From Pegea sp. RAD2-039 (taxonomy: Eukaryota > Chordata > Thaliacea > Salpida > Salpidae), in NCBI GenBank assembly GCA_034620365.1, contig JAQGEQ010000263.1:744001-808000 (forward strand): DNA of 64,000 nt, written 5' to 3'. Under the pieces are notes generated by a model. The model was given only the letters and a program-made list of their open reading frames with translations. It was not told where the DNA came from and made no database searches. The translations under genes and the position numbers were made by a program. Shown piece after piece: positions 1 through 64,000 of this stretch. Position 1 is the stretch's first letter; each line of letters starts with the position of its first letter.

Positions 1-2782
1 TTATTTCCAAAGGTCATTATTAATGACTTTCAATTGCAATCAATCTATTCAATTATTTCTTTATAGTCCTGATTGTGCCAACAAGAAGAGAAAACGAAGT
101 GAGAAATGTGAAGTTGTGAATAAGAAACCAAATCAGGGTTTTAAGCAATGTGTAGTAACACCTGCTGGGGATACAGTAAGTTTTGATCTTAGTGCTGTGA
201 TTTATCTACTTGATGACCAATTTAAGGTAATTTGGGGCAAATGTAAAGGACATGGTTGGTGGCCTGGGCGGATTGCTAAAGATAGTGAGTTAGATGGTGA
301 CCCAGAGAAGCCTGGTGACCCAACTAGATGGGTCCAATGGTATGGTGACTTCAAGTATAGTGAAGTAATTGTTTCTAATGTGAATACCCTGGTGGCTGAT
401 GTGGAGTATTTTTCAGACTAAAATATGGGAAATGGAGTATTTACACAACTTTCAAGTTTACTTTAGACCTCAATTTTATGCCAGTAACCAGCTTTATCGC
501 AAAGCAATTCACCAAGCATTAACTTACATGGCAAAAAAAATCAGTTAGTTCCAACTTCAAGTTTTAATCGTTTTCTTCATTCGACAAATTTGTTTTAGAT
601 AAAAACATTAATTTAGAATGTTCAGAAGAACTAATGGCTTGGTCAATAAATATGTCTGCGGAAGAGAAAGATGCTTTAACCCCGCCTCCGTTTGATATTA
701 GAACTCGTAAAGACCCTAATATGTTTGATTTTTCATGGTTCTGATTCTAATCTTTAGCAGCTTCTGATTTTGATGTAAAAGTGAATGATGTGAAACAAGA
801 AGCAGGTGAAAGCTCAGAAGATTGTAGCAGAGAGGCATATGGTGAAGAAAGGTTGAAGGCTGTCAAAAAGGTTGAAGATCTGATCTTATTGTTGTAAAAC
901 TCATTAAAATTTGTTGAAAGATTCAAAGTGGGAAGAAGACACTGGAAGATATATGTGTCGGTTGTGGAAGTGAATCTATAAAAATCCAACATCCTCTCTT
1001 TGTCGGAGGCTATTGTGAAGATTGTGATGTAATCCCATCATCCCATTTCACTTCCTAATCTTCATCTTACTGATCTTTGTAGAGAGATTTTCGTGACTTC
1101 ATCTATTTACTAGATGAGCAAAACGGAGGCAGCTACTGCTGCATCTGCGGGGAAGGAATAAAAGTCCTACTGTGTGATGAAACCAACTGCTGCAAGTGAG
1201 TGCTACGTCATCAACTCCTCTAATCTTCTAACTCCCTTTTTTATCAGATCTTTTTGTACTTTTTGCATCGCCTTATTAGCAGGCAAAGAAGCTTTGAGCA
1301 AGGTATGTTGCATCGAGATCTATTTGTAGATGTAACTTGATGATTTAAAGGAGGTAGAAGTGGATCCGTGGGTATGCTTCCTGTGTCGTTCCGTTGAATC
1401 CGTTGGATTGATCCAAAGAAGACCAGATTGGAAAGATCGATTGTGTACTTACATTAGCACTGAGGAAAACTCCCAACATTTTGATGTAGTTGACATCCCA
1501 AAACAAGTTATCCCGAAGACTCGAACAGCTCTTCGGGTTCTTTCACTCTTCGATGGAATCGCTTCAGGTGACTCGATGCGGGTGTGACGTCATTGTGTGT
1601 GACGTCATCATGTTTAGGACTGGTGGCTTTGAAGGAGATTGGATTGAAAGTGGAAGTGTATTTCTCATCAGAGATTAATATTGAAGCAAATCTCGTCTCG
1701 AAGAATCATCATCCGGAGTTGTGTCATCTGGGTGATGTTCGTGAGATCACTGATTCAATGGTAAGCTCCCAGTTGCTCCCAAGACCTCCCATTTTACTCC
1801 TGGTTACTTCTACAGTTAAGCAAAATGGGTCCAATTGATTTAGTGATTGGAGGGAGTCCATGTAATGACTTGTCGATTGTGAATCCGGCTCGTAAGGGGA
1901 TTTGGGGAGGTTAGTATGAGGAGCACATGAAATAAACACTTCACCTGACTCTGTTGCTAGGTACTGGGCAGCTTTTCTTCGAGTTTGTTCGAATTTTGAA
2001 CACTTGCAAGCTCCTTGCTTGTAGCGAAGGCCGAAACTTATTCTGGTTGTTTGAAAATGTGGTTTGCATGGACCGTGCAAGTCGCGCTGTTATGGATCGC
2101 TACTTGCAAGTAAGTATTCCACAATACCCTGATGTTGATGATGATGTATGGTTTGGCAGAGAAAGGGAGTTGTTCTGGATGCTAAACATGTGTCCCCTGC
2201 TAGGAGGCCTCGCTATTTTTGGGGAAATTTACCCGGAATGAAAAGGTAAAAGATCAATTCTGTAAGCGATCAGTTGCATATTACAGAGTACCTGTAAATA
2301 GTTTGAATGGTATCTGAACCATCCTTACAGACCATTGTTACCAACTTCTAGTCACCGCCTTGATTTGAACGACTGTCTGCAACCAGGACGAGTTTCTGCT
2401 GCTAAAAAAATCCGAACTATTACCACAAAAACCAACTCAGTACCAAGAGACCTGGTCAAGTTTCAACAACGAAGTAATTTTGATGAATGGTTCACTGTTG
2501 AACTACTGAAAGATATTCCTAATTCTGGACCAGATAAATTATGGATTACTGAAATTGAGCGGTGAGTTGCCTTTTTGCCCCAATTTTTTTGTTTAATTTA
2601 AATTTAATTCCAGGATCTTTGGCTTCCCTGATCACTATACTGACGTAGCAGATCTTTCTAGTACTCATAGATTAAAAATTATTGGCAGATCTTGGAGTGT
2701 TCCTGTAATCAAACATCTGTTTGCACCTCTCAAAGATTTTTTTCTCAGTACTAATGAGAATTCAACTAAAAAAGAAATTTAA
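1..2782 (+). CDS. DNMT3: DNA (cytosine-5)-methyltransferase 3 (DNMT3), 5' end outside window
   Basis: De novo CpG methyltransferase that acts in the nucleus. The first exon seen opens after an acceptor at 66. The PWWP domain (about 230-420) has the K-x-x-G-H-x-W-W-P-G core, and the next exon continues PWWP similarity with [10 protein letters not shown] cysteine-rich ADD domain follows (about 940-1400: [22 protein letters not shown]). The catalytic domain has motif [11 protein letters not shown] (about 1540), motif [11 protein letters not shown] with the catalytic Pro-Cys (about 1850), an ENV motif (about 2055), FWGNLPGM (about 2215-2240) and the C-terminal [17 protein letters not shown]. Stop TAA is at 2780-2782. 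All methyltransferase motifs look intact, so an active enzyme is likely. Introns are very short; the one at 1568-1617 is 50 nt and holds two TGACGTCA palindromes. The start and upstream exons lie outside the window. The family call is certain; exact exon edges are by eye. Confidence 0.96.
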
Positions 2783-3253
2783 AATCTTTCTGAGTAGAAA
2801 TCTTACTTAAAAGTCGATAGTGATATTATCATTACTTCAACTTTTTTGGTATTCTTAAAACCTCTAACCAAGTTGATTTCATGTAATCTATACAAATCTT
2901 TCCATCAAAATAAATAATTTCGATTTTGAATGTTCCAATTTCTTCTTTCTAACTGAAAAATCATCTAACTATTTCTTTATCTTTTTATCTACTTTATTTT
3001 GCATATAATTCTGTTCAATAAGCAGCAACTTTTTTAGCCATTTTTTTTACTACATTAAATATTTTCTATACTTGTATTTAAAAGGCATTTTATATCTAGT
3101 TTTATATGACTTATGGCTGCCTATCTACAATCATAATCTTTCAACAACCGGCTGTTGCGTTTAATAATAAAAATTTTTGTTTGAGACTTACAAGATATGA
3201 GACAAAGTTGAATTAATAAAAGTTAACATTGAAATGATTTTGTAACTGATTTA
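2783..3253. other. intergenic, convergent 3' ends of DNMT3 and the next gene
   Basis: AT-rich sequence between two genes that converge. It holds likely 3' UTR and polyadenylation sequence (AATAAT/AATAAA-like hexamers around 3165 and, for the minus gene, AATAAA overlapping its stop near 3252). No other coding signal was seen. Confidence 0.6.
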
Positions 3254-4752
3254 TTAAAGACACACAAAATTGCTTGTTCTGATTTGTTCTTTGTTGTTGC
3301 GTCTACCAGCTTGCTTCATGTTTTCTTCACAAGATGGTTGCTTGCTGTAAATACCAATGGACCGTTGTCTAGCCCAATTATCAGGCATCCACCACACCTC
3401 GTGTTTCATATCCTTCTTTTTAAAATGTCTCTCAACACCACCTATCAGATAAATTCAAACCTCTGTACAAAACTATCAACTAAAACCTTTGTGGTCATTT
3501 GGTTCAGTTAGATGACGGTCTACTTGACTCTGAACTCTATTTTCAGCATTACTAGTGACATCATCTTGATAAACTTCATTTGAATATTCTGTAATACAAT
3601 TAAATACATTTAGAAACAGATAATCAAACTAATAGTTGTTACCTGGCCTTTCAGATATGATCTTCTTCATTTTCATGTTCTATAAATAAAAATATATCAG
3701 GATTTATCAAAATAACTAAAAGTTACTTTAACTGTTTTATTCATATTTTTACGAGGTAGTGGTTGTGGTGGGGTTCTTTGAAAGTCTTGTTTGCTAGATG
3801 ATGCCAATTCTTCCTATGATTGAATATTTGAGAACATTTGATGATGTGACACATACAACTGACGTTACGAGCTATCTTTGATTTATTTCTTAATACTTTT
3901 TCAACTAACTCTGCCATCTTGTTTTGAACATATGATTTTTCATTTTTTGTTAATGAGACTCCTTCATAAACTACTTCAACAACTAAAAAATGAGTTTCAA
4001 ACTCAGAAGAAGTTTTCTGCAAATATAATTTAAAAGAAGTTTACTCAAATTTTGTTGTAATCAGTTTATAAAGAAATTTAAAGTTTAATTAATATTTATA
4101 AATCAGTGCCTTGCATCTTGTACTTTCTTCGTATTTCTGTGAAGGTCTTGGTTGATATATTTGAGAGTAATACCCTTCATTCTATAATAAATTAAACTAA
4201 AATATTTATTGAGTAATAAGCAAAATATTAAATAAAATTTACTGTTATCTTGCAAATTAAAGTAGGACACAGATTTACAAAATTATTAATTCATCATAAT
4301 TTATTCAAATGATAAAAATAAACCTGAAAAAGATAAAAACTAACTCTGTAAATATTTGAACATTCATCATCAGATCTACAGCTTCGAAAAGTTTCGTAAT
4401 TTCTTTTAACATAATTATGATTTGAAGAAACTTGTTGATAATTTTGTTGGCGATTAACCAAATATGGATTTCTGTTATGCCCATAATTCGGACATCGATA
4501 TAAATGCGAATAATTTTCTGATTTGCTGCTTCGTACATATTTGTGACCTTTTAGTTGCGCAAGTTTAGATTTTAGACTAAACTTATAATTTTCAAATTTA
4601 GAAATTAAAGTAGAAAGAACACTTCGTCTTTTATATCTGGTCCTGTTTGGATACCGGCTGAAATTGTAATTTACTGGTTCCTTGGGGTTGGTGTAAATTG
4701 TACGATTAGGTAAAGAGCCATAACTTGGAGACATAGACAATTTGTAGTTCAT
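3254..4752 (-). CDS. unrecognised basic Tyr/Asn/Arg-rich protein, several exons
   Basis: I do not recognise this protein. The start at 4752 opens a long first exon to about 4345, coding for a basic, Tyr/Asn/Arg-rich stretch (MNYKLSMSPSYGSLPNRT...). Further coding pieces lie behind plausible acceptors: about 4181-4124 (NEGYYSQIYQPRPSQKYEE), 4016-3890 (FETHFLVVEVVYEGVSL... with a helical Lys/Glu-rich part), about 3820-3745 (proline-rich, RTPPQPLPRK), about 3590-3510 and 3430-3254 (KKKDMKHEVWWMPDNWARQR, ending TSNFVCL). The stop is at 3254-3256 and an AATAAA signal overlaps it. The phase between the second and third pieces is not settled, so the model is provisional. No membrane segment or known domain was seen. 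It could be a fast-evolving lineage-specific gene. Confidence 0.5.
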
Positions 4753-6685
4753 TTTACAAATTAGTTTTAAAAAGACAAATATTATACGACTTAGAGGTCT
4801 TTTTAGTAGAAAATTAAAAGCATCTTATTTATATTCGTATCAAGTATGCTTTAAAAACAATTTTTACTTTATGCGACGGGCTTATGACGGGTATAAAGAA
4901 AAATTATTTTAGTGCGTAATGTAAAGACACAATAATGAAAACAATTAAAAAAACAAAATGGCTTTATTTAAAGATAGTTTACATGAAAATGCTAAAAAAG
5001 TTTACAAACAAAAATAAAAGAACTTATTCTTGTAATAAATACTATTTACGATATTATATTATTAATATTTAAGATATTATTTGGAGATTTAAGGTACTTT
5101 AAAGATACTATTAAGAGTCTAGAAAGTCAGAAAGTAAACTAGTATTAAAAAAATTGTAGGTTTTTTAATAGCACATTAAAAAATAATTATATCAAACTTA
5201 ATTGATTTAGCCAAATGTTTTAGGTTAAGAAATTAAAGCATTGCATATTTTAAGTTTAAAATGCAGCAAATAAAAATTAAATGATAGAGATTGTAAAATA
5301 TTAGAAGAAACATAATTGTATAAAACTAAAAAAATCATTTTCTGAATTAGTTTTAACGACTCTTTATTCAAAATGGTTATTTTATAGAGTATGAAGATTA
5401 TTCAAAATAAAAGTGAAGAAGTGTCTTGTAAACATCGTCACCTATAAATATTTTAGTTCTTAAAACCTTTTGTGCTTTCATGCTTTTATTGATATAATTC
5501 TACTCTACTTTTTGTATGTTATTGATGAGCTAATATTTTCTTGAAAAAATTTTTCAAGCAAAACAGATTTTTTTGGCCTACTTCGGCCAAGAAGGCCATG
5601 CATATATATGTCAGGTTAGAAGTTATTAAGATCTAGTTGTTGCCCAAGCAGCAGGATTCCAATCTCCACCAATCCCACCCAGGCTATGCAGCGGGACAGA
5701 TGGACTGATGCAGCTATAACCGGTTAACGTTGAAGGAGCTGCCAGAACGACGCTGATTACAGCGACAAACTGCCTACGAGGCTCCAACGCCGGCTTTAAA
5801 TTTGGAGTTTGGTAACCGCCTCGCCATACAGAAGGACTAAATATATATCTACTCATTAATTGGCTTTTAGTTTAAGAAATCTAAATTTATGAAATTCATG
5901 AAAAAATTCACGATTGTTAGTAGTTTCTTTCGTAATACTACATTACGTAAATAATGACATTAATTTTAATAAATTTCAAGTAATGTTTTTTACTTCAGTT
6001 TATCAATTTATGTTCTATTTACAAAACTTTTTTTTTTACAAATGTTCCATTTTGGTACTTTACCCAGTAAAACGTTTTCGTTAAACAAAATACAAAAATA
6101 ACAAATAATCTAAAGATAGACAATAATCACTTTTTTCTTGTACTTACCAATTATTACAAATAATTAGCGATCTTTCTTGAATATTACAGCTGATTTCATA
6201 AATAAAAGAATTTGGTTTTAAAAGTGTAATTTTTTAGATGTAATTTTTATCTTTTTACTATAAATTCATGTCAATTTATAGAACTAAAAGTTTATAGTAA
6301 ATTAAAAAAAAACTTTCTTTACTTAATATTTTCTATTTAAATACAAGAAAATCTTTGAAAAAGTTTTATAATTTTAATCTTTCATAGTTTACAGATATAT
6401 GAGTCACATTACTTTAGTTGAATTTAAAATATAAGAAGTTTAGCTTATTTATTTCACCTTCAAGTTTTACTTTATAAAATTCAAGTTGTTTTTTGTGTTT
6501 AAAACCATTTTATCAGCATTTTATTTACAATTATAATCTTGTTTTAAATTTGAAAGTTTATAAATTCTTATTTAATTTTTTTAAATAATATCATACAATA
6601 TAATATTTCAATTATTTTGTCACAACTAATTTTTAAGTATTCATGATTCATTTTTCCAGAATTTTTTGGTAACAGCAAAGTTGAA
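4753..6685. other. AT-rich intergenic region with one dispersed repeat
   Basis: Apart from the repeat at about 5600-5850 this stretch is AT-rich, non-coding sequence between divergently oriented genes. It should hold the promoters of the minus gene at 4752 and of DENND6. No clear regulatory motif was recognised. Confidence 0.5.
5600..5850 (-). repeat. tRNA-derived SINE-like repeat
   Basis: This is a GC-richer island in AT-rich DNA. Read on the minus strand it begins near 5835 with TGGCGAGGCGG, a good pol III A-box match. A weaker B-box-like GTTGGAGCC follows about 40 nt later (near 5790). The block around 5728-5800 (GTTGGAGCC...GGCAGTTTGTC...CGTCGTTCTGGCAGCT) recurs, diverged, at 41926-41985. 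It is therefore a dispersed element, probably a SINE. The 76-codon frame here is not a gene. Confidence 0.55.
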
Positions 6686-9632
6686 ATGGATGATGTCATT
6701 AATGATTCTGAAACAGTCTGTAAATGGGATAACTTTTCAGCTTGGCTACATTCTGTCTGTGTGGTTACATTTGATCTTGAAATTGGTCAAGCTTTAGAGG
6801 TGATTTGATTCTTATTTTAGATGGTTTTAATATAAAGATATTCAATAATTTTGCAACAAAATATTAGGTAATGAAATTTGATAAATTAATTTATTTATTT
6901 AAAAATAATTAATTTTAATAATAAGGCTAATTTAATAATTTTTTATTGATTATTTAGTGCCTCACAAAAAATATTGATTTTAAGTACACAAGTTTATAAA
7001 ATTTGTCTAAATACTAATTTTACAATTATGGAAAATGATTATATAATAATATTTTGCAAAAATAAAGAATTAAAAGAAAAAAGTTTCAAACTGATAATAA
7101 GACTCTAATGTTAGAAGAATTTAAATGACATTTTTTATTGAATTTCAGTGTATTTATCCTAACCATGCCCAGTTAAGTGAAACTGAAAGAACAAATATAT
7201 GCTACCTTGCATTTCCAGATTCTAATTCTGGATGTATGGGAGACACTGAATATTGTTTTAGAATTCAAAAATCCCAGATATCTTGTAAAGATAAACTATT
7301 ACAAGTTGAAAAAAATTGTCCTGTTACTCTATTGGTAATTATTTTATAACTTGATTTCTTTTTGGTGACTTTATAGTAAATTTTGATTTATTATATTTAA
7401 AGAATAAGTTTTTATAAGATATTCTAGTATGTAGTCAAATTAATTTGATATCAGATTAAAGTATTCTATTTTATAGAAAGATAATACACATTATTATGGA
7501 TATGTATTTTTTCGCCAAGTACGTGATAAGTCCTTAAAAAGGGGATATTTTCAAAAGTCTGTTGTTCTTCTTAGTTCACTTCCTTATTTTAATTTTTTCA
7601 AAGACATTGCTGATATAATTGCCCCAGAATATTTTGATAATGGCGAAGCGTGTCTTGAAGCAGGTACCTGTTACAATATTTTGATCTTAATCAAATTAGT
7701 TTAGAAAAGTGTTTTAAAGGTTTTTAAATTTAGATCTAATATCTTTACTTGTGTCTGGACTTTAGTTCTTTTATAAGAATTTTTTGAATTAATTTATATG
7801 ACAATAAAATATGAAAAATCTTCTTTTTTTGAAAATGATGTCAGTTAGATTCGAAAGTTTTATCTTTTTAGCTTGTCATGACATTGATCGTTGGCCGAAT
7901 CCAGTTCCTGGAAAAACTTTGAATCTACCTTTAATGGGAATGATACTAAATGTTCGTATTCCAACTAAACAAGATAAGCCTGGAACAACAATTCTTACAA
8001 ATCAAGAAACAGTGAGTAAAATTTAGAAACCTCTTAAAGTTTATAAAATCAAAAACTTTTCTTACAAAAGAAACCTTTTTCTACATCATTAATAAATGAA
8101 GTTGATCTAATCATTGGGCTTGGAGATGTTCTTCCTCATATATATCTTCTTTGGGAGCTGGTTTTATTGGGCGAACCGATTGTAGTAATGGGTCCATCAC
8201 CTACAGCATGTGCTGCAACCGTTTTATCATTAGTATCTAGTATAAATCCATTAAAGTAAGACTGTTTGTAGGTTTCTACTGAAACTTTTATCAATCTTTC
8301 TCAGGTATCACTGTGATTATCGCCCTTATTTCACCATCCATGATAGCGAGTTTAAAGAATATACAACAAGGACGCAAGCACCGTAAGTTTCCTCTCACTT
8401 ATTCCATCAAATTTAAATTTTTTGAAACTTTTTTTCAGGCCTCATGTCATTTTAGGTGTTACAAACCCGTTTTTTGCAAAGACCCTTCAAAATTGGCCTC
8501 ATATAGTAAGAGTAGATGAAATAGGAACAAGTCCTTTACTTCCAAGCAATTCTTTGTTATCTGTCGACTCCACAAGATTCCGTAAAACCTCTAAATTAAA
8601 AATTCTTGACCCAAAACCCGGAGTTTACACCAAATATAAACAACTTCTTAAAAAAGATAAAGCTTTTTTCAAAGTTCTCGCAAAGGTCTGTAGCTGATCT
8701 TCTGAAAACCATCATTTATGTCTTGCTGGTTTAGGAGATGACTGATCCTAGATCTTCCAGAAGAAAGCAATCAGCTTTGCTGAGACGGAACTTCCTAGAA
8801 CTTACTCAAAGCTTCATTATTCCGTTGGAAAGATACCTTGCAAGTCTGATGCCTCTTCAGAAGAATATCTCTCCTCTTAAGGTCAGTTCTAATTATTCTG
8901 CTTTTTTTCATTTCTAATTTTGCTTTTTTAAGATTAATTTTTTGATCTAAACTTTTATTTTTTATTCGAATAATTTGAAACTGGTCATCAATAAAACCTA
9001 CTGAGATTTCATGTTGTGTTTTGGGGGACTCTGGCTCCAGAAGCTTTATTTAAAATATTTTAAAGTTCAAATCTAGACAAAAAAGGGTTTTGTGGATTTA
9101 ATAAGAGTTTCTCAAACTCGTATAAGCTCCTTCGTATAAAAAATCATCAATTAAATTCTCATCTAACAGGCGCCACCAAGTCTAAAACCGTTCCGACCCG
9201 AAGATTTCATCCAAACTGTCGAAAATAATGGTCCCCAACTTACTTCCGGTACTAAAGGCGACTGGATAGGTCTTTACAAACGTTTCCTTCATTCCAATAA
9301 TTTTGATTCTTGGCTAAAATATCGTCAAGCGGAAATGGAGACAAAAATTACTTCTCTTCATCTGACAATGTTGAGTGAAACAGTAAGTTGTTCAACGAGT
9401 TTTTGTGGTTGGAGTTTCAGTTGTATTTTTACAGGATTTATTGAGTTGGTCAAAAGGTAGAAGTGAAGTGGAATTAGTTGATATGGTTCTTAGAGTCCGT
9501 GAAAAACTTCGGCTGATTTTGAATAATAGAGTTGAAGTCGCTTCTTCAGTTGAAGATATGTTAAAGATGAAATTGAAAAGTTTAACAGATTCACTACCTC
9601 CAGATTTAAAAGGAATTTTAATCAAAGATTAA
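6686..9632 (+). CDS. DENND6: DENN domain-containing protein 6 (DENND6 / FAM116)
   Basis: A DENN-domain protein; the vertebrate family acts as a Rab14 guanine nucleotide exchange factor in endosome recycling and N-cadherin trafficking. The start at 6686 gives [17 protein letters not shown], then the family hallmark [15 protein letters not shown]. Ten exons fit GT-AG sites: 6686-6799, 7149-7334, 7477-7663, 7872-8011, 8071-8255, 8305-8382, 8439-8685, 8735-8881, 9170-9382 and 9435-9632. Diagnostic blocks follow the human order: [27 protein letters not shown]-type strand, [80 protein letters not shown]. The protein is about 570 residues and near full family length. There is no break; confidence is high. 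Confidence 0.96.
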
Positions 9633-10362
9633 TCAACTTTCAATTACACTGTCCTCTGCAAATAAGTTAGCAACTTGATATTATACACAAACCCAGTCAC
9701 CTTGCAATCTGAATATTTATCTTAATTCGGTATCTTTCTTTATCTCTTAGTCTTTATTTTTATCAATCATTCTCTTAGCAACATGATTTCATATTTAAAT
9801 ATTTTCTATTATGTTTAGTTGAAACATTTTTGTGGATCAATCTGTAAAAGTTTTTGATTAGTGGTAGGGTTTAGTCGGTTGCAATTCTACTTTATTGTTG
9901 CACATTAGTTTTTCGCATGACTTTTTTTTATACTAAACTCGTAATTGTATGTAGGACTTAAACAATTTTGATTTTATGGTTATAAGCATGTCATCTTTTG
10001 CATTCAGCAACTGAAACTAACTTTATCTGATGTCTTTTGCAATTCTAATAAATTATATTTTCTACTTTGCTTTCTTAAAATCTTAAATTTTTAACACTTT
10101 TCTGAAATTCATATTTTAGTCAAACATAAACTGATTTCTTTCAAATCTCAATCAAATGTGATTTAATTAAAGAAAAAATTAATCATTTTAAGTTCAAAAT
10201 TTGAACAAAAAAGTTTTTGTATTTAACGAGAATATATGAAAATACAAATTAGCTTACAGTGACACTAAAAAGCAGAATATCAAAATTACAGAATTGAAAT
10301 TAGTAAAAAGCTAGCTACAAAAGATCACAGTGAATATACTAAAATATGAAATTAACTAAAAA
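9633..10362. other. intergenic, convergent 3' UTR region
   Basis: AT-rich DNA between the 3' ends of DENND6 (+) and CPLANE1 (-). Candidate polyadenylation hexamers are present (AATAAA-type near 10048). No coding or repeat signal was seen. Confidence 0.55.
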
Positions 10363-13300
10363 CTACAATTGCATTCCACCAAGTAAACTCAAAGTGTCAT
10401 GAGAAGACAGTGAGCCTGTTGTTACATCTAGATTATGATCTTCAAACTCTTTCATATCAATCGTTGATGGGGATTTTTTGGAAGACACAAAAGTGCTTTC
10501 TGCATCTTTCTTATCACCATACAGAATTTGTCTGACTTTTGAATCTAAGGTCCAGTCACTCATAATACTTTTTAGATCATCATCATCTGAAGCTAATTTG
10601 TTGAAAATTATAAAAATAATAATTAAAAAAATTGTTAAAAAAGTTGTCAAACCTGTTCTGTTCATAGAAATATCTGCAGGTGGCTGAAAAAGAAACTTTT
10701 TTTAAATATTTAGTCAGAAAATGATGACGTAACCTACCTTGGTGTAAGGTTTACTACGATAATTCGATTTCGAAACAAAATTTCCATTTTCACGTTTCAC
10801 TGTAAAGAAAATAATCAAAAAAAAACTAGAAGAGATGAAAATACTGACCAGTTCTCAAGTTTCCTCGATTTAAACATCTATTTCTAAAAAAAAAAATAAA
10901 TAAACACCAAAAAAATCAGTAGATAAACTAAAACCTGAAAATATTATCATTTTTTATTTCATCTATCAACTCCATCCCATCTTGAACTCTAGCATCCATA
11001 AATCTTGTGTCCCGCTCTCTACCAATCACAAACCATCAGCTACTATCAACTAACCAATCAGCACAAACCGTTTCTGCGCCATTCTCTCTTTGTTCATCTC
11101 TTCTAACTGTTTACTAGTGAGATGTTGAGATGTTCCCTGGAAAGGATGGGTCTCGGCCTCCCTTAAGAACTTGATTTGATCCATATATCTTCTGTTTCGC
11201 TCCTTCTTCTTCATCTTCATCCAAAGATGAAGATCTTTTTTGTCGCTGTCGATTTAAATGTTGAAACTCAATCTCGATGCAGTCTGATGAAGTTTACTTT
11301 TTGATGACTCCTGTTTTTTTTGGAGAGGAAGATTTCACTTCTTCCAAGAAATCATCTAAAAAACATCCTCATCAATCAAAGATCAGATCTTTTAATGCTT
11401 CTCTTACAAACCTTCGCTTTCAACAAGTGACATCATGTGGCTCTTCCAAGTATTGTACTCTTCATCTGTTAAAACTACTTCTTCTTCGGACATAGGAAGA
11501 TCTGTTGTTGCTTGCAGAGGTAGAGAAGCCTTTGATTTGTCCACTAGAGGGCAATCTAGTTCTGAAAGATTCAATTTTGAGTGAAATGGAAATAATAAAC
11601 AAGTGCGCCACCTAGTGGCCGTTTCAGCAGTTTGTAAGCTTCATCTAATTGATCTTTGAAGACGACTTTATGATGATCCGTAACATTTTTTTGACCTAAA
11701 TCAAATCTTTCAAATCTAGGAGCCTGAAGTTTTAATCTTGGTTTGAAAAGATCTTGCGACAGATCAAGATCTTCCTCTAAATCAATCCTAGAAGACTCTT
11801 TGATGGGCGAAAGAGCTCGATCATTTGATCTGTGGAAGATACGAAGTGAAGTCGACAATCAACTGATAAATCAACAAACCCAATCTCTGCGATTGTTTCA
11901 ACTTTCTTCACAAGTTTCGTGGAATTCTGAAACGAAAAACAATCGAATAAACAAATTAACAAACAAACTACAAACAGAATTACTTTGAAGTCTTCTCGGA
12001 TTCGATTACTTGCTTGCTCCATGGCTAGCAACTGTAAGTTCATCTGTTTCATCGAATTCAACCAACTACTTCGCGTCGTTTCGCGTACTTCAAGTACCTA
12101 ATGTCACATGATAAGTTGAAGTGGAAATTTCAGTGATAAAAGTTCAAACTTTTGTAGCTTCTTTCACTTGATCTTCAATTTTGAATCCAGGATCATAAGA
12201 TATCTTCTCGGGATCGGGGATTTGTTGAGGAAGATCTAATCCTCTCTTTACGTCATCACATTTTACATCAACCATATGAAGAAACTTCTTTTTATCATCA
12301 TCTTCATCCAATTTTTCATAATCAAGTCTTTAAACAATGATCATGAAAAGATTTGAAGTGATCTTTCATCAACAGGATCACCTCAACTTCATAAAGACCT
12401 CCGGAGGAGCTTGGAGAGGTTTTGTCTTCATCTGATCTTTGTAATCTTCAACTTTTTCTTCCTCATCACTTGCATCTTTACTTTCAGTTTGTTGCTTCAC
12501 ACTCTTCAATCGCTTCACTTCCCGCTCTTTCATCTACCAATCACACGTCGTGACATCACAACTGATCATGTCATCACTTACCGGTCGCTTCCCGAAGCAC
12601 GCAAGACAATGAGCTTGCCCGGAGCTGAGATAATCGCTGGGATCGTGTCTTCCTCGGATCTTTCCTTTCATCAAAGCATTTTCAACTTCATCTCGGATCT
12701 TTTGAGGATCACAAAATCCTTGAAACTCCTTCTTTGGAGGACTCTGATCTTTAAAGAGCTCCCTGGATGTTTCTGTGGATGAGATGATGATCAGTCGGAT
12801 GTTGATCCTTTGGAGGTAGTACGTGATTGGATGTTGATCTTTGTCACTTTGTGATTTAACTTGACCGGAGGAGAACGGGACCTTTTCGGAGGTGATGAAG
12901 GATTCACATTCTCCTTCTCACTAACATCTATCTTCCCGATCCCAATCAATCTTAGAGGAGGAGGAGCTGATATCTGTTTAGAAACCTCCACCTGCTAAGA
13001 TCTAGGTAAAGATGAGGAAGACACAAATTTGAAGATGCTTACTCTGAGACGTCGTAATCCCAGGACCTCTTTGGGATTGATGAGCCGGATCGGACGAGAA
13101 TCAGGATCAGGATGAGGTCGGATGTTGATAAAGTGAGGAAGAGATGAAGATTGTGTGTCCCGTTTTAAAGGGATCAGTTTTGGTTCGATTGGATCTTGGT
13201 GAACTTCCGGCATCTTTAACGGAAATTGTGTCTTTTGGATCGGATCTATTTGTGAAGGTTGCTGAGGAAGTTGCTGAGGTGGAGGAGCTCGTAACATCCG

Positions 13301-16300
13301 GAAGTTGCCGGAAGTAGGTTTGGAAGAGATCTTCGTAACTTCCGGTTTTTTGTTGATGATCAATTTTGGAGGATTCAATTTCCGATTTTCCGGAAGTTGA
13401 ATTAAGGGAATTCCCCGGAAGTAGTTTAACGGAGTCTTTGAGTCCTTGTTGATCTTCAAAAGAGGAGTCGCGTGTGAAGTTGCCTTGACAACCGCATCTG
13501 GTGGTTTTGACTCGACACACTGCCCTCTAGTGTTTGGTTGAAGATTTTGTAGAAGAGCGCCCACTAATGGATTAGTGGCGACATCTTCACTTTTCCCAGC
13601 AAGGGTCTGACCCAGAAGAATCTGACTCAACAGGGACACCTGCTGAGCAAGGAGGACATTATGGATCTCAGATCGGACTACTTCTGAGACATCTTTTTTC
13701 TTGAGATCTATTAGAGGAAGATTTGATGATTAGATCATTTGAAGATCAATATCACCTGAAGATGTGTCTTGTTTGAGTGAAGAGATGTTTGGAAGATCCG
13801 GTAGTGTTGCATCTGAGGACTTCGGGGAGCTTCCGAAAGCTGTTGACCGGAAGTTGAAAGAGGAACGCTGATTGGACGATTTACCTGTGATTGGTGATGT
13901 GTCCGGATCTTCTTTTAACTTGTGATCTTTGGATGCAGGACTTCTGTGCTCCTGAAAGATCAATTTGTTGGCTGAAAGATCAGCAGATGAAGAAAGATCA
14001 AACCATGGGAATCGACGAGACTTGCGTGATCTCTTCATCATCTTCTGTTGTCATGACAACGGCTTCTTCGAGCGCTGCCGATGGAGTAAGAACAAGGTCT
14101 TCAGATAGATGAGGATTTTGAGAAAGAGAAGGATCAGGTGATGAAAATTTGTGATCTTTAGATAAGGGAGCTGGTTTTGGAGGCAACTGATCTCTAGATG
14201 ACTGACTCCGAGATATAGTTGAAGAGTTTAGAGGGTCCTGAGATGCAGGGAGTTTAAGGTCCTGAGATGCAGGGACCTTAAGGTCCTGAGAAGCAGGGAC
14301 CTTAAGGTCCTGAGAAGCAGGGATCTTTATAGGGTCCTGAGATGCAGGGAGTTTAAGAAGGTCCTGAGATGCAGGGATCTTTAGAGGGTCCTGAGAAGCA
14401 GGGATCTTAAGGGGGTCCTGAGAAGCAGGGGGCCGTTTAGAAAATCTCATTTCCGCAGCAGCTACTCCAAGAATCAAATCTTGACAAGTGAATCGGATTC
14501 GAATCGAAGCTTTTCGCGTTTCATCGCGTGCTAACGTCTTTGCTGACCACGTGACCAACCAACTAGCAAATCCCTCTAGCTTCAACATCCTCTTCTTCAC
14601 TTCAGGAACACAAGCATCGAGTGAAAAAGCAAAAGTGACGTCATCACTAGTCACGCGCTTCGGTGTGGGTAGCAACTGATTGATTGCTAGTTGACGACGG
14701 TTGCTAAGGACTAACATCAAACCACTTTTCTTCGCGTCTTTACTCTGTTTCCATGGAGACGTCAGCGTCGCATAGCGATCAGTGATGACGTCATAGAACT
14801 GTTCGATGAAATGACGATAATATTGATCGTGTTCGATTGTGACATCATCAGTAGACAGACGCGCGCGCTCTTTGTGGAAGAAGATACTCATCAAGGAGTG
14901 TTCGTCGTGACTGACTTGACGTAATCTCGTCTCGAACGCCCTGAAACGCTCCTGCATTTTTGGGGGCACCTCACTCCCCGGCATCAGCTTGGCGACATCC
15001 GTGACGAGTTGAGAGGTGACCGGAAGTGATGACGTCACCGAAAAGACTAGATGTTGAAATTGAGTTTGACAATCGATGAGAGATATAAAAGGTTTGAAGA
15101 TGAGGAGAAGTTGAAGGACTTTTTCAGCTGCATCCGGGATTTCATCTGTATTCTGCTCTTTGTGTCTTTGGTAATCACGAAGTGATGACGTCACTCGGTC
15201 ACGTGTTTCCAGCATCCACAAGAGTGAAGAGCAAAGTTGAAAAGCGCGGGAGATTGAAAGAGTCTCAGGAGACTCTTTAAGATCAGATGAGTCTTCTGAA
15301 AGATGAAGAGTTGCTCCTAGAGAGTGAAACATCACTAAAAGAGTCCTCAGAAGACAACTGATTCGAGATCTTCTCACAAGATCTTCAGAAGAGCTTCCGG
15401 AAGTCGGTTGTGGAAGATAAATCGGAGGAGCAGGAAGATAGAGATCATCTGGGGCGATCAGGGGAGCTTTTGAGCACTCTTCTTTCAACTTCTGGGACAC
15501 AAGATCAACTGACCATGAAGCCAAGTCCGAGCCCACCATCACTGCCACTAAATACAAATCCAACAATGACGTATAAAGGCGTTCAGGTTCAAACGCGCTC
15601 ATGACGTCATCGTCGCTATCAAACGCTACTGAAACTCGACGTTGAAATTCTTCACGTAAAATGACGTCACAACGTCGCGAGTTGGTGGGCAGAGCGCGGA
15701 CTTCATTGGACATTGACGCAAGGACAAGTGCGGTCCTCCAATCGCCTAACTGGTCACTGAAGTGGACAGATTGCAATAAGCGACCACAGCGAAATAGATA
15801 TCGCGTTGTCGCGTCCACTGTCCATCGAAGTGACAATCGCTGGTCTCTGTGGTAGAAACAAGTAGTTGTGGGACTAGTTGTGGGACTAGTTGTGGGTGTG
15901 GGACAAGTAGCAGTGGTTACTTCACCTGATTGTGTCCACGATACGACTTCGGTCCAGGACAAACTCTCGCGGGGCAAAAGTGGATCGCGACTTGAAAGAA
16001 ATTTTGTCGTTTGTAAAGTATGACGTCATCACTGTAGCGAGAAGCTCTACTGGTCGCGCTTCTGAAAAGTTTTCAATTTGACAATTGTCCAATGACAGTT
16101 GAGACAGTTGTACCTGACCAATCAGCCCCTGAAAAAGTTGACAAACGGTCCGCAAGGTCCAATGCTTCATCTAAGCGATAGTCACAAAGATAAATGTCCA
16201 TTTGCATAAATGTGACGTCACTGTTGCTAGGTGACTGGTCCACAAGTTCAAGTGGATTGGTGGACATCGAATTGATCCTGGACTGGACATGAACATGGGC

Positions 16301-19300
16301 CAGAAGAAGACCTCTATGAATCTGTCCACATTAGTTAGTCATGGTCACATGGTCTACGATATGCAAATGAACCTGAGAGTAATCAGGGTGACCGTGAAGC
16401 TGTACTAAGAGGTGGTTGAGATCGGACCACAGTTGAATGAGTATGACCGGACCAGGAGAGGAGCCCTGGACATGCTGTTTGTGATAAGTGTCCACCATCA
16501 ACTGGTCACCGTCCACAACTTTCAAATGGGTCGGTTGGTAACTAAACACAAACATTAAACTTGAGTTGTTTGTCGTCATCACCATGACAACTGACTTGAA
16601 AGCGCGATTCATCGTTACTTCGATTCGATGTAATAAAGACAAAGATGAAGCGATGTTGTGAGAAAGGTCCCGGATGTTGATACATCCTTCAGGAGAAGTC
16701 CTCCGACATTTCAGAAGAGTATTTAAAGACATTCGAAGAGTTCTTCTCACAAATGAACTCATCTTCAAACTTCCATTCCAAACTGTAAGATGAGCAAAAG
16801 ATCGAAAGACTTCCGAGACACAATCAGAGAGCGCGCGACGCGATTTCTTCCAATTGATTCCGGCTTCTTCATGAATCCACGGAAGATACAAACAAAGATC
16901 TTGCGCCTAAAAAAGATCCCAATAAAATCTTCATCTTTCAAAAGATCTTAAACCTCTAAGATCAGGGTGAAGAAGACATCTAAAGTATCCAAAAAGAAGT
17001 CTTCTAAATGATCTGTTTTCGAGAGTTTCTTTTGTGACGTCATCGTCATATCTTCTGACATCATCAAGCTCCAAGCGTGTCTTAACTTCACGATGACGTC
17101 ATCAATCTTAACCAGCAAGGTTGCTGAAGAAGTAACAGTTGCACGAATGACGTCATCAGCTTATGACGTCATACCTGCATCCAGAGCAACTTCATCGTCT
17201 TCTAGAAAGATGCAGCTTTCTTCTGTGATGTCACCGAAGCGAACTTTGCCGCGATCTGCATTTGAGATTACTCCAAAATGTTCATCAACATCTTCATCAG
17301 TACCTCCATCTTCATCTGTGTTCTTTTGTTCCATTTCCTCAAATCTGATGTAGATTAGTGATAAGACACAGATGAAGATGATACAGATGATCTACTTGTA
17401 TGCTAATAATTTGATGACTTCATCACTTGTGTCATTAGCATGTCCGGAGTTATCTGCTACTGATTGATCTGTTCTTCTTTTTCGTTTCTAAACTTTCAAA
17501 ATTATCAAACTTTTTTTTGAGATTTTATTTACAAACTTTCAGTTTCTTTTTGAAATTTGAGATGAATTCGTAGAGATAATGTTCCTTAAATTTAGCAGAT
17601 TCAACTAAAGCATTCCTCAAATCAAGTCTTGGTGCAGAACACGCTTTTAACTATTCGAAATAAAAAGTAAATCATCAAATCTCTAATTTCAAACTCCCAC
17701 CTCAAATTTAAAAGTCTTCACCACATCTCGAAGAATTTTATTGGCTGAAAAAAGAGCATTAGACGCTAGATCAGGTATCTGCATTAGCTCATGAAGTTGA
17801 AGAGATATGACATTAAAACCATCACTACAAAGAAGTATAGGAAGATTTGGATGTGTTGTGATGGAAAAACGTTGCCTTGATTTACTCTCAGACACAGTTG
17901 TAGATGTAATTGATGGAGTTACATCAATTACACTATCACTAGCTCTATCAAACTTTTGTTGAGGTGGTTTTTCACTAACAACAAATAAAAGTTGGTAGAA
18001 TATCAAGCTTGGTATCTAAACTTACTACTCAATACAAGGTAATAAAGGTAAGAAGAAAGTAGGTCCATATTCCATCCCCATACCTCGTGTGGTTAGTAAC
18101 ATCGCTCCACCTAGTCGAGCAAATACCATTATTGATCCTCGTTTAGTGATGCAGGTCAAAAATAAACTATCAGAAGTCCAGCTAGCGTCCGCTACCCAGT
18201 AGGATCTGAAGATTATTTTTAAAGGAAACTGATTGAAGATTTTTTAATTTATTTTACTTGGAAAACTTGGAGAGAACTTTTGGACTAGTTGAGCCAAGCG
18301 CTTTTAAATCAGTTTTTATGAAAGTATAAGTGTAAGGATGAACAAATACAAGAAGAGAATCAGATGGTTGACGTTGGTTTATAAAAATAGCCAAAATATT
18401 TCCATCAGGAGAAAGACGAAGTAAATAAGCACCATGATGCCTAAAACATAAACCAAATTTGTAATTTTTCTTTTAATATTAAAAACAAGATACTAATGAA
18501 TTATTTTATCAAATTTAGCAGTGATGAAATCGATACCTAATTGGTTTACAAGCTGAATTGAATGTTGTTAAAGGAACAAAATCATGACGTGTACTAGAAG
18601 AAAAAGTTGAAGGACTAAAAAGCAAGTTATGAGGTTGATGCCAACGTATAAGAAGAGTGTGCAACAGAAGTTGTTCGCCTATATTACAAACGATAGAACA
18701 TAGACAACAAAAACCTTCTTCCTAAAAGAGTAAAAGACATAAAAAGTTGTTGATGTTTAAGAGGACATTACTTGACTTCGAAAGAACTTGCAATCAGCAG
18801 ATGTCTCTTTGAATGATAAAGATTCAAATGATTTGATTCCTAATGATATAGAAGACCATTTTCCTTCTATCATTTTGTTCATCTCAATATTAGCATCGAT
18901 TTCACATAACCAAATTGAATGAAAGTTAATCAGAAGTAATATGGAAGTTCCATCATTGCTTATAAATAGTTTACTATCTCCAAAGCCTAACCAAAATTTA
19001 TTTTTAGTCCTAGGAAATTATATTTTGTTGTAAACAAACCTGAACTAGATATCAGATTGAAATCTGAACAAGATTTGATAATTGTAACTGAATTACTGTC
19101 TTTATGCCATCTAACTAAGCGACCAGAAGTTAAAAGTAAAATAACAAAGCTTCCTAGAACAAGATTTCATTGAATTATCTTGAAACATACAACATTCGTC
19201 ATCTACAACTTACCATCACTACTGGTTTCGATGATTGCAGCTTCATTCATATATGGATGTAGTGCTGATATAGAACGTTTAGTCCTACCTGATGGCAAGT

Positions 19301-19427
19301 ACAGAATTGAAATTCTGGATTTGTCCATCAAACAAACACTTTGTTTTGAATGTCCAATCCATTTCAATATTGGCCAAGATTTTTTTCTTTTAATAACACT
19401 TGAAACAGATACTTTAAAACTAAGCAT
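10363..19427 (-). CDS. CPLANE1: ciliogenesis and planar polarity effector 1 (CPLANE1 / C5orf42 / Jouberin-syndrome 17 protein)
   Basis: A very large multi-exon ciliary protein; in vertebrates it works with INTU/FUZ at the ciliary base and transition zone. The start at 19427 begins MLSFKVSVSSVIKRKKSWP and parallels the vertebrate N terminus (KQKKPWP..WLG) that opens a WD/beta-propeller region. A second landmark is RQRFSITTHPNLPILLCSDG near 17880. Long middle exons lie at about 16891-16331 (YLPWIHEEAGI, LTVWNGSLKM, GHPDYSQVHLHIVDH) and 15977-13998 (LSLRWTVDATTRYLF, GDWRTALVL). These are followed by low-complexity Ser/Pro/Gln-rich exons (13639-12791) and charged C-terminal exons, with the stop at 10363. 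Residues coded at about 14434-14222 are an in-frame repeat of PASQDL(K). From about 12500 to 17200 the gene is far richer in G+C and CpG than its surroundings and full of TGACGTCA. The family call is firm for the N-terminal and middle parts. That the 10363-12000 exons belong to the same gene is inferred from continuity. Confidence 0.86.
14222..14434 (-). repeat. coding minisatellite in CPLANE1 (PASQDLK repeat)
   Basis: About eight copies of a 24-27 bp unit built on CCTGAGATGCAGGGA (plus strand). They stay in frame and code for PASQDLK(V/L) or PASQDPLKI on the minus strand. Unit lengths are multiples of three, so copy number can change without breaking the reading frame. Confidence 0.9.
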
Positions 19428-19603
19428 TACAAAATAGGAAGTAGAAGATGCATCTACACGTGATCTAATAAAAAACAAACATCTTGACGAATATTTTTAT
19501 TAGAGATACAAACAGATATAAGATTTTATACAAAGCATTCTATAAATTGCACATTTTTAAACTTTTAAAAACAATGTCTTTGAAGATGAAGATCAGAAAG
19601 TTC
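19428..19603 (-). promoter_or_regulatory. short FBXO7-CPLANE1 spacer with polyA signal and E-box
   Basis: Only 176 bp separate the FBXO7 stop from the CPLANE1 start, both on the minus strand. Read on that strand it holds an AATAAA (near 19505), then a T-run ending TTATTAG, then an E-box CACGTG (19457-19462) about 30 bp before the ATG. It must serve as 3' end of one gene and 5' region of the next. Confidence 0.5.
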
Positions 19604-20698
19604 TTAATCAAACATTCCACCTCCGCGTCCTGGTCGAAAGTTCCCACTCCCCGGTCCAGGCCCAAATGGATCAAACCGAGAACCAGGGAAAGGATTAGAT
19701 GGATCAAAATCTGGTCTAGGTGGGCGAGGGAAATTACCAGGGTTACGACCAGGTATTAAGGACGGAGGAAAGGATGGATAAAGATCATAATCACCTCCAA
19801 TAGCTCCTGGCATGAATGGATAAGCACCTGGGATTTGACCAGGGGCGAACGGGGCAAATGGGGAAAAAGGCGGGAACTGAGAGAAAGGATCGATGTTGAT
19901 TGGTTGCTCAGTTACAAATCGTCGATTCGATTTCTTATCTTTGTAACATTGAATATAATTTTCTTTCCAAGTTAAACCGCTTCTAGCATGCAAGTTACCA
20001 AAATCTTTCACGAATAAAGCTTTCCACAAAACATTAGTATTCGAGAGACGGTTGAATTGCTTACAAACCATCGATGTATTGGCGAGGCTTTTCATATCAA
20101 GAAATAAGAATATATGTTGAAGCAACTCAGGGAATAAAGACAAGATACCATGCAGAGGTGGTAGCTTGAGTTCAGTGCGCATGTTTTCAAGTGCTAGGTA
20201 TGCGACGTCTTTCTTGAAAGTACGAGAAAGTTTTGCTAAGTTTTTGTAAACACAACTACTATCAGAAGGTTTGCCTGAGGCTGGAAATTTGACAAAATCT
20301 TTCAGTTTAAACTGAGTTGTGGTTAGTGTTTCTTGAGTTTCTGTACAAGGGTGTACTAAACCATTTACAGCTACATATGGACCTAAAGTATTACATGACA
20401 TTGTAAATTGTAAGTCAGGTCCACCTGGATGTATGTAATCAAACAAGGACAGAGTAGCAAGTGTAAAACCTGCCTGTTCATCTTTTAATTCAAACCCGCT
20501 TTCAATCATTAGGTTATGTAAAAGAACACAGAAGGCATGGAACTCAGTTTTCACTTCATTCAAACAATAAAGGTCATGGAGAGTTGCTGGAAGTTGTTGG
20601 TATTCTTTGTAATCTTTTAAAAAGGTAATTACTCCAGCATCTCTCTGTTCTGAGCGTGGAGCAGATGACGAAGGTTGATTCTCAGTAGCACTCGCCAT
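19604..20698 (-). CDS. FBXO7: F-box only protein 7-like (FBXO7), intronless, no ubiquitin-like domain
   Basis: Substrate-binding subunit of an SCF ubiquitin ligase; vertebrate FBXO7 binds the proteasome regulator PI31 and acts in proteasome biology and mitophagy. The 364-residue frame is a single exon. Residues about 20-170 match the FP (FBXO7/PI31) domain (HAFCVLLHNLMIESGF, GGPDLQFT, LGPYVAVNGLVH). An F-box follows at about 180-230 (LFPELLQHIFLFLDMKSL, SMVCKQFNRL, LWKALF). The tail (about 260-364) is Pro/Gly/Phe-rich with RFDPFGPGPG, like the proteasome-binding tail of PI31. Vertebrate FBXO7 (about 520 residues) has an N-terminal ubiquitin-like domain that is absent here. The ATG at 20698 is the first in frame. 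PI31 itself lacks an F-box, so FBXO7 is the better name. Confidence 0.88.
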   Translation of the reverse strand: MASATENQPSSSAPRSEQRDAGVITFLKDYKEYQQLPATLHDLYCLNEVKTEFHAFCVLLHNLMIESGFELKDEQAGFTLATLSLFDYIHPGGPDLQFTMSCNTLGPYVAVNGLVHPCTETQETLTTTQFKLKDFVKFPASGKPSDSSCVYKNLAKLSRTFKKDVAYLALENMRTELKLPPLHGILSLFPELLQHIFLFLDMKSLANTSMVCKQFNRLSNTNVLWKALFVKDFGNLHARSGLTWKENYIQCYKDKKSNRRFVTEQPINIDPFSQFPPFSPFAPFAPGQIPGAYPFMPGAIGGDYDLYPSFPPSLIPGRNPGNFPRPPRPDFDPSNPFPGSRFDPFGPGPGSGNFRPGRGGGMFD

Positions 20699-21196
20699 AT
20701 AATTACAATTAACAAACTATTTAACACTGAAATAAAACACATATGATGATATTACAGCAGTTCAGACCTATATCCTACATGAAATCTATCTTATAAAATA
20801 TTTAATTACTATAAAATTATATGATTTTACCTAAATGAAGGTAGTTTAAATAATTGTGTGTAAATGACAAAAAATAAAATACAAGCAGTGCAAAGTACAA
20901 GTGTGTAAAGCTAAGATGATAAAAACTAATTGTATGTATGTTTGAAACTGTTCATGTTGTTGATTATTCTATAAACACAATGGATTTAAGCAGCTAATTT
21001 AATTAAAAGCACAGCAGCTACATGATTTGTGAATATTTGACGATATTAGTGAACTATCTGACAATTTAAGTTGTAATCAAGCAAGATATACATTTTTGAA
21101 GTTTAAATAAACTAAACTGGCTTTCAAAGAGGTGTTTTAAAAAGTCTAAACGTATTGTTGCTATTTCACTAAAACTATTTGATGATTTTAAATTAA
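20699..21196. other. intergenic spacer between MTHFD2 and FBXO7
   Basis: AT-rich spacer of about 500 bp. It should contain the MTHFD2 3' UTR and the FBXO7 promoter. No motif could be named with confidence. Confidence 0.5.
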
Positions 21197-22186
21197 CTAG
21201 TAGGTAATAACTTTCTTGGCAGCTACAACTGTGTTTTTACATAACATTGCAACAGTCATAGGTCCAACGCCACCTGGAACTGGTGTTATGTGTCCAGCAA
21301 CTTTACAAACTTCATCAAAATCGACATCTCCAACCAACTTATAACCTCCTTTACCGTTAGAAACTCTGTTAATACCAACATCAATGATACAGGCACCCGG
21401 TTTAACCATATCAGCTGTGATGAGATTTGGAATACCAGCAGCTGCTATAACTATATCTGCTTCTTTTGAAAGTCGTTTCAATTGATCTTTTGGTGTATAT
21501 CGATGAGTTTGAATCACAGTAGCATCTCCTCCAGCTCGTTCATGTCTATGATCAGTGTGTAAAAGCATGGCCATTGGCATTCCTACATTTTTAGAGCGTC
21601 CACACACAAGAGCTGTTTTTGCAAAAGTATCAATACCAGATCTCTTTAATAATTCCCATACTCCAGCAGGAGTGGCAGGCAACATACAATTCTGATCTAA
21701 ACATAATCTTCCAACATTTGAGATGTGAAAACCATCAACATCTTTTTCTGGAGCTATTGCATTACAAATAGTTCTTTCATCTATGTGATCCGGAACTGGT
21801 AGTTGCACAAAAAGACCATCAACACCACAATCCTCATTCAAACCATTTAAGATATCTAACAACTTGTCTTGTTTTATTTGTGAAGTTTCTTTTATTACAG
21901 TACTAACAATACCAACTCGTTCACATGCTTTCACCTTGTTACGTACATATGTTTCGCTTGCAGGGTTATCACCTACAAGTACAACACATAAATGAGGAGC
22001 ACGATTTCCCTTTGACATCCATTCTTCAATTTCAACTTTCACTTCTTTTCTAATATCTTTAGAAATCTTTTTACCATCAATAATTTTGGCCGCATTTGTA
22101 GATAATGATCTTACCAATTGACAAGATATAAGATTCAATTTGTTGCTTAGAATTGAAGACTTTGAAGCAATCTGGTAAAAAGCCAT
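21197..22186 (-). CDS. MTHFD2: mitochondrial methylenetetrahydrofolate dehydrogenase/cyclohydrolase (MTHFD2/MTHFD2L)
   Basis: Bifunctional enzyme of mitochondrial one-carbon metabolism: it oxidises 5,10-methylene-THF to methenyl-THF and hydrolyses it to 10-formyl-THF. The 329-residue frame is intronless. The first ~33 residues are basic and Ser/Leu-rich without acids (MAFYQIASKSSILSNKLN...VRSLSTNAA), a typical mitochondrial targeting peptide. Family signatures follow: VLVGDNPASETYVRNKVKAC with the catalytic Tyr and Lys, GLFVQLPVPDHID, PEKDVDGFH, PATPAGV, VCGRSKNVGMP in the Rossmann domain, and the C-terminal PGGVGPMTVAML. Length matches MTHFD2 (about 340-350) and there is no 10-formyl-THF synthetase domain, which separates it from MTHFD1. 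No broken residue was seen. Confidence 0.96.
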   Translation of the reverse strand: MAFYQIASKSSILSNKLNLISCQLVRSLSTNAAKIIDGKKISKDIRKEVKVEIEEWMSKGNRAPHLCVVLVGDNPASETYVRNKVKACERVGIVSTVIKETSQIKQDKLLDILNGLNEDCGVDGLFVQLPVPDHIDERTICNAIAPEKDVDGFHISNVGRLCLDQNCMLPATPAGVWELLKRSGIDTFAKTALVCGRSKNVGMPMAMLLHTDHRHERAGGDATVIQTHRYTPKDQLKRLSKEADIVIAAAGIPNLITADMVKPGACIIDVGINRVSNGKGGYKLVGDVDFDEVCKVAGHITPVPGGVGPMTVAMLCKNTVVAAKKVITY

Positions 22187-23029
22187 TTAATTTAAACAGA
22201 ACTATTATAACTGAAACAAAAACAAATTTGATAAGTAAATGATAATCATTTTTTGGAAATAATCAACAAAATGAAATATTTCAAATATAAATGATTTTCT
22301 TAACCAAAAATTCTAGAAATGTATAACATTTAAGTATGTAGATGGATTATTCAAATTATATACACTATTTCTACCAATCACAACCAGTTTTCATTGACAA
22401 GAGATTTATGAATTAAAATTAATATTAACTATTCTTTTCTAATCCATTTTTAACTAAGTTTTAGATAACATCAGTTATAAGGATATATTATACACACAGT
22501 GATCCATTTATAACTCCTAGAATAACTTTTATGAAGGTAGTTTAATCTATTTTTATTAAAGTTTAATATGGCCATAATAATAGAATAAATAACAAACTAC
22601 TAATTCAAAAAGTAAACTATTAAAATTTAGTTCATTGCTATTTTCGTATATAATCTCGCTTTTGATATTTTTAGCACTTAGCATTATCATTTAGAAAATG
22701 TTAAATAGAATAAATAAAAATATTAAATAGATCTATAAGAAATGTTAGTGTCATTACTAAAAATATTATAAAAACTTATTTAACTTTTTTTTAATCAAAG
22801 TTTCAAAAAAAGGTTAACTAATATGATTAGATAATTAAAGATATGACTATTATTAAATCTAATTTAAATTAAAAAGCTAAGATAAAAAGTTGGTACACTA
22901 ATTAATTATCTGCTAATATTAAAATATATCTCATTAATCAACTATAACTGTAATATAATAAGTAATCTTTTATTTTAATGCATTTTTTACTTCTTATAAT
23001 CGGACAAATATACATTATTTTTATTTTAT
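22187..23029. other. AT-rich intergenic region
   Basis: Very AT-rich, no coding frame above background and no recognisable repeat. It presumably contains the MTHFD2 promoter just upstream of 22186. Confidence 0.5.
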
Positions 23030-23205
23030 ATATATAAATGCGAAGGAGGGTGCCTAAAGAGAGCACACCTCACTAACACACATTCTCAGGAGTTTTTTAT
23101 GGTTTTTCTCAGGAGTTTATATGTTTCCACCTGGGGTCGAACCTGGTACTGCCTAGCTAGATGTACCTTGTAGCTAGGTGTAGTAACCGCTTCGCCACCA
23201 AGCAG
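23030..23205 (-). repeat. tRNA-derived SINE with LINE-shared tail
   Basis: On the minus strand the element opens near 23203 with GCTTGGTGGCGAAGCGGTTA, holding a pol III A box (TGGCGAAGCGG). A perfect B-box core GGTTCGACCCC lies 54 nt downstream (near 23134-23144). The body then carries CTCCTGAGAA twice, and the tail reads CTCTTTAGGCACCCTCC... with an A/T-rich end. That tail of about 60 bp aligns with the 3' end of the LINE at 36245-37495. The element is a SINE rather than a tRNA gene, since the acceptor ends do not pair. Confidence 0.85.
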
Positions 23206-25132
23206 GACATTATAATATATTATTGTTGTAATTTAGTTTTAATAAAACAAAGTTTATGGATACCTATAGTAATTCTATAAATAGAAATATTTATACAAAC
23301 TTATAAACAGAATACATAGTTTTATAAATAGTAAAAACCAAATAAATCTAGAAAATTATTTCAGCAAAACTTGTTTTTTCTACAGATTAAATAAGAAAAG
23401 GTAAATCTAATAGATGTAGATAGTTCTAAATAAAGAATTAAAAATAAGTATTTGAAAAAAAATGAAACCAAAAATAACTAAATAACTATGGGTATAAAAG
23501 ATCAAATTTTTGAATTTATTTATAAATATTAAACCTATTTTACATGACTAAAAAGTCTAGAACAAATTTAACAAATAAATCAATTATGAAAGTTTATGAC
23601 TAATTTTAATAAGTATTATATTTTAAAAGTTTACCTATATAGTAATCAAGTTCAACTGTTTTACAGATAAAAAATGTTCTTTTTTAAAAAAACAATTTTT
23701 TTTATTTAGATAATTTTATTAAAAGATAAACTAACAAACTTCAATACATATTTACATCTTGAACTTGAGTGATACATGCTGATGAAGGTTAAACAAAATT
23801 GTAGTTTACGTTCACATTCTTTTATTATTTTGTATTTAATTCAAGCAACAGTTTATACAAAAATCCGTTAGAGGCGAAAAAGAAAAGTTTCCGTTTTACA
23901 AAAAGACATAAAGTATTCTATTAATCTTGACTTAAAAATATAACAAATATCTTACAATAAATTTGTTTTAACGTAAATTTTATAGACTATTAATTATAAT
24001 CAAAGTCTTAAAATTAAAATTTTAATTTTTTATTTTTAAGTTACGACCAGTAAATAGTTGAATTCTTGATTAAGGAAAAAAATTAGCGATAAAAGTGATA
24101 CAATAAATAAGCTCTTTTTGCAAAAATTGGTGAATAACTTTGAATTAAAATATAGAAATATGTTTAATCAAAATGTAATCTAATAGCACTTTTCAAATCA
24201 ATTTTCAAATATTAAATAAATTTTAAATAATTTCCATCCAAGTTTAACGCTGTCACTCAATTTTCTTGATTATTTTTTCTGACTTTAAGATTTTTAATTA
24301 TTTTAACAAATCAATATTTTTTTAGTAAAGTAAATAATACTTTTAGAAGTATACCTGTAAATATAGCTCTTATATTCGAAAATAGTAGTACAGAATAGCA
24401 AAAACTTCTTGTGCTACTGAATGCTTATTATTGTTCTACATATATTTCAAGATTTCTTTCTATTGTAAGTATTTAATAAAAGTAATATCAGTTTTTCAAG
24501 TTTAAAATATTTATAGAATATGATAAAATGACCGTATAAGCTATGTTCTCTTTGAAGTTAATTCTTATGTTTATTGGTCGTTTTAAATTTGATAAATACT
24601 GTAAAGTTCTTTCAACAATATAGAGAATATAATTGTTATCCTAATTATTATTATTTTTTAAAGAAATCTGAACTAAAAGATTTTAATTCTAAATTTGTGT
24701 ACTTTTTTAGACCGAATAAAGTTAAGCACCATTTTTTCAGTTGTTTACAAAATCTAACTTTTGAACAGCTTTTGCAAAACAAAGCATTTATGTCAATATT
24801 AGCTCAAATTATTCATCCTTTTTTTCATATCCTAGAAATTATTTTAATTAGAAGATTGTTCATTTATGTGATGATATGCAAGTTTTCTTTACTTCACCTA
24901 GAAAGCTATTAAAATAACTAGAAGATAATTGATAAGAAAAAGTTGGTAGTATTTATAATTGGCTACAATCATTGTTAAGTTATATTAATTATTTTTTATT
25001 GGTTATCATTATATTTTAATGATTTTTATAATTAAAAATATCAATGTTACAAAGATATTTATATTGTTAAAGTTATTTAATTTACAAATAAGTAATTATT
25101 TTCAAAATTAAACAAAAAATTGAATTTGTGAA
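23206..25132. other. AT-rich intergenic region
   Basis: Nearly 2 kb of extremely AT-rich sequence. The 112-codon frame at 24574-24912 is rich in Phe/Leu/Ile/Tyr/Lys, as expected from AT-rich noise, and no family was recognised. No repeat or RNA gene was seen. Confidence 0.5.
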
Positions 25133-25876
25133 ATGAATAACTTTAAAGGAAAACGAGCTCTTGTAACAGGCGCTGGTAAAGGAATTGGAAGAGAGCTTGT
25201 AAAAGAATTGATTAAAAGTGGGGCTGAAACATTTGCTTTAAGTCGAACAGAATCTGATTTAATTTCTTTAAAAGAAGAATGTCCACAAGTTAATATCATT
25301 GTTTGTGATTTAATGGATAGAGAAATGACTGAAAAGTCTGTTTCCTCTTGTGGTTATATTGATTTACTTGTCAATAATGCTGCTATAGCAATTTGTGAAC
25401 CTTTCTTAGAGATTACTGCTGAATCTTTCCAAAAACATTTTCGTATTAATGTTGAAGCAACTATTCAAGTTTCTCAAATTATAGCTAAAGGTATGATTGA
25501 AAAGAAAAAAGGTGGAAGTATTGTTAATGTTTCAAGTCAAGCTTCTTTGGTTGGTTTACAAAATCATACAGTATATGGAGCTAGTAAGGCTGCTATAGAT
25601 CAAATTACTCGAACAATGTCACTTGAACTTGGTTGTCATAACATACGAGTTACATCTGTTAATCCTACAGTTGTCAACACAGCCATGGCTAAAGTAGGTT
25701 GGAGTGACCCAGTTAAAGCTAATGCCATGACGTCCCAAATACCTCTTGGACGATTTGCTGAAGTTTCAGAAGTTGTTTCAGTGATTATGTTTTTACTTGG
25801 AGATGGCGCCTCAATGATTACAGGATCATGTATTCCTATTGATGGTGGATGTCTTGGAAGTTTAGCATTAAACTAA
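25133..25876 (+). CDS. DCXR: short-chain dehydrogenase, L-xylulose reductase (DCXR)-like
   Basis: NADP(H)-dependent short-chain dehydrogenase/reductase; in animals DCXR reduces L-xylulose and dicarbonyls such as diacetyl. The 247-residue frame is intronless and full family length (about 244). It shows the cofactor motif TGAGKGIG (residues about 12-19), LSRTESDL after the second strand, CDL in the adenine pocket, LLVNNAAIA, the catalytic Ser in NVSSQASL, the YGASK catalytic Tyr-Lys pair, and VNPTVVNTAM. The run SRTESDLISLKEECP and the VNPTVV...WSDP block match DCXR better than other SDRs. The start at 25133 leaves the usual short N terminus. An alternative is a general carbonyl reductase of the same clade. 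Confidence 0.9.
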   Translation: MNNFKGKRALVTGAGKGIGRELVKELIKSGAETFALSRTESDLISLKEECPQVNIIVCDLMDREMTEKSVSSCGYIDLLVNNAAIAICEPFLEITAESFQKHFRINVEATIQVSQIIAKGMIEKKKGGSIVNVSSQASLVGLQNHTVYGASKAAIDQITRTMSLELGCHNIRVTSVNPTVVNTAMAKVGWSDPVKANAMTSQIPLGRFAEVSEVVSVIMFLLGDGASMITGSCIPIDGGCLGSLALN

Positions 25877-26363
25877 ATAATCTCAGTTCTTAAAGATCTG
25901 TTAAATTTATTTGAAATGTTTGAAATCATACTAATTTGATCAATTAATTTGTTAAATAGTTGCAGTTTGATTTATTATAATATTTAAATAGATTTTGTAA
26001 ATAGTTTTAACAATCATATATAATTGTTTGCTTGATCTGATATTTAGGTAAAATTTGATAAAAATTTATGGGTTATTTTTTGGTAGTTGCAAATTAATAC
26101 ATAAAGTTATTTGTAATTTAAATTTTGTTTAAGTTTTTATCTTTACTAGTTGAATATTCATTATCTTAAAAGAATTTAAACAATATGTTTGTTACAAAAA
26201 TAGAATAAAATATATTTTTATTATTTCTTTTAATGATTTTATTGCTACTAAAATAATGTTTAAAAAATGTATTCTTCTTTAACTTATAATGTATAAAAAC
26301 TTTTATCATTAAACTATATTAAAATTCATTTATTTAAACACAGTTTAAAGCACTTAAATAGAA
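25877..26363. other. spacer between the DCXR-like and FrnE-like genes
   Basis: AT-rich spacer between two genes on the same strand. It holds a likely AATAAA near 26203 and the promoter of the downstream gene; nothing else was recognised. Confidence 0.5.
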
Positions 26364-27278
26364 ATGTCATCTAAACCACTGATAAAGATTGAAGTTGTAT
26401 CTGATCTTATGTGACCTTGGTGTTGGGTCGGTAAAAGAAAAATGGAAACAGCAATCAATGACTACAAACACAAATATAATTTTCAAGTATGCTTAAATCA
26501 AATATTTGTTTTCAAATCAACAGCTTAATAACTTTAAGATTAAACTCGAAAAAATACAATTTTTTTCTGTTTACTGATACGTTTTTTTTTTATTTAATTT
26601 CTTAGGTCACGTGGTTACCTTTTCTTTTAAGACCCCAAATGCCTTTGGAGGGCGTCGAGAAACCAGCAAACTACAGTTCTCAATCAGCTGGGTAAAAAAA
26701 CATTTTTATTCTTTTTGTTTTTTAATGAAATGTTGATCAGTTCACAAGCGTTGATAGCTGCTGGTCAAGATGTTGGAATTGACTTTACTTATAAAACAAC
26801 TCGATTTCCCAACACACTTGCTGGTCATTGTGCTCTTGAATATACATTACAACAAGACCCAAGTGGAACCATTCAAAACAAGGTTTGCTGTTTCAAGCTT
26901 TTAAAAATAATTTCTCATTTCTGTAAACTTCTTTAGCTTCAAGAAAATCTTTTCAAAAGTTACTTTACTGATGGAAATGATCTTTCTGTAAATGAAGTAG
27001 TAAATGTAGCAGCTTCTGTAGGATTAAAAAGATCAGATGTTCAATCTTACGTCACTAATGCTGTAAATATTCAACAAATTAAAGAAAAAGCTTCACAGTG
27101 GTCTTCTAAAGGAGTCACAGGTAGATTAATTGTTTACTTCTTTACTTTTAGCTCACATTGTATTTCAGGAGTACCAGCTTTTATTATGAATGGTAAGATG
27201 ACTTTTTCTGGAGCTCAACAACCTCAATTGTTTAAACAAATGTTTGATACGATTATATCTAGATTTGGAAGTTCTTAG
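26364..27278 (+). CDS. DsbA/FrnE-family thioredoxin-fold protein, probable selenoprotein (UPWC active site)
   Basis: Thioredoxin-fold oxidoreductase of the DsbA/FrnE (2-hydroxychromene-2-carboxylate isomerase-like) family. Five exons fit exactly and keep phase: 26364-26486, 26606-26691, 26741-26882, 26937-27120 and 27169-27278 (215 codons with stop). Codon 17 (26412-26414) is TGA and sits where relatives have the first cysteine of the redox motif: SDLM-TGA-PWCWVGKRK versus SD(T/V)VCPWC(F/Y)VGK. Downstream landmarks are intact: VTWLPFLLRPQMP, GHCALEYTLQQ, LFKSYFTDGNDLS, and the cis-proline region GVPAFIMNGKMTFSGAQQP. A bacterial FrnE or plant At5g38900-type protein is the closest family I recall. 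No other stop interrupts the frame, and a SECIS-like hairpin follows at 27299-27415. I infer that TGA encodes selenocysteine. The alternative is a recent nonsense mutation or a base error (TGC/TGT to TGA). Confidence 0.88.
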
Positions 27279-27298
27279 TCACACTTTATTTTAAAGTT

Positions 27299-27415
27299 TT
27301 TATCAACAGCTGATATTGTAGATGTTAATTTTATGAAGACATCTGTGTAAAATACTTTCTCCACTTTTGTTTGAATTTTACTTTTTAAATTCTATTTTAT
27401 CAGCTGTTGTTGAAA
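27299..27415 (+). promoter_or_regulatory. candidate SECIS element in the 3' UTR
   Basis: Starts 20 nt after the stop. Basal helix: CAACAGCTGATA (27304-27315) pairs perfectly with TATCAGCTGTTG (27398-27409), extended by a few outer pairs. Inside, GTAGA/TCTAT and TTAA/TTAA add pairs. The core has AUGA at 27333-27336 facing UGAA at 27372-27375, so G35/A36 and G73/A74 can form tandem sheared G-A pairs. Helix II then pairs AGACA (27337-27341) with TGTTT (27368-27372), tolerates three pyrimidine mismatches, and closes with GTG/CAC. The apical loop starts UAAAAU, placing the unpaired AA 12 nt after AUGA, the usual SECIS spacing. Drawn by hand, not folded. Confidence 0.65.
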
Positions 27416-28987
27416 TTGACTAACTATTAATTAAATTACATTTCTCACAAATCTTCAAACTTGTTTAACCCTCAGCACCCTTAAGTGAACAGAAACAGTT
27501 GGTAGAATAGATCTACTTAGATTTTAAACGACTTCTGTTTCCTGTTGTAACCTTTCTTACGATCGACACTAAGAACATTTTTGAATTAACGTAGGGTTTA
27601 AACTAATTTTGATGTTGTTAATGTTTGCTAACTGATTTAAGGCAAGTACACGAAATTAAACGGTTTCTAAAACGCGTCAGATACAAAAGATTCTCTTTAA
27701 TCTTTATTAAATAACAGGAATGGATGCTTTGGATAATCTGACTTTTAAACAGTGTTTTGATAAAAGTTTAACGAGTAACTTTGATTAGCTTGCAGTTAAA
27801 ATTTTGCAGAATGCAAATAATTTATGTTGATAATATTGAAACTAAAGTTCTTATGAATGTAAAATATTATTTCATAGATAGCTTTATCTAGTTTTTAATT
27901 ATTAACAAATCTATATTTACATTACAAGCTACTTTTAAAATATTATCTTAAATAAGAGTAAACGAAAAAACTTAATTTAGTAAAAAGACAACTTTAGTAT
28001 TTTCGTTGTTAAAATATCAATTCAGCTAAATTAACTCAAAAAATAGTTTTCAAGATTTGTAAAAGCTTCTGTAATAAGGCAACGAGGTTACTGCTTGTCT
28101 TTCAGCCAAACAATTTTATAAGCAACTTGTAAAGTGTCCTTATCACAAATGTATCATGTATAGATGATTATTGGCCTATAATGGTGACATAAATTCATAC
28201 CAAGCTAACTTAAACTTCAAATCTTACTGAATGAAAATTCTTTGAGTTGTATATTAGTAATTAGTTTAAAAGAATTATTAAAAAGAAAGTTTCTATGTTG
28301 AAGTTTTTCTAGGCACTGCTATTTTGGTGATGATAACTTTTTCATGATCTCCTTTATAAATCTTATTTAAATTAATGATTTATTTTATTAGAAATCATTT
28401 ATAGAAATTTTCCACTAATAAAAACTTTTAGAAAGCAAGAAGTTAGCAAAAAAGAAATTTAAAATATGCTAAGTGGAGTTATTTACAGATAAGAGAAGTG
28501 TTATTGATTTTTTATCAGATAAAGTCATATTATCAGAGATAGAGAAGAAGTACAAAGAGTAGTTTTGTGTCGCTCTATAGCGTCAAGATCTGTTCCATAA
28601 AGTAGTTGACATCAATGTAAAAATAAATCAATAAAAATATTAAATTTTTTAAATTAAATCATAAACCTATAAAATGATTTTTTATACAAGCGTCACTCTT
28701 TTATCACTGTATATGTCCCGTGGCTTTTGTTGCGATTAAAAAGGTTAATTCATTTTTATTAAGAATTTAATTATTTTTAGAGAATTTTAAGTTGATTGCA
28801 TCAAAATACTAACAGAAATCTATTTTGATTAAAATGCCTGATTATTATTTGAAATTTGTAAAATCGTTTATTGGTGGTTACCTTGACAACCTTTTCGTTA
28901 TAGTTAGATTTATTACAAAACTATTCAAACCTTTTTGTAATTATCTTATAAAACCAAAATTTAAATTTATGCGAACTTAATATAAAA
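27416..28987. other. intergenic region
   Basis: AT-rich. A second imperfect hairpin (AACAG-AAACAG at 27489-27500 with CTGTTTCCTGTT at 27534-27545) lies downstream but lacks the facing GA of a SECIS. No coding signal was seen; the promoter of the gene starting at 28988 should lie near its end. Confidence 0.45.
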
Positions 28988-31900
28988 ATGGCTTCTTCTA
29001 AACAAGTTCTTTTATATCCGGCTCCAGAGGAAGCTTATCGAGAGGAAGTACTTAAAGAAATAAAATTTAATATCAAAACAAACAGTTCTAACATTTGTGA
29101 GTTGAAGTTTTGATATTTTTTGAGCGATAGAAATAAGTTATAAGAAAATAAAAGTATAAAGCTACATAAGAATTTTTCAATTTTTTAATGAAATGATAGA
29201 ATTGTTTATTTGACGGTTAATATTAAAGTTTTGAATTTACTAAAAAAAGTTCTTTAAAACATCAAAATATCAAAAAAATTTATATATAAACTTGTATCAA
29301 ACTCAGTATAAAATACCCAACATTTTTTCAAACAGTTAAAAAATATAAACCGTCCATTACATATGCAAGAACAGAAGAAAGTTATTTTTCGAATAAAGAA
29401 GATGAAAAAACTAAATGGTCTAACAGATACAAACGTATCGTACATAATGAAAGGTCTGGATTTTTCTCGGATCGAAGGAAAGCCTATCGCACAATTGGAA
29501 AAATTTATTTAAATAGCGCTGATTTAATCTTTCATGGAGTAACAGATGAATTAAGAAATCAAGTTTGTTTAATTGAGTGAAATTTAGCAACAAAGTGATT
29601 AATAACTTTGTTTTTAGTTGCAACCAATTGATAAATCAAAATATGTAACTTATTCAGAAGAAAAGAAAGAAAAAATCACAGAAAAACCAACAAAAACTTA
29701 TCCATTTGGTTCTGATAATAGTTTCAAATTAATTATAAACACTTTAGGCAAAGCAACTCGACTAAGAAAAGTAATTTATGCAAATGGCTGCATTAACAAG
29801 TTGGTGGAATCTAATCAGGTGGTAGGTTTAAAAGTTCTTCTAAAAAATCGTTTTTTTACAGCAATAAAAGTTACAAATTTCAAACTTTTGACTTTAATCT
29901 TTTTTTCTCAAAATTTTATTTAACTTCTTTAGAAGCAGCTAAAAGAAGAAGAAAAAGAAAAAGAAAAGCAAAGCAACGAAATGGTCACCTCTATGAGTTC
30001 TTCAGCAAAAGCCACCTTTACCTCTTCAGTTGGATCAATTTCTAAGGAATCAACTTCAAGAGCACTCTTTGGTTAGTTGTTGATGACTTAACTACTGTTG
30101 ATAACGTTGAGGCTTAAAGCTGAAGAAAATCAAGCCAAAAACATCCGATCTTCATCAGTTTGGAGTGATGTAGAAAGTAAAACAGATGTTACTAAATTGT
30201 TAGAAGATCTGCAAGACCAAAAATATCGAAAAAATAGGTTTATAAAGTAAATTTCAGTTTAAAGTTTCGAGGTTTTTTGGTTTTTGTAGATTTACTGAAA
30301 ACTTTATGAAAGAAAAGAGAAGAAATTATCGAGAAATGAAACTTCATTACATCAATTCTTTGCTGTGCGCTATTTACAACATGAAACAGAGAACTCTTCA
30401 CACTAAAGTAAAATTGCTGAGTCAGGTTTTGTGAAATGCAAAATTGCTGAGTCAGGTTTTGTAAAAATTAAAAATTGCTGAGTCAGGTTTTGTGCAATTT
30501 AAAATTGCTGAGTCAAGTTTTGTAAAAGTAAAATTTTATTTGCTGTAAACTAATTTCAGCTCAGATATTTTTAGTCTCCTTTAGCTTGGAAAACAGTGAA
30601 AGATTTATTGGATAGTGACGTCATCATTGATGGACTCGGTAGACCTCTACCAAGGTGTCTAAAAAATAATTAGATTAGTGAAAATTAGAAATCAAACTCT
30701 AAATTATTTTGCAGCAGAATGTCAAGTGCTTTACACCAAGAGAAAAGAAGTATTTTAAGTTATAATGTAAATAGTTTTTTTTAATCAAATTCAATATTTG
30801 TTGTTTTCTTTAAAGAATGTTTATCAAATTAAAAAAAATTGTTTAAAATCTGAAAAAGTTATTTTGTTTTTCACTTAAAGGGTTCAGTGATAACAAAAAG
30901 ATCGAATTTTTCAATTTCAAGTAACTTAACAAGCTTCCAAAAGTTGTTAGTTCAAATTTCAATAATTTTTTGCAGTAATTTGGTTTGTCTTTGAATTCTA
31001 ATTAATTCAAATTGTTTTATTTAAAGTAGAAACTGTGAATCAAAAGAGAAAACCGCTTCTAATAAAGATTTAGCCGCAGATTTAGCAACCAACGAGTCCC
31101 GAAAAATGTCCAGGTCAACATTTTCAAAAGTCAAAAACAGGTATTTCTGGTCAAAGAAAATATTAATTTGTGAACATTTACATTTTGTATCTTGGTAAAT
31201 ATATGTTGAAAGTTACACACTAAATAATTGATTAAAACTTATTTTTATAAGCAAATATATTATATATAACTACAGATATATTAGATATATATATTTTTTA
31301 TAAGCAAGATATTTTGATTTCATTTTTTACTGATTTTAAATGTAGATTTTACTAAACAAAGTTTATTAGAATTATCTTAGACAAAAAAACTTTATATTTA
31401 TAAAAGGGTTAAAGTAAAAATTATTTTTATGATTTGTTGTCAAAGCAAGCAGCAACATTGTCTACAACATTGGCAAAAAGTTACAGAAGTTGAAAAAAAT
31501 ATCGAAAAATATCGAGATCAACATAAAGAGTAAAAGAACCTTCGAGACATCAATAATTCAAATTAAAAATTTCCTTTCAATTTAATAAATTGTTGTAGGT
31601 TAGGAATGGAAGCCAGACGACTTTTGGGAATAAATAAGGAAAAGTTTATGCAGATCAAAATTGATGAGAATAAAAGATTAAGAAATTTCTTGAATGAAAG
31701 AGAAATGTGAGAAGAAAGTTATTCTGATTGTTTCTAAACGAAAAACTGTGAATATTAATGACTCAAAATTTATCATAAAAAGGATTTACTTGCAAAAATT
31801 GAGCAAACATTAATTAATTAGAAATCATTTTGGAATATTTATCACAGGTTTCAATTGGAAAAAATGAAATACAAACTTGACCACTTAAAATTTGAGACTA

Positions 31901-32599
31901 TCGAAACCAGAAATTTATTTCGAATGCGAAAAATAGCTGACGAATACACTATAAGATTACAAAAAAATGCTCGAAAACCTTTAAGCTGGTAAGTTACAAA
32001 CAACTTTTTAGTTGGTTTGATTAAAATTGATAAATATTCCTCGTGTTTTTTCGATTATTAAATAATTATCTAAAAGTAAAACTTGATAAAATTTACATAT
32101 TTATATATTTTAGAGTAATTATTAATTATTATTGTTATCTATTACTTTAAAACTTTTATAATAATTTTATCTTCTTTTTTTATAAATTCTACATTAAGTT
32201 GTGACTTGATAAAATGCTTAAGAGGTCTTTACAGGTTTCAAGATCTTGAAAAAGAAGCTTTAACATTCGTTGGAAGCCAAAATAGTTCAATAAATATTAG
32301 CTTAGAAAAGTTGAGACGTTTTTGTCACGAAGAACCTCATTTCATGATACATGGAAAAGTAAGTCTGATCCATTTCTCTGTTTAAATCAAGCAAAAAATC
32401 ATTCTTTTAGGAGAAGCTCTGTTTGCTGTTGATGTCAACTCCCATCCATATTTTGATGTGTCAAGAGATGATGGATGCTGTGGAATTTGTTTTAACTCGA
32501 ATATTACATGGATCTTCTGAGCTTCTAAGGACTTGGTTAAGAGCAAGAAAGCTTAGTGATCTCAGCAAGATGATTTATGTTGTAACAAAAGAAGGATAA
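28988..32599 (+). CDS. unrecognised coiled-coil protein, about 14 exons
   Basis: The start ATG is at 28988 (MASSKQVLLYPAPEEAYREE) and the stop at 32597-32599. Exons placed with confidence: 28988-29096, 29336-29562, 29618-29818, 29933-30071, 30120-30238, 30290-30409; then shorter ones near 30555-30655, 30718-30766, 31028-31140, 31445-31530, 31600-31707, 31852-31990, 32235-32358 and 32412-32599. The protein is charged and largely helical. It has runs of Lys/Glu (LKEEEKEKEKQ), coiled-coil stretches (FMQIKIDENKRLRNFLNERE, FQLEKMKYKLDHLKFETIE) and an ordered C-terminal domain (MDAVEFVLTRILHGSSELL). No catalytic motif or membrane segment was seen. I cannot name the family; a ciliary or cytoskeletal coiled-coil protein is only a guess. 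The intron after exon 6 carries a small tandem repeat. Confidence 0.7.
30408..30532 (+). repeat. intronic tandem repeat, about 33-bp unit, 4 copies
   Basis: Four near-identical copies of AAATTGCTGAGTCAGGTTTT plus a variable A-rich linker lie directly after the donor of the sixth exon of the coiled-coil gene. The first copy follows the GTAAA donor immediately. Confidence 0.9.
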
Positions 32600-32747
32600 A
32601 AGAAAATCTTCACGATTCGAGTTATAATAAATCAATCATTTATCGCTAACTTCAAACTTTTTTTCTAAAATCTTTATTTTCTACAAATTTAAGTTTCATT
32701 CCCTCTGTGACTCACAAAATTATTTTCATATTTTTTTATTGATGAAA

Positions 32748-34661
32748 TTAAAACTCAACGTTGATAGAGACTTGATCCTGATTTTCGTACAAGAATCTGT
32801 CCCGTTTCATGATAAGAGAAGACGTTGGACTCTTCATCAGTTTTAGGATCAACATCAATAAGCCAATGGCCAAGAAAAATATAGAAGACATAAAAATAAA
32901 CCCAGGATATTCTACATCAAAACCTACTAATCCTATTTTACTAGACCTAAAAAATATATAATTATTCAAGAATTACTTGAGGAACTTTAGAAACTTTTCA
33001 TAAAAAAAAATACAGAATTCTTAAATAAGGATAATTTTCAATGAGGCCATTTTTAGTTGAAGTCATTAAATCAGTTAAAAACTCAGTAATTGACTCACAA
33101 ACATTCTGATGGTGAGTTATTGTCTTCTTCAGTACACTGGCCATCATTTGGACATTTATTTATTATACATTCAGCTGTACAAAAGAAACTTTTATCGTCT
33201 TCAGATTTTTCGCATCTTCGGTAAGTATACCCTACTAAAGCACAAACTTTTTCACATTCACCACAATAATCCGGTTCTATTAAACAACAAAAAGCTTCTT
33301 ATATCGGTGGCTGAAACAGTCTTCCAAAAATTTAATCACAATAAATCTATTTAAATAACTAACGTACAAAAGCTTGGAAATATTACTAAAACGTCAAAAA
33401 CTTGTTAAATTCTAAATCTTTAAGTTATTTAATAAATAAAAATGAAAATTTATCAAATATTTGCAACGTATTTAACCTGAAAGTACAATTTTTACTTTCT
33501 CAGGTTCAACTCCAAAGTCTAGAGCAATATTTTCTCTTATTTTGTAACCAGATGTTGTCTCCCCTAACTTATCCAGCTTCCAACCAATGTCCAGAAATTC
33601 ATCTGTTGTTATTTTCAATAAAAACTTCGCCTAAAAATTGAAAATAAAAGTATTCTAATAAATCTTATAAAAAAACAAATTAAAAAATCGTTTTATCGAA
33701 AGACACATCAAGGTGCTTTTATAAACAGACAATTTTTTTGACACCTTCGACCACCAGTTGTACAACTTGTTTGTAAAACAAACTTCACGTTCTTCGTGTT
33801 GTTTGCCGAAGATTTTTTACAAAGTAATGTCAAAGATTGAACCAAATTTAGTTAGAAGTTTGTGTCTTGAGTTCGAAATAGTCGCTACTACCAAAAATCA
33901 AAACTTTTCTAACCAGTTTTGAGTGGTTGATGAAATTCTTTTTGGGAAATATTTTTTTAAAACTTTCAATGAATCAAATCATATCTAATACCCTTTATTT
34001 TAATTTGGGTGTTCTATACAAGACTAAACCAGCTTTACTTTAGTCTGTACAACCACCAGAAGATTATAATGATAGTCAAATATAAGATTAAAATTATTAT
34101 AAATCAAATCTGTTTACTTTTTCCTCATCAAGACCATTTGACCAAGTACTTAGCTGAAGAACCGGTAAAATAAACAGTTCACAATAATGTTGGTATATCT
34201 GAAATAAACAAAATAGTTTTTTTATCTACAACCTGCTGATATTTTATCAAAAGCAAAGAAAATTAATCCAAAGGAATGTTTTTACTTACCACATTATACA
34301 CTAAATGATCAAACTTATGCCTGTCTGACACCGTTATAGGTGGGTATGTGAATATTAAAGTTAATGATATGATACTGTCACCTTTTACTGCGTTTAAAAT
34401 ACAGTTAGTAAAAAAGTACCGTAATTGATAAGATAGTTGATTCATATCACCAATATTGAATTATAAAACTAACTTATTTGATCTCTTGAATCTGCTAAAT
34501 CAATAAGAGTTTTTAAGTCTGCTTCGTCAGACGAAAAAGCTGAAGCTATAAAATGAAGTGAAAACTTTGAAAAATAGAATCAAAAATAAAATGCTAAACT
34601 TACCGCCAAAAGAAGTTGTAACTATAAAATAGATTTTTAAGTAAAATAGTTTTTGGTTCAT
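32748..34661 (-). CDS. unrecognised secreted/single-pass membrane protein with Cys-rich module
   Basis: Start ATG at 34659-34661 opens a hydrophobic signal peptide (MNQKLFYLKIYFIVTTSFG). Following exons code for ASAFSSDEADLKTLIDLADS (about 34548-34488), NQLSYQLRYFFTNCILNAV (34445-34310), a short piece near 34200-34110, FLLKITTDEFLDIGWKLDK...IALDFGVEPEKVKIVLS (about 33632-33478), and a Cys-rich module with ten or so cysteines (CGECEKVCALVGYTYRRC...CPNDGQC, about 33276-33105). The last exon has one membrane span (FIFMSSIFFLAIGLLMLIL) and a short basic cytoplasmic tail ending at 32748. The LGV-x-x-x-KV pattern in the fifth piece recalls a SEA domain and the Cys module an EGF-like fold; both are weak. 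It resembles no receptor I can name. Confidence 0.65.
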
Positions 34662-34973
34662 CTAACTGTTTAAAGTATTATTAATAAAGTGTTTAATATT
34701 TTTGAAAAAGTAAATGATTTAATTAGTAAAATGTTTGTATCATGGGTTTGGCAAGAATTAACTATCCAAATTATTACGTAACAAAGTAACCTAGCAATTT
34801 CATTCACCATAAAATTGAAAAAATGATGATAATTTTATCACTACCAAATGTTTTATTCAATTTATCAGTACAACTTAAATTAAAAAAAACGCAACAAAAT
34901 GATTACATAATTTGTTTATTTGCTTTTATACATTTATTTATTTATAATAATTAAATCTATATCAGAAAGAGAG
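34662..34973. other. short intergenic region
   Basis: AT-rich spacer between the membrane-protein gene and the TPMT gene, both on the minus strand. It holds the TPMT 3' UTR and the promoter of the membrane-protein gene; nothing further was recognised. Confidence 0.5.
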
Positions 34974-35738
34974 TTATTCAAGACTAAATCTACCAGTAAC
35001 AAGATTAAGTCTTTGAACAGGGTTTTCTGAACGAAGTCTTAATATATAAACAGTTGTTGTATAAAAATCAAGTTCAAGAGAATTTCTAAACTCTTCGTTA
35101 CTATAAAAATATTGTCGATCAATATCATACATATCTCCAAAATATTCATGAATTTCTTCATGTGTAGATGAATATGGGTGGGTTAAATGCTTATTTTGAT
35201 CTAAAGTAACATTGTTTAGACAATATTTGGTGTTGGAATCAATAAAATTACTCATTTTTTCAATATATTTATATCTATCGCATGGGTTAATAGCAACCCA
35301 AGCACCTTTATCCCAGATAACATCAAATTTTCCTAACACATCAAAATCTAAATCGAAAAAATCGCCCATGAAAATTGATATATCGTACTTTTTTGATTTA
35401 TAAACAGTGAAATGCTCGTTGATCGGACAGATATAAGTTTCAAAGCTCAAATTATGGTTCTCGAAAAACATTTTAATTGCTCTTTGAGAGATTTCAACAC
35501 CTATAACTGTATGTCCTTGATTAGCTACATATTTCATATCCATAGTATCTCCACATAAAGGAAAGAAAACTCGACATTTAGTGTTTCCAAACAGTTTTTT
35601 TCGTAATTTTCGTAAATCTTTTGTAACACATATCGCCTTTCCTTCGTAACTTTTATTAATCCACATGCTTGTCCAATCATTTATAGTCATGTGACTAAGT
35701 TTTGCAATGGTAAGATCATTCATAATTTGATATATCAC
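34974..35738 (-). CDS. TPMT: thiopurine S-methyltransferase family protein (TPMT)
   Basis: SAM-dependent methyltransferase; vertebrate TPMT methylates thiopurines and other thiols or selenols in the cytosol. The frame of 254 residues is intronless. Family blocks in order: DWTSMWINKS (WxxxW-type entry), CRVFFPLCGDTMDMKYVANQ with the SAM motif I, GHTVIGVEISQRAI, a motif ending GDFFDLDF, GKFDVIWDKGAWVAINPCDR, and a Cys/Tyr-rich C-terminal domain. Human TPMT has 245 residues with FFPLCGKAVEMKWFADRGH and [20 protein letters not shown], so the match is close. There are two possible starts (35738 and the Met six codons later); I took the first. Confidence 0.93.
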   Translation of the reverse strand: MIYQIMNDLTIAKLSHMTINDWTSMWINKSYEGKAICVTKDLRKLRKKLFGNTKCRVFFPLCGDTMDMKYVANQGHTVIGVEISQRAIKMFFENHNLSFETYICPINEHFTVYKSKKYDISIFMGDFFDLDFDVLGKFDVIWDKGAWVAINPCDRYKYIEKMSNFIDSNTKYCLNNVTLDQNKHLTHPYSSTHEEIHEYFGDMYDIDRQYFYSNEEFRNSLELDFYTTTVYILRLRSENPVQRLNLVTGRFSLE

Positions 35739-36244
35739 TTTTTAATCTTTAATTTTAAGCTACAAACAGACATTTATTTAATAGATAGCAAAATATTTCA
35801 GTTTTTATCATTTCTAGAACGATTAGTTTTATTATAAATAAATTATTTTTGAATGTCTATTATGATGTAATTATCATTATTAAAATTATATTATTAATTT
35901 TGCCGATTTTTTAAATTTTATTAATTTTATCTAACCTGTATAACCCTTTTGAAATATTCTAATTTAGAATAATAAATTTCACAAAGATTTATTTCATTGT
36001 AAACTGAAAAAATCTACATTAACAGCAACCAATGATTAGAATTAAGAACATCATCATCTTTTTAAAATTACAAATTCCGTTTGTTATTAATTTATTTCAA
36101 TTCTTTTCATATTATTCTAAAAATACCAAAACTTTATTTTTTACAAAATAAAATTGAAAATGGTTAAACTCGTGGCTACTAAATTAAAACTATTAATTTG
36201 TGAATAATCAAACAAAATAAAACATTTGAAAGAATTTTTTTACG
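35739..36244. other. intergenic region upstream of TPMT
   Basis: AT-rich sequence between the TPMT start and the 5' edge of a truncated LINE. No gene or motif was seen. Confidence 0.5.
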
Positions 36245-37495
36245 CAAAAATTCTTTTTGCTGAGCTATCAGCTGAAGTGAGTATCATAGAAGGGGCATTT
36301 CCATCATGAGCAAATACACAAGTACTTCATCAAAATCTTTATCACCTCCTAGTCAAATCACTAGTGGTGTTTTTCAAGGTTCTGTTCTGGGTCCCCTTCT
36401 CTTTTTACTTTTCATTGAAGACCTCATCAGAAGACTAGTAGCAGTAGATGATGCCAGTGTGTTTGTGTATGCAGATGATATCAAGCTATTATCTTGTAAT
36501 CCTTCAGAACTTCAACCTGCACTACACACTGTAGAAAACTGGTCTACGAATTGGCAGCTCAGAATCCAGCCCACAAAGTCTGAACTCATAACTTTTTCTC
36601 GTAAACCAGCTGTAAATTGCTTGAACCAATACTCCATCAATAGATTTATTATTCAACGAGTATCTTCGGTCCTAGACCTTGGCAGTACTCTATCACCTGA
36701 CTTTAAATGGCGCATTTATATTTCTAAACTCTTTGCAAAATCAATCAACCTTGTCTACCTTATTATAAAGACCTTGAATTCTAAGGATCCATGCTTCTTT
36801 AAAAATCTTTTCAAAATGTACGTACGTTCAATTCTTGAATACAATGTCAGTGCATGGATGCCATATCAAGTTAGTGATATCAAAAAAATCGAATCCGTTC
36901 AGGCCAAAATTACAAGATTAGTATGCAGGAAACTTAATATTAAATATGATAGTTATAAACATCGTCTCAGTTTCTTCAATTTAGATACTTTGGAAATTCG
37001 ACAGATTAAATACGACTCAATTCTTATTTTTAAAATTATCCACAATCTAGTTGACCTTAAATTCGATGCTTTCTTTTCCATTAGTCCTTCCCTCAAGTTA
37101 TATCAGCTCAGACGACACACATTACATCTTAATAAGCCCATATCACCTGGTACGTTAATCAGAGCAAATTTTTTCTCATACCGCATAATTAGTACTTGGA
37201 ACCAGCTGCCATCAGACATTGTCATGTCAGAATCACTCGTGTTGTTCGAGCAGAAGTTGAACCGTTATAATATTGCCAAGATTATCATTTCTAAACTGTA
37301 GTTATTTTTATTTCTGATATATTTGGCATTATATGTAATTGATCACCGTTATACTGTATGGGTAGTACTGAAATACCATGTGTTACATCGTTTTCTTTCT
37401 ATATTTGTAACTTTAATAAGTATAATTTGTGAAAATGTGAGTTACCGAGAGATACTCTTTTCAGGCACCCTCCTTTGCGTTTATTATAATAAATT
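36245..37495 (+). mobile_element. 5'-truncated non-LTR retrotransposon (LINE, CR1/L2/Rex-like)
   Basis: The main frame (36306-37301, 331 residues) carries the second half of a reverse transcriptase: GVFQGSVLGPLLFLLFIEDL and the catalytic VYADDIKLL, then thumb-like sequence (NPSELQPALHTVENWSTNWQ) and the C-terminal region (SILEYNVSAWMPYQ, LDTLEIRQIKYD, YQLRRHTLHL, WNQLPSDIV). The endonuclease and RT N-terminal half are missing, as usual for 5'-truncated LINE copies. The 3' end near 37430-37495 reads CTCTTTTCAGGCACCCTCC... followed by A/T-rich TTATTATAATAAATTAATT instead of a poly(A). The open frame suggests a fairly young insertion. Confidence 0.9.
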
Positions 37496-37857
37496 AATTA
37501 ATTATTGCTAGTAACATTCAATAAAGTAGCACTGGATTTAATTAATATTTATTCAAAAAATAGTTTTAAACCATCAAACTAATAAGTTAATCCGTAATTC
37601 AAAATTTTTATCTTATTGTTTTATATTATTTTTTCGTCAGTTTAGCCGCCAAAGTTTACTTCAATTGAAACCAAGACATTAAAAATGTTTTAATACAGAT
37701 TGTCATAAATGTTTACCATTTACATTTGGAAACTCTTTTGTCTTTAAAATTGGACCTTGATCCTGTCTAAAATTAGGGGATTTCCCATTTTAGTAGACAA
37801 CTGACTTCTATCTATATCATTTTATTATTTGATTTTGTTGATCAACAATTCTATAAA
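37496..37857. other. short intergenic region, ACAA2 promoter side
   Basis: AT-rich spacer between the LINE 3' end and the ACAA2 start. No specific promoter element was recognised. Confidence 0.5.
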
Positions 37858-40068
<2,211 letters not shown>

Positions 40069-40774
40069 TAATGTTATAGGGTAACAGATTTCATTCTAAA
40101 TTCACTAATCAAGATCTTAAACAAAATGTTCTTCAAAAATTTCAACAATTTCAAATTTACAGATTTGTAAAACATTTAATTGTTTTAAACACTTTTCAAA
40201 TATATATTTTTTAATTCCAATTTAAACTAAGAATTATTCTCTACTTTAATAGTTTTAGTTACTTTTGAAAAATTAATTAAACATGAAAAATAAAAAAGTT
40301 TAATATCTTCTTAAATTGCAGTAATTTATAAAAGAGTTAATAAAGCAGATTAATCAATTATTTGATATTTTTTAGTAAGATTAGAATATCAAAAGACAAA
40401 CAGGATGCTAATACTTAAACCAATAAACATTTGATAACTTTAAAATATCAACAGTAGTTGTTAATCTATACACCAAATTCAATATGAATGCATCAAGTTT
40501 AATCTCAGCACATTAAAAAGAGTTGAAAATGTTTGAATAAATTCTCTTCACAAGTTTTAATTAAACAAAAGAAAAGCTTTTATTATTGAGATGCTAGTGA
40601 AAATAAAACTTTGCATTTTATCAAAAATGTTGTTAATAATAAATTAAAAGGTTTTATCAGTCAGTTGACATCGAGATTTCTAATATTTATTTCTTCTAAC
40701 CAATTGTAATAACCCAGATTTCGTCATCATTTTTCAGGAGGTTCGTTGGAAGTAAAGATTAGTAGTAAAATTTA
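40069..40774. other. AT-rich intergenic region downstream of ACAA2
   Basis: Holds the ACAA2 3' UTR and AT-rich DNA up to the first LTR fossil. No gene was seen. Confidence 0.5.
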
Positions 40775-41560
40775 ATTGGGTTACAGTAGAATATTTTGCC
40801 ACTTACGTAAATGTGTGACTAGTTCAGTCTAAATCTGACTGTGGTATTCTTCATTGTGTCGCCTTTTACAATTAAATAAAGCTAAAGATTTATTTTCATT
40901 ACAATTTATCAATCTTTTGGGCGAACTGTTGCCAGTTGTTTGAACATTATTGGAGCCTAGAGCAATTAAAGCTAATCAACGGCTAAGAGAGTTTCCTTTT
41001 AATATATCTAGTATAGAATTGGAATAAGACTCTATTTCAATATTTATACTAGTTAAAACTCGAAATAAAGTGAATATGCAAATGACTCAGTAGTTTAAAA
41101 TGTGCAGAATGAATAAATCTTGTAAAATGAAAAGATCTTCATCTGTTGAAGAAAGAGTACAGAAATATAAAGCTGTTTGTCATAGAGGGTCTCGATTTTG
41201 AGATGGTAGGAAGTAACTTCCTTAAAACTCATAAGAAGATTGTGTTTTAGTTAGGAAGTCCACAAGAGGATAATTACTAAAGATATAGAAGAAGAAAATT
41301 ACACGAAATTGTCATGCCAACTGTTTTAAATGTGGCAGAGAGGACATTATAGTCATTCGTATGCTGTTCACATTTGGTCATCTAAGAAGCAGTCACTTAG
41401 GGAAAAAAAGAAAATACTTGTGATGAGGAACCAGACCAAAACGGAATATTTATGCTCGACTGGATCTAATCAGGGATCAACAAGAAGTCCTAAGCTTTCT
41501 CGCTGCGAGGAAGAGCAGGACGGAAGCAATCACAAACGGCGATAAGAGATATGAGCGTTT
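40775..41560 (+). mobile_element. LTR retrotransposon fossil, copy A (LTR, leader, gag remains)
   Basis: A short LTR (about 40775-40903, ending TTACA) aligns with the LTR of the second copy at 43753-43926: shared blocks include ACGTAAATGTG(/A) and GTCGCCTT followed by an AATAAA. A leader with GGGCGAACTGTTG...ATTGGAGCCTAG follows and is also shared. Near 41310-41370 there are remains of a CCHC zinc knuckle, so gag was present. No pol was found. The copy is clearly broken by several changes. Family most likely Ty3-like, judged only from gag and layout. Confidence 0.6.
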
Positions 41561-42240
41561 TCCAAGAGTAATAAAGAACTCCGTAGAAGTCGTTACAACC
41601 ACGGCGGAAGAGAGGTTAGTAGAAGCGGGACAACAAACTGTATAGCGCTTGAATTTCTTTCCTATCCTTTATATTACCATTTTTCTTTTACTCAGTTTGT
41701 AAATTTTTGGTAGAACAGCTTCGTTAATCCACAATTTTTAAGTCCGTCAGAGACAAAAAATTGACTCGCATCATATGGAGCAAAAGAACTTCATACTATC
41801 ATTCAGGAAGAGATGTTAAATCTAGATAGTTGACAGTTGTTATAGAGATAGATGTGACGAAGCTAGAAAAGAGCTTCATACTTCACTCAACAAGAAAAGA
41901 TCGCAGTTTAAATCGCAAGTTAAAATCGCAGAAGCTGCTAGAACGACACTGACAAACTGTCTACAGGGCTCCAACTTTGGTATTTAATTCGAAGTTTTGC
42001 ATCTGCTACAACTGCTGTCATTAACCAGACTCACAGGGCCCTTGTACCCGGGTTATTTGAACTTTTTTGTCGTTAATATATGTCCACTTAGGACCCCTGC
42101 TGGTAGGCAGGTATGGTAACCATTTTAACACACAGATGAAATGTATTTGTTACTTCTTTATGCTTTAATATTTTTTCTGGGGCAAAAAGAAGTAATAAGC
42201 TAAGCTTCTTTTTGATAAAGATCAATTATAAAGATTCTAC
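41561..42240. repeat. intergenic DNA with a dispersed repeat fragment
   Basis: The block 41926-41985 (plus strand GCAGAAGCTGCTAGAACGAC and CTACAGGGCTCCAAC) is a diverged copy of part of the SINE-like repeat at 5728-5800. The adjoining sequence to about 42125 (GGACCCCTGCTGGTAGGCAG, GGTAACCATT) is GC-richer than its surroundings and likely belongs to the same or a joined element. Confidence 0.5.
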
Positions 42241-42257
42241 CAAAAGATAATTTAACT

Positions 42258-42494
42258 TTGATGTTTTCCAAAAGCTGTTTATTTATTGCAAAAACTTTAA
42301 ACAAAAGATTTTATCTTATAGATAAGAAAATTATTAACATAATCCAATCGACAAATAATGTTGTTCTAAAAATTGATAAAAAATCAGGTATTAGTCGAAC
42401 AAATCGAATATTGTCAGAAGAGGAAGCTTATTATTTTTGTCCAAGAAAACTTTCAGCTAAGCATTTCATACTGATAAAAATAAGCTTACAATAA
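42258..42494 (+). other. 78-codon open frame of doubtful status
   Basis: A small frame rich in Lys, Ile and Asn with SGISRTNRILSEEEAYYFCP. No family is recognised and there is no flanking splice or start evidence. It lies in a repeat-rich stretch and may be chance or a remnant. Confidence 0.15.
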
Positions 42495-42813
42495 AGCTGA
42501 TAGTGGAATTATATGTTTAAAAAGTAAAACTTTTCTAGTTTCAAACTTAAATAAACCGACAATTAAGCTGATTATTTCACGATATTTATTTTATATCCTT
42601 AAATCATTATTATAGATAAGTTTACTGGGAAGGTTTTTTCATCTTTTTTTATTTCAAAACAAATTTGCTCTGCTGCTTTAGATGGATTTATCTGTTTTAT
42701 TTTGGGGATATTCTAACATAAGACGTGTCTAATTTTGAAAATATGATAAAGCAAAATTTGGTACAACGGTTTTGATCATCCAGTAAAGTTTTAGAAATAC
42801 AGTATTTCCTATA

Positions 42814-43926
42814 TGTAATGATATACGAAAGAACTTTATTCGAGTTATTAAGGTGACTAACAGCGATAAATATTTTAGCGATAGCTTGATTGTAGATAGA
42901 TCCAACGTAGCCCTCTAATCAGCGTGGGAGGGCTTTCTACAATACTTGGAAGTTTTTTCACATTTTCTACAGTGAGGCTAAATGTTGCTTCAGATCTGTT
43001 CCAACCAAATTCATCTTTGTCAACTTCTTCCATTTTGTCCTGCAGGGCATCCACTAATGTCCTCGCTTGAATCAAGGCGTTCTCCAACGTTAAACTTTCA
43101 CGTTCTAACAACTTTTGTCTTATATCTGATGAAGCTAATCCATTTATAAATGAATCCCTAATCATACCATCCCTGTGTTCTATTCCCGTTACACTCTTAA
43201 ATTCACAGTTATTAGCTAGACGAACCAAAGTGAACCAAAATTGTTCTAGAGATTGATTTGACTTCTGCTTCTCTGTACGTAGCAGATGACGCGCAAATAT
43301 TTCATTTGATTTCTTTACAAATATCCGTTCCAGCGTCGCTTCAGCTTCTACATAAGTCTGGCAGCTCTTAAAATATTCATACACGTCTGGAGTTGAATAA
43401 TTAACAAGTAGATTTAATTTGTCTTCATCATTTCCATCTGACATAAACTTATTAAGAAAATTGGTAAAAGTCTTTTTCCAATGACACCACTCTTTGCCTG
43501 CTGAAGGGCTATTCGGGTCTATAGACAGCACTTTAGGTTTAAATAGCAAATCCATCTTTTTCATACAAAAAATAACTTTTTTACAGTGAAAAAACTAAAT
43601 GTTCAGTCTAATATACAAACTAATATCAAATAGAATCTTATCGAAATCTGTACTAGATACAGCAAAAAGAAACTTTCTTAACAGTCACTAAGCTCCAATA
43701 AAGCCAAAACAACAGTTCACCAAAGAAATAAATTCTATTAATTTGAATAAATTGTAAAAATAATTACACTTTATATATTCAAATTATTAAGGCGACTAAC
43801 AACGACAAGTATACTAACGATACGGGTTGCCTACAAGACGGTCTACTACCAATTGACAACGGTCTAAACGAGAATACCTATCAGTACATTTACGTCAGCG
43901 ACAAAATAGTTTACTGTTACACCACA
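42814..43926 (-). mobile_element. LTR retrotransposon fossil, copy B (gag-only, internally deleted)
   Basis: Read on the minus strand: a 5' LTR at 43926-43753 (TGTGG...TTACA), a leader with GGTGAACTGTTG and ATTGGAGC, a gag frame (43564-42875) and a partial 3' LTR ending TTACA at 42814. Gag resembles Ty3-type capsid proteins (WCHWKKTFTNFL, ATLERIFVKK, LARTEKQK-type linker, DSFINGLASSDIRQKLLE). No pol genes are present, so the copy is not whole. It has the same LTR and leader as copy A 2 kb away in the opposite orientation. The two LTRs differ clearly, so the insertion is not recent. Confidence 0.75.
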
Positions 43927-45404
43927 CTATTTATATATTTTGCTTGTTCGATTTATTGTTTGCTGAGAGTTTTTATTAATAGTTTTTAATCATCATCATA
44001 GAACAAACTACTTTAATATTTTGTTTGCTAGAATAGCTTTTCCCAGCATTCTTTTACTGTCAGCAAACTCTTCTTGTTCACGCAATTTCCAATATATAAC
44101 CGAAAATCTCAAAAAACTGTTACTAAAAAACTGTCATTATGATTTTTAAAAAAGTGAGTTAAAATAAAAAATAATTTTAAGGTTTTTTTTGCAAGTTTTC
44201 TTTGAGGTTTTCAATTGCCATACTGCTAATTTAGCTTAAAATTCTAGGTTACTAAGAATTGGCCCAATTTTTTAAACTTTAGTAGAATTAATAAATTTTA
44301 TACTTTCTAAATTCTATATTCCAACAACAAATTTATGACAAAACATAGAATCTACCAAACAAGAATTATCAACTAATTCAAAGTATGAACATTAAAAGTT
44401 AATTTAAAATTTAAAGAATAATAAATAGATTTTAAACGATATCAACTAAAGGATATTTTAGTTACAAACATATTTTCTGATAATAAAATTTTAGACGAAA
44501 AGCTTACTATAAGCAAAGGTCTATTGATATCTATATAGAATCTGTTTTTCATGTTTTATAAAGTACTAATTTTACCGCGGACTTACAATGTTCTGTTGTC
44601 AATTACGCCGATAAGTGCATATATGGTCTAAATAAATAAAAAATTAAAATATTATTGCGTATGAAGCATTACTGCGCCAATATTTTAAAAGTAAATTTTA
44701 GTTATTTTGTAATAATTGGCTTTTGCAACATTTACTCCCTATTCTTTTCTAAGCATTTAAAGTTTAGGTTTTATTTACGTGTAAGACTAATTCTTTATTA
44801 TTTTACACAAAAATGTGAAATTTTTTTTGGATGTTTATATTTATTGATTAAAGTATTTGTTTTTAAGCATTTTTAATTCTTTTTTTATAGTTTGCTTCAT
44901 TGAATAATTTTAAATAAGTTTAATTAATGACATACTATTTAAAATTTTGTACTTCTTTTATATTTTAACATCTCTTATATAAATTATTTCATTATAAAAT
45001 CCTGAATGCTTTAATTTTTGTTGTTTTTATTTTAAATTTATAAAACAAATAATTATTTATTTAATACTTGGTAAACATTTCTATCAAATTACATATCTTT
45101 TTGTATTTTATAATTTTATTATTTGATAGTTAGAAATACTGATTTAAATTTTATTTGTTGTTTTTTAAGTTTTGTTGTTTCTTTAATTTTCGAATTTATT
45201 CATCTTTTGTTTCCTGTAAAACTCAAGTAGTTTATTTATTTTTTAAAACTTATGTCATGGTTGTTGAACCTTTTAAAAAGCTTTATTTCTTTTTTAAATT
45301 TTTCTTCACTACACATGTATATACATTTATTTATTATTAAATATCTTTGAGATTTGTTTATATTTCTAATAGTTTGGAGAAAAAGATTTATTAATTTTTG
45401 CGGA
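43927..45404. other. AT-rich intergenic region
   Basis: Extremely AT-rich. Frames at 44655-44876 and 45155-45340 are dominated by Phe/Leu/Tyr and look like AT noise. The 5' UTR and promoter of the gene at 45405 should be at the end. Confidence 0.5.
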
Positions 45405-45890
45405 ATGGCTGATGAATATCATGATATACTAGTTGAGTTTCAATATTTTATTCATCAAATTTTTGAAAATACTTCTTATGATGAACTCTCTTCTGATGGA
45501 AAACAACTATTTGAACAGCTTTTATATAAAAGTAAAATGTTAGATGATGAAGCCAAAAAAATAGTTAAAAAGTTTCAAAGTATGGCTACAACTGTTTCAG
45601 AAGTTTACCATTACCATACCATGCTTAAAGTAATATGGAGATATATAAGAGATCTACCTGCTAATCCTACAAACAAACTGTTTTTGATGATTTTAGCTTT
45701 TTGTTCTTTAAAAGTTAGCTTAAGGATGAAAAATAAAACAGTTGTTGATAGTTGGAGAAATAAAATAGCTGTTTGGCTTGGTACACAATTAACAACTGGT
45801 GGTCAAGGTGTTACAGGTTTAGGTGAAGGTAGTGCTATTAATCGGGTTGAAAGGTTTTTTAGCACTCCATATTTACATGATTTTGATTAA
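45405..45890 (+). CDS. unrecognised all-helical small protein, intronless
   Basis: The frame is open from 45354, but the ATG at 45405 (MADEYHDILVEFQYFIHQIF) is the likelier start because the 17 residues before it are AT-noise-like. It codes for 161 residues, predicted mainly helical: an acidic first part, LLYKSKMLDDEAKKIVKKF, a hydrophobic helix LFLMILAFCSLKVSLRM, then VVDSWRNKIAVWLGTQLTTG and a Gly-rich stretch before FFSTPYL. The arrangement of a buried hydrophobic helix followed by W...WLG faintly recalls Bcl-2-fold proteins, but the BH1 NWGR core is absent and I do not assign it. Base composition is more gene-like than its surroundings. Stop at 45888-45890. Confidence 0.6.
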   Translation: MADEYHDILVEFQYFIHQIFENTSYDELSSDGKQLFEQLLYKSKMLDDEAKKIVKKFQSMATTVSEVYHYHTMLKVIWRYIRDLPANPTNKLFLMILAFCSLKVSLRMKNKTVVDSWRNKIAVWLGTQLTTGGQGVTGLGEGSAINRVERFFSTPYLHDFD

Positions 45891-46162
45891 CTTTGTTGGA
45901 AGAATATTTATTCATCTTGAATCTATTCAATTTTTTGTAATACTTATAAGGTTGATCATGATTTTAGTTTAAATTCTTGATTATGAATTTTTTAATGAAT
46001 GTAGTAAATGATTTACAGTTTAGATAAAGAAATTTATTTAAATCATTTAATTATTAGATTTTTCCATTTATGTTTAATAATATATATAAGCTTTATAAAG
46101 CTAAGTACAATTATTAAAATTATATTATTTGCATTTCCTAAATCACAATATATACTAATCTT

Positions 46163-47047
46163 ATGGTGACTGGTTATCTATCTATAAACTATTCATCTTT
46201 CCATTTCAGCTTATTATTGCCAATAATGCGTCTTCTTGCAAATCTCAAAAAATTAAATTTAAACTTGAAGAGATTTTATACTTATGAAACACCTCCTCAT
46301 CAATGGAACAAATTTTATCCAATAGCTGATGGAAGAAGGCAATCACCAATTAATTTAAGTCTAAATGATCCTGATATTTCATTAAAAAAATCTTATAACT
46401 CAAAATTACAATTGAATTATAAAGATGATGATATAACCTATATAGTTAACAATGGAACGTCTATAACATTCTTCTCAAATGAACAAGCAACAATTACAGG
46501 AGGTCCTCTTGGTTCAAAGTCATTTAAGTTGCTTCAATTTCATTTTCATTGGGGCTCTCAAAGTCATTGTGGTTCAGAACACCTTCTAAATGGTCGCCAA
46601 TTTTCTGCTGAGTTGCATATAGTTCATATGAATGAAATGTATAATAGTTTTGATGAAGCTCTCACTAAAGATGATGGTTTATGTGTGATTGGAGCTTTTA
46701 TTGATGCCAAAGTTGGTGCTGATAATGAAGCATATGCTCCTGTTATAAAAGAATTTAAAAATGTTATATCAGTAGGATCTGAAATTGAAATCTCACCAAA
46801 TATTAACTGTTGTGATCTTTTACCTAATAATCTACATAATTATGCATTTTATGAGGGGTCTTTAACAACTCCACCTCTTAATGAATGTGTGCATTGGATT
46901 TGTATGTTAGATCCAGTAGTTATATCAGAAGAACAGATGGAAAAGTTTCGTCATTTAGAAGGTTCTAATAATAATAAAATTGTAAATAATTATCGAAATA
47001 TACAAAGCTTATTTGGACGTAAAATATTTCATGTGTGTTGTAATTGA
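46163..47047 (+). CDS. alpha carbonic anhydrase, tandem copy 1
   Basis: Zinc enzyme interconverting CO2 and bicarbonate. The frame is open for 294 residues, but the sequence from 46165 to 46209 looks like a short intron or leader (GTGACTGG...CATTTCAG). The likelier start is ATG 46226 ([20 protein letters not shown]), whose basic, acid-free leader fits a mitochondrial targeting peptide. Core motifs are intact: GRRQSPINL, zinc ligands in FHFHWGSQ and ELHIVHMN, the gatekeeper Glu in SEHLLNG, and [16 protein letters not shown] with the proton-relay Thr. There is no membrane anchor or secretory signal. Length fits cytosolic/mitochondrial family members (about 260-305). Confidence 0.95.
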   Translation: MVTGYLSINYSSFHFSLLLPIMRLLANLKKLNLNLKRFYTYETPPHQWNKFYPIADGRRQSPINLSLNDPDISLKKSYNSKLQLNYKDDDITYIVNNGTSITFFSNEQATITGGPLGSKSFKLLQFHFHWGSQSHCGSEHLLNGRQFSAELHIVHMNEMYNSFDEALTKDDGLCVIGAFIDAKVGADNEAYAPVIKEFKNVISVGSEIEISPNINCCDLLPNNLHNYAFYEGSLTTPPLNECVHWICMLDPVVISEEQMEKFRHLEGSNNNKIVNNYRNIQSLFGRKIFHVCCN

Positions 47048-47732
47048 CTTTTAATTTGAAACTACACTCCTGCTTTTACCTTATCTCTTTTTCAACCTCA
47101 TTTATGTGTCTAATATCTACATTCTAATCATATTTGTAACTGTTTTATATCCTAAAATACTCATTCTATAATTGTGTAAATACTCCAGCAGTAACATCTA
47201 AATATTTTTATCTGTTATATTTATTTATAAATTGATTTAAACTAATTTTGTAATTACGAGCAGATTTGTATATATATGTAAACGTCTAGTTACACTTTTG
47301 CTATTTTGTACTTTATATATATCAGTCAGTTTTATTTTTATATCCTAGTATGTTCTGTACAATATATTGCGGTAGCCTTTCTTGTATTGTTTTAATGCAT
47401 GTATGTTTTTATTTTTCAGTCAATGTAGGCTTATTATTACTTGATACTTTTCTTAATTTTTCAAACTATTCCTTTTGAAATTGAATCTTTTTTATGATTT
47501 GGTAAGATTTATATTATATTTTTGTAGATACTCCAAAACTTTATTTAACTAATATTGGTAGTTGTCAGTTTTTATAAAACTTGATAAATTTTATGAAACA
47601 TTATATCACATTTACATTTTCTTCTAACATTGTAAAATATTTTTAAAAAGATTTAGAAGCTGAGACTTCAAGCTTCATTAATTTGAATTACTATTGAACT
47701 CATAATTTGGTTTCTACTTCAACCAACTGACC

Positions 47733-47795
47733 AATTTCTACTTCAGGTCCCACCAGTAGAAGTAGAAGATGGTGAAATGCCAGAAGAAAGATCAA
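47733..47795 (+). pseudogene. copied ZC3H18 exon inside array unit 1
   Basis: The stretch around ACCAATTTCTACTTCAGGTC, ending GAAATGCCAGAAG, is identical or nearly so to the ZC3H18 exon and its acceptor at about 54729-54797 (coding VPPVEVEDGEMPE). Copies recur at about 49710-49765, 51678-51733 and 53649-53704. Isolated from other ZC3H18 exons, it has no coding context here. Confidence 0.85.
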
Positions 47796-47854
47796 AATGA
47801 AGTGATGAAGATTAGATGGATGTTCAAAGACCTGATTTCATGGGAAATTTTACT

Positions 47855-48096
47855 TGAAGATAAATTCATTTCAGTCGCGACTCTGGCTGCCATGGAAACG
47901 GCAGCTACTCTTCGAGGCTCTGTTACTCCGATCATTCTTTGACTAAAAGAGATGTTGATAAGAGAGTAGATGAAGATTAGAGAACTGACGTTGCATAACC
48001 AGCTTCATAGAGAAACTGGGGCACTTGGGTCGTTTTTCCCGAACCTGTCTCCCTTCAAATGATCACAACATCATTTTCTGTGATCGCTTCCATGAT
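47855..48096 (-). pseudogene. DHX37-like DEAH helicase exon fragments, unit 1
   Basis: On the minus strand two exon-like pieces appear. One (48096-47999) reads [13 protein letters not shown][15 protein letters not shown], helicase motif I with a Walker A. In this copy the usual Cys codon before GETGSGK is TGA, followed by Arg for Gly. After a short intron comes [25 protein letters not shown], motif Ia (47927-47855). This matches DHX37-type (Dhr1, ribosome biogenesis) helicases. No other helicase exons lie nearby, so it is a gene fragment. Confidence 0.8.
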
Positions 48097-48132
48097 TTTT
48101 GCATTTCCTAAATCACAATATATACTAATCTT

Positions 48133-49017
48133 ATGGTGACTGGTTATCTATCTATAAACTATTCATCTTTCCATTTCAGCTTATTATTGCCAATAATGCG
48201 TCTTCTTGCAAATCTCAAAAAATTAAATTTAAACTTGAAGAGATTTTATACTTATGAAACACCTCCTCATCAATGGAACAAATTTTATCCAATAGCTGAT
48301 GGAAGAAGGCAATCACCAATTAATTTAAGTCTAAATGATCCTGATATTTCATTAAAAAAATCTTATAACTCAAAATTACAATTGAATTATAAAGATGATG
48401 ATATAACCTATATAGTTAACAATGGAACGTCTATAACATTCTTCTCAAATGAACAAGCAACAATTACAGGAGGTCCTCTTGGTTCAAAATCATTTAAGTT
48501 GCTTCAATTTCATTTTCATTGGGGCTCTCAAAGTCATTGTGGTTCAGAACACCTTCTAAATGGTCGCCAATTTTCTGCTGAGTTGCATATAGTTCATATG
48601 AATGAAATGTATAATAGTTTTGATGAAGCTCTCACTAAAGATGATGGTTTATGTGTGATTGGAGCTTTTATTGATGCCAAAGTTGGTGCTGATAATGAAG
48701 CATATGCTCCTGTTATAAAAGAATTTAAAAATGTTATATCAGTAGGATCTGAAATTGAAATCTCACCAAATATTAACTGTTGTGATCTTTTACCTAATAA
48801 TCTACATAATTATGCATTTTATGAGGGGTCTTTAACAACTCCACCTCTTAATGAATGTGTGCATTGGATTTGTATGTTAGATCCAGTAGTTATATCAGAA
48901 GAACAAATGGAAAAATTTCGTCATTTAGAAGGTTCTAATAATAATAAAATTGTTAATAATTATCGAAATATACAAAGCTTATTTGGACGTAAAATATTTC
49001 ATGTGTGTTGTAATTGA
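48133..49017 (+). CDS. alpha carbonic anhydrase, tandem copy 2
   Basis: Protein is identical to copy 1 over the whole 294-codon frame as far as I can see, with only a few silent changes (for example TCAAAATCA for TCAAAGTCA). Likely start ATG 48196, as for copy 1. All zinc ligands and catalytic residues are present. Near-identity of the flanks shows very recent duplication or ongoing gene conversion. Confidence 0.95.
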   Translation: MVTGYLSINYSSFHFSLLLPIMRLLANLKKLNLNLKRFYTYETPPHQWNKFYPIADGRRQSPINLSLNDPDISLKKSYNSKLQLNYKDDDITYIVNNGTSITFFSNEQATITGGPLGSKSFKLLQFHFHWGSQSHCGSEHLLNGRQFSAELHIVHMNEMYNSFDEALTKDDGLCVIGAFIDAKVGADNEAYAPVIKEFKNVISVGSEIEISPNINCCDLLPNNLHNYAFYEGSLTTPPLNECVHWICMLDPVVISEEQMEKFRHLEGSNNNKIVNNYRNIQSLFGRKIFHVCCN

Positions 49018-49824
49018 CTTTTAGTTTGAAACTGCACTTCTGCTTTTACCTTATCTCTTTTTCAACCTCATTTATGTGTCTAATATCTACATTCTAATCA
49101 TATTTGTAACTGTTTTATATCCTAAAATACTCATTCTATAATTGTGTAAATACTCCAGCAGTAACATCTAAATATTTTTATCTGTTATATTTATTTATAA
49201 ATTGATTTAAACTAATTTTGTAATTACGAGCAGATTTGTATATATATGTAAACGTTTAGTTACACTTTTGCTATTTTGTACTTTATATATATCAGTCAGT
49301 TTTATTTTTATATCCTAGTATGTTCTGTACAATATATTGAGTTGCCTTTCTTGTATTGTTTTAATGCATGTATGTTTTTATTTTTCAGTCAATGTAGGCT
49401 TATTATTACTTGATACTTTTCTTAATTTTTCAAACTATTCCTTTTGAAATTGAATCGTTTTTATGATTTGGTAAGATTTATATTATATTTTTGTAGATAC
49501 TCCAAAACTTTATTCAACTAATATTGGTAGTTGTCAGTTTTTATAAAACTTGATAAATTTTATGAAACATTATATCACATTTACATTTTCTTCTAGCATT
49601 GTAAAATATTTTTAAAAAGATTTAGAAGCTGAGACTTCAAGCTTCATTAATTTGAATTACTATTGAACTCATAATTTGATTTCTACATCAACCAACTGAC
49701 CAATTTCTACTTCAGGTCCCACCAGTAGAAGTAGAAGATGGTGAAATGCCAGAAGAAAGATCAAAATGAAGTAGATGAAGATTAGATGGATGTTCAAAGA
49801 CCTGATTTCATGGGAAATTTTACT

Positions 49825-50066
49825 TGAAGATAAATTCATTTCAGTCGCAACTCTGGCTGCCATGGAAACGGCAGCTACTCTTCGAGGCTCTGTTACTCCG
49901 ATCATTCTTTGACTAAAAGAGATGTTGATAAGAGAGTAGATGAAGATTAGAGAACTGACGTTGCATAACCAGCTTCATAGAGAAACTGGGGCACTTGGGT
50001 CGTTTTTCCCGAACCTATCTCCCTGCAAATGATCACAACATCATTTTCTGTGATCGCTTCCATGAT
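49825..50066 (-). pseudogene. DHX37-like DEAH helicase exon fragments, unit 2
   Basis: Same pair of exons as in unit 1. Here the Walker A exon has the Cys codon intact but reads REIGSGKT instead of GETGSGKT. The motif Ia exon is [20 protein letters not shown]. It is a fragment with no partner exons. Confidence 0.8.
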
Positions 50067-50102
50067 TTTTGCATTTCCTAAATCACAATATATACCAATC
50101 TT

Positions 50103-50984
50103 ATGGTGACTGGTTATCTATCTATAAACTGTTCATCTTTCCATTTCAGCTTATTATTGCCAATAATGCGTCTTGCAAATCTCAAAAAATTAAATCTAAA
50201 TTTGAAGAGATTTTATACTTATGAAACACCTCCTCATCAATGGAACAAATTTTATCCAATAGCTGATGGAAGAAGGCAATCACCAATTAATTTAAGTCTA
50301 AATGATCCTGATATTTCATTAAAAAAATCCTATAACTCAAAATTACAATTGAATTATAAAGATGATGATATAACCTATATAGTTAACAATGGAACGTCTA
50401 TAACATTCTTCTCAAATGAACAAGCAACAATTACAGGAGGTCCTCTTGGTTCAAAGTCATTTAAGTTGCTTCAATTTCATTTTCATTGGGGCTCTCAAAG
50501 TCATTGTGGTTCAGAACACCTTCTAAATGGTCGCCAATTTTCTGCTGAGTTGCATATAGTTCATATGAATGAAATGTATAATAGTTTTGATGAAGCTCTC
50601 ACTAAAGATGATGGTTTATGTGTGATTGGAGCTTTTATTGATGCCAAAGTTGGTGCTGATAATGAAGCATATACTCCTGTTATAAAAGAATTTAAAAATG
50701 TTATATCAGTAGGATCTGAAATTGAAATCTCACCAAATATTAACTGTTGTGATCTTTTACCTAATAATCTACATAATTATGCATTTTATGAGGGGTCTTT
50801 AACAACTCCACCTCTTAATGAATGTGTGCATTGGATTTGTATGTTAGATCCAGTAGTTATATCAGAAGAACAGATAGAAAAATTTCGTCATTTAGAAGGT
50901 TCTAATAATAATAAAATTGTAAATAATTATCGAAATATACAAAGTTTATTTGGACGTAAAATATTTCATGTGTGTTGTAATTGA
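50103..50984 (+). CDS. alpha carbonic anhydrase, tandem copy 3
   Basis: One codon shorter than copies 1 and 2: the leader reads MRLANLKK instead of MRLLANLKK (likely start ATG 50166). Other differences are conservative: Tyr to Cys in the dubious upstream stretch, Ala to Thr at EAYTPVIKE, Met to Ile at EEQIEKF. Zinc ligands (FHFHWG, ELHIVH) and TTPP are intact, so it should be active. Confidence 0.95.
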
Positions 50985-51792
50985 CTTTTAGTTTGAAACT
51001 ACACTCCTGCTTTTACCTTATCTCTTTTTCAACCTCATTTATGTGTCTAATATCTACATTCTAATCATATTTGTAACTGTTTTATATCCTAAAATACTCA
51101 TTCTATAATTGTGTAAATACTCCAGCAGTAACATCTAAATATTTTTATCTGTTATATTTATTTATAAATTGATTTAAACTAATTTTGTAATTACGAGCAG
51201 ATTTGTATATATATGTAAACGTTTAGTTACACTTTTGCTATTTTGTACTTTATATATATCAGTCAGTTTTATTTTTATATCCTAGTATGTTCTGTACAAT
51301 ATATTGCGGTAGCCTTTCTTGTATTGTTTTAATGCATGTATGTTTTTATTTTTCAGTCAATGTAGGCTTATTATTACTTGATACTTTTCTTAATTTTTCA
51401 AACTATTCCTTTTGAAATTGAATCTATTTTATGATTTGGTAAGATTTATATTATATTTTTGTAGATACTCCAAAACTTTATTCAACTAATATTGGTAGTT
51501 GTCAGTTTTTATAAAACTTGATAAATTTTATGAAACATTATATCACATTTACATTTTCTTCTAGCATTGTAAAATATTTTTAAAAAGATTTAGAAGCTGA
51601 GAATTCAAGCTTCATTAATTTGAATTACTATTGAACTCATAATTTGGTTTCTACTTTAACCAACTGACCAATTTCTACTTCAGGTCCCACCAGTAGAAGT
51701 AGAAGATGGTGAAATGCCAGAAGAAAGATCAATATGAAGTAGATGAAGATTAGATGGATGTTCAAAGACCTGATTTCATGGGAAATTTTACT

Positions 51793-52034
51793 TGAAGATA
51801 AATTCATTTCAGTCGCGACTCTGGCTGCCATGGAAACGGCAGCTACTCTTCGAGGCTCTGTTACTCTGATCATTCCTTGACTAAAAGAGATGTTGATAAG
51901 AGAGTAGATGAAGATTAGAGAACTGACGTTGCATAACCAGCTTCATAGAGAAACTGGGGCACTTGGGTTGTTTTTCCTGACCCTGTCTCCCCGCAAATGA
52001 TCACAACATCATTTTCTGTGATCGCTTCCATGAT
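51793..52034 (-). pseudogene. DHX37-like DEAH helicase exon fragments, unit 3
   Basis: Best-kept copy: the Walker A exon reads [17 protein letters not shown] without a break. The motif Ia exon reads [18 protein letters not shown], with one Gly to Arg change. It is closest to the presumed functional parent, which is not in this window. Confidence 0.8.
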
Positions 52035-52070
52035 TTTTGCATTTCCTAAATCACAATATATACCAATCTT

Positions 52071-52955
52071 ATGGTGACTGGTTATCTATCGATAAACTAT
52101 TCATCTTTCCATTTCAGCTTATTATTGCCAATAATGCGTCTTCTTGCAAATCTCAAAAAATTAAATTTGAATTTGAAGAGATTTTATACTTATGAAACAC
52201 CTCCTCATCAATGGAACAAATTTTATCCAATAGCTGATGGAAGAAGGCAATCACCAATTAATTTAAGTCTAAATGATCCTGATATTTCATTAAAAAAATC
52301 TTATAACTCAAAATTGCAATTGAATTATAAAGATGATGATATAACCTATATAGTTAACAATGGAAAGTCTATAACATTCTTCTCAAATGAACAAGCAACA
52401 ATTACAGGAGGTCCTCTTGGATCAAAGTCATTTAAGTTGCTTCAATTTCATTTTCATTGGGATTCTCAAAGTCATTGTGGTTCAGAACACCTTCTAAATG
52501 GTCGCCAATTTTCTGCTGAGTTGCATATAGTTCATATGAATGAAATGTATAATAGTTTTGATGAAGCTCTCACTAAAGATGATGGTTTATGTGTGATTGG
52601 AGCTTTTATTGATGCCAAAGTTGGTGCTGATAATGAAGCATATGCTCCTGTTATAAAAGAATTTAAAAATGTTATATCAGTAGGATCTGAAATTGAAATC
52701 TCACCAAATATTAACTGTTGTGATCTTTTACCTAATAATCTACATAATTATGCATTTTATGAGGGGTCTTTAACAACTCCACCTCTTAATGAATGTGTGC
52801 ATTGGATTTGTATGTTAGATCCAGTAGTTATATCAGAGGAACAGATGGAAAAATTTCGTCATTTAGAAGGTTCTAATAATAATAAAATTGTAAATAATTA
52901 TCGAAATATACAAAGCTTATTTGGACGTAAAATATTTCATGTGTGTTGTAATTGA
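52071..52955 (+). CDS. alpha carbonic anhydrase, tandem copy 4 (variant)
   Basis: Full 294-codon frame, likely start ATG 52134. It differs from copy 1 by Thr to Lys in [10 protein letters not shown] and, more notably, by Gly to Asp immediately after the zinc-binding HFHW (FHFHWDSQ). This glycine is highly conserved in alpha carbonic anhydrases, so activity may be altered. The three zinc histidines, SEH and TTPP are intact. It is the last complete gene of the array. Confidence 0.95.
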
Positions 52956-53760
52956 CTTTTAGTTTGAAACTACACTCCTGCTTTTACCTTATCTCTTTTT
53001 CAACCTCATTTATGTGTCTAATATCTACATTCTAATCATATTTGTAACTGTTTTATATCCTAAAATACTCATTCTATAATTGTGTAAATACTCCAGCAGT
53101 AACATCTAAATATTTTTATCTGTTATATTTATTTATAAATTGATTTAAACTAATTTTGTAATTACGAGCAGATTTGTATCTATATGTAAACGTCTAGTTA
53201 CACTTTTGCTATTTTGTACTTTATATATATCAGTCAGTTTTATTTTTATATCCTAGTATGTTCTGTACAATATATTGAGTTGCCTTTCTTGTATTGTTTT
53301 AATGCATGTATGTTTTTATTTTTCAGTCAATGTAGGCTTATTATTACTTGATACTTTTCTTAATTTTTCAAACTATTCCTTTTGAAATTGAATCGTTTTT
53401 ATGATTTGGTAAGATTTATATTATATTTTTGTAGATACTCCAAAACTTTATTTAACTAATATTGGTAGTTGTCAGTTTTTATAAAACTTGATAAATTTTA
53501 TGAAACATTATATCACATTTACATTTTCTTCTAACATTGTAAAATATTTTTAAAAAGATTTAGAAGCTGAGACTTCAAGCTTCATTAATTTGAATTACTA
53601 TTGAACTCATAATTTGATTTCTATATCAACCAACTGACCAATTTCTACTTCAGGTCCCACCAGTAGAAGTAGAAGATGGTGAAATGCCAGAAGAAAGATC
53701 AAAATGAAGTGATGAAGATTAGATGGATGTTCAAAGACCTGATTTCATGGGAAATTTTAC

Positions 53761-53854
53761 TTGAAGATAAATTCATTTCAGTCGCGACTCTGGCTGCCAT
53801 GGAAACGGCAGCTACTCTTCGAGGCTCTGTTACTCCGATCATTCCTTGACTAAA
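53761..53854 (-). pseudogene. DHX37-like motif Ia exon fragment, unit 4
   Basis: Only the motif Ia exon ([25 protein letters not shown]) remains; the Walker A exon is lost because the unit is cut at about 53854 and joined to a partial repeat of internal unit sequence. Confidence 0.8.
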
Positions 53855-54199
53855 AGAATTCTTCAAAAAAGAGACTTCAAGCTTCATTAATTTGAATTAC
53901 TATTGAACTCATAATTTGGTTTCTTCTTCAGAATTGAAATTGAAAGAACATTTAAAGATACTTCAAAATAAAACTATAATTAACAACATAAAATATATTT
54001 GTTTAAACAAATTTATATATTTTTTTATTTCTCTGTATATTTTAATATTAACTTTTTTATCAAGAATAATTTTCTAACTTTTGAACTTGAAACAGTTGAC
54101 TTTAATTGAATTTTTTTGGTTTGGTTACTGATTTAAAACTTTTTCCAAACTTTTTTGAAGTATATTTTAATTTTTTTTACTTCAATGAATCAGTAATAA

Positions 54200-57100
54200 A
54201 TGGATGTCATTGATGATAAAATGGAAAATAAATTAAAAAGTCAAAAGGTTGAAGGATCAGATGGTGAAATAGGTGAGGATATGTTTTTTGAAAAATCAAC
54301 ATTTTTCAACTAAATTTTATTTATCAAAAATTAATCAAATTGTTTGTTTTTAGTGGATTCATCTGATGAAGTTCAAACAAATAACCTTCAAGATGAAAAT
54401 ATTATTTCAAGTAAAGAAGAATTTAGTTTAATATCTGATCGTCAAATGGAACAGTTAGATTATGATGAAGATGTTGACAACAGTCTGACAGAAGTAGATA
54501 AAGTGATTTAATCTTCTCTAAAATGATGATTTCAGTAAAATCTGTTTTTATTAATCAGGTAGAATCAGATGAAGTGAAAAATCCAACAGTTAAAAAAGAA
54601 TTATCAGAAGGAGAAGTATGTTTTGAAGCAGAAATCTATTTCAATAATCAAAAAAACCATTTTTTAAACAGATTGAATCAAGTGACGAAGAAAATGGTTT
54701 AGTCAAAGTAAGTATAGCAACCACCAACATCAACCAACTGACCAATTTCTACTTCAGGTCCCACCAGTAGAAGTAGAAGATGGTGAAATGCCAGAAGCCA
54801 CCTCTTGTGGTTAGTACCAAATCTTCATCTTGTGATCTGGTGTAGATATCTGGTCCTATATGTCTTGCCCATCTGTCCACTTGGTCCTGTATGTCCTGCC
54901 CAAGCTGTCCACCTGGTCATATATGTCTTGCCCAAGCTGTCCACTTGGTCCTATATGTCCTGCCCAAGCTGTCTACTTGGTCCTATATGTCCTGCCCATC
55001 TCTCCACTTGGTCCTATATGTCTTGCCCAAGTTGTCCACCTGGTCATATATGTCTTACCCATCTGTCTACTTGGTCATATATGTCTTGCCCATCTCTCCA
55101 CTTGGTCCTATATGTCTTGCCCATCTGTCCACCTGGTCCTATATGTCTTGCCCATCTGTCCACTTGGTCCTATATGTCTTGCCCAAGCTGTCCACTTGGT
55201 CCTATATGTCCTGCCCATCTCTCCACTTGGTCCTATATGTCTTGCCCAAGTTGTCCACTTGGTCCTATATGTCTTGCCCAAGTTGTCCACCTGGTTATAT
55301 ATGCCCTGCCCATCTGTCCACTTGGTCATATATGTCCTGCCCATCTGTCCACTTGGTCATATATGTTCTGTCCACTTGGTCCTATATGTCTTGCCCATCT
55401 GTCCACTTGGTCATATATGTCTTGCCCATCTGTCCACTTGGTCCTGTATGTCCTGCCCATCTGTCCACTTGGTCCTGTATGTCCTGCCCATCTGTCCACT
55501 TGGTCCTATATGTCCTACCCATCTGTCCACTTATCCTATTTCTCACTTTCTCATCTTCACAGGTGACTACAGCATGTTTGGCGACGAATGCTCCCTTCCA
55601 TTACCCCTAGCAACAGATCAACGACCAGTAAGCGACTTTGACGTCATCGGCAACTTAAACTATTTGATTCTTTCAAGGCATATGAGTGTCGTTTCGGTGA
55701 AAGCGCGTGGGCAATTGGATTACGTAACAAAGCAGAAGTAAGCGGTTGTCATAGTGACGTGTGACGTCATTCACGCGTGCGATGTTGATGCAGATGAAGA
55801 AGAAATCGACTCAACGGAAGATCAATGATCCGGATTTTGTGCGGAAGCGTGACGACATCCGGTTAGATCCGTCGCTTAGCAACGACAACGACATCCAAGT
55901 CGACGAGAAGTTTCTGGGCGATGACGTCATGTGAGACTCATGCTGCTCTGGTTCGCTGATGACGTCATCAACTTTACGTGTAGATCTTTCAATCCATTGG
56001 AAGAAGAAGATGATGATGAATTTGCGACTCCGAAGCTAGAAGAAGTGACTCGCATCAAAGAATCGCGCGTCGCTAATCATCTACGTTCCATCAGACCTCT
56101 TATGGCTCCTGAATCTCTCATCAATCAAGCACCGCGGGTGAGTCTCGAACATTTGATGACGTCATCACAACATCGATCACTTGGCAGATGATGTATCGAC
56201 CTCCCCCTCCTCCTTATGGACGTGATCTTCCTCTTCATCATCGATTCGCGCCTCATCGCGGCAGATCGCCGCCATCGCTTCCTTCGCGTCATCCTAATCG
56301 TCATCCATCGCCATCTAGTGGTCACTTACGTCATCACACCGAAAGAGCCGCGCATCACGACCGCGACTATCGCGATCGTCACGTGATTGATCGGTGAGTG
56401 ACGTCATCAGCAGTGTGACGTTTGAAAATCGACGATGACGTTATTTCAGCGATTATCGCGCTTCTGATGCGCGCTTGATGCCACCGGAAGAAGGAAGTAA
56501 AGAGAGATTTGGAAACGGACGAAGGTTTGTGTCTCGGATGTTGATCTCAGATCTTCTTCTAATTCATTTCTTTTCCACAGAATTCGCGAGCTTCCTGGTG
56601 AGTGTTTGTGACGTCATCACTTCGCGTTGTCATCTCCTTGTTGCTAGGTAACGCGGAAGCGGGCGGCGGTAACAACGCTTGGATGGATCCGTGGGTTCGT
56701 GAAGGTCGAAGTGGAGGTCGGAAGAAGCAGCCAGAAGTCCACCGATCTTCTTCCAGCTCCTCCGAGTCCAGTGTGTCTTCCAAGTAACCTCCTCATCTTC
56801 TCATGCATCTCTCGAAGCTTGTGTGACGTCAGACGATCGAGCGCTTCGTCGTCAAGCGGTTCTGAATCATCTTCCAGTGGATCTTCATCGAGTTCTCGAA
56901 GTAGTTCAGCTTCCAGCGAGTCCTCTACGTCATCAACGCGAAAGAAGGCGGCGACGCGAAAAGCGCCAACTGGTGGGAACCGTGTTGTGACAAAAATGAC
57001 GAAAAATCGCGTAAAGGTCGGTTCCGCTTCACTGATCTTCAAAATCTTCTCATCTTGATGCGTCATAGACGAATCCGGAAGCAACCGCGAAACCGCGATC

Positions 57101-58336
57101 TGTAAAAATCAAGAAAAAGCGCGAAGCTTCTAGTAGCAGCGAATTTTCGCGTTCTGACAGCGAACCTCATTCGCCAGATTTGCGGAAAGTCAGGACACAC
57201 GCTTCGGGATCTTCTTCATCATCTTCATCAGGTAGGTCGCGTCTGATGACGTCACTGTATTGATTCCGTGCTTGATGAAGGTTCGGGATCTTCATCGTCG
57301 GGATCTTCTGAAGATTCTGAAGAAGAAAAGAAAACAAAAACGGCAAATAGAAAAGGTAGGAAGAGGTCTTCTGAAGAAGAAGTCTTCCGATTTCATCTTT
57401 CTTCATTTTGATTTCTTTTTTACAGTTTCGATTATCGGCTGGAAACAGGTTAGATGCTGACTACTGGTTGCTACTGACTACTGGTTGCTACTAACTACTG
57501 GTTGCTACTGACTACTGGTTGCTACTAACTACTGGTTGCTAATAACTACTGGTTGCTACTGACTACTGGTTGCTAATAACTACTGGTTGCTACTGATTAC
57601 TGGTTGCTACTAACTACTGGTTGCTACTAACTACTGGTTGCTACTGATTACTGGTTGCTAATAACTACTGGTTGCTACTAACTACTGGTTGCTACTAACT
57701 ACTGGTTGCTACTAGTAACTGGTTGCTACTACTAACTGGTTGCTACTAATTACTGGTTGCTACTAACTACTGGTTGCTACTAACTACTGGTTGCTACTAG
57801 TAACTGGTTGCTACTGACTACTGGTTGCTACTAACTACTGGTTGCTACTAACTACTGGTTGCTACTGATTACTGGTTGCTACTAACTACTGGTTGCTACT
57901 AGTAACTGGTTGCTACTAATTACTGGTTGCTACTAGCTACTGGTTGCTACTTTCTACTGGTTGCTACTAACTACTGGTTGCTACTAATTACTGGTTGCTA
58001 CTAGTATCTAGTTACCGGTTGCTACTGGTTACGAATTGTGTGTTTTGGTGAGATTTTATGATTTTGATTTTTTTTTTCAAGTCTCCACAACCAAAACCGA
58101 GCAAGTTAACTGGTCATCATCTCGTAGACCAGGACCGGTAAGTTCTTCATCTATTTAGTTCATAAACTTATCTTGATAATAGTAGAAGGAAAGTTCCCAA
58201 AATGTCTTCTCAACAATATGCCAAGAACAGCCGGAGCAGTAAAAGTAACAGCATGTTACAACGCCAGCAGATGATCAAACAACAAATTAAAGCTGTTGAA
58301 ACAGAAATCAAAAGAAAAAAAGCAAAATTATCTTGA
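54200..58336 (+). CDS. ZC3H18: zinc finger CCCH domain-containing protein 18-like (ZC3H18), finger exon not found
   Basis: Nuclear RNA-binding adaptor that in vertebrates links the cap-binding complex to RNA decay and export factors. The start at 54200 begins MDVIDDKMENK, then acidic exons with EQLDYDEDVD and EEVE/EDGEMPEA. After a long intron come GDYSMFGDE (55561-55627), ESAWAIGLRNKAE (55678-55737) and KKKSTQRKINDPDFVRKRDD, paralleling human GNYSLI...ESAWERGLRHAKE...KEQEPDFEEKR. Later exons give NAWMDPWVREGR, a long Ser-rich stretch and a C terminus QQMIKQQIKAVETEIKRKKAKLS (human LLKQLKAVEDAIARKRAKI). Stop at 58334-58336. The CCCH finger expected just before GDYSMF is not visible; that position is occupied by a minisatellite-filled intron. 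Most introns are 49-56 nt and carry TGACGTCA. G+C and CpG are high from 55600 to 57300. Confidence 0.87.
54843..55545 (+). repeat. 31-bp minisatellite in a ZC3H18 intron
   Basis: About 22-23 copies of a 31-bp unit built from CTTGGTCCTATATGTC, TTGCCCA and a variable TCTGTCCA or AGCTGTCCA end. It lies between the EDGEMPEATSCG exon and the GDYSMFG exon. Because 31 is not a multiple of three and no frame of the unit has a stop, all three forward frames stay open for more than 230 codons. They are not genes. Confidence 0.95.
55628..57280 (+). promoter_or_regulatory. series of ~50-nt introns each holding TGACGTCA
   Basis: Introns (GT to AG) at 55628-55677, 55738-55793, 55931-55983, 56138-56187, 56394-56449, 56598-56647, 56784-56832 and 57232-57280 each contain the palindrome TGACGTCA, at 55639, 55762, 55960, 56157, 56399, 56609, 56824 and 57247 respectively. 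Most read TGACGTCATC. Two introns nearby (about 56524-56580 and 57017-57070) lack it. The octamer equals the ATF/CREB site, but its intronic placement is unexplained. Confidence 0.8.
57456..58030 (+). repeat. 17-bp minisatellite in a late ZC3H18 intron
   Basis: More than 30 tandem copies of the 17-bp unit CTACTAACTACTGGTTG, with variants (CTACTGACTACTGGTTG, 14-bp forms lacking CTA). The array sits between the Ser-rich exon ending near 57440 and the next short exon at about 58080. Confidence 0.95.
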
Positions 58337-59079
58337 ATAATTCCTCACATCTAAAAACTCAATATTTAGTTTTGCAGTTCTATTATGTAAATAACCAAAA
58401 TTCATGAAGTTTTTGATTGAGTAATTTCTACTTTGGTAGAAGCTTCTCTTTATTAATTTCTTGATGGTTGTTTTCTTTGATTTAAATAGTTTGTAAAAGT
58501 TGAAGTGATTAAAAAAGTCTTCTTTTAGTTCCATCATTTCAATTGAATTTGTTGTTTCAGTTGTATAACTAATAGGTAATGAAAATAAACATATAAAGAT
58601 TTTTTCATGAATATATTTGAAAATATCAACTATTAGTAGCTTTCAGCATCTAAAAATTACTTAAACTTTCGAGGTATATGCTCCTAAAACTAATTTTGCA
58701 AATTCTTTTTATAATAACTGTTACATGATGAACATTATCTATTTCCCTAGTTTTTCTTAGTAAGTGTTTGAGACTCTAAACCCATCAAAGTGAATAAATA
58801 GTTGAGAAATTAGTTTTTAAGAAGGTGTCAGCGTTATTTATTTTGAAAATAACATTTAGTTCAGTGTACCGGTAACAAGTAGGTTGTCAAATGTGGTCTG
58901 CGACGAATTTGCACCTAGAACAATTGCTAAGTCTAAACATATCAACAGTAGTAATAGTTGATTAGAAAAATGAAACAAAATTTAGTTAATGGCTGAAAAT
59001 TTTAAATCGTAGGAAATGTTTAAGTCTTTGATGATAAGGTTTTAGAAGTTCTGTTGTTGCTTAAATAAAATTTCGATGA
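58337..59079. other. intergenic region downstream of ZC3H18
   Basis: AT-rich; holds the ZC3H18 3' UTR (AATAAA-like signals near 58580 and 58795). No coding signal was seen. Confidence 0.5.
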
Positions 59080-60335
59080 TGCTAGGTTAGATTTTGAGAA
59101 GTAGAAACATTTTTAAGCTTGAGTTGTCTTGATTAAATTCATAGTTAGTACTAAAAAGTTTAGCATCGTCTGCAAAGTTTCCGAAACCATCTAGATATGA
59201 AGAAAAGTCGATAACAATACAAAAGAGAAGAGACCAGAAGTACTGTTGATGTTCACCTTTAAGAAATCACTCAATCCGAAAGATGCACTGATAACAAATC
59301 ACCAGAAGTGTTAATAGAGATGAGAAACTGAATTAAAAGCTGAGAATGTTTGTATGAAGGATATTATTTAGATATTCAAAGAATTTGATGAAGAACATAG
59401 TTACTAGTGGACAGCACACTAGCTTGTCACCAAAAGATCTTTGAAGAAAGAATTCTGAAAGAGACTTTTGTGGACAAGATCAGTTTGAAGACTCGACAGA
59501 ATATTATACAGAAACTACTGATAAGGTAAATTAGTTGATAGTTTAATGGCTTATTTCTATCTCCTTCTTTAAGCAATGGAATAATGATAAAAGTCCTTCA
59601 TTTAAAAGGTAAGTAACTGATGAATAATGAAGAAATAAAAACATGAGATAAAGATTGTTTTCTAAAATAGAAATGAACTTGTTCACGTCATTCAAAATCT
59701 TAAGATCAGTGATTGCATCCAGACCAATAAAATTTGATTTTTCGCCTTTAGAATAAGATTTGTTGTATCGTTGACTTTGGTGAAGACTTTTTAAAAGCAA
59801 ATGTTGACAAGTTCACGGTATGGATGAATTTAATCGAGATTTAACAATTTTATACAAATTACGAACCGTTGTCACAAAGTTTATTTTTTCTGTTATTATG
59901 CATCGTTTAGTTTGATACTTCTTACAGTTGAAACAACTTTTGCTTTTCAAACAAGGGACATTAAGTTTGAGGCGAAAGTTTGATAAGATTGGATCTAATC
60001 ACATTTAGAATGAATCTGTTAATATTCTAAGTCACTTCTTAAACTTTTTTGCTGTCCATGGGACCTAATATCAAAATAACTCGAAGATGCCATCTGGTTT
60101 GAAATTTTATCGGATAGTCAAGACTGCGAAAGGAACGATAGGTCAGTTTGGCTGAATTCGACGAAATGGGACACAGATTAAGGAAGCTAGGGGTTGGTAA
60201 GAAAGAGCTAAAGACAACTGAATCATTGATAGCGGCAAATTCTTCACCACTCTTACGCATCTTGTTTATTTGCTTATTTCTTTTATCTCTTAAGTGATCG
60301 ATACTGAAGTTTCGGAGTTTGAACAGTTTGAACAA
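59080..60335 (-). mobile_element. degraded non-LTR retrotransposon (LINE) reverse transcriptase
   Basis: Minus-strand translation in shifting frames gives recognisable RT blocks in the right order: IIPLLKEGDRNKPLNYQ (near 59590-59530, the KKGDxxxPxNYRPISL motif), then SLLFCIVIDFSSYLDGF and NFADDAKLF (about 59250-59155, the catalytic xADD). Upstream, around 59800-59540, GLDAITDLKILNDV resembles the linker before the RT. Stops and frameshifts are numerous, so it is an old dead copy. The sequence up to 60335 may be its 5' part. Confidence 0.75.
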
Positions 60336-60336
60336 G

Positions 60337-60600
60337 TTATATCAACTCAGACGACACACATTACACCTTAATGAGCCTATATCACCTGGTACATTGGTCA
60401 GAGCGAAATTTTTCTCATTATTCTCATTTTTCCCATTAGTATATGGAATCAGCTGCCATCAGACATTGCCATGTCAAAGTCACTCGCGTTGTTCAAAAAG
60501 AAGTTCAAAGAGAAATTGTTAAGCCTATGATTGTTAAAGCGTCTACAGTTATTGATGCTAATCTGATGTAATTGTAGAAATACAAATAAAAGGTTAAAGA
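60337..60600 (+). mobile_element. LINE 3' fragment related to the copy at 36245-37495
   Basis: The plus strand codes for YQLRRHTLHLNEPISPGTLV, differing from the 36-kb copy only in a few residues, then after a small frame change WNQLPSDIAMSKSLALFKKK. It ends in an AATAAAAG-like tail near 60590. The tail differs from the CACCCTCC type of the other copy, so this is a sister subfamily. It abuts the oppositely oriented LINE at 59080-60335. Confidence 0.85.
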
Positions 60601-62558
60601 TAAAGATCTGCTTTTGGAGTCGAGTTGTTACCGAAAAATACCTCAATTTGATATGCTTAGAAAATTGCTTGTGTATTTCATTCAAAAATAAAATTCAAAA
60701 ATTTGTAATAAAACTAATTTGCCAATTTTTGTATACTTTTTTAGATGAGCGTTTATCAAATATATCATATTTTATGGATTTTTTGAGATTAAAATAATTT
60801 TTAGATTATTAGTCTATCATCTAAATAAGTCAATAAATTAGCAACACTCCAAATACCAGTATACTTTATTTAGCATCACAAATTTTCAAAACTTGTTTTT
60901 TTAGCATTAGAGCTTTACTTATTGGTTTAAGTTTTAGATCAAAGGTTTACCGAAGTAAATAGCATCAAATTAGCCTTTGTTTTTTAATTATTCTAGAATC
61001 AGATTTAAAGCTTTTTTGTTTTTGAAATTAAAACCAACTGAAGTATTATCAACCAATATCTTACTGTCATCAACAATTTTACAATCTTTCTAGCAAAAGT
61101 TTAAATGAGATAAATTTCTAAGTAGTCATCTTAATCTTTATAAAAGTTAATCTTTTATCTTACTTCTTACAATATCTTACTAATTTAATTTGTTTCTGGT
61201 GAATTAAAAAACATCTGCAGTATCTGAGATTGCAATATCATAACTAATTCCATAAAAATTAAATCAGATGTTTGAACTTTTTTACAAATGATCCGAAACC
61301 GGTTATACTTTAAAATGGTTTTGTTTTCAAAGTTATATAACTATAATTAACGTAAGTAGTTCATTAGAGCTCTTACATTTATAAGTTTTTGATAAACGGT
61401 TTTTAAAAATCTAAGTAAATATCTAAAAATATAAAAATCTTTAATAGATATTGCTTTTTAAGTTGACATTTTCACGAGCAGCATGCCTTGGTGAGAATGT
61501 AGATCCTTTTTACTTAACAAGTTTATATTTTAATAGAATTTAAAAAGAATTAATTAAAAAACTATGTTTAATATTTCTTTAAATTATTTTGTGAAATTAT
61601 TTATAATTAATGTTTATATTAACTGTTTTCATGTTCAGCGGATGAATATTTAAACGGTTGAATAGGCAGCGCAAATCAGTTTCGTCATATTTGATGGCTG
61701 GAAATGTTTAGAACAGATATTGTTTTTTTTATATAACTTTTAATCGATATATTTAATTATTTTATAAAATATCTTTACTGTTTTAAATAGTATCATTTAT
61801 ACTTTAGTAATAAATTGAGTGAGTTCTTATAGAAATTATAGAATTTAACTCAAGTATTTTTTTAATTTTATCTTTATTGTTTATACTTTCAAATTAGATC
61901 TTTATCTTTGATATTTTTTGTTATTTTTATTCCTTGGTTTAAATTTAAATCTTTTTAGAATTATGGTTTAAATAAATACAAAAAAATATTTAAAAAAGTA
62001 ATTTTTAAAAAGAAAATAATTTTATATTTTAAGATAAAAATAAAAAATTTGACTTAACTTTGCTAAATTAGTAATTATTTGAATAATAGAATAGAAATTT
62101 ATTTTTGTATAATAATTTTATTTAGATAACTTCTCAGTAATTGTATATAATTTATTTATATAAATTTAATTTTTTTTATGATAAAAATTTTATTTCTATG
62201 TTTTGATGTAATTAAAAATTTTTTTTTTACTATTTTAAGAGTTAAAAACTGAAAATATTAAAAGATTAATACTTCATGAAAACATCTAGACAAATATTAT
62301 AAGTAATTTTTTTATATCTTTATAAAACCTAAAAAAAATTACAAAAATTAAAAGTTAATTTTTATCAGCCAGTCTAATTATATAATATATAATAATAATA
62401 TTATATATATAATTATATAATTTTTTTTCATGGTTACAATTTTACTTTCTATAATTTAAACTTCTAGAAATTTCATTTGTTTTTGCATCTATATAATAGT
62501 TTACTTATTTTTATACAGACTGCAATATTGGACAATTAAATTAGGATGATATTCAGTT
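60601..62558. other. AT-rich upstream region of C/EBP
   Basis: Nearly 2 kb without a coding frame; 62380-62425 is a pure A/T palindromic stretch (TATAATATATAATAATAATA and its mirror). One GC-richer patch at about 61637-61710 (GCGGATGAATATTTAAACGG) could be regulatory for C/EBP, which is a guess. Confidence 0.45.
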
Positions 62559-63524
62559 ATGTCTTTTGACCCAAATTTCAATAGTGGTCAAGCAGATTCA
62601 AATTTCATGTCTGCTGATAGTTTTTTAGATTTCCAAGGTCTACCAGATAACGAGGATTCAATAGATATATCAAGCTTAGCATCTTTAAGTGGAATAGAAG
62701 CTGGTGAAGAAGACGATTTATTCAAATCTCTTTTCCAAATTTATCCACTTGATTCAGAGTTAAAAAAAGAAGATTTAATTGGCGGTGATAAAGAATTAGA
62801 ATCTTGCCAGCAGTATTTACAAAGCGCACCAACATCTGCTTGTTCTTCAGCGGCAACTTCTCCAGTACCCTTTAACTGTTTTAATACTCCTCCATTAACA
62901 CCACAGAGGTTTGAAAATAAAAGTTTGCTTCGTCAACATTTACAATTTAATGGGAAAAGCTCTAACATGGCTCAATTTTCACTGATGCAAGATAACGATA
63001 TAGGGCACCAAAGATATGAAGCGCAGAGATGCTTAAACTTAACACAGATTCCAAATAAATCTAATCCAAACTCTAATAATGGCATGAGCTCTCAAATCAA
63101 AACTGATCCTGAGGTATTATCTTCAATCCCTGATTATTTGCCAGTGAAACAGGAAAGTTCAGTTCAACCCGACACCCCACTAGCACTTACTACTGATCGA
63201 ACTAAACCATTATCATCAAATTTGAATATGGCAAATAAGCGACAATCCAATAATCATGTTATTGAACCACGAAACAAAAAATCGAAAACTATTGCTAAAG
63301 GAACACCAGAATATATCCAAAAACGAGAAAGGAACAATGTTGCTGTTCGTCGAAGTCGAGATAAAGCCAAACGTAAAGCTCTCGAGACACAAGAGAAAGT
63401 TCATTCATTGACAGAAGAAAATAAGATGCTACGGGAGCAAGTTAAAAGTCTCAGTCATGAAGTCAATACTTTGAAAGATGTACTGCAGAAAATATCACAA
63501 TGTCCTGGTGTAAAAACGCCTTAG
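62559..63524 (+). CDS. CEBP: CCAAT/enhancer-binding protein (C/EBP), bZIP transcription factor
   Basis: Sequence-specific transcription factor that binds CCAAT-type sites as a dimer. The 321-residue frame is intronless, as in most animal C/EBP genes. The bZIP lies at about residues 245-312: TPEYIQKRERNNVAVRRSRD is the basic region, matching the C/EBP signature RRERNNIAVRKSRDKAK, followed by a leucine zipper (VHSLTEENKMLREQVKSLSH and onward). The N-terminal part is acidic (ISSLASLSGIEAGEEDDLFK), typical of an activation domain, and contains a TPPLTPQ motif resembling the phosphorylated TPxxTP sites of vertebrate C/EBPs. Start at 62559; the 3' UTR follows to the window end. Confidence 0.94.
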   Translation: MSFDPNFNSGQADSNFMSADSFLDFQGLPDNEDSIDISSLASLSGIEAGEEDDLFKSLFQIYPLDSELKKEDLIGGDKELESCQQYLQSAPTSACSSAATSPVPFNCFNTPPLTPQRFENKSLLRQHLQFNGKSSNMAQFSLMQDNDIGHQRYEAQRCLNLTQIPNKSNPNSNNGMSSQIKTDPEVLSSIPDYLPVKQESSVQPDTPLALTTDRTKPLSSNLNMANKRQSNNHVIEPRNKKSKTIAKGTPEYIQKRERNNVAVRRSRDKAKRKALETQEKVHSLTEENKMLREQVKSLSHEVNTLKDVLQKISQCPGVKTP

Positions 63525-64000
63525 TTATACTTCTGCCAGTTTCCCTATAACCAACCCAAATGAGGTTTCTGTTTCAAAATTGGCCGAGCACAAAATGTTG
63601 ATGTGAAAAACCGATCTAATTTATCGGTACGTTTTATTTCATTCTTACTTTTATCGCTTTGATTTAGCTTAAAAAGCTTAAAAACCAATAAAAATTATAC
63701 AAATGGTCAGCAACTGTTTGCACCCTGTTAATTTCTAATGTAAATAGCATTATTTTATAAAAAGAACTTTTGAAAAAAGTCTGAACATTAAATTGTCTTT
63801 TGTACATTAACTTTTCACCTCTTCAGTATCTTCGATTTAATCGAAATCTCCTTATAATGCATTAAACTTTTAATGTTTCAAGACTGTCAGTATTTTAATA
63901 ATGTCTCTAATCATTAAAGTTTATTTTGATCCAAAATTTGTAGATAAATCCTTACTTGTTAGTAAGTTGTTGCTGATATACCAGTATTTTCAATTATTAT
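63525..64000 (+). other. C/EBP 3' flank
   Basis: Likely 3' UTR and AT-rich intergenic DNA; no further gene begins before the window ends. Confidence 0.5.

Follow-up and report, generated by a model that had tools for sequence, protein, structure and literature searches.

Does the single in-frame TGA of a FrnE/DsbA-family gene in the salp Pegea sp. RAD2-039 encode selenocysteine (Sec), or does it mark a gene that has lost its function? The locus lies in a 64-kb stretch of genomic DNA, referred to here as the window, and its features are collected in Table 1. The gene model comprises five exons with a CDS of 645 nt that remains in phase throughout, encodes 214 residues and ends at a TAG codon. 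All four introns are of the GT...AG type and an in-frame TAA at 26355 lies ahead of the ATG. The product matches the Pfam DSBA family (PF01323) with an E value of 4.6e-31 and its closest solved structure is FrnE (PDB 5cp1/5cnw, E 8.9e-24), in which the C-P-W-C motif is aligned to TGA-P-W-C of the query. This alignment covers residues 6-200, and the structure is a Cys form whose CPWC occupies the corresponding position. The TGA is the sole internal stop of the CDS and replaces the first Cys of the motif. A preliminary description of this DNA had placed a single TGA at exactly that residue and had held the resolving Cys, the other exons, the splice sites and the phase to be intact; the gene model and the FrnE alignment bear this out, C20 being kept. 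By simple arithmetic, the chance of one random nonsense codon among 214 falling on codon 17 is approximately 0.5%. A signal peptide is not obvious by eye and the product is therefore probably cytosolic.

Table 1. Positions of the FrnE/DsbA gene, of the SECIS-like hairpin downstream of it and of tandem arrays in the window.
Feature	Position	Strand	Basis
Exon 1, with start codon and UPWC motif	26364-26486	+	Gene model; matched again in genome search, one TGA inside
Codon 17, in-frame TGA, very probably read as selenocysteine (residue 17)	26412-26414	+	Gene model, homologue columns, FrnE structure alignment
Exon 2	26606-26691	+	Gene model; genome search with protein
Exon 3	26741-26882	+	Gene model; genome search with protein
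Exon 4	26937-27120	+	Gene model; genome search with protein
Exon 5, GVPAF cis-Pro region and TAG stop	27169-27278	+	Gene model; genome search with protein
SECIS-like hairpin, helix I arms 27298-27328 / 27385-27415	27298-27415	+	Inverted repeat, folding
5' SECIS core AUGA, G-A opposite G-A of 3' side	27333-27336	+	Fold of 27297-27425
Unpaired AAAA, 5' side of apical loop, 12 nt past core UGA	27349-27352	+	Fold of 27297-27425
3' SECIS core GA	27373-27374	+	Fold of 27297-27425
Tandem array, period 27 bases	14227-14430
Tandem array, period 30 bases	30408-30535
Tandem array, period 31 bases	54851-55539
Tandem array, period 17 bases	57460-58003

Judged from sequence, the UGA at codon 17 is very probably decoded as Sec, which would give a FrnE/DsbA-like thiol-disulfide oxidoreductase with a U-P-W-C site. 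This is the probable animal selenoprotein that the preliminary description had proposed, and the reading is supported by four lines of evidence: the gene model, the Sec machinery of the genome, a SECIS-like hairpin downstream of the gene and a tunicate clade without a Cys row. In the proposed mechanism SBP2 would bind the hairpin in the 3' flank and recruit eEFSec carrying Sec-tRNA(Sec). During dithiol/disulfide exchange the selenolate of Sec17 would make the attack, and C20 would resolve it.

Genes for tRNA-Sec, SBP2 and eEFSec, which the preliminary description had proposed to look for, and for SepSecS and selenophosphate synthetase were sought in the 105.7-Mb assembly (387 contigs), and all five were found in this same genome. 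A tRNA-Sec with the anticodon TCA scored 79.1 bits (cut-off 47). SepSecS, spread over several exons, and eEFSec were also found, together with an SBP2 exon that matches SECISBP2 of PDB 7zjw (E 3.9e-18). The selenophosphate synthetase (SPS) carries a TGA of its own (LKG-UGA-GCKVP). Other genes of the genome have in-frame TGA codons as well, with one in five of six GPx loci and in both Rdx loci; examples are NVASK-UGA-G of a GPx and MCHS-UGA-GYQKAFEQY of a SelT-like protein.

Two side observations were made in these searches. In the SPS gene (G000:C3:2349463-2350091) two 5' exons are candidates for alternative use, of which one contains the TGA and the other reads LHGAACKIP. The pair resembles the ascidian gene with Sec and Gly isoforms described in PMC4561486. 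At the position of the Gly of those ascidian isoforms the second exon has Ala. Below the tRNA-Sec cut-off there were 37 tRNA-like matches of 37-46 bits, many of them on G000:C225, which are possibly arrays of another tRNA with a long variable arm.

The preliminary description had also suggested that a SECIS be sought in the 3' flank, and here the outcome is divided. On the positive side, a SECIS-like hairpin starts 19 nt past the FrnE stop codon. The unconstrained fold of 27297-27425 has an energy of -31.1 kcal/mol (z -5.59), and none of 200 shuffled sequences was as good. Helix I is approximately 25 bp long and the apical loop is single and large. Helix II is built of two stems, AGACA/UGUUU and GUG/CAC, separated by a 3x3 internal loop of pyrimidines, and is weak (-2.7 kcal/mol alone). 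Against a SECIS, the inner piece (27317-27402), when folded alone, adopts a different structure in which the SECIS core is missing (z -0.56). This indicates that the strong z value stems mostly from helix I and that the SECIS shape needs helix I to hold the arms. The Rfam SECIS model had no match in 26000-30500 at E values up to 10, and Rfam at gathering thresholds gave no match in the whole window. Over the genome the SECIS model was without a match at E 0.001, but the control loci were likewise unmatched and this result was not counted as absence. On the folding evidence the hairpin is probably the SECIS of the FrnE gene.

The specificity of this call was gauged with a SECIS scanner that had been written before the hairpin was noticed. 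When the 3' flank was scanned by helix II energy the hairpin came second of two candidates; with flanks added it came first, and none of 300 flank shuffles reached its energy. A second candidate, with its core TGA at 28505, has an energy of -21.4. It too is lower in energy than any of the 300 shuffles, whose minimum is -20.9, but it was not preferred because it is weaker and sits 1.2 kb downstream. When both strands of the whole window were scanned, 12 of 124 candidates, the hairpin included, reached -27.3, and energy by itself was judged too unspecific for ranking. The geometry is kept in the unconstrained fold by five of the 124, among which the hairpin stands far ahead with a z of -5.02 (the next being -1.54). 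None of eight control loci passed this strict geometry filter, which is therefore selective but not sensitive. The ten candidates at these loci had z values from -2.55 to 1.28, so that a strong z is no mark of the other SECIS candidates of this genome. By eye, the scanner output contained plausible candidates at six of the eight control loci (SPS2, both Rdx genes and the GPx genes L017, L020 and L022), a weak one at locus L019 and no plausible one at locus L018. A very long helix I is common to the SECIS candidates of the FrnE gene (25 bp) and of the Rdx-family gene L016 (28 bp, constrained fold).

Further evidence came from the relatives of the protein, among which the preliminary description had proposed a search for Sec/Cys pairs at the TGA codon. 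The best 120 of 383 protein homologues were scored at the Sec column: 42 have Cys aligned at this position, three have Trp, one has Leu and 74 begin past the site. The Trp rows are the result expected if a TGA were read as Trp, though they may also reflect TGG. The 42 homologues selected for having Cys here all retain P18 and C20, and on the upstream side of the TGA 41 of the 42 retain S13 and D14, the remaining one having a gap. The frame is thus conserved on either side of the TGA, and this is expected neither from a downstream start nor from decay. The 74 late-starting models include Ciona intestinalis, C. savignyi, Clavelina, Branchiostoma, Solemya, Saccoglossus, Owenia, Bugula and Watersipora. 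A late start in a protein model is an indirect sign, as an incomplete contig can give the same result and some of the 74 are perhaps fragments.

Identity to the tunicate proteins is 54% for Clavelina, 54% for C. savignyi and 49% for C. intestinalis; a Cys-form protein of Aplysia (47% identity) scores slightly above these relatives. In a tree of 51 rows, built from the query with the first 45 homologue hits and five further named ones, the window protein groups with P0001, to which it is 84% identical. The clade that contains it has 16 rows, among them both Ciona species and Clavelina, with support of 100/98. Of its other 15 rows, 14 begin past the site, one has Trp and none has Cys. A second copy of FrnE was not found in the genome, where a search with the protein (E up to 1) returned just the five exons of this gene. 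A genome search with Pfam DSBA, which missed the short exons of the window gene itself, gave one place only as a possible Cys paralogue. This is a GST-kappa-like gene (best named row Clavelina, 52%), and it was rejected as it has SPYS where CxxC would be.

Four other explanations of the TGA have to be weighed against decoding as Sec. That the gene is a pseudogene, a former Cys gene hit by a nonsense mutation, would account for the in-frame stop. It is nevertheless very improbable, given five exons without any other lesion, the intact state of every splice site, a pattern of missing Cys that is common to the nearest relatives and the SECIS-like hairpin downstream. A sequencing error, in which a Cys codon TGC or TGT was read as TGA, would need just a single base change; however, the site in the other clade rows is either absent from the model or Trp and never Cys, and the SECIS-like hairpin is present. 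We give this explanation almost no weight.

Translation might instead begin past the TGA, with M27 as one candidate start, and the product would then be truncated and lack the active site. The Clavelina model and two Ciona models, whose first residue aligns with residue 31 of the query, imply such a product. Against this stand the conserved S13 and D14 ahead of the TGA and the report that the Ciona model is a misannotation (PMC2874816), and a downstream start is accordingly extremely unlikely. Readthrough that needs no SECIS and inserts an amino acid other than Sec at the UGA draws on the fact that the SECIS call comes from folding, with no Rfam match and an inner part that folds otherwise when alone. 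The position is, however, that of the catalytic Cys, and both the Sec machinery and the hairpin are present, which leaves readthrough of this kind highly unlikely. Decoding as Sec remains the reading that we prefer.

The preliminary description had suggested that an animal selenoprotein of the FrnE type may be new. This does not hold, as such proteins are described in PMC2874816, PMC3473315 and PMC3965025. In 2010 Sec-DsbA was reported in C. intestinalis, C. savignyi and the amphioxus Branchiostoma floridae, together with a misannotated Ciona database model in which the Sec-TGA had been put in the UTR (PMC2874816). A report of 2012 placed Sec-DsbA in Nematostella, Lottia, Capitella and amphioxus and the Cys form in a sponge and Trichoplax (PMC3473315). 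SelenoDB 2.0, an annotation of animal selenoproteins, also lists FrnE (DsbA) as a family (PMC3965025), and Sec-FrnE has been described in Mamiellophyceae and M. viride (PMC6627142).

The gene of the window is therefore a new member of a known animal selenoprotein family. It shares with the Ciona and Branchiostoma genes of PMC2874816 the family, a Sec that replaces the first Cys, a Sec codon in the first exon, a predicted SECIS downstream and, among its database relatives, the misannotated start reported there. It differs from them in species, being 49-54% identical to the database proteins of Ciona and Clavelina, and in its hairpin, which has one large apical loop and the long helix I whereas both Ciona SECIS elements are given as form II in that report. 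The proteins of Nematostella, Lottia, Capitella and amphioxus and the FrnE entries of SelenoDB 2.0 belong to the same family in other phyla, and the proteins of Mamiellophyceae and M. viride are likewise FrnE with Sec but come from green algae. With this gene the animal FrnE selenoproteins gain a well-supported member, and the general picture is unchanged. The number of homologues that begin past the Sec site, some perhaps being fragments, suggests that many database FrnE models are without the active site. A more tentative proposal, which we consider rather doubtful, is that all tunicates, uncultured planktonic ones included, have fixed Sec FrnE without a Cys copy and that the SECIS of this gene is unusual in the length of helix I, its closeness to the stop codon and the pyrimidine loop that breaks helix II.

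Just upstream of the FrnE gene, at 25133-25876 on the forward strand, lies a single-exon gene for a short-chain dehydrogenase resembling L-xylulose reductase. Its identity is 72% to C. intestinalis and 71% to Phallusia, and three longer named rows from Heliothis and Ovis (50-59% identity) score above the tunicates. Tunicates are near named relatives of FrnE, of GST kappa and of this dehydrogenase, and judged from nearest relatives and the SPS exon pair the genome is that of a tunicate, probably one of the ascidian-thaliacean group. Hairpin candidates with an identical score at 46566, 48536 and 50503 on the reverse strand are spaced approximately 1.97 kb apart, which suggests that they belong to a repeated unit of about that length.
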